This document shows positions 1 to 25,770 of a stretch of 25,770 nt of DNA, one piece after another; position 1 is the first letter of the stretch; each line of letters starts with the position of its first letter. Source of the DNA: a virus; the IMG/VR virus record IMGVR_UViG_3300001970_000029, positions 1-25,770 of that record; one strand, written 5' to 3'. A model generated the notes under the pieces. It had not been told where the DNA came from. It did not search any database and worked only from the letters and a program-made list of their open reading frames with translations. Made by a program: the position numbers and the translations under genes.

Positions 1-1137
1 CCCTGCGCCGCCGGACAGCTCGAGAGCATCGGCTTCGAAGACGTCCTCGAGGACCACGGCCTGCAGCGCGAGATCTCCGGCGCCTCCGTGATCCGCGCGC
101 GGATCCAGCAGCGCGCGCTGCCGGAGAAGGCCGTGCAGGAGGCCCTGATCGAGCGGATCCGCGAGATCGAGGAGCGCGAAGGTGAACCCGTGCGCGGCGT
201 CCGCCGGCGCGAGCTCGTCGACGAGGTCCGCGCCAGCCTCATCCCGAAGACGCCGACGCAGTCGACCAGGCAGTGGGTCGTCATCGACCGCGAGCAGGGC
301 CTGGTCCTGATCGATTCGGCCACGGCCGCCCGGGGCGAGGCGCTTCTGACGCTGCTCCGTGGGTGCGTCGGATCTCTTCCGGTGCGCCCGCTCGCCTTCG
401 CCCGACCGCTCGACGGCGTGCTCACGAGCTGGGTGACGTCGGGAGATCTCCCGCCAGGCTTCGCCCTCGGCGAGTGGTGCGACCTCGAGCATCCGCAGGA
501 CACGGCCAACAAGGTGCGCTTCCGCGGCCAGGTGCTCGACGAGGACGAAGTGCAGGCCGCCCTCGCGCGAGGCCTCCGTGTCACCGCGCTCGAGCTGATC
601 ATCGACGTCGGCGTCGATGCACCGCTGAAGCTCACGCTCTCCGAGGACGCGTCCTTCCGGCGCGTGGACATGCCCTGGGAGCCAGGCGGGAACCTCGAGG
701 AGGAGACAGAGCTGTCGCGCCTGGACGCCGATCTCACGCTCGTGGTGCTCGGGCTTCGACGGCTGTTCGAGCAGCTGTTCCCGCAGCTCGGCGGAACCGC
801 CACCGAGAGCCACGGTTCACCGGCGGGCACGGCAGGTGCCGTGCTGTCCCGGCTCGCGGACACGGCAAAGGAGGACGGCGGCATCGCAGCGATCGAGATC
901 GACGGGCAGCGGTTCGAGCTCGGTCAGCATGCGGGCGATCAGCCGGACCCGCGCTACAGCGAGGCCGTGGCGTACGTCCTCGAGTCGCGCCGCGCCTACA
1001 TCTCCTCGGTGCAGCGCAAGCTGCGCATCGGCTACAACCACGCGGCGCGCCTCATCGAAGCCATGGAGGCCGCCGGCATTGTCAGCCCGATGGGCGAGGA
1101 CGGATCGCGCATGGTTCTCGCGGAGCCCGCCGCGTGA
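1..1137 (+). CDS. RdgC-family protein with C-terminal FtsK-gamma-like winged helix (5' partial)
   Basis: The reading frame is open from base 1, so the N-terminus lies outside the window; 378 codons are visible. Nucleotides ~100-800 match the RdgC family, which forms ring-shaped DNA-binding dimers that modulate RecA-dependent recombination. The signs are the [10 protein letters not shown]-type segment, the E/R-rich helix IEEREG, then SLPVRPL, and a [10 protein letters not shown] block followed by an L-rich end. After a Gly/Ser/Thr linker (~790-840) the last ~65 residues (nt ~940-1125) resemble the FtsK gamma domain: [14 protein letters not shown], then [24 protein letters not shown]. That winged helix reads oriented KOPS-type DNA sites in FtsK. 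No FtsK motor precedes it here. The stop overlaps the GTG of the HNH gene. RdgC identity is fairly sure; the fusion is seen directly in one frame; a sequence-targeted RdgC is inference. Confidence 0.82.
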
Positions 1138-1925
1138 CGATCGCGCCGGGCCAGTTCGTAGGCCGCCTCGAGGTCCTCGAGAGCCTCGGCGACGCCGGCG
1201 GTGGCGTCGAGCTCTGGCAGTGCCGCTGCACGTGCGGCCAGACCGCCTACGAGCTCACCACCGACCTGGAGGCATGGGACGTCGTGTCGTGCGGTGACTG
1301 CGGCTTCGGGCCGCCCTGGTCGCCTGCCGAGGAAGAGCTGCTCCGACGCGAGCACTCGGACACGCCGAACCGAGATCTCGCCATCCGACTCGACCGCACG
1401 CGGCCAGCCATCAAGTCGCGGTCGACGTACCTCGGGCTCAAGAAGTCGGAGGCGTTCATGGCGTCCGGCGCGTCCGGGCGGATCCAGCCAGGCACCGTGC
1501 CGCCGAACAAGGGCCGGCGGGGCGGTCCGGTGCACCCGAACTCCAGGCGCACGCAGTTCAAGCCCGGGCAGCGTGGCAACAAGTGGCAGCCGCTCGGCAC
1601 CGAGAAGCTCTCGAAGGAGGGCTACCTGCTCCGGAAGGTCTCGGACACCGGGTACCCGCCTCGGGACTGGCGCCAGGTGCACCGCCTCGTCTGGGAGGCC
1701 GCGGGCCGCGAGATCCCTGAGGGCCGCGTTCTCTGCTTCGTGAACGGCGATCGCCGCGACATCCGACTCGAGAACCTCGAGCTCGTGCACCGCGCGGACC
1801 TGATGCGCCGGAACACGCGCCACAACCTGCCGCCGGAGCTGCGAGAGATCCATGTCCTCCGCGCGGCTCTCCACCGAAAGATCTGCAGAAGGGAGCGCGA
1901 GCTCGATGAAGAACCGCATGGCTGA
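1134..1925 (+). CDS. Phage HNH homing-type endonuclease with N-terminal Cys cluster
   Basis: 263 aa, starting at a GTG that overlaps the previous stop, the usual arrangement in this operon. Residues 30-56 hold five cysteines (C30, C32, C34, C53, C56), probably a zinc ribbon. Residues ~61-102 (WSPAEEELL through [13 protein letters not shown]) look like a SANT/Myb-type DNA-binding helix bundle. The P-x-N-K-G and FKPG motifs (~123-145) and the HNH core ([10 protein letters not shown]183; FVNGD, N204-D206; LENLELV, N214; MRRN) define the phage HNH endonuclease family. It would cut DNA at a specific site, either as a homing enzyme or in phage DNA metabolism. It lies far from the terminase genes, so a role in packaging like that of HK97 gp74 is less likely. 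The family call is confident; the target is unknown. Confidence 0.85.
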
Positions 1926-2148
1926 CGTCCGGAATCACCTGGTCGCCCAGCTCGAGGCCCTCGGCGACAAGGACGCCGACGCCCTGACCGTCGCGAAGGC
2001 GAAGGCCGCCTCCGACGTCGCCGGGACGTACGTCCAGACCGTGAAGGTCGAGCTGCAGGCGCGCGAGTTCATGGCCCGCGAGGGCCTGGAAGCGGACGAG
2101 GCGCTGCCCGAGGTACTGCAGCGGCCTGCTCTGCCCCACGACGCCTGA
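1906..2148 (+). CDS. Small conserved phage protein, function unknown
   Basis: 80 aa, predicted helical and charged, with no membrane segment or metal motif. The ATG at 1906 is preferred because a purine-rich GAAGGGA lies about 11 bases upstream; a second in-frame ATG at 1918 is possible, and an upstream ATG at 1852 would overlap the HNH gene by 74 bases without a good ribosome site. It overlaps the end of the HNH gene by 20 bases and ends 10 bases before the ParB gene, so it belongs to the same transcript. Proteins of this size and composition (an LVAQLEAL helix, then a long VAGTYVQTVKVELQA helix) are common next to phage HNH/ParB genes, but no function is known to me. Confidence 0.6.
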   Translation: MKNRMADVRNHLVAQLEALGDKDADALTVAKAKAASDVAGTYVQTVKVELQAREFMAREGLEADEALPEVLQRPALPHDA

Positions 2149-2158
2149 CGGAGGCCCC

Positions 2159-3718
2159 ATGAGCCAGATCGAAGACATCGCGATCGACGCGATCGCACCC
2201 AGCCCGCTGAACTACCGCCGCACGTTCGACGAGAGCGCGCTGCGGGAGCTCGGCGAGTCGATCGCCGCGAACGGCCTGATCCAGCCCATCCGAGTCAGAC
2301 CCGTCCTCGAGGGCGAGGAAGACGGCGTCCGCTACGAGGTCGTCGTCGGCGAGCGGCGATGGCGGGCGCACAAGCTGGTCGAGCTGCCCACGATCCGCGC
2401 CGAGGTCGTCGAGATGACCGACGACCAGGTGCTCGAGGTCCAGCTGATCGAGAACCTGCAGCGCGCGAACCCGCATCCGATCGAGGAGGCCGAGGCCTAC
2501 GCGCGGCTCCGAGAACGCGGGCTCACGCTCGCGCAGATCGCATCGAAGGTCGGGCTCTCGATTCCGACCGTGCATCAGCGGCTCAAGCTCTGCGGCCTGA
2601 TCGATCCGGCCCGCGAGGACTTCGACGCCGGCTGGCTCGACCTCGGCGCCATCATGGCCATGGCGCCGCTCGAGGCGCACGTGCAGACCGAGCTGCTCGC
2701 CACGCTGCGTGATCGCCACTACCGGCGCCAGGGCTGGAAAGAGGAGGACCGAGAGAAGCCGGAGGCGGCGATCAACGCCGCAGCCGTCCAGCGCGTGATC
2801 TCCGACCAGTTCCTCCGCGTGATCGCCTCCGCGCCCTTCGACGTCGCCGACGAGGACCTCGTCGCGTCCGCGCCGGCGTGCGCCGCATGCCCGAAGCGAA
2901 CGGGCGAGCAGGAAGGACTGTTCGAGGCCGGCGACGAGGACCAGTGCACGGACGGCGACTGCTGGCGCAGCAAGCTGATCGCCCACTTCAAGCGCCTGAA
3001 GAAGTCGGGCGAGAAGTGCCTGACGAAGGCGCAGGCGGAGACAGCGTTTCATCGCCGCTGGGAAAGTGAGCGGGTTGCGTCGGACGAACACGAGTACGTC
3101 GGCGGGCAGCGCGTGACCGTGACCGAGCTCATCGATGACGAGGAGCCTCTCGTCTACGGGCAGGACGCGCGAACCGGCGAGATCCGGACCTTCGTGGCGA
3201 AGGCAGCCGTCCAGCGCGCAGTCCGCGCACGCACACGCACGCCGGCCTCGAGCGACGAGAAGAAGCGGAAGGAGCAGGAGCGACTCGCGAAGCTCGAGAC
3301 GAAGCGCCAGCGCCACGCGAACCGCACGGCCATCCTCGCCGTGCACGAGGCTACCCGCGCCTCGAACGAGGACATCGTGTTCCTGCTGCGCGCGGTCGTC
3401 GCCGCCATCCGGCACGACGTCGCGAAGGAGATCTGCGACGGCCATGGTCTCGAGGCGCAGCAGGGAGAGTTCGGAGCCCCGGCCTATGCCGAGGCCGTCC
3501 TCGAGTACTTCGAAACCCAGAAGCTCCGCGGCCAGGTCGCCCTCGCCCTCGAGGCACAGATCCGCGAATCGGTGACCTGGGACATGAGCAGGCGCAGCGA
3601 GCTGCTCGAAGCCTGCGTCGAGCGATACGGCGTCGACGTCGTCGCGCTCGAGGCAGCCGCCGCCGAGGCGCTGCCGGACACCAAGGCGAAGAAGCAGCCG
3701 AAGGCGAAGGCCGCGTGA
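2159..3718 (+). CDS. ParB/Spo0J-family DNA-binding protein with C-terminal Cys cluster
   Basis: 519 aa, preceded by a strong GGAGG ribosome site at ~2149-2153. The N-terminal ParB domain is clear: the NYR segment near residue 18, the GERRWRA box at 64-70 and ENLQR at 98-102, which are the CTP-binding motifs of the ParB CTPase fold. A helix-turn-helix follows at 121-143 (LTLAQIASKVGLSIPTVHQRLK). The second half is unlike chromosomal ParB: C241, C244, C263 and C268 form a probable zinc site, then a basic charged helical stretch, and the protein ends in a Lys/Ala-rich tail. No ParA ATPase is visible, and the element has an integrase and attP, so plasmid-style segregation is unlikely from this window alone. 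DNA condensation, transcription control or a nuclease-associated role are alternatives. Confidence 0.9.
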   Translation: MSQIEDIAIDAIAPSPLNYRRTFDESALRELGESIAANGLIQPIRVRPVLEGEEDGVRYEVVVGERRWRAHKLVELPTIRAEVVEMTDDQVLEVQLIENLQRANPHPIEEAEAYARLRERGLTLAQIASKVGLSIPTVHQRLKLCGLIDPAREDFDAGWLDLGAIMAMAPLEAHVQTELLATLRDRHYRRQGWKEEDREKPEAAINAAAVQRVISDQFLRVIASAPFDVADEDLVASAPACAACPKRTGEQEGLFEAGDEDQCTDGDCWRSKLIAHFKRLKKSGEKCLTKAQAETAFHRRWESERVASDEHEYVGGQRVTVTELIDDEEPLVYGQDARTGEIRTFVAKAAVQRAVRARTRTPASSDEKKRKEQERLAKLETKRQRHANRTAILAVHEATRASNEDIVFLLRAVVAAIRHDVAKEICDGHGLEAQQGEFGAPAYAEAVLEYFETQKLRGQVALALEAQIRESVTWDMSRRSELLEACVERYGVDVVALEAAAAEALPDTKAKKQPKAKAA

Positions 3719-4011
3719 CGTCCACCAGCCTCTACATCCGCTGCGAAGCCTGCCGCGGGACCGGGCACTGGTCCGGGATGTTCCACCGCGGCGCCTGCGC
3801 GGCCTGCGGCGGTGTCGGGGCGGTGATGGCCGACGGATCACCGATCGCCGCGGAGGAGGCCGTGTTCCTGCTCCGCCAGCAGCTCAACGAACGGAACGAT
3901 CAGCTGCGCCAGGCGAGAGCGGAGCTCCGCCAGCTGCGGGCGCAGCGGTCGCCTGGAGACACCCTGCGCGACGCGGTCTATCCGCCAGGGTCGCGCTACC
4001 ACGGAGACTGA
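3715..4011 (+). CDS. DnaJ-type zinc-finger mini-protein
   Basis: 98 aa from a GTG that overlaps the stop of the ParB gene by four bases (translational coupling). Residues 10-17 (CEACRGTG) and 28-35 (CAACGGVG) are two CxxCxGxG repeats, the zinc-binding unit of the DnaJ cysteine-rich domain. DnaJ itself has four such repeats plus a J domain; only two are present here and there is no J domain. The rest is a probable coiled-coil helix (LLRQQLNERNDQLRQARAELRQLRAQ). It may act as a small zinc-stabilised adaptor. The function is unknown; the zinc-finger call is safe. Confidence 0.75.
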   Translation: MTSTSLYIRCEACRGTGHWSGMFHRGACAACGGVGAVMADGSPIAAEEAVFLLRQQLNERNDQLRQARAELRQLRAQRSPGDTLRDAVYPPGSRYHGD

Positions 4012-4016
4012 TCACG

Positions 4017-4373
4017 ATGACGACGATCGACGGGCTGGCCCTGCAGGAGCTCAGGGAGACGTGCGAGGAGGTGCGCGACGGGATCGGCGGGGAGATGACT
4101 CTGTCCGAGGACGACGCGCGCCTGCTCATCCGGCTGATGGACGAGCGAGACGCGCGGCTCGACGCCGGCGGCGCCATCGCTGACAGCGACCTAGTCGGTG
4201 CCGAGCTCGCCGTGCTTGGGGAGTTCGAGGCCGATGGATGCCGCTACGAGCACGCAGGCGTGATCGTGTTCGACGACGTCGAGTCAGTGCGTGCCGCGGC
4301 GCCCCATCTGTTCCGGCGTGTGGTGCTCGTGGCGCCCACCAGCGCCGCGCCGGCGACGGAGGCCTCGTCGTGA
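4017..4373 (+). CDS. Hypothetical acidic phage protein
   Basis: 118 aa, ATG start five bases after the previous stop, with a GGAG element upstream in the end of the zinc-finger gene. The first ~50 residues are acidic and helical (LQELRETCEEVRDGIG, then EDDARLLIRLMDERDARLDAGG). The C-terminal half looks like an alpha/beta fold. No motif is recognised. Its stop overlaps the GTG of the next gene. Codon use and GC content match its neighbours, so it is probably a real gene of the operon. Confidence 0.6.
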   Translation: MTTIDGLALQELRETCEEVRDGIGGEMTLSEDDARLLIRLMDERDARLDAGGAIADSDLVGAELAVLGEFEADGCRYEHAGVIVFDDVESVRAAAPHLFRRVVLVAPTSAAPATEASS

Positions 4374-4630
4374 GCCGCTTCTGGGCATGGGATCCGGAGA
4401 ACCAGGAGCCCGCAGACGCGCGTCTGTTGGAGGCCGTGGACGCCGAACACGCGGCCGAGCTGTTCGCCGAACGCGACGACTACGAGTCCGCGGAATTCGG
4501 ATACGCCAACGACGGCGGGAGGGTCCGGGTGCGCGACGAGAACGGTGCAGTGCAGACCTTCAGCATCACTGCGGAGGCACGCCCGACGTACACCGCGACG
4601 CTCGACGAGACCCTGGAGGTGAGGCCGTGA
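4370..4630 (+). CDS. Hypothetical small acidic protein
   Basis: 86 aa from a GTG overlapping the previous stop. A longer in-frame version starting at 4238 would overlap the preceding gene by more than 130 bases, so the short form is chosen. The sequence is rich in Glu, Asp and Ala and starts with a Trp/Phe cluster (SRFWAWDPENQE). The DAEHAAELFAERDDY segment resembles small phage proteins with a beta-alpha-beta layout, but no family is assigned. Its stop overlaps the start of the membrane-segment protein downstream. Confidence 0.55.
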   Translation: MSRFWAWDPENQEPADARLLEAVDAEHAAELFAERDDYESAEFGYANDGGRVRVRDENGAVQTFSITAEARPTYTATLDETLEVRP

Positions 4631-4947
4631 GCCGCCTCGCGCTCCTCCAGGAGTTCCACGATCGTGTTCGCATCGCGCGGGCAGTCGACCAGCGCGCAGG
4701 CCTGGGCGGCTACATCGCGGCCCGCATCGAGGACATCGAGGCGGAGGCGACGGGCCTGTTCGTCGCGGCCCTGGCCGTGCCGTGGTTCGCCTGCTCGCTC
4801 GCTTGGGGCTTCCTGCGCCTGGTCACGGCGCCGATCGGCTACGCGCTGAACCCGTACTGGCAGGCGTGGCGGCTCAGGCACCACGGGCGGCTCTGGGAGC
4901 TGCTGCAGCGCCGGGTCGAGCAACGGGAGAGGCGGGGCGATGGCTGA
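4627..4947 (+). CDS. Hypothetical protein with one hydrophobic, probably membrane, segment
   Basis: 106 aa from a GTG that overlaps the previous stop. Residues ~40-70 are hydrophobic (LFVAALAVPWFACSLAWGF, then LVTAPIGYAL), enough for one or two membrane passes. They are flanked by a helical acidic/basic N-terminal part and a strongly basic C-terminus (RRVEQRERRGDG). It lies in the early operon beside non-lysis genes, and a holin would normally sit with an endolysin, so I do not call it a holin. A membrane-anchored accessory role such as superinfection exclusion is possible but unsupported. Confidence 0.55.
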   Translation: MSRLALLQEFHDRVRIARAVDQRAGLGGYIAARIEDIEAEATGLFVAALAVPWFACSLAWGFLRLVTAPIGYALNPYWQAWRLRHHGRLWELLQRRVEQRERRGDG

Positions 4948-5119
4948 CCGGGATAGATGGCTGGCCGAGCTGACGCGTGCCGCCGCGGCGGCGGGCATCC
5001 CGAACGACGACGTTCCTGCCGTTGTCGAGGCGCTCGTCGACGAGCCGCGAGATGGCCGCAGCGCGGAGGAGGTCGTTCGCGACGAGCTTGACGCATGGTC
5101 GCCAGGAGACTGCGAATGA
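4940..5119 (+). CDS. Very small acidic protein, unknown
   Basis: 59 aa. The ATG at 4940 overlaps the end of the previous gene by eight bases and follows a GAGAGGCGGGG purine stretch that can act as ribosome site. The product starts MADRDRWLAELTRAAAAAG, has a GIPNDDVPAVVEALVDEP middle, and ends in DAWSPGDCE. It fills an otherwise empty gap in a tightly packed operon, and its stop overlaps the next ATG (ATGA), which supports it as a real coupled gene. No function can be assigned. Confidence 0.6.
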   Translation: MADRDRWLAELTRAAAAAGIPNDDVPAVVEALVDEPRDGRSAEEVVRDELDAWSPGDCE

Positions 5120-5391
5120 GCGCCCGGCGAACGTCCGTCGTGCACTGCAAGCGCGAGTCCTTCGACGTCTACATCGGCCGCCCCGGGCGGTGGGGGAACC
5201 CGTTTCGGATCGGACCCGACGGCACGCGGAGCGAGGTGCTCGAGAAGTTCGAAGCATGGATCCGTGCGCCAGAGCGCGCCGAGCTCCGCGCGGAGGTCCG
5301 GCGCCACCTGCGCGGCAAGGTCCTCGGCTGCTGGTGCGCCCCGAAGGCCTGCCACGGGGACGTGCTGGCCAGGATTGCGGACGAGGGCTGA
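5116..5391 (+). CDS. DUF4326-family protein
   Basis: 91 aa. The ATG at 5116 overlaps the preceding stop and has an AGGAG eight bases upstream (5104-5108); an in-frame ATG at 5095 lacks a comparable site. The family signature is strong: TSVVHCKRESFDVYIGRP near the N-terminus, WGNPF with a following DGTR, and the C-terminal CWCAPKACHGDVL block. DUF4326 proteins are common on phages and mobile elements; the conserved Cys/His residues suggest metal binding or a nucleotide-related enzyme, but no reaction is established that I know of. Confidence 0.85.
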   Translation: MSARRTSVVHCKRESFDVYIGRPGRWGNPFRIGPDGTRSEVLEKFEAWIRAPERAELRAEVRRHLRGKVLGCWCAPKACHGDVLARIADEG

Positions 5392-5392
5392 C

Positions 5393-5614
5393 GTGGGCGC
5401 CGCCGAGGACATCTACACCGTCGAGGAGCTGAAGGCGCTCACGCGCGCCAAGCAGCGAGCGAAGGTGATCGAGGTCCTCGCGCGCAACCGGATCCCGTTC
5501 ATCATCGCCGCGGACGGCTGGCCGTCGGTCGACCGACGTTGGATGCCGGGCGGCAACGTGGTATCGCTGAATGCCCGACGGTCGGAGGAGCCCGACTTCG
5601 ATGCCCTCACGTGA
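5393..5614 (+). CDS. DUF4224-family protein next to the integrase, candidate directionality factor
   Basis: 73 aa from a GTG directly after the DUF4326 stop. The pattern YTVEELKALT, then the KVIEVLARNRIPFIIAADGWPSV segment, is typical of DUF4224, a small domain found beside phage integrases. The layout (short basic helix, turn, then a small beta wing) is compatible with a winged-helix DNA binder. Its end overlaps the integrase start by 14 bases, so the two are co-translated. Position and size fit an excisionase-like recombination directionality factor; that role is inference from context only. Confidence 0.75.
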   Translation: MGAAEDIYTVEELKALTRAKQRAKVIEVLARNRIPFIIAADGWPSVDRRWMPGGNVVSLNARRSEEPDFDALT

Positions 5615-6686
5615 GCCTCACTGGCCGAAGCGGTGGACCTGGAAGCACGGTGCGATCTGGTACCGGACGCGGCCCGACGACCGTCACCTGTGGAACGACC
5701 AGAGCTGGTTCCGACTCGGCGCCACGGAGGCCGAGGCCTGGGCGTGCTGGTTCGATCGTGCCGGCACGACGCCCTCGCAGCCGCTGCAGACAATCGGCGA
5801 CGCGATCCAGCGTTACCGCGGTGAGGTGCTCACGAAGAAGGCGCCGAAGACGCAGCGGGACTATGACCGGGCCCTGAAGCGCCTCGAGCCCGTGTTCGGC
5901 CGCATGCACCCTGCCAAGCTCCGGCCGGTGCACGTCGCTCGCTACATGGACCTCAGGGTGAAGGCAGACGGCACCGGTACCGTGGCGGCGAACCGGGACA
6001 AGGCCGTGCTGTCGGCGGTGATGACGTGCTGCGTGCGGTGGGGCCTGATCGATCGGAACCTGGTGCGCGAGATCTCGCGGTTTGAGGAGACGCCGCGCGA
6101 GCGGTACGTCGAGGACGCGGAGCTCGACGCCTTCCTCGAGCACTGCCGGCAGAGCAGGACGAAGGCCGGCCGCGTCGTGGCCGCGTTCGTCCGCCTGAAG
6201 CTGCTCACAAGCCTTCGCCAGGGCCAGATCCGCCAGCTCCACCGCGCCTGGTGGAAGCCCGCCAGGAACGTCCTCAGCGTGCCCAGCGCGAAGGGAGGCC
6301 TCGCCGTCGAGTACGAGGGCCCCGAGCTCGCCGACGCCATCGAGGAGCTGCAGGACGCGTGCGCAGTCGGGAGAGGCATCGCCAGCGTCTACCTCGCCCC
6401 GACGCGCTCGGGCGCGCCGTACACGGACACCGGGTTCCAGTCGCTGTGGCAGCGGACGATGCGGTCCTACCTGACGGCGAATCCGGGCGCGCGGCGCTTC
6501 ACGGAGCACGATCTGCGAGCGAAGGTCGTCACGGACGAACAGGATCTCGACCTCGCGCGGCGCCGCGCTGGGCATCGATCCGTCAGCACGACGCAGCGGC
6601 ACTATCGCGTACGGCCGGAGCGAGTACCTGTCTCACGAGCGCGCCTGCAGGCCACGAAATCAGGCGGCGGAGACGGGGAAAAGTGA
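5601..6686 (+). CDS. int: Tyrosine-type site-specific integrase
   Basis: 361 aa tyrosine recombinase that would integrate and excise the phage at attP/attB. The catalytic set is complete: R206 (SLRQGQI), K231 (SAKGG), H303-xx-R306 (TEHDLR), H325 (GHRS) and the nucleophile Y335 (QRHYRV). The N-terminal ~60 residues resemble an arm-binding domain (WTWKHGAIWYRTRP), and 65-165 is the SAM-like core-binding domain. The ATG at 5601 is chosen because a GGAGG lies at 5584-5588 and it starts where the DUF4224 gene ends; an ATG at 5571 is also in frame. The 3' end lies 61 bases from a tRNA-Asn fragment, the probable attP core, and the last codons contain putative arm sites. Intact, with no truncation. 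Confidence 0.95.
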   Translation: MPSREPHWPKRWTWKHGAIWYRTRPDDRHLWNDQSWFRLGATEAEAWACWFDRAGTTPSQPLQTIGDAIQRYRGEVLTKKAPKTQRDYDRALKRLEPVFGRMHPAKLRPVHVARYMDLRVKADGTGTVAANRDKAVLSAVMTCCVRWGLIDRNLVREISRFEETPRERYVEDAELDAFLEHCRQSRTKAGRVVAAFVRLKLLTSLRQGQIRQLHRAWWKPARNVLSVPSAKGGLAVEYEGPELADAIEELQDACAVGRGIASVYLAPTRSGAPYTDTGFQSLWQRTMRSYLTANPGARRFTEHDLRAKVVTDEQDLDLARRRAGHRSVSTTQRHYRVRPERVPVSRARLQATKSGGGDGEK

Positions 6687-6690
6687 GACA
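6629..6690. repeat. Putative integrase arm-type sites, integrase side (two copies of TGTCTCAC)
   Basis: TGTCTCAC occurs at 6629-6636 on the plus strand inside the integrase gene and in inverted orientation (GTGAGACA) at 6683-6690 across the integrase stop codon. The same octamer appears twice more on the other side of the tRNA fragment. Four exact octamers within 230 bases, on both sides of an att core, are what integrase arm-binding sites look like in lambda-type systems. The repeats are seen directly; integrase binding is inferred. Confidence 0.6.
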
Positions 6691-6747
6691 GCGCGGTGCG
6701 CACAATGCCCTGTCGCCTCAGCAACTTGCGCGCCGACGAGCATCGAA

Positions 6748-6792
6748 CTGTTAATCAGCGGGTCGCTGGTTCGAGCCCAGCAGGCGGAGCCA
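6748..6792 (+). other. attP core: 3' part of tRNA-Asn(GTT)
   Basis: The segment holds the anticodon loop CTGTTAA (6748-6754, anticodon GTT), a variable region, an intact T-arm (stem GCTGG 6765-6769, loop TTCGAGC, stem CCAGC 6777-6781), the 3' acceptor strand AGGCGGA (6782-6788), discriminator G and encoded CCA (6790-6792). Bases upstream of the loop do not pair with the 3' anticodon stem, and no D-arm or 5' acceptor strand follows the integrase gene, so this is a fragment and not a working tRNA. Phage-borne tRNA 3' ends restore the host gene after integration, which makes tRNA-Asn the expected attB. The left border of identity could differ by several bases. Confidence 0.85.
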
Positions 6793-6807
6793 TACTTTCA
6801 AGCACTT

Positions 6808-6828
6808 AGGGCGCCCAAGGGCGCCCTT
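6808..6828. terminator. Hairpin between convergent integrase and HTH genes
   Basis: Two palindromic GGGCGCCC blocks separated by AA (6809-6826) form an 8-bp GC-only stem, flanked by A on the left and TT on the right. It lies 16 bases after the tRNA CCA end, the usual place of a tRNA terminator, and between the 3' ends of the plus-strand integrase and the minus-strand HTH gene, so it can stop transcription from both sides. The U-tract is weak on each strand. Confidence 0.6.
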
Positions 6829-6830
6829 CG

Positions 6831-6857
6831 TGTCTCACAGGGACGAAGGTGTCTCAC
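6831..6857 (+). repeat. Putative integrase arm-type sites, far side of attP (two copies of TGTCTCAC)
   Basis: TGTCTCAC at 6831-6838 and again at 6850-6857 in direct orientation, 19 bases apart start to start, which is close to two helical turns. The second copy overlaps the stop codon of the HTH gene. A degenerate inverted copy, ACGAGACA, is at 6983-6990. Together with the copies on the integrase side these bracket the tRNA-Asn fragment. Confidence 0.6.
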
Positions 6858-7546
6858 GCACCGCGTCCCCGACCCGCATCCTCCCCCCTCTCGATCCACA
6901 CCGCCAAGCGCGCCTCCAGCGGATCGCGGTCCTCCGTCGGCGCGTACGTGCTAGGGTCGCGTATAGCTGGCCATTCCCTGATACGAGACAGCCCCACTGC
7001 GGCCGTCTTCGGGTCCACTCCATCTCGCTCAGTCATGTCCACGAACAGAGCCAGCACGTACGCGGCACGCTGGCGAGGTGTCATCGCGGGCCATGCGTCG
7101 CCGCACCTGCCTGCCGACTTCGAATAGGAGGCGTCGTCCTTCTCGACAAGATGCTCGAGCACTCGAACACGTCCACGTGGCGCTTCAGGCGAGGCCTCTT
7201 CCCACAAGATCATGGCGTCAGCCAGATCGACGTATCGGGATTCGGCCGAAGGATCGACGGGCGGCGGCTCGCCTGACACCAGCCCCGCGGCCTGCAACAG
7301 CAGGCGCCAGGCGCTGTACGGCATGTCGCTCTCGCCGCTGGTCCAGGCCCGCACCTTCCGCCCGCTCGACAACCCGAGCAGCTGTGCCGCGCCGTTGCCG
7401 GAGAGCCCCGCCATCGAGAGCGCCGCGCGGATCTCGTCTGGCGTCGGCTTCGTGTATCCCGGGTCCGCGAACGGCAGCAGCGCCGTCTCGCGGATGTCCT
7501 TGGCGCCGGCGTTGCCGACGCGGTAGGTGGCTCGTTCTTCAGTCAT
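6854..7546 (-). CDS. Helix-turn-helix (XRE-like) DNA-binding protein
   Basis: 230 aa. Residues ~35-88 (YTKPTPDEIRAALSMAG, NGAAQLLGLSSGRKVRAW, GESDMPYSAWRLLLQAAGL) form the helix-turn-helix pattern seen in regulators on phages and conjugative elements. The remaining ~140 residues match nothing I recognise. The ATG at 7546 is preferred over the one at 7552 because GGAG lies nine bases before it but only three before the other. It follows the RadC gene by 31 bases, with a hairpin between, and should be read from the RadC promoter. It may regulate that promoter, which contains a palindrome. It is not evidently a CI-type repressor: no LexA/CI cleavage or peptidase domain is seen. Confidence 0.7.
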   Translation of the reverse strand: MTEERATYRVGNAGAKDIRETALLPFADPGYTKPTPDEIRAALSMAGLSGNGAAQLLGLSSGRKVRAWTSGESDMPYSAWRLLLQAAGLVSGEPPPVDPSAESRYVDLADAMILWEEASPEAPRGRVRVLEHLVEKDDASYSKSAGRCGDAWPAMTPRQRAAYVLALFVDMTERDGVDPKTAAVGLSRIREWPAIRDPSTYAPTEDRDPLEARLAVWIERGEDAGRGRGA

Positions 7547-7572
7547 GATCATGGTCTCCGATGAGAGAGTGC

Positions 7573-7590
7573 GGGGCTCACAAGAGCCCC
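7573..7590. repeat. Hairpin overlapping the RadC stop codon
   Basis: GGGGCTC (7573-7579) and GAGCCCC (7584-7590) form a 7-bp perfect stem with a 4-base loop; outer GAGAG/CTCTC bases can extend it. It overlaps the RadC stop and precedes the HTH gene's ribosome site on the minus strand. There is no U-tract, so it could be an mRNA-stabilising or translation-control hairpin and not a terminator. Confidence 0.45.
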
Positions 7591-8021
7591 CTCTCCGCCA
7601 GCGAGGTGACGTCCATGCCGCCCACGATGAGGTGGTCGAGGAGGCGGACGTCTACCAGCTCCAGCGCGGAGCGCAGGCGCGCGGTGATGCGCACGTCGGC
7701 GCGGCTGGGCTCGGCGATGCCGGACGGGTGGTTGTGGAAGAAGATCACCGCGGCCGCGTTGGCGCCGAGGGCGGCCTTCACGACCTCGCGGGGATGGACC
7801 GAGGCGCCGTCGACGGTGCCGCGGAAGAGTTCCTCGACCTTCAGCACGCCGTGGCGCGCGTTCAGCCAGAGGGCACCGAAGATCTCGTGCTCGAGCTCGG
7901 CGTAGCGGAGGGTGAGGAAGTGGCGAGCGTCTTCCGGGCTGGCGAGGTAGGTCTCGGCGCGACGGAGACGGTTGCGGAGGATGGTGAGGGCGGAACGGAT
8001 GGTCTGGTCTTCGTTGGTCAT
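7578..8021 (-). CDS. radC: RadC-like JAB/MPN-domain protein
   Basis: 147 aa. The JAMM metal site is complete: a Glu in KVEELFRGT (~64), then FFHNHPSG with the two His (~95-97) and the Asp of PSRAD (~107), followed by a C-terminal DHLIVGG. The N-terminal helix-hairpin-helix domain of full-length chromosomal RadC (about 220 aa) is absent; a short helical extension replaces it. Such short RadC proteins are typical of prophages, plasmids and integrative elements, often beside anti-restriction genes; despite the name, no DNA-repair activity is firmly established. A promoter with an embedded palindrome lies upstream (8082-8110). The family is certain, the role is not. Confidence 0.92.
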   Translation of the reverse strand: MTNEDQTIRSALTILRNRLRRAETYLASPEDARHFLTLRYAELEHEIFGALWLNARHGVLKVEELFRGTVDGASVHPREVVKAALGANAAAVIFFHNHPSGIAEPSRADVRITARLRSALELVDVRLLDHLIVGGMDVTSLAERGLL

Positions 8022-8081
8022 CAGGCTTTCCCTGGTGCGTGGCCTTCCCGGGTGGGCGGCCGTTGCGTTGAGTGCACGTGT

Positions 8082-8110
8082 AGACTAGGCCGTTACGGCC
8101 TATACGTCAA
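8082..8110 (-). promoter_or_regulatory. Sigma70-type promoter with palindrome in the spacer, upstream of radC
   Basis: On the minus strand TTGACG (8110-8105) is a near-consensus -35 and TAGTCT (8087-8082) a weaker -10, separated by exactly 17 bases. The spacer is almost filled by the dyad TAGGCCGT-t-ACGGCCTA (8086-8102, 8-bp arms, one-base centre). A protein bound there would block RNA polymerase. The predicted start is near 8075, leaving a ~54-base leader before radC. Confidence 0.6.
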
Positions 8111-8173
8111 GCCAGCATTCGGCGGACCGACCAGCGGTACGGTGTAGAGCGCACGCCGGCAGGGAACACGCGC

Positions 8174-8860
8174 TCAATTCTGAAGGGCAGCGGTCTGCTC
8201 CCATGGACAGCTCCCGGCGTCGCTGGCCTCAGCGCCCGCGACGAACCGATTGCGAACACCGGTGACTTCGCCGATTCGCCGATCCCGCTCCAGCTCCCAG
8301 GGCGATACGGGATCCGCTTCGTGCCAAGCCGCGAGCATGGAGAGCTCCCCGGGCACGAGCGCGAGCCCGTAGGTCTCCATCATGTAGGCCCAGATCCGAG
8401 CCACGTCGCCCTTGCGACAGTCGGGCGGCTCGAACGCACCGCGCGAGTCCTCGATCGCGCAGCCACCGAAGTCGCTCGCTTCATCAGGGAGATCGAAGTA
8501 GCGGTCATTGCTTCGCAGCGCGTTCACCTGGCCGATGGCCGGCACCACGTTGTGGAGATCGACGCGCGCCGGGCCCGGCGGCAGGAAAGACTTCGGAACG
8601 ACATGCTCCCACTCGATTCGGCCAGCGCGATGCTGATCGGAGCGAGGCCCCACGTATCCGCACTGAGTCACGTCGGTGATGTCGCCGCTGCCATCGGAGT
8701 CTCGGTGCGACTTGTAGGTGCATCCACAGTAGAAGGTCGTATCCCGGCCCGCGTAGACGACGTCGTCGAGGGTGTTCTTGGCAGAGCGCCAGCTTGCCGC
8801 CTCAGCGGCAGACGCAACCAGGAGGAGAGCGAGCGGCAGTAGGTATCGCGGGAGGTTCAT
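8174..8860 (-). CDS. endA: Secreted endonuclease I (EndA/Vvn-like)
   Basis: 228 aa with a clear signal peptide (residues 1-22: NLPRYLLPLALLLVASAAEA), so it should act in the periplasm or outside the cell. The beta-beta-alpha-metal nuclease core of the endonuclease I family is present: EWEHVVPKS (E85, H86 as metal/general base residues), DLHNVVPA, and QVNALRSNDRY with N113 as likely metal ligand, then the C-terminal WELERDRRIGEVTGVRNRF block. Several Cys (CGC near 45-47, C67) fit disulfides in the periplasm. It digests double-stranded DNA non-specifically. AAGGA eight bases before the ATG is a suitable ribosome site. A chromosomal-type periplasmic nuclease lying between attP and the tail genes is unusual for a phage and looks like acquired cargo. 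Confidence 0.9.
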   Translation of the reverse strand: MNLPRYLLPLALLLVASAAEAASWRSAKNTLDDVVYAGRDTTFYCGCTYKSHRDSDGSGDITDVTQCGYVGPRSDQHRAGRIEWEHVVPKSFLPPGPARVDLHNVVPAIGQVNALRSNDRYFDLPDEASDFGGCAIEDSRGAFEPPDCRKGDVARIWAYMMETYGLALVPGELSMLAAWHEADPVSPWELERDRRIGEVTGVRNRFVAGAEASDAGSCPWEQTAALQN

Positions 8861-8956
8861 GCGATCGGTCCTTGATCACAGCCCAGACGGCTGAGTCAGA
8901 AGCTATCGCAAAGCCACGGGGGACACCACGGAAGGCGACACGACATGAAGGGCGAC

Positions 8957-8987
8957 CGGGACTTCAGAACAGGGTTCTAAGATCCCG
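8957..8987. repeat. 31-base imperfect inverted repeat upstream of endA
   Basis: CGGGA at 8957-8961 pairs with TCCCG at 8983-8987, and the inner AGAAC/GTTCT (8966-8970 and 8974-8978) pairs around a three-base loop. Over the 14 arm positions there is one mismatch and two G-T pairs on the minus strand. It lies in the ~220-base gap between the end of the tail cluster and the endA start (8861-9080), where no gene is seen. It can be a late-operon terminator without a U-tract, or an operator for endA. Confidence 0.5.
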
Positions 8988-9080
8988 ATCGCAGGCGCTA
9001 GGCGGGTCCGCGAGCGCCAAGGCCATGGTCGGCCACCAGCGCCCGCGGCGTCTGTAGGAGATGGCTGAAGCGGACGTGCG

Positions 9081-9410
9081 CTATCGCATGGCGATCTTGC
9101 GCAGGACGGCCTTCCGGTTCGCGGAGACCGTGGTCGCGAGGCCCTCATAGGCATTGGCCACGGCCCGGAGCTCGGCGCACGCTGCGACCAGATCCGCGAC
9201 GACGGCCAGCTGCTCAGACGTCGGCGTCTCCGTCTCGTAGAGCTGCTTCGCGAGCTCCGTCTGATCGTCGCCATGCAGCACCATCAGGTCCTCGACGAGG
9301 GCACACGCCTCGTCCGTACCGGCGTGCCAGTCGCGCGCGTAGCGAGCCTGGCGGCCGAGCTCGTTCAGCACGCGAGCTGCGCGCATTTCTCTCAGGGGAA
9401 CTGCAGTCAC
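9081..9410 (-). CDS. Hypothetical protein, last gene of the late operon
   Basis: 109 aa. The ATG overlaps the stop of the tail-tip gene (ATGA-type), so it is translationally coupled to it. The product is almost entirely helical (LREMRAARVLNELGRQARYARDW; LAVVADLVAACAELRAVANAYEGL) with a basic C-terminus, and no membrane segment or signal peptide. Position after the fibre gene suggests a tail fibre chaperone or assembly factor, but nothing in the sequence proves this. Confidence 0.6.
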   Translation of the reverse strand: MTAVPLREMRAARVLNELGRQARYARDWHAGTDEACALVEDLMVLHGDDQTELAKQLYETETPTSEQLAVVADLVAACAELRAVANAYEGLATTVSANRKAVLRKIAMR

Positions 9411-12400
9411 GTCTTGGGCTCCTGTACCAGGCGAATGACTTCCAAGGCCGTCGGGCCCTGGCCAGAGGTGCCGCTGTCGAATTCCACCAGCGATCCGGAA
9501 GCACCGCTGGTTTCCTCGAGGCGCGCGCGATGGTTGGCGGCTGTCGCAACCACGACAGTCTGATGGCTGGACACGAACCGGAAGCGCTCAGGGTTCGCGT
9601 GCGAGATGATCCCGTTCGTTACGTCGGACCAGCTGCCGCCGTCCGGCCGCTCTTCCCACGTCAGCACCAACTGCCGGTTCTGGGCCACGGTGTCGTCCTC
9701 GACGACAAGGCGCAGGTTCAGCATGTAGACGCCCGGCTCGTCGAACTCGAGCTCATCACCGCCCACGATCGTGATCGGGGCGTCGCCGTCGACGTACGTC
9801 CACGGCATGTGCGCGCCGTTGGTGAACGTGCCGCCGGAGGTGTAGCGGGACCGCTCCAGACTGCCGGCGTTCGCCGTCGCCACGAGCTGCCAGGCGCCGC
9901 CGTCTCGCTCGTAGTAGCGGAAGTCGTCGTTGTCCCACCACCGATCGCCGTCGTCGGATACCAGCGACGACGGCTCGGTCGGTTGGTCGAAGAACGTCGG
10001 CGCGTTGTCGATGATCGCGTAGGGGACGCCCGCGGTGCCCGACGTGACGGTGATCGTCGTCCCGGTCCCGCGGTCGGAGAAGTCCGCCTCGAGGTTGTTG
10101 GTGAGCACCGGCACCGGCACGAACTCGCACTCGACGCCGTCCGCGGGCAGCTCGATGTCTCGAGTCGGCTCCGCGGGGCCGAACCGCTCCCACGGGCCCG
10201 GGCCCGACGTCGTGCGGCCGTAGATCATCGCGTGCGAGTACAGCGAGTCGACGGAGATCTCCTGGACCGTCAGCCGGACCACGGTCCGGCCGTTGTCGGC
10301 GACGCTCGAATAGAGCTCGGCGGCCGTCAGCGAGAGTTGCTGGCGCGCTGCGACGGCGGCGTCGTCGATGTCCTCCTCCGCGCTCGAGGCGGAGGGCATG
10401 AACTGGATCCGCGTCGCGGCCGCAGAGGCATCGACACCCGAGCTTGAGGACAGATCCCGCGTGAAGCGATCGTCCGGAACCTCGAAGCCGAACCCGAACT
10501 TCGTGTCCATGATCAGCGGGTCAGGGAGCTCGGTGTAGGAGGCGCTCGGCAGCGGCGCACTGCCGTAGTCCGCGACCACCTTCCCGGTGATCGTGCCCGG
10601 GGCGGGGTTCAGGGCGCCGTCGACGACGATCAGGATCCCGCCCGGGGCGCCGCCAGCCCCGCCGCCGGCGTGCGCGGGTTGCGCGTTGCCTGCGGCGTAG
10701 GCGCCGACGGATCCATCCAGGCCGCTCGAGTCGATCTGGCCGCTTGCGCCGAAGGCGAAGCCGCGAGTGATGAGCGCGAGCCCTGCGCCACCGGCGCCGC
10801 CGGTGCCGCCTCGGTTCACCTGCACCAGGTTGGGCGACGGCAGCGTGTCCTCGTAGTAGCGGAGTCCACCCGGGCCGCCCGAGGATCCGCGGAGGTCCGC
10901 GGGCAGCCCCTCGACGTCGCCGCCGCGGTACTCGAGCTGGAACAGGGGCATGACGTCGAAGGCGCCCGTCGTCAGCGGTGCGGGGACGCTCTGCAGGACG
11001 CCGAAGAAGCGGCTCCCTACGCTTTCCTGCCGCACGCGCTCGATCAGCCCTCCATGGGCCTGCGTCACCCCGAAGCCGCCAGCCTGGCCGCTCTGGAACG
11101 TCACGTCGACCGGGCCGAGCTGCGTCGGGTAGTCAGGGATCCCGGAGACGTCCAGCGTGTCCGCGACGCCCGTGAGACCGCCGCCCTTGCCGTCGAGCTT
11201 GCCGTTCACAGTCATGACGCCGCGCACGCGGAGCTGGACGTTCTGGTCGTAGGTGACGGTGACGCCAGCGGCGATCGTCAGGTCCTTGCCGGCGTAGTAG
11301 ACGGCGCCCGCGGCCGTGAGGTCCGCGTTGCCGGAGAGCGTGAGGTCCGCGGTCACCTCGAGGAAGTCGCCCTGGTCGACGACGCCGGTGAGACCAGCGA
11401 TGTCCGTGCCAGTCCCGACGAACCAGGCGTCCGGGATCGAGGTGTCGGTGCCGAGGGGCTTGAGCGGATCGGCGGCCTGGCTCGACCCCTCGAGCGTCAG
11501 CGAGACACGCCCACGGAGCCAGTCCGTGGAGATGGCCTGCACTTCGAACGGATGGTCCACCGCCCCCGAGGCGCCGGTCCACAGGCGCGCGTGTGAGGTC
11601 GCAAGGCGCACGAGATCGCCGAGCTCGATGCCGCAGAACCGCGTCGAGACCTCGCCCTTCGCGGAAAGCGGCGGGCTCGAGCGGCGATCGAAGGCCTGCT
11701 GCACGATCGCGACGACCCGCGAGCGCGAGTTCCGGGATCCGTGCAGGCCGCGGGCCTCAATCACGTACTGCTCGCGGGCGCCCCACTTCCCCTGCGAGCC
11801 CTCGTCGACGACCTCGACGGAGCGCGTCAGGTCGCCGTCGACCTCGTTCCACTTCAGGAGGATGTCGTTGCGGACGTCCTCGCCGCGGAGGTCGATCGCG
11901 GGCGCGGCCGTGAGGTCGCGATCCCGCAGCGTGACTACCGCAGCGGCGCCGGCGACGATGCGACGGATCCGCCGGAGGCCGAGCTGCCCGTCCGCCAACA
12001 CCGGCTGGAACAGGCCGGCCGGGCGCATGATCTCGGTCTCGACGAACCGCTTCGCGTCCTGCGCGCCCGGATCCACGAAGCGGAAGATGATGCCTGCGGT
12101 GTCGTCGTCGGGGTCGTAGACGTCCTTTCCGATGCCGGTGTAGTCCGTGAGCTTCACGTCGGCGGCCACCAGCCCCGCGTGCCAGTGCTCCGGCCAGGTG
12201 CCCAGCTGGTTGATCTGCACGCCGGTCTGGATGGCGTAGGCGAGCTTCACGGCCGGACCCTCGAGGTACACGACCTCCTCGACCTTCTTCCCCTTGTCCG
12301 GCGAACTCGCGACACCCTCGTCGGTGGTGTGCTCCGCTGCGCGCGTCCCGAGGACGCCGCGGATGCAGTTCGTGAAGGTCGTGGCCGTGCGGTCCGCCTG

Positions 12401-13039
12401 CAGCGTGCGGATGATCTCGTCGTCGATGCGGAAGTAGATCACGCCGTCCGTGCTCGGTGCGTCCGACCAGCCAGTACCGTGGTCGACCCCGGTGAGCACG
12501 GTGGCATCGACGACCGGGATCGTCGTGGCCGTGTCCGAGATCGGCGCCGTGAGCCGCGTCTCCTTCGCCTCGAACACGCGCCGACGGGATCCGCGCTGGA
12601 CGTCGGCGCAGCGGAACGAGATTTCGGTACCGGACCTCGAGGCCTGACAGCTCTGCAGGATCTGCGTCGTGACGAGCTCGTAGCTCGCGAAGGGGATCCG
12701 GCGATCGCCGACGAACAGCTGCACGCGCTTCCCGAACGCACCGCGCTCATGCGTCAGCAGCTGCGTGCGCAGCTCGTCCGTCAGGCTGGCACCGATGTCG
12801 GTGATCGTGAACGACAGAGCGCCGATCTCGCTGCGACCCTCGGTGGGTCGCACGCGCTGGGAGAGGTTCGAGAGCTTGCGGATTCGCGCATCGACGACGG
12901 TCCCGCTGCCGGGCACGACGTCTGCGTGCGAAACGATCCACAGCTCGACGCCGCCGCCCATGTCGATCCGGAGGGCGAACCGCCGCTCGCGGCGCCTTGA
13001 GGCATTGACGGCGCCGAAGGCCTTGTTGAAGTCCAGCAC
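9407..13039 (-). CDS. Tail-tip / receptor-binding fusion protein (hub, beta-fibre, C1q-like tip)
   Basis: 1210 aa from the GTG at 13039, four bases after the preceding stop; a GTG at 13096 would add 19 residues and overlap that gene. Residues ~1-520 look like a baseplate-hub or tail-tip domain, ending near LGDLVRLATSHARLWTG. About 560-640 is a repetitive beta-rich stretch (LTLSGNADLTAAGAVYYAG, LTIAAGVTV) suggesting a beta-helix shaft. About 640-820 is glycine-rich (GGSSGGPGG, GGGAGGAPGG patterns). Later comes a fibre linker typical of phage (DGDRWWDNDDFRYYERDGGAW), and the last ~130 residues resemble a C1q/TNF-like jelly roll (EPGVYMLNLRLVV and FRFVSSHQTVVV). It probably combines tail closure with receptor recognition. 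Tail role strong; domain borders approximate. Confidence 0.8.
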   Translation of the reverse strand: MLDFNKAFGAVNASRRRERRFALRIDMGGGVELWIVSHADVVPGSGTVVDARIRKLSNLSQRVRPTEGRSEIGALSFTITDIGASLTDELRTQLLTHERGAFGKRVQLFVGDRRIPFASYELVTTQILQSCQASRSGTEISFRCADVQRGSRRRVFEAKETRLTAPISDTATTIPVVDATVLTGVDHGTGWSDAPSTDGVIYFRIDDEIIRTLQADRTATTFTNCIRGVLGTRAAEHTTDEGVASSPDKGKKVEEVVYLEGPAVKLAYAIQTGVQINQLGTWPEHWHAGLVAADVKLTDYTGIGKDVYDPDDDTAGIIFRFVDPGAQDAKRFVETEIMRPAGLFQPVLADGQLGLRRIRRIVAGAAAVVTLRDRDLTAAPAIDLRGEDVRNDILLKWNEVDGDLTRSVEVVDEGSQGKWGAREQYVIEARGLHGSRNSRSRVVAIVQQAFDRRSSPPLSAKGEVSTRFCGIELGDLVRLATSHARLWTGASGAVDHPFEVQAISTDWLRGRVSLTLEGSSQAADPLKPLGTDTSIPDAWFVGTGTDIAGLTGVVDQGDFLEVTADLTLSGNADLTAAGAVYYAGKDLTIAAGVTVTYDQNVQLRVRGVMTVNGKLDGKGGGLTGVADTLDVSGIPDYPTQLGPVDVTFQSGQAGGFGVTQAHGGLIERVRQESVGSRFFGVLQSVPAPLTTGAFDVMPLFQLEYRGGDVEGLPADLRGSSGGPGGLRYYEDTLPSPNLVQVNRGGTGGAGGAGLALITRGFAFGASGQIDSSGLDGSVGAYAAGNAQPAHAGGGAGGAPGGILIVVDGALNPAPGTITGKVVADYGSAPLPSASYTELPDPLIMDTKFGFGFEVPDDRFTRDLSSSSGVDASAAATRIQFMPSASSAEEDIDDAAVAARQQLSLTAAELYSSVADNGRTVVRLTVQEISVDSLYSHAMIYGRTTSGPGPWERFGPAEPTRDIELPADGVECEFVPVPVLTNNLEADFSDRGTGTTITVTSGTAGVPYAIIDNAPTFFDQPTEPSSLVSDDGDRWWDNDDFRYYERDGGAWQLVATANAGSLERSRYTSGGTFTNGAHMPWTYVDGDAPITIVGGDELEFDEPGVYMLNLRLVVEDDTVAQNRQLVLTWEERPDGGSWSDVTNGIISHANPERFRFVSSHQTVVVATAANHRARLEETSGASGSLVEFDSGTSGQGPTALEVIRLVQEPKT

Positions 13040-13043
13040 GGCG

Positions 13044-13442
13044 TCAGAGCGTCCGCATGCGGAAAGCGTGGGTGACGTAGCTCGAGACGCCGACACGCTT
13101 CGGGGACAGGTCGTCCGAGTCGAGGATCACGTTGATGGGCGCGGCGGCGACGTCGGTCGCGGCATACGGGTCGAAGGTGAACGGCTCGCCGCCCGCGACG
13201 CTGTCTAGGAACTCCGCGAAGATGGCGCGAGCTGCGGCCGTCGTGAGCCAGTCCGTGGTCACGCTCCAGAGCTGCTCGAAGCCGTGCAGGTCGGTCTCGA
13301 CAGACTGGTCGAGAGCGATGCTCTGATCCACGATGCGCTTCCGGCGCGGATCTATCACCTGACCGCCGACGACGATCGAGTACTCGGTGTCGACGGAATG
13401 GCCTGCGCTGATCGACCGCAGTGCGGTGTAGACGAACCTCAC
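13044..13442 (-). CDS. Tail protein, probably distal-tail (Dit)-like
   Basis: 132 aa between tape measure and tail-tip genes, overlapping the tape measure stop by four bases. It is beta-rich, and a pattern near residues 80-95 (AGGEPFTFDPY) followed by a C-terminal YVTHAFRMRTL strand resembles the beta-sandwich end of small distal tail proteins that start host-proximal tail assembly. In lambda this interval holds M, L, K and I; none of those is present. Structural role sure from position, exact name inferred. Confidence 0.65.
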   Translation of the reverse strand: MRFVYTALRSISAGHSVDTEYSIVVGGQVIDPRRKRIVDQSIALDQSVETDLHGFEQLWSVTTDWLTTAAARAIFAEFLDSVAGGEPFTFDPYAATDVAAAPINVILDSDDLSPKRVGVSSYVTHAFRMRTL

Positions 13443-15421
13443 GACGTCTGCAGCTCCAGTGCCTGGCGAGAGTTGGGTTCGATGAGCACGACATCGCGGT
13501 CCGAGATCGCGCGGCCGATCCCCTCGATCAGCAGCGGCTCGAGCTCCTGCGCGGCGTCCTGAAGGCTCGTGGCGATCACACCGCTCTGGGTGATGTTCAC
13601 CTGCAGGGTCACGGCGCCGGCGTTCTGCCCGCGCTGATCAATGAACGGCGCCGGCGCGCCGCCTGCGAGGCCGCCCTCCTCGCCCCCGGCTGACCTGGCG
13701 AAGGAGCCTCCGCCGAAACTGCCACCGCCGCCGGCGCCGCCACCAGCACCACCGGCCTCGGCGATACCCTGCGCGGCGATCAGGCCCACGGACGCAGCGC
13801 CCGCCGCCTTGATCGCGGCCGCCGCAGGCGGGCCGGCGATCGGGCCGAGCTCGGCGAGGGCGCGCGCGGCAGCGACCTGCGTCAGCACCACGACGTCGGC
13901 GATGGCCTTGCCCTTCTCGAAGGCGAGCATGGCGACCTTGATCGCGTTCGACTGCCCCATCAGGCCCTGCAGGGACGCCACGACGGCGGCGCGGCCGCGG
14001 TCCGCGGTTCGCTCCTGCTGGCGCGCCAGCTGGTCGTCGATGCGCTGCTGCTCCTGGGCTCGGCGACGCGAGATCTCATTGAGGCGGCCAGTGTGCTCGG
14101 CGTGAGCGTCCTCCTCAGCCTGCCGGAACTGAGCACGAAGCTCGGCCTTCTGTTCCTCGGTCACGAGCTCGTTCTCGAGCAGCATCTCGCGCTCCTCGGC
14201 CAGCTTCTCGATCTCGCGCTCGAAGCGTTCGTTCTCGAGCTCGACGTCGCGCTGCTCGGCAGTCAGGCGGGCCTCGCGCAGGCGTTCGAAGCGCGTCTGC
14301 TGGGCCTCGAGGAGGCGCTCGGTCTTCTCCTGCTCACGCTGGAGATCGGCGTCTTCGCCGCCGCGAAGGCGTCCCTCGCCCTCGCCTTCGACGAGCAGAC
14401 TGGCCGGATCGATGAGGGCCGGCGCATCTGCCTGGGTCCGCGCCTGCAGCGCCGTACGCTTCTGCTCAAGCGTCTCCAGCACCTCCTCGAGCGCCTCAAG
14501 CTCGCGCACGGCGGGGCCGAGGTCGCTGTCCCGGCCAGGGCGCCGCAGCCCCGTGTCCATCCCGAATATCTCGAGCGGCACATCACCGCCGGAGATGATC
14601 TCGCGCAGCGTGTCCATGCGCTCACGTACATGCGCGATCTGGCCGAACAGGCGAAGTTCACTCTCCTGGTTGAGCAGGTCGAAGAACTGCCGGATGTGCG
14701 GCACCGCAGAGGCGAAAGCGTTGCCGGCCTGAATCACGGCCGGGAACAGCTCCGCACCGAGGACGGTGGCCTGCGCGGAGACGATCCGCTGCATGCGATC
14801 CAGCTGGTCGGAGGCCGCCTCGGCGTTCGTGAGCAGGTCCTCGTCGAGAACGAGGCCCAGCTCGCGTGCGGTGCGCGCCAGGTCGTCGATCACGGCAGGG
14901 CCGCCGGCGAGCGCCGCGCCAAGGCGGATGCCCTCGCGGCCGAAGAGTGCCGCGGCCGCAGCGGACCGCTCGGCGTCAGTCTCGAGACGCTGCATGGCCT
15001 CGGCGACGTCGCGGAGGATCGCATCAGAGTCTCGGACACGGCCGTTCGCGTCGACCACCTCGATGCCCAGCTGCTCGTACATCTTGGCGGCCGCGCCGGT
15101 GCCATTCGCCGCCTCGCCGATGCGCTTCGTGAACCGCTCGAGGTTGGAGGTCATCGCCTCCTGCTGGATACCGAGCTGGCTGCCTGTGAAGATCAGCTCC
15201 TGGAAGCGTTCGCCGGTAAAGCCCGCAGCACGCGCGCTCTTCGCGAGGGCGTCTGCCGTGCCGACAGCCCGCACAGTGACGGCCGTGAGCGCGGCACCGA
15301 CGCCGGCGACGGCCAGCCCCGCGTCACGCACCTGGCGGAAGCCCCGCTCAACGCGATCGAACGCCGCCCGGGTCTTATCCTCGGCCGTGATCTCGAACTT
15401 GGCTCTCGGCGTTCGCGCCAT
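13439..15421 (-). CDS. Tail tape measure protein
   Basis: 660 aa. The start MARTPRAKFEITAEDKTRAAFDRVERGF and the following Ala/Val-rich hydrophobic helix (~35-50) are typical of tape measure proteins, which set tail length and enter the cell membrane on infection. A long charged coiled coil occupies ~330-470 (QEKTERLLEAQQTRFERL, then EEQKAELRAQFRQAEEDAH). Two hydrophobic Ala-rich segments follow (~510-570), then a Gly/Ser patch. By the usual ~1.5 Angstrom per residue ruler the tail would be about 100 nm. It begins inside the end of the frameshifted chaperone gene, as in lambda G/T/H. Confidence 0.92.
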   Translation of the reverse strand: MARTPRAKFEITAEDKTRAAFDRVERGFRQVRDAGLAVAGVGAALTAVTVRAVGTADALAKSARAAGFTGERFQELIFTGSQLGIQQEAMTSNLERFTKRIGEAANGTGAAAKMYEQLGIEVVDANGRVRDSDAILRDVAEAMQRLETDAERSAAAAALFGREGIRLGAALAGGPAVIDDLARTARELGLVLDEDLLTNAEAASDQLDRMQRIVSAQATVLGAELFPAVIQAGNAFASAVPHIRQFFDLLNQESELRLFGQIAHVRERMDTLREIISGGDVPLEIFGMDTGLRRPGRDSDLGPAVRELEALEEVLETLEQKRTALQARTQADAPALIDPASLLVEGEGEGRLRGGEDADLQREQEKTERLLEAQQTRFERLREARLTAEQRDVELENERFEREIEKLAEEREMLLENELVTEEQKAELRAQFRQAEEDAHAEHTGRLNEISRRRAQEQQRIDDQLARQQERTADRGRAAVVASLQGLMGQSNAIKVAMLAFEKGKAIADVVVLTQVAAARALAELGPIAGPPAAAAIKAAGAASVGLIAAQGIAEAGGAGGGAGGGGSFGGGSFARSAGGEEGGLAGGAPAPFIDQRGQNAGAVTLQVNITQSGVIATSLQDAAQELEPLLIEGIGRAISDRDVVLIEPNSRQALELQTS

Positions 15422-16102
15422 CTATGATCTCCATCGCCTCGAGGAACCGGTTCGGCTGCTCGAGCAGGCCGCCGGTGAATGGCAGCAATCCGCGATCGTA
15501 GAAGTGGTGGAGCCGCAGCCACTCCCAGGAGGCGGCGGTGACGAGCTGGCGGGGGCAGGTGCGAGTGGAGTACTCGCGCCCACCGAGCTCGATACTGAAC
15601 GGCGTCAGACCCTCCGGCAGGGCCTCGGCCTGGATCTCGCAGTCGCAGGACCCGCAGTCGAAGCGGGACCAGTTCCGCCGGACTGCTACTGCGAGTCGGA
15701 GTTTCCCGCCTCGTCCTCAGCTAAGTAGCGGTCGGCGGCGTCCGGATCGACGCGGCCGTCAGCGTCCTCGACCGGAGGGATCACCCGGCCGAGCGTCGAG
15801 AGGGCGTGGATCTGCTGCACCAGCGCCGCGACGGCGCCCTCGGGCAGGTCGTCGATGACGTCGACGGAGAACGGCACCGGTTCGCCGGTCTCTTCGTCGA
15901 CGACACCGTCCCAGCCGGCGAGGCCCCGGCGGACCGCCCGGTACATGGCGTCGACGGGCATCTGCAGGATGCGAGGGCTCAACCAGACGTGCTGGCTGAG
16001 CTCCATGCGCTCCTCGCCGGTCAGGGGCCGGATCTGGAAGCGGGCCTGATCGTCCGGATCGAGCTGCACCCACTGCGGGGCACGAAGGGTTCGGATCTTC
16101 AC
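15375..16102 (-). CDS. Tail assembly chaperone, long form made by -1 frameshift (gpGT-like)
   Basis: Join of the first chaperone frame (16102 to 15701) and the -1 frame, which re-reads base 15701 and runs to a TAA at 15377-15375. The product is 242 aa: 134 from the first frame and 108 from the second. The second-frame part has a CGSCDCE motif, then CPRQLVTAASWEWLRLHHFY, then LPFTGGLLEQPNRFLEAMEIID, the pattern of the T-like half of phage tail chaperones. It has no good start codon of its own, it fills the gap between chaperone and tape measure, and it overlaps the tape measure start by 47 bases. The frameshift makes a minority fusion that bridges tail tube and tape measure during assembly. 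Confidence 0.8.
15686..16102 (-). CDS. Tail assembly chaperone, short form (gpG-like)
   Basis: 138 aa. Starts MKIRTLRAPQWVQLDPDD; a conserved LTGEERMELSQHVWL helix and a GWDGVVDEETGEPVPF segment are typical of siphophage tail chaperones that bind the tape measure protein. It ends at TAG 15688-15686, 13 bases after the slippery heptamer. It is ten bases downstream of the tail tube gene, the lambda V-G order. Its acidic C-terminus (VEDADGRVDPDAADRYLAEDEA) precedes the shift site. Confidence 0.85.
   Translation of the reverse strand: MKIRTLRAPQWVQLDPDDQARFQIRPLTGEERMELSQHVWLSPRILQMPVDAMYRAVRRGLAGWDGVVDEETGEPVPFSVDVIDDLPEGAVAALVQQIHALSTLGRVIPPVEDADGRVDPDAADRYLAEDEAGNSDSQ
15701..15707 (-). promoter_or_regulatory. 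-1 ribosomal frameshift heptamer GGGAAAC
   Basis: In the zero frame the codons are gcG GGA AAC, the X-XXY-YYZ pattern required for simultaneous -1 slippage; lambda G/T uses GGGAAAG. The -1 frame is open from just before this point through the tape measure start, with an in-frame TGA shortly upstream (near 15719-15717), so it can only be entered here. A possible hairpin (CAGT...ACTG with GC pairs inside) starts about 17 bases downstream. Confidence 0.8.
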
Positions 16103-16112
16103 GGCACCGGCC

Positions 16113-17060
16113 TCACGTCAGGGTCAGAGTCACATCGTCGTCGCCGGCGTCCTTGACGAAGGCGAGCTCGAGCGGGTTGCGGATGACGCCGTCCGAGTTT
16201 TCGAACGAAGTGCCGGCGATCTGGACCTTCCCGGCCGACAGTGCCCACCGATTCCCGGCGACGCTGCCCACGGGGCCGATCGACAGCGCCATCGCGGCGC
16301 CCTCGCGCCACTTCGCGAGCCAGTCCTTCGAGGCGATCGAGCGGAGCTCGGGGTTCAGCGTGCCCACGATGTTCCGATCGAGGATGTCGAGGTCCGCGAA
16401 GCCGTCGGCGCCGTTGATGTCCGGCCGCTGCGGGATCTCGTTCTGCAGATCGAGCGTGAAGGTACCGGCCGCGGGCGTGAAGCTGTCGAGGGACAGCGCC
16501 GCGGCGCGGAACGGCACCGGGACCGTGGCGTCCAGCGTCGGCGTCGGGAGCGCCGTGTCGGTGTCCGCGGCGCCCTGGTGACCGATCATGTTGAACGTCA
16601 TCACCGGGATCTCGCGGGCGACGGCATTCAGGGTCATCGTGCCGCGGCAGCCGATGAGGCGGCGGAGGACTCCGTCCTGGTTGTAGTAGATCGTCACCGA
16701 CTCGTGAGGGGTACCGGAATCGCCCGAGGCCGGCGTGTAGGCGACCGACGTCGACACGGTGATGTCCTCCGCGAAGCCGCACGCGCGCAGCAGCGGCGCC
16801 CACTCCGGCGGCGTGCCGGCCGCGCCGCTGCCCTTGAGCTCGACCTCGAGCTGAATGCCGTGCAGCGAGCCGCCCCAGGCGTGCAGGTTGCGGCCGAAGC
16901 TGCCGTCGATCAGGCGGCGCTCGTTCAGCGTGGCGCCCTCGGCCGGATTCGGCGTCAGGGCGCGCACGAGGACGGCGTTCGTACCGTCCGGCTCTGCATC
17001 GACCCGGTGGGTGTCCTCGATCTTCACCAGGACGATCTGTCTGCGGTTCGCGTTGGGCAT
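16113..17060 (-). CDS. Major tail tube protein
   Basis: 315 aa. It precedes the G/GT-type chaperone pair, the conserved place of the tail tube gene. The sequence is beta-rich, has an N-terminal VRALTPNPAEGATLNERRLIDG segment and the GGSLHGIQLEVELKGSG strand typical of tube proteins, and a C-terminal half containing FTLDLQNEIPQRPDING and GVIRNPLELAF, the last resembling the conserved tail of phage tube proteins. It forms the hexameric ring stack of the tail. It is somewhat longer than lambda gpV (246 aa). Confidence 0.85.
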   Translation of the reverse strand: MPNANRRQIVLVKIEDTHRVDAEPDGTNAVLVRALTPNPAEGATLNERRLIDGSFGRNLHAWGGSLHGIQLEVELKGSGAAGTPPEWAPLLRACGFAEDITVSTSVAYTPASGDSGTPHESVTIYYNQDGVLRRLIGCRGTMTLNAVAREIPVMTFNMIGHQGAADTDTALPTPTLDATVPVPFRAAALSLDSFTPAAGTFTLDLQNEIPQRPDINGADGFADLDILDRNIVGTLNPELRSIASKDWLAKWREGAAMALSIGPVGSVAGNRWALSAGKVQIAGTSFENSDGVIRNPLELAFVKDAGDDDVTLTLT

Positions 17061-17071
17061 GGCGCCGTCTC

Positions 17072-17236
17072 CTACTCCTGCGCGTCGCCGGCGGGCGGCG
17101 TCTGGTCAGCGGTCTGCTGCGTGGCGGTGGCGTTCGGATCCGGCAGCTCGCCGGCCGGACGCTCGACGGTCCGAGATCCGGGCTTCCGGTTCGGGGCGTA
17201 CTGCACCTGGGGCGGTGCCTTCTGCTTCTTGGCCAT
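17072..17236 (-). CDS. 54-residue Pro/Gln-rich orphan protein
   Basis: 54 aa starting MAKKQKAPPQVQYAPNRKPG and ending TADQTPPAGDAQE. A very strong ribosome site (GAGGAGGG) lies just before the ATG at 17236, with only nine bases to the upstream gene's stop. It has a basic N-terminus, an acidic C-terminus, about 20% Pro, and probably no stable fold. It sits between tail terminator and tail tube genes. No function recognised; the strong ribosome site and tight packing support it as real. Confidence 0.65.
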   Translation of the reverse strand: MAKKQKAPPQVQYAPNRKPGSRTVERPAGELPDPNATATQQTADQTPPAGDAQE

Positions 17237-17245
17237 GGGCCCTCC

Positions 17246-17713
17246 TCAGGCCGTGGGGTCGTCGTAGGCGTGCCGGTACCGCGCGCGCCAGCGGGTCCGG
17301 AGCGTTGCGTGACGCTTCTCCGTCTCGCCGTCGACGCGCGGCGCCTCGACGCCGTCCGGCTCGATCTCGAACAGAAAGCCGAGGCCGAGCTGCGGGGCCT
17401 CAAGGAGCTTCTGGTGCACCTCCGCGGAGAGGTCGGACAGCTGCTGCAGCCAGCGCGGTACGGCCGAGCCGTCCGCAGCGTCACTCCGCGCGCGCACGGA
17501 GATGTCCACGAACACCTCGAGGTCGCTGTCGAAGGTGGTGGCGTTGGCGTCAGAACCCGCCAGCGGGTCGTCGTTTCCGTGGATGACGTTCAGCGCGAGG
17601 TCGTCGGTGATGCGGCTGAAGCGACCGATGTAGCAGGCAGATCCGGCCGCGGTGGCGCCTTGAAGCGCCCCGTGCACGGCGATCACGATCTGCAGACGGC
17701 GATGGTCTGTCAT
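17246..17713 (-). CDS. Tail terminator-like protein (gpU position)
   Basis: 155 aa. It lies between the head-tail joining gene and the tail tube, the place of lambda U, and overlaps the upstream gene by four bases (ATGA). The N-terminal LQIVIAVHGALQG helix, the LEVFVDISVRARSD strand and the C-terminal RTRWRARYRHAYDDP are compatible with the gpU/tail completion fold, which caps the tube and joins it to the head. Sequence identity to gpU itself is not evident; the call rests on position, size and pattern. Confidence 0.65.
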   Translation of the reverse strand: MTDHRRLQIVIAVHGALQGATAAGSACYIGRFSRITDDLALNVIHGNDDPLAGSDANATTFDSDLEVFVDISVRARSDAADGSAVPRWLQQLSDLSAEVHQKLLEAPQLGLGFLFEIEPDGVEAPRVDGETEKRHATLRTRWRARYRHAYDDPTA

Positions 17714-18027
17714 GCGATCTCCTCGCCGCGGGCCTCGAGGTAGCAGCGCGTGATCGCGTCATCGGGGCCGATGGGTTCGGCGTCGATGACTTCGTAGTCC
17801 GTGCCGTCGAGCGTGAGGCGCCAGCCCTCTTCCACGTCAGGAAGGTCCACTGCTCGAACGTCCAGGTGGTGCGTGTAGCCCGGGAGCTCGGCGTCGAGCT
17901 GCGACACGGTCGGCGAACGCACCTGCAGCACCTCGACGGCCGTGATTTCGTCGAGTGGGCTGCGGAAAGAGACCGTGCGGCCGGCGTGACGCGCGGCCGC
18001 ACGGTGGAAGCGCGAGAGGTCGGCCAT
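17710..18027 (-). CDS. Head-tail joining protein (gpFII-like)
   Basis: 105 aa, in the lambda FII position after the FI-like gene. Starts MADLSRFHRAAARHAGR; the middle shows DVRAVDLPDVEEGWRLTLDG followed by YEVIDAEPIGPDDAITRCYLEA, a beta-barrel pattern of neck proteins that connect the filled head to the tail. ATGA overlap with the gene downstream. The family call is moderate; the structural role is likely from position. Confidence 0.7.
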   Translation of the reverse strand: MADLSRFHRAAARHAGRTVSFRSPLDEITAVEVLQVRSPTVSQLDAELPGYTHHLDVRAVDLPDVEEGWRLTLDGTDYEVIDAEPIGPDDAITRCYLEARGEEIA

Positions 18028-18030
18028 GGA

Positions 18031-18402
18031 TCAGCCGGCGTCTCGCTCCGCCTGGAAGCGTTCCCAGGCCTGATCGCGCTGCTGCGCGGTGATGTCCTTG
18101 CTCAGGACCGTCTCGAGGGCGCGGACTTCCGGCTTGCCGGCCTGCGTCCAGTCGTCCTCGCTGTCCGGATCGAGCATGCCGATCGCCTGCACGATCTCGT
18201 CCTCGAGGGACGGCTCGCCGCCACCAGCGTCGTCGTCGGACTGCGGCTCTGCATCGGCGCCATCGGCACGGCGCGCGGCGCCCAGGCCGCAGACACGGGC
18301 CGCTTCGTCCTCCGGCAGCTCGAAGCGGCCGTCGGGCTCCACGTACTGGCCGCCGACCTTGACGGTCTGCAGCGCGATCAGAGCGACCATGACTTCGCTC
18401 AT
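18031..18402 (-). CDS. gpFI-like / Mu-type small head protein
   Basis: 123 aa. The ATG at 18402 is preferred over a longer in-frame start because GGAG lies nine bases upstream. Residues 1-40 form a small beta domain (VALIALQTVKVGGQYVEPDGRF with ELPEDEAARV), a linker is rich in Asp/Gly/Ala, and the last ~55 residues (IVQAIGMLDPDSEDDWTQAGKPEVRALETVL) match a small helical domain often seen in Mu- and lambda-like head genes. Between capsid and FII-like genes, this is the FI place; lambda FI assists DNA packaging at the terminase-prohead stage. Confidence 0.65.
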   Translation of the reverse strand: MSEVMVALIALQTVKVGGQYVEPDGRFELPEDEAARVCGLGAARRADGADAEPQSDDDAGGGEPSLEDEIVQAIGMLDPDSEDDWTQAGKPEVRALETVLSKDITAQQRDQAWERFQAERDAG

Positions 18403-18470
18403 GGGATAGATCTCCATTGGAGGCCGCCCGGGTACCGCCAAGGCGGCCCGGACAACCGGATGAGGAAGTA

Positions 18471-18499
18471 CTCGGCCGCGCCAGAGCGGCGCGGCCGAG
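18471..18499. terminator. 12-bp perfect hairpin directly after the major capsid gene
   Basis: CTCGGCCGCGCC (18471-18482) and GGCGCGGCCGAG (18488-18499) form a 12-bp perfect GC-rich stem with a 5-base loop, seven bases past the capsid stop on the minus strand. It is followed by TACTTCC, not a run of T, so it may work as a weak attenuator or protect the capsid mRNA 3' end. A second weaker inverted repeat (GGCCGCC/GGCGGCC) is at 18422-18447. Confidence 0.5.
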
Positions 18500-18505
18500 G
18501 CGGCG

Positions 18506-19534
18506 TCAGTCGATCGGCTGAGCCGTGAGGAACGCGTCGATCTGGTGGGGGACCACCAGCGGCGCGCTCTGGAGCATGGTCCAGCGAGCGGACGGGTCCG
18601 GCTGCACCCAGCTCTTCGGGAACCAGCGGACCGAGGCGTCACCTGCCTCGATGTCGCGGATCATCCCGTAGTGCCGAGCCGTCCGGGCACGCGTGGAGCC
18701 GAGGAACACCTTGTTGACCGGCACCATCGGCTGCTCGTTGCCGGCGTCGTCGATGTACCACTCGTCGTACGTGTAGAGGTCGAGACCGCCGGAGAACAGC
18801 GACCCGAGGTACGTGGCGCCGCTCGGGAGCTCCTGGACCCGGATTGCACCGATGTCCGCCCGACGGGTGTCGAGCTGCTTCCCCGCCTCTTCGTTCGCGA
18901 GGAACGCGTCCACGACGTTGGCGCCGACGACGGCCGCGTTCGGGACGAGGCCGGAGCTCTGCGCGACGCGGCGGCGCCAGGCCATGAGGTCGGCGATGGG
19001 GTTGGACGCCGCGTCGGTCCACTTGTCCGTGGACGTCAGCGTGATCTTGTGCGTCGCAGGCATGCCGAAGTCGATCGAGTCGGACACGCCCTCGCCGGTG
19101 ACGGTGATCACGCCGTTGTTGAGGGCCTGGGCAGCCATCCACTCCTCGCGACGGACGATCATGTCCATCATCTCGGCGAAGTCCTTCGCCAGCTGCGCCG
19201 CCGCGCGCGACGCCGGGCTGCCGGCGGCGTCGTAGATCGTCGAGCCGGGCATGCGGTCCGGCAGGTGCGAGGTGTCGAACACCATCTTCGGCTTCACGTA
19301 GGGCGGCTTGTAGGTCCGCGTGGTGAAGCCGATGCGCTCGACGGGCTTGCCCTCGAGCTGCGGGCTCACGAACGGCGCGAGCCGGCGCTTGCCCTTGATG
19401 ATGTCGATGTCGATGTTCTCCTCGTTCGACGTCTCCACCGAGGAGAAGAACAGGTCGAGGAGGAACGTCTTCGGGACCAGCATCTGGTCCAGCATGCGCA
19501 GCATCCGCCGCGTCTCGAACAGGCTTGCGGTCAT
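18506..19534 (-). CDS. Major capsid protein, lambda gpE family
   Basis: 342 aa, nearly the same length as lambda gpE (341). Recognisable gpE-family features are the opening helix (MLRMLDQMLVPKTFLLDLFF), the IDIDIIKGKRRLAPFVSP segment after the first strand, and the C-terminal DEWYIDD and PVNKVFLGSTRA stretch. HK97 fold; it forms the icosahedral shell and is assembled with the protease/scaffold encoded upstream. It follows the decoration gene by about 36 bases, in the lambda order C-Nu3-D-E. Confidence 0.93.
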   Translation of the reverse strand: MTASLFETRRMLRMLDQMLVPKTFLLDLFFSSVETSNEENIDIDIIKGKRRLAPFVSPQLEGKPVERIGFTTRTYKPPYVKPKMVFDTSHLPDRMPGSTIYDAAGSPASRAAAQLAKDFAEMMDMIVRREEWMAAQALNNGVITVTGEGVSDSIDFGMPATHKITLTSTDKWTDAASNPIADLMAWRRRVAQSSGLVPNAAVVGANVVDAFLANEEAGKQLDTRRADIGAIRVQELPSGATYLGSLFSGGLDLYTYDEWYIDDAGNEQPMVPVNKVFLGSTRARTARHYGMIRDIEAGDASVRWFPKSWVQPDPSARWTMLQSAPLVVPHQIDAFLTAQPID

Positions 19535-19570
19535 CTCTCAGTTCTCCGTGTCAGGTTGCTGGGCGCTGGC

Positions 19571-19933
19571 TCAGGCCGAGACCGGCGACTTGAGGAAGAT
19601 GCCGCGAGCGCGGAGCCCGGGCTCGATGCCGGCGGCCGTGAGGCCCGCGCCGATCGTCAGCGCGTCCTCGTTGAATTCGCCGGTGACGTAGGCCACGCCG
19701 ACCGCGTCACCACCGGACGCGTCGCACGCCTCGGCCATGATCATCGTCGGCGTCTCGGAGCCGTCGTCCGACGCACCGAGAGACGCGGCGACCTTGCCGT
19801 TCGCCGTGATCTCGCCGACGACCTCGCCGCGGACCAGCGTCTGGCCGGACACCACGGTCACGGCCTTCGTGACCACCGGGAAGTCGCCCGCGCGCAGCGC
19901 GTCGTAGGCATGGGACTGATCGGAAACACTCAT
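19571..19933 (-). CDS. Head decoration protein, gpD-like
   Basis: 120 aa (lambda gpD is 110). It lies just before the gpE-type capsid gene. Typical elements are the SDQSHAYDALRAGDFPVVT opening, the VVSGQTLVRGEVVGEI strand pair, and AVGVAYVTGEFNEDALTIG near the C-terminus. Trimers of such proteins bind the three-fold sites of expanded heads and stabilise them against internal DNA pressure. Confidence 0.9.
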   Translation of the reverse strand: MSVSDQSHAYDALRAGDFPVVTKAVTVVSGQTLVRGEVVGEITANGKVAASLGASDDGSETPTMIMAEACDASGGDAVGVAYVTGEFNEDALTIGAGLTAAGIEPGLRARGIFLKSPVSA

Positions 19934-19970
19934 CTCGTGTCACTCCATCTGGGACAGGGAAGGCGGCGGC

Positions 19971-20447
19971 TCAGGCCGCGCGCCCGCTGTGGGCCTTGGC
20001 CGCGGCGTCGACGGCTGCGTCGAGCGCCGCCTGTTCCGGATCGGCGTTCGGATCGCCACCCATGGGCGGCACGATCGGCGGGGCCTCGGCGCTCGAGCGG
20101 GAACCGAAAGCGATCCGGCCCTCGCGCTGCGCGGCGATGATCTGCTGCGCGACGTCGCCGGCCGTGGCGTTCGGGTCCTGCTTGGCGGCGGAGACGATCT
20201 CCTCCGTGCCGGGGATGGCCAGGGCGTCGATGGCGGCGATCCGCTCACGCTCGGCCGTTGCGGCGGCCTCGGCCGCCTCCTTCTTGCCCTGCTCGAGGCC
20301 GGAGGCCTTGCCGGCCTCCTCACCACGGGCGAAGGCGGCGTCCTCAATGGACTTCACGAGTGCCGGGGACGCCTCCCGGAGCTCGTCGACGCTCGCGCCC
20401 TCGATCGAGGCCTTGAGCTGCTTCATCGCGTTCTCGGAAAGGGGCAT
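19971..20447 (-). CDS. Nested scaffolding protein (Nu3-like) inside the protease gene
   Basis: 158 aa in the same frame as the C-terminal part of the protease. The ATG at 20447 has AGGAG seven bases upstream; an ATG six bases earlier (20453) is too close to that site. The product is helical and charged with an Ala/Glu-rich coiled coil (EEAGKASGLEQGKKEAAEAA), as expected for a scaffold. In lambda, Nu3 is expressed from an internal start in gene C in the same way. The separate product is inferred from the ribosome site and from precedent. Confidence 0.65.
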   Translation of the reverse strand: MPLSENAMKQLKASIEGASVDELREASPALVKSIEDAAFARGEEAGKASGLEQGKKEAAEAAATAERERIAAIDALAIPGTEEIVSAAKQDPNATAGDVAQQIIAAQREGRIAFGSRSSAEAPPIVPPMGGDPNADPEQAALDAAVDAAAKAHSGRAA

Positions 20448-21299
20448 CCCCATTCTCCTGTTCGCTCTACTGAGTTCGGACAGCATCTCGTCGAAGCTGC
20501 CCACGTCGTCGGCAAGGCCTGCCTCGACGGCGCGCCTCCCGACCATCACGTCGCCGGCGCCGAAGCGCGCGATGACGTCATCGCGAGACACGCCGCGGAA
20601 TCCCGCGACCGTCTCGACGAAGATCTCCGCCAGGTCGTCGACCCGGCGCTGAATGAGTGCGGCGCCCGCCTCGCTCTTCGGATCGGGGCGCTTGTTCGGG
20701 GACTGCGAGGAGACGAACTCGATCTCCTCGATACCGAGCTGCTCGTCGAACTTCGACCAGTCGAGATAGGTGGCGATCACGCCGATCGAGCCGGCCTCGG
20801 CGGTCGGGTTCATCACCAGGCGCTGAGCCGCAGCGGGGATCCAGTAGGCGGCGCTCGCCGCCATGCCACTGGCGTAGGCCTGGACGGGCTTCCGCTCGCG
20901 GACGGCAGCCACCAGCTCCGCGAAGGCCTGCACGCCCTCGACCATCCCGCCGGGCGAGGACACGTCGAGGAGGATCGCGTCGACACGCCGGTCCTCGACG
21001 AGCGCGCGCAGATCGCGCGCGGCGTGCTCGAGCACGAAGCCGCCGTAGCCGAACAGCCAGCCCCACTCGGATCCGCGCGGGCGGACGCCGCCGTGCACTG
21101 GCAGAACGCCGACGTTCTCGATCCGGTAGGCGCGGCCAGCGCCTTCGACGGGCTCGGCGTCCTGACGGGCCGCGACCGCCTCCTCCTCGAGCAGGCCGCC
21201 CGGGACGTTCTGACGGGCCTCGATGGTCGTAAGGAGCTGCTCGAGCGCGGGCCGGTGCATCGCGAAGATCGTGTCGCCCAGGGCGCGCAGGTGTTGCAT
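19971..21299 (-). CDS. Capsid maturation protease, S49 (SppA/gpC-like) with C-terminal scaffold domain
   Basis: 442 aa, about the size of lambda gpC (439). Residues ~60-280 are an S49 serine protease of ClpP-like fold: the SSPGG turn at 114-118, catalytic S149 in GMAASAAYW, a probable general-base lysine near K203 in QSPNKRPDP, and a GRRAVEAGLAD motif near the end of the domain. The C-terminal ~158 residues are the scaffold, also made separately. It cuts scaffold and portal during prohead maturation. A hairpin resembling a terminator lies between it and the portal gene upstream. Confidence 0.92.
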   Translation of the reverse strand: MQHLRALGDTIFAMHRPALEQLLTTIEARQNVPGGLLEEEAVAARQDAEPVEGAGRAYRIENVGVLPVHGGVRPRGSEWGWLFGYGGFVLEHAARDLRALVEDRRVDAILLDVSSPGGMVEGVQAFAELVAAVRERKPVQAYASGMAASAAYWIPAAAQRLVMNPTAEAGSIGVIATYLDWSKFDEQLGIEEIEFVSSQSPNKRPDPKSEAGAALIQRRVDDLAEIFVETVAGFRGVSRDDVIARFGAGDVMVGRRAVEAGLADDVGSFDEMLSELSRANRRMGMPLSENAMKQLKASIEGASVDELREASPALVKSIEDAAFARGEEAGKASGLEQGKKEAAEAAATAERERIAAIDALAIPGTEEIVSAAKQDPNATAGDVAQQIIAAQREGRIAFGSRSSAEAPPIVPPMGGDPNADPEQAALDAAVDAAAKAHSGRAA

Positions 21300-21317
21300 C
21301 TCAGGTCTCCAAAACGA

Positions 21318-21342
21318 CGAAGCCGGCTCAAGGCCGGCTTCG
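21318..21342 (-). terminator. Intrinsic-terminator-like hairpin between portal and protease genes
   Basis: CGAAGCCGGC (21318-21327) and GCCGGCTTCG (21333-21342) form a 10-bp perfect stem with a five-base loop. On the minus strand, the late transcription direction, it is followed by TCGTTTTGG, a short T-tract, so it can act as a partial terminator in the middle of the late operon; an antitermination system would be needed for full read-through. Confidence 0.6.
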
Positions 21343-21369
21343 CGTGGGTCGATCGATTCGGGCGGCAGC

Positions 21370-22923
21370 TCAGTCCTCGCCGGCGCCCTCGGGACCGTCG
21401 TCGTCAGACGGGAACTCGGTCTCCTCTTCCTGGTTGCCTCGGCTCGGGATCGGCACGCCCTCGCGAGTCAGCAGGCGGCGCTCGCGTCCGATGCGGTGGA
21501 CCACCACCTCGTGGCTCTGGCCGTACAGGCGCTGCGTGATGTCGCTGAGCGACGTCGCCGTGAGTTCGAACGCCATGAACTCGGCCTGCGTCTCCTTGAC
21601 CGGGTCGAGCTGCCCGGAGCTCGGTCCGATCCAGTCAGCCCGCGACCACAGGGCGCGCTTCTCCGGGTCCTCGAGGAAGCCGGGCGCGCGGATGCGTCCC
21701 TCTTCGATCTGCTCCATCAGCCACGTTTCGTAGATCGGCTGGCAGCAGGCCGACGCCATCCACCGGCGGCGGCTCATGAACATGCGGTTCGCTTCGAGCC
21801 GCGCGCCGCGACTGGCGCTGTAGCTGCGCCGGAAGTGCTTCAGCAGGATCTCGAGCGGGATCCCGGTGCCGGCGCCGATCTGCAGCGCGATCGCTTCGAA
21901 GAACCCTCCGAAGTTGCCGTTCGGGCGCCCGGGGTTCACGGACTCGACGGACTCGTTCGGTGCTAGGTCGGCGACCATGCCCGGCGTCAGCGTCTGCACC
22001 GCGGTTTTCTGCAGAGAGGGGTTCTGCGCTACGTCCTGCGCGAGCTCGCTGTCCTCGCCGTGGCCGAGGCCCTCGCCGTCCTCCGTCTTCACGAACACGG
22101 CGAACAGGCCCGCGACGACGGCGGCGACGATCTCCGCGTCCGTGTAGCGGTCGAGCTGCTTCAACTTGCCGCCCACGGGCGCCAGGAAGGGAACACCGCG
22201 CGTCTGTCCGGGCCGCATCGAGCGAAACAGGTGCACGACGTTCCGGCGGCCCGTGAACGGCCCGCGCGCACGGAGCGCCATCCATCGCTGGATGTGCGCG
22301 TCCACCTTCGCGCTGTCCGGGTGGGCGTAGAGCACGTGGTAGCGCCACGGCGCGCCATAGCGGTCGCGCTCGACGCCGCCAGTGAGCTGCATGGTGTCCA
22401 CGCCGTTCTGCGGGTTCGTCAGACGGCCGGGGTCGATCGCCTGGATGCGCGTCGAGTGCATCGTGCCGGGGCGACGGACCGAGGGCAGGGAGATCAGCGC
22501 GTCACCGGAGCAGAGCGCCGTCGTGAGCGCCAGCCGCTGGTGATCGACGAACGTCAGGCGCTGCTCGAGGTCGCACTCTTCCGGCCGCGTCGCCCAGGCC
22601 TCGAAGCGCGCCTCGACATCGGCCTCCCACTGGTCCGCCTGGTCCTGCGTGAGCCCGAGCCGGGCGGCGTCGATCCGCGACTGCATGCGCAGCCCGGTGC
22701 CGACGACGTTGTCGACGACGGTGTCCACGGCGCCGGTCGCGAGCGGGTTGTTCCGGTAGAGGTCCCAGCACCGGCGCACGAGCTCGGTGCGCTCGTACTC
22801 GACGGCATCCGCGTCGCCACCCGAGGCGACCCACGTCGCCATCTGCAGGAACTGGCTGGCGGTCTCGTAGCTCGAGTACTCGCCCGCACGCATGCGGATC
22901 CGAGGCTTCGCGAGAGAGGTCAT
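21370..22923 (-). CDS. Portal protein, lambda gpB family
   Basis: 517 aa (lambda gpB 533). Family features: the N-terminal YETASQFLQMATW segment, ELVRRCWDLYRNNPLATGAVDTVVDNVVGTGL, then MHSTRIQAIDPGRLTNP, RNVVHLFRSMRPGQTRGVPFLAPV, and GIPLEILLKHFRRSYSASRGA. It forms the dodecameric ring through which DNA enters and to which the tail attaches. It overlaps the gpW-like gene by four bases. The C-terminus is acidic (DDDGPEGAGED). Confidence 0.94.
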   Translation of the reverse strand: MTSLAKPRIRMRAGEYSSYETASQFLQMATWVASGGDADAVEYERTELVRRCWDLYRNNPLATGAVDTVVDNVVGTGLRMQSRIDAARLGLTQDQADQWEADVEARFEAWATRPEECDLEQRLTFVDHQRLALTTALCSGDALISLPSVRRPGTMHSTRIQAIDPGRLTNPQNGVDTMQLTGGVERDRYGAPWRYHVLYAHPDSAKVDAHIQRWMALRARGPFTGRRNVVHLFRSMRPGQTRGVPFLAPVGGKLKQLDRYTDAEIVAAVVAGLFAVFVKTEDGEGLGHGEDSELAQDVAQNPSLQKTAVQTLTPGMVADLAPNESVESVNPGRPNGNFGGFFEAIALQIGAGTGIPLEILLKHFRRSYSASRGARLEANRMFMSRRRWMASACCQPIYETWLMEQIEEGRIRAPGFLEDPEKRALWSRADWIGPSSGQLDPVKETQAEFMAFELTATSLSDITQRLYGQSHEVVVHRIGRERRLLTREGVPIPSRGNQEEETEFPSDDDGPEGAGED

Positions 22924-23141
22924 CGGACAGGAATCCCGGGTCGGAGGTTGCCGCGCGCCAGGCGCGTGATGCGCTTCTGCAGCGTGCGCTCGCGGTCGTA
23001 CAGCGTGCGCAGGTCGAGGTTCTCGCCGCCGTACTCGCCGCCGTTGAACGACTTCACGCCGTCGGTCTCGATCTGCTCGATCGTCGTACGGACGCGCGCG
23101 AGATCCGCGCGCAGGCGCGTGAGCTCAGCAGACTCGGCCAT
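22920..23141 (-). CDS. Head-tail joining protein, gpW-like
   Basis: 73 aa (lambda gpW 68) between large terminase and portal, exactly the W position. Helical N-terminal half (AELTRLRADLARVRTTIEQI) followed by a short beta part (GENLDLRTLYDRERTLQKRI). Lambda gpW sits under the portal and stops DNA leaking from filled heads. Its start overlaps the terminase stop by one base. Confidence 0.85.
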   Translation of the reverse strand: MAESAELTRLRADLARVRTTIEQIETDGVKSFNGGEYGGENLDLRTLYDRERTLQKRITRLARGNLRPGIPVR

Positions 23142-25204
23142 CAGGTCACTCCTCTCGATCGGACGCGCCGCCCACGGCGACGACGGGGCGCGGTCGATCC
23201 CGCAGCGGCAGAGTCATTCCCGGCGACCACCAGCGAATTCCGGTCCCACTCCCGCGCCCACGCCGGCGGCTCTTCCCAGCGGATGCGCTCCGCTTTCACA
23301 GCGATCACGCCCGCCCGGGCGTAGACGAACAGGTCGAAGGCCTCGTTCGCGCGGCCCGCCTGGCGCTCCCACCCCTTCGGACCGCGCTCCTCAGCCGTGA
23401 GCTCGTCGAAGAACGCCTGGTCCAGCCAGTCCGGCAGGTGGACGAACTTCGGCCCCGGTTCGGTGCGGCCGAGCTCGGCGTCCGTGGTGTCCTTCAGGTC
23501 CGTGGTGTTCAGCAGGTAGACCGGGATCTCGCCGCGTGCCTTCGCCTTCCGATCCTTCCGATCGCTGTCCGGGTAGGAGAGCTTCACGCGTTGCGCGCTC
23601 TGGCGGCGCTCGCCCTTCACCAGGATGAAGCGGTCCGTCAGACCCTGCCGACGCAGCCAGCGCCAGAACTCGTAGGCCTTGTCGGTGACGCCCGCGACGC
23701 CTCCGGAGTCACACGCGCTGACCTTGATGCCCATGCGCCGGCCAGAGCCGTCGTCGAGCTCATAGCTGCGCGCGATCACCTGCTCGACGAGCAGCTTCCA
23801 GTCCTCCAGGTAGACCGCGGGCTCGATCGGCAGTCGCTTCCCGTCGCGATCGCGCCTCGAGCTCTGGAAGACCGTGAAGCGATCGACGACCCACTGCTCG
23901 AGGTCGACGCCCCAGCCGTGGACCTGAACTACGAATCGGTTCTTCTGCACGTCGACGGCGGCGGTCAGGAACCGGACGCCCTGAGGGACCACCCGGTACC
24001 CGAGCTGCTCGACGCGCTCGAGGAGGTCTTCGGAGAGACGCGCCTCGTGTGCATGGCGCCCGATGTAGGGCCGCCCGATCGTCGTGTTGTAGAACTTCTG
24101 CAGCGAGCCCTCGGAGTTCGTGAGCTCGAAGTCGCGCAGCGCGCGCAGGTACTCGGCCACCAGCGCCTGCGGGCGCCGGTAGGCGGCCGCAGGGCCCTCC
24201 ATCGCGAAGCTCGCCCGCCGCGTCCGGCGCGGCTCACCGAGCAGCTCGCCGTCGGCCGAGATCTCCATGCCCTCCGGGCACCAGACGCCGCCGCGGTTGT
24301 GCGAGATCTGGATCGATGGCTCCTCGAGCACGCCGCAGTTCGGGCAGACGTAACGCACCGTCTCCGCGGCGAGATCCGGATCCGTGATCTCGTCATCCCA
24401 GGTGATGCAGTCCGGCCACTCCGGTCGGTGCCAGGTACGGCAGTGCCTGCAGTGCCAGTACCATCGCCGCCGATCGCCCGAGTTGTACAGCGCCGCGATC
24501 CCGCGTGCCGGCGCCATCATGTGCGGCGCGTCCTTCGGGGCCCGCCACTTCCGGTCGAGGACGCGCGTGCCCGGGGCGGCCTCCGCAATCGACATGCCGG
24601 CGCTTCGGAACGTCAGCGTCCGCGTCGAAGCCAGGCCGAACACGTCGCCCTCGCCGTCGACGTCCTCGTCCATCTTGTCGAGGTCGGTGATCAGGACGTA
24701 GCGGAACGAGCGGCTCGCGAGCTGCGCCGCCGTCGGCCAGCCAAGCGTCAGGGTCATGCCGTTCCGGAACACCTTGTCGTGCGTGTTGTCGTCGTGCGCC
24801 CGCGGGCTCAGCTCCGCGGCCAGCGCGGGCGAGTTCCGGATCATCTTGTCGACGCGCTTCTTGGAGTGGTCCCGCGCCGCGAGGCGGGTCATCTGCAGCA
24901 GCAGCGTGTCCCCGGGCGCGCAGGCCACGGCGTAGGCCCAGGCGCAGTCGATCAGCGCGACCGATTTCCCGCTCCGCGCCGGGCCCGCGAAGATCACCGC
25001 CTCGTAGAGCCTGCTCGGGAGCAGGTTCATCGGCTCGACCATGTACGGCGCCAGATCGGCCGAGAAGGGCCTCACCTGCGTCCCGTCCGGGATCTGCACC
25101 TCGCGGGCGCAGAACTGCGAGACGGGTTCGGCGTCACGGCGCCTCAGCAGGCGCGCTGTGCTCCGGCGGATCTCTCTGGCGTCGGCCAGCAGCGTCTCAG
25201 CCAC
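23141..25204 (-). CDS. terL: Terminase large subunit, lambda gpA family
   Basis: 687 aa (lambda gpA 641). N-terminal ATPase: Walker A-type IFAGPARSGKSVAL at 71-84 with K80, and a Walker B-like YVLITDLDKMDED at ~169-181. A zinc ribbon in the middle has C252, C255, C287 and C290. C-terminal nuclease: candidate metal aspartates D418 (AAVDVQKNRF) and D499 (ACDSGG), then a late GWERQAGRANEAFDLFVYA helix. This is the cos-type packaging motor, which cuts concatemers and pumps DNA through the portal. It overlaps the small terminase gene by eight bases. Confidence 0.95.
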   Translation of the reverse strand: MAETLLADAREIRRSTARLLRRRDAEPVSQFCAREVQIPDGTQVRPFSADLAPYMVEPMNLLPSRLYEAVIFAGPARSGKSVALIDCAWAYAVACAPGDTLLLQMTRLAARDHSKKRVDKMIRNSPALAAELSPRAHDDNTHDKVFRNGMTLTLGWPTAAQLASRSFRYVLITDLDKMDEDVDGEGDVFGLASTRTLTFRSAGMSIAEAAPGTRVLDRKWRAPKDAPHMMAPARGIAALYNSGDRRRWYWHCRHCRTWHRPEWPDCITWDDEITDPDLAAETVRYVCPNCGVLEEPSIQISHNRGGVWCPEGMEISADGELLGEPRRTRRASFAMEGPAAAYRRPQALVAEYLRALRDFELTNSEGSLQKFYNTTIGRPYIGRHAHEARLSEDLLERVEQLGYRVVPQGVRFLTAAVDVQKNRFVVQVHGWGVDLEQWVVDRFTVFQSSRRDRDGKRLPIEPAVYLEDWKLLVEQVIARSYELDDGSGRRMGIKVSACDSGGVAGVTDKAYEFWRWLRRQGLTDRFILVKGERRQSAQRVKLSYPDSDRKDRKAKARGEIPVYLLNTTDLKDTTDAELGRTEPGPKFVHLPDWLDQAFFDELTAEERGPKGWERQAGRANEAFDLFVYARAGVIAVKAERIRWEEPPAWAREWDRNSLVVAGNDSAAAGSTAPRRRRGRRVRSRGVT

Positions 25205-25721
25205 CGAGGTCCTCGTCGGACTCGATCGCCGCCACCAGCTCCGCGCGGACGCGCTCGGCCACTCGAATCGTCTCCTCGACCTGGACCGGCGTCAGGCCGG
25301 CATCCGCCTCGAGGATGTCCGGGAGAGTGTCCAGGAACGTCGAGACTCGCTTCACCAGCCCCGCCATCTCCTGCTCCACCTGCGCTCTCGCCACCAGCTC
25401 GCCCATCCGCTCGCGGTAGTCGGCGAGCTCGTGCAGCGCCTGCACCGCGGCCTTCTTCTTGAAGGGGTCGACGGGCAGGTTCTCGAGATCCTCGGGGCCG
25501 CCCTGATCTCGTGCGAAGAGCCGATGCACCGCGTCCTCGAGGGAGAACACGGGATGCCCCGCGTGCGTCGCCGCGGGTGCCAGATCAGCCAGGCGCCGCC
25601 GCACCGTCGCGCGATCCATGCCGAACTGGCGCGCGAGCTGGTTCATGCTCCAGAGCGCGCCCGCCTCGGCCAGTCGGACCGCGCCGGCGGGCGGCTTCTT
25701 CAACTCCACGACCCTCCCCAT
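25197..25721 (-). CDS. terS: Terminase small subunit, Nu1-like
   Basis: 174 aa (lambda gpNu1 181). The N-terminus has a winged helix-turn-helix (SMNQLARQFGMDRATVRRRLADL, residues ~25-47) that in Nu1 reads the cosB sites, then GHPVFSLEDAVHRLF; the C-terminus is a helical domain that contacts the large subunit (AVQALHELADYRERMGELV, then ETIRVAERVRAELVAAIES). The ATG at 25721 has no clear ribosome site upstream. First gene of the late operon in view. Confidence 0.88.
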   Translation of the reverse strand: MGRVVELKKPPAGAVRLAEAGALWSMNQLARQFGMDRATVRRRLADLAPAATHAGHPVFSLEDAVHRLFARDQGGPEDLENLPVDPFKKKAAVQALHELADYRERMGELVARAQVEQEMAGLVKRVSTFLDTLPDILEADAGLTPVQVEETIRVAERVRAELVAAIESDEDLGG

Positions 25722-25770
25722 GGCCTACGCCCGACTCGGGCCGCCCCGGGTTGTTGTTGAGGCCTGGGGG
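25722..25770 (-). other. Possible edge of the cos region upstream of terS
   Basis: These 49 bases contain no gene. In lambda-type phages cos lies just upstream of the small terminase gene. On the minus strand GGGGCGGCCCGAG (around 25736-25748) shares the GGGCGG element with lambda cosN, but the resemblance is short in GC-rich DNA. The window ends before any cosB-like repeats could be examined. Confidence 0.25.

Follow-up and report, generated by a model that had tools for sequence, protein, structure and literature searches.

Features at the integrase end of the window

The window, that is, the whole stretch of DNA analysed here, is the entire linear IMG/VR record IMGVR_UViG_3300001970_000029 (25,770 bases). 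A tyrosine integrase gene, int (5571–6686, plus strand; 371 aa; PHROG phrog_1, 2e-34), is followed by a 46 nt core (6747–6792, plus strand) formed by the 3′ half of a tRNA-Asn(GTT) gene, from the anticodon stem/loop to CCA, and by a convergent gene on the minus strand (6854–7552; 232 aa, phrog_8351, HTH-like N-terminus). ARAGORN found no tRNA in the window, as expected for half a gene. Phage genes flank the region on both sides: to the left lie int, the DUF4326 (5095–5391) and ParB-like (2159–3718) genes and an RdgC-like ORF, and to the right lie genes for a RadC-like JAB protein (7578–8021), an endonuclease I-like secreted nuclease (8174–8860), and tail, portal and terminase proteins. The ParB-like, DUF4326, RadC-like and nuclease genes belong to accessory regions of the phage. 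The RdgC-like ORF (1–1137), which is open at the window start, matches phrog_724 (1.6e-51) and NCBIfam RdgC models and ends in an FtsK gamma-like winged helix (PRK10263, 1e-17); it is an apparent RdgC–FtsK-gamma fusion in a phage.

The octamer TGTCTCAC occurs four times in the window, each time exactly and always within 6629–6857, around the tRNA-Asn(GTT) fragment. Arm-type site 1 (P1-like; 6629–6636, plus strand) lies inside the int coding sequence. Site 2 (P2-like; 6683–6690, minus strand) is its inverted partner 54 bp further on (approximately 53–69 in relatives) and contains the int stop codon. Site 3 (P′1-like; 6831–6838, plus strand) is located 38 bp past the core, and site 4 (P′2-like; 6850–6857, plus strand) 19 bp past site 3. 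The arrangement of two exact copies per side of the core described in an earlier note on this DNA is confirmed, with no further copy elsewhere in the window. A degenerate fifth copy that the same note had placed at 6983–6990 (ACGAGACA) carries two mismatches; as one of 108 sites at that level in the window it is chance-level, and was dropped.

The earlier note had also described arm sites and gene ends as interlocked, and the overlap is tighter than claimed: the int stop codon (TGA, 6684–6686) lies within site 2 and that of the HTH gene (TGA, 6856–6854, minus strand) within site 4, both in the same octamer register, G-TGA-GACA. This recurs in relatives; the int stop codon is inside an arm word in 14 of 53 family members, and in seven an arm word begins at the same offset (−4). 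Only the 3′ end of the convergent gene overlaps site 4. Its product, encoded next to the P′ arm, matches the VC1465 Xer recombination activation factor family weakly, below the cut-off, and is a candidate regulator or directionality factor.

An IHF-like site (TTTCAAGCACTTA; 6796–6808, plus strand), with 8 of 9 consensus bases, occupies an H′-like position 35 bp before site 3. It is the one clear site of its kind in the window; the H1- and H2-like positions are degenerate, which counts against reading the region as an attP. Shortly past the core, a perfect hairpin, AGGGCGCCC-AA-GGGCGCCCT (6808–6827), can be read in the sequence. Similar hairpins follow the tRNA fragment in L088, L096, L218 and L242, and the hairpin may possibly be a phage-supplied replacement terminator for a rebuilt tRNA gene.

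The integrase matches Pfam PF00589 at 9e-6, just below the cut-off of that model. Its AlphaFold2 model (pLDDT 88.6) was used in a fold search of the PDB, where the best match was full-length lambda Int (1z1b, 1.5e-10, approximately 366 aligned columns); phmmer against the PDB gave nothing relevant. The model contains an N-terminal arm-binding domain of b-b-h-b-a order (approximately residues 20–63; strands 22–25, 28–32 and 46–50, helix 53–63), which precedes the core-binding and catalytic domains. Family alignments place the catalytic R-K-H-R-H-Y set at K241, H313, R316, H335 and Y345 plus the box-I Arg. Both the catalytic set and the N-terminal domain of three strands and a helix that mark heterobivalent tyrosine integrases are thus present.

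The tRNA-Asn core, the likely host and the division of arm sites in a prophage

No near relative of the window phage was found. A search of viral contigs with the single integrase protein gave no relative, whereas alignment-based searches did, and TerL relatives, only 38–46 % identical, were unhelpful for att conservation. Conservation was therefore tested on the integrase family and the host site instead of on sister phages.

The tRNA-Asn fragment reported by the earlier note is real: all 46 nt are identical to the 3′ part of intact tRNA-Asn(GTT) genes in L099/G005 (Gammaproteobacteria MAG 8_bin.20), G007 and other genomes of one gammaproteobacterial family. In L099 the intact tRNA gene adjoins the integrase closest to that of the window. 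The exact core was present in 1 of 369 genomes sampled across the gammaproteobacterial class (L099’s own), and within the one family in 20/61 and 21/61 sampled genomes (the two samples overlap). The three closest integrases (L097, L098 and L099) all come from this family. The L098 integrase is near the same tRNA, with no arm sites recognised, and was left out as layout evidence. In two further loci, L274 (G380) and L277 (G394), the 46 nt tRNA-Asn 3′ half is present without the 5′ half; these copies are ends of other elements integrated at tRNA-Asn in the likely host family.

The earlier note had named, as a result that would speak against an attP, related genomes retaining the core but not the octamers. 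The genomes compared favour the attP. In G402 an intact tRNA-Asn gene with an identical core is followed after 38 bp by TGTCTCAC-19-TGTCTCAC, the same distance and spacing as in the window. A broken integrase gene lies beyond this pair and a uvrB-like ORF, identified by eye from its translation, lies 5′ of the tRNA. L099, the closest integrase relative, carries TGTCTCAT twice, 19 apart. No intact prophage of the window phage, of the kind that the earlier note suggested seeking in tRNA-Asn(GTT), was found among the genomes examined. Since the 46 nt core and the G402 site fall in one family, the host probably belongs to the gammaproteobacterial family of the three closest integrases.

That a prophage keeps its arm sites divided between its two ends, as the earlier note had argued, is borne out in a relative that has this octamer too, Halomonas organivorans (G003, contig C18). 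There an inverted TGTCTCAC pair is located beside int (52856–52928) and the direct 19 bp pair, as predicted, at 12631–12657. The two pairs are 40.2 kb apart on the same contig, and each is beside the same 31 bp core, part of tRNA-Gly(CCC). Both prophage halves were also sought by pattern in G001, G002, G004 and others, with at most one half found in each. The window is arranged as a lambda-type attP should be, with arm-type sites on both sides of a single core that is identical to a host attB over all its length, and it has phage genes to either side. The completeness claimed by the earlier note therefore stands.

The simplest reading is that the window DNA is unintegrated. Tandem prophages at the same tRNA, or an assembly that joined two prophage ends at the 46 bp core, would give a similar contig: the record is linear and metagenomic, the core would be a perfect repeat in a lysogen, and the G007 contig breaks exactly at the CCA of tRNA-Asn. 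Excised phage DNA is the simpler explanation, however, and either of these origins is judged improbable. The identity of the site would be unchanged in any case, because P, core and P′ derive either way from both halves of a single attP. With the sites intact on both sides, the region is almost certainly a temperate phage attP, complete and unsplit, for a heterobivalent tyrosine integrase of the lambda-like kind.

In such an attP, the four TGTCTCAC arm sites, inverted and 54 bp apart on the int side, direct and 19 bp apart across the core, would be bound by the small N-terminal domain of the integrase. The tRNA-Asn 3′ half would be where the core-binding and catalytic domains act. Each Int of lambda bridges one arm and one core site with the help of IHF bends (PMC4880445). 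By analogy, we infer IHF-assisted arm–core bridging in the window attP as well, with IHF-type bends drawing the arms towards the core. On recombination with tRNA-Asn(GTT) of the host, the phage 3′ half would restore a whole tRNA gene. The direct pair would then closely follow this intact tRNA, and the inverted pair would stay next to int at the opposite end of the prophage.

Attachment-site layout and arm words across the integrase family

The alignment-based searches yielded 79 loci in genomes and 69 viral contigs. A de novo search allowing any 7-mer found a four-site layout with a tRNA fragment in its midst, X(+) ~54–66 X(−) ~145 X(+) 19 X(+), in 25 of 137 integrase-end regions and in 0 of 2,740 shuffles (preserving base composition only). 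Site 1 of the window has its equivalent at the same place in the 24 other attPs. Among 89 non-redundant integrase-end regions, 23 have exact 8-mer direct repeats at a spacing of 19, against a mean of 0.83 per spacing, and inverted pairs peak at 64–67; an 18–20 bp direct pair is present in sixty family regions. The P-arm spacing of 54 in the window is about one helical turn below the usual 64, and this counts against the attP reading. IHF-like sites number 45 in the 25 attPs, the window included, where 8.4 are expected, mostly at X1+29/30, X1+81–86 and X3−33 to −37. No description of the layout was found in the part of the literature covered.

The octamer TGTCTCAC itself also stands next to integrases in Halomonas, in Rhodocyclaceae and in a MAG of Verrucomicrobia. 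An exact 19 bp TGTCTCAC pair is carried by 12 viral contigs, of which L180 alone has a full attP with a family integrase (TGTCTCAC at 7745+, 7810−, 7975+ and 7994+; tRNA-Lys core). In the other 11 there is no family integrase in the examined locus (in L178, a weak one only), and most of them are without the inverted pair. Viral contigs L181 and L187 are a separate case: seven to ten copies of TGTCTCAC/GTGAGACA are packed into approximately 300 bases, and no integrase was recognised in the examined locus.

Orientation of the attP relative to int is variable. The integrase gene lies on the inverted-pair side in 15 of 57 members and on the direct-pair side in 42; nine changes are placed on the integrase tree, seven of them forced by well-supported branches. 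The window and its sister L099 themselves differ in this respect.

The octamer differs among relatives, and its differences follow the integrase N-terminal domain. Across 47 integrases, arm-word similarity tracks the N-domain once catalytic identity is controlled for (partial r 0.22; 0/2,000 permutations), compared with r 0.03 for arm word and catalytic domain. Where a GAGACA word and a readable N-domain occur together, residues 45–46 are Ser/Thr followed by an aromatic in 5/5 integrases, versus 1/52 others (Fisher 1.4e-6, with kinship ignored; the five belong to three lineages). The window integrase has S-W at these positions. This covariation points to the N-domain as the predicted binder of the arm sites. 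The repeats could instead be bound by another protein, such as an excisionase, a repressor or the convergent HTH protein, given that excisionases also bind direct repeats near att sites (five at 10–11 bp spacing for 186 Apl; PMC7498355) and that site 4 touches the HTH gene. In the window, however, the spacing is 19 and not 10–11, the copies flank the core on both sides in the order and orientation of lambda arm sites, and the octamer tracks the integrase, down to residues 45–46; binding by a protein other than the integrase is accordingly rated very unlikely. No Xis/RDF gene or sites were identified, and this is counted against the attP reading.

Clustering was assessed on its own terms as well. 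TGTCTCAC is expected 0.72 times in a window of this length, and four copies occurred in 0 of 100 shuffles; for the four octamers in approximately 230 bases singled out by the earlier note, none of 5,000 local dinucleotide shuffles reached that count. If any octamer may count, a word with four copies within 240 bases turns up in 42 of 100 shuffled windows. The octamer cluster alone is therefore weak evidence, and the case for arm sites is made by the relatives. A chance cluster in GC-rich DNA, to which that figure of 42 lends itself, has next to no probability, since the words in the shuffles are mostly G+C-rich but TGTCTCAC is not, and since the repetition of layout, spacing and octamer in independent genomes already refutes chance.

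For the family as a whole, a slightly better than even case can be made for a single strict attP grammar (X+ ~64 X− ~145 X+ 19 X+, IHF sites keeping constant offsets). On this reading the octamer alone would vary and be recognised by a small number of N-domain residues (45–46 for GAGACA), the whole attP cassette would repeatedly invert relative to int, and an arm site would often supply the int stop codon. The attP itself is ordinary in kind and unusually well supported; what it offers is comparison. With a layout that stays constant and an octamer that changes, arm sites can be found by sequence alone in many uncultured phages, a free phage genome can be told from the end of a prophage, and the code by which arm-binding domains recognise their sites can be put to the test. 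The tRNA-Asn core points in addition to a host, within a gammaproteobacterial family. For a specialist, the layout shared across the family and the arm code may be the useful parts.

Comparison with known attachment sites

The nearest annotated phage integrase is that of Xanthomonas phage PBR31 (L002; 34 % identity). Its attP has the four-site layout (64-144-19) with int on the same side as in the window, but a different octamer (TGGGTCAT) and a core in a tRNA-Ser gene. L099 has the closest integrase (51 % over residues 145–354) and an identical tRNA-Asn core, and like the G402 remnant it carries TGTCTCAT or TGTCTCAC pairs 19 bp apart; in L099, however, int is on the direct-pair side of the core, so that the attP is flipped relative to int. 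P2-like phages (Smp131, 186) have arm repeats around the core (PMC3931495, PMC7498355), and Smp131 shares with the window a core at a tRNA 3′ end. The arm sites reported for the P2 type are two direct repeats on each side, and Smp131 shows repeats on one side only.

With the same tools, lambda attP gave arm sites at 27590 (plus) and 27620 (minus), the core at 27724 and three further plus-strand sites at 27786, 27796 and 27807. Its IHF sites fall between P1 and P2 and on either side of the core, H′ being between the core and P′1. Lambda spaces P1 and P2 by 30 bp and P′1-P′2-P′3 by 10–11 bp, whereas the window has 54 bp and two P′ sites at 19; the octamer is unlike AGTCACTAT; in the window the core sits in a tRNA gene, and int is on the P side instead of the P′ side. 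Lambda attP (P1-H1-P2-H2-COC′-H′-P′1-P′2-P′3) nevertheless shares its order and orientation with the window: a plus arm, an inverted arm, the core and direct plus arms. Lambda and the attP family of the window also have IHF sites in the same places, between the P sites and on either side of the core. In both lambda and the window the last arm site extends as far as the 3′ end of int, and the integrase has the same three domains.
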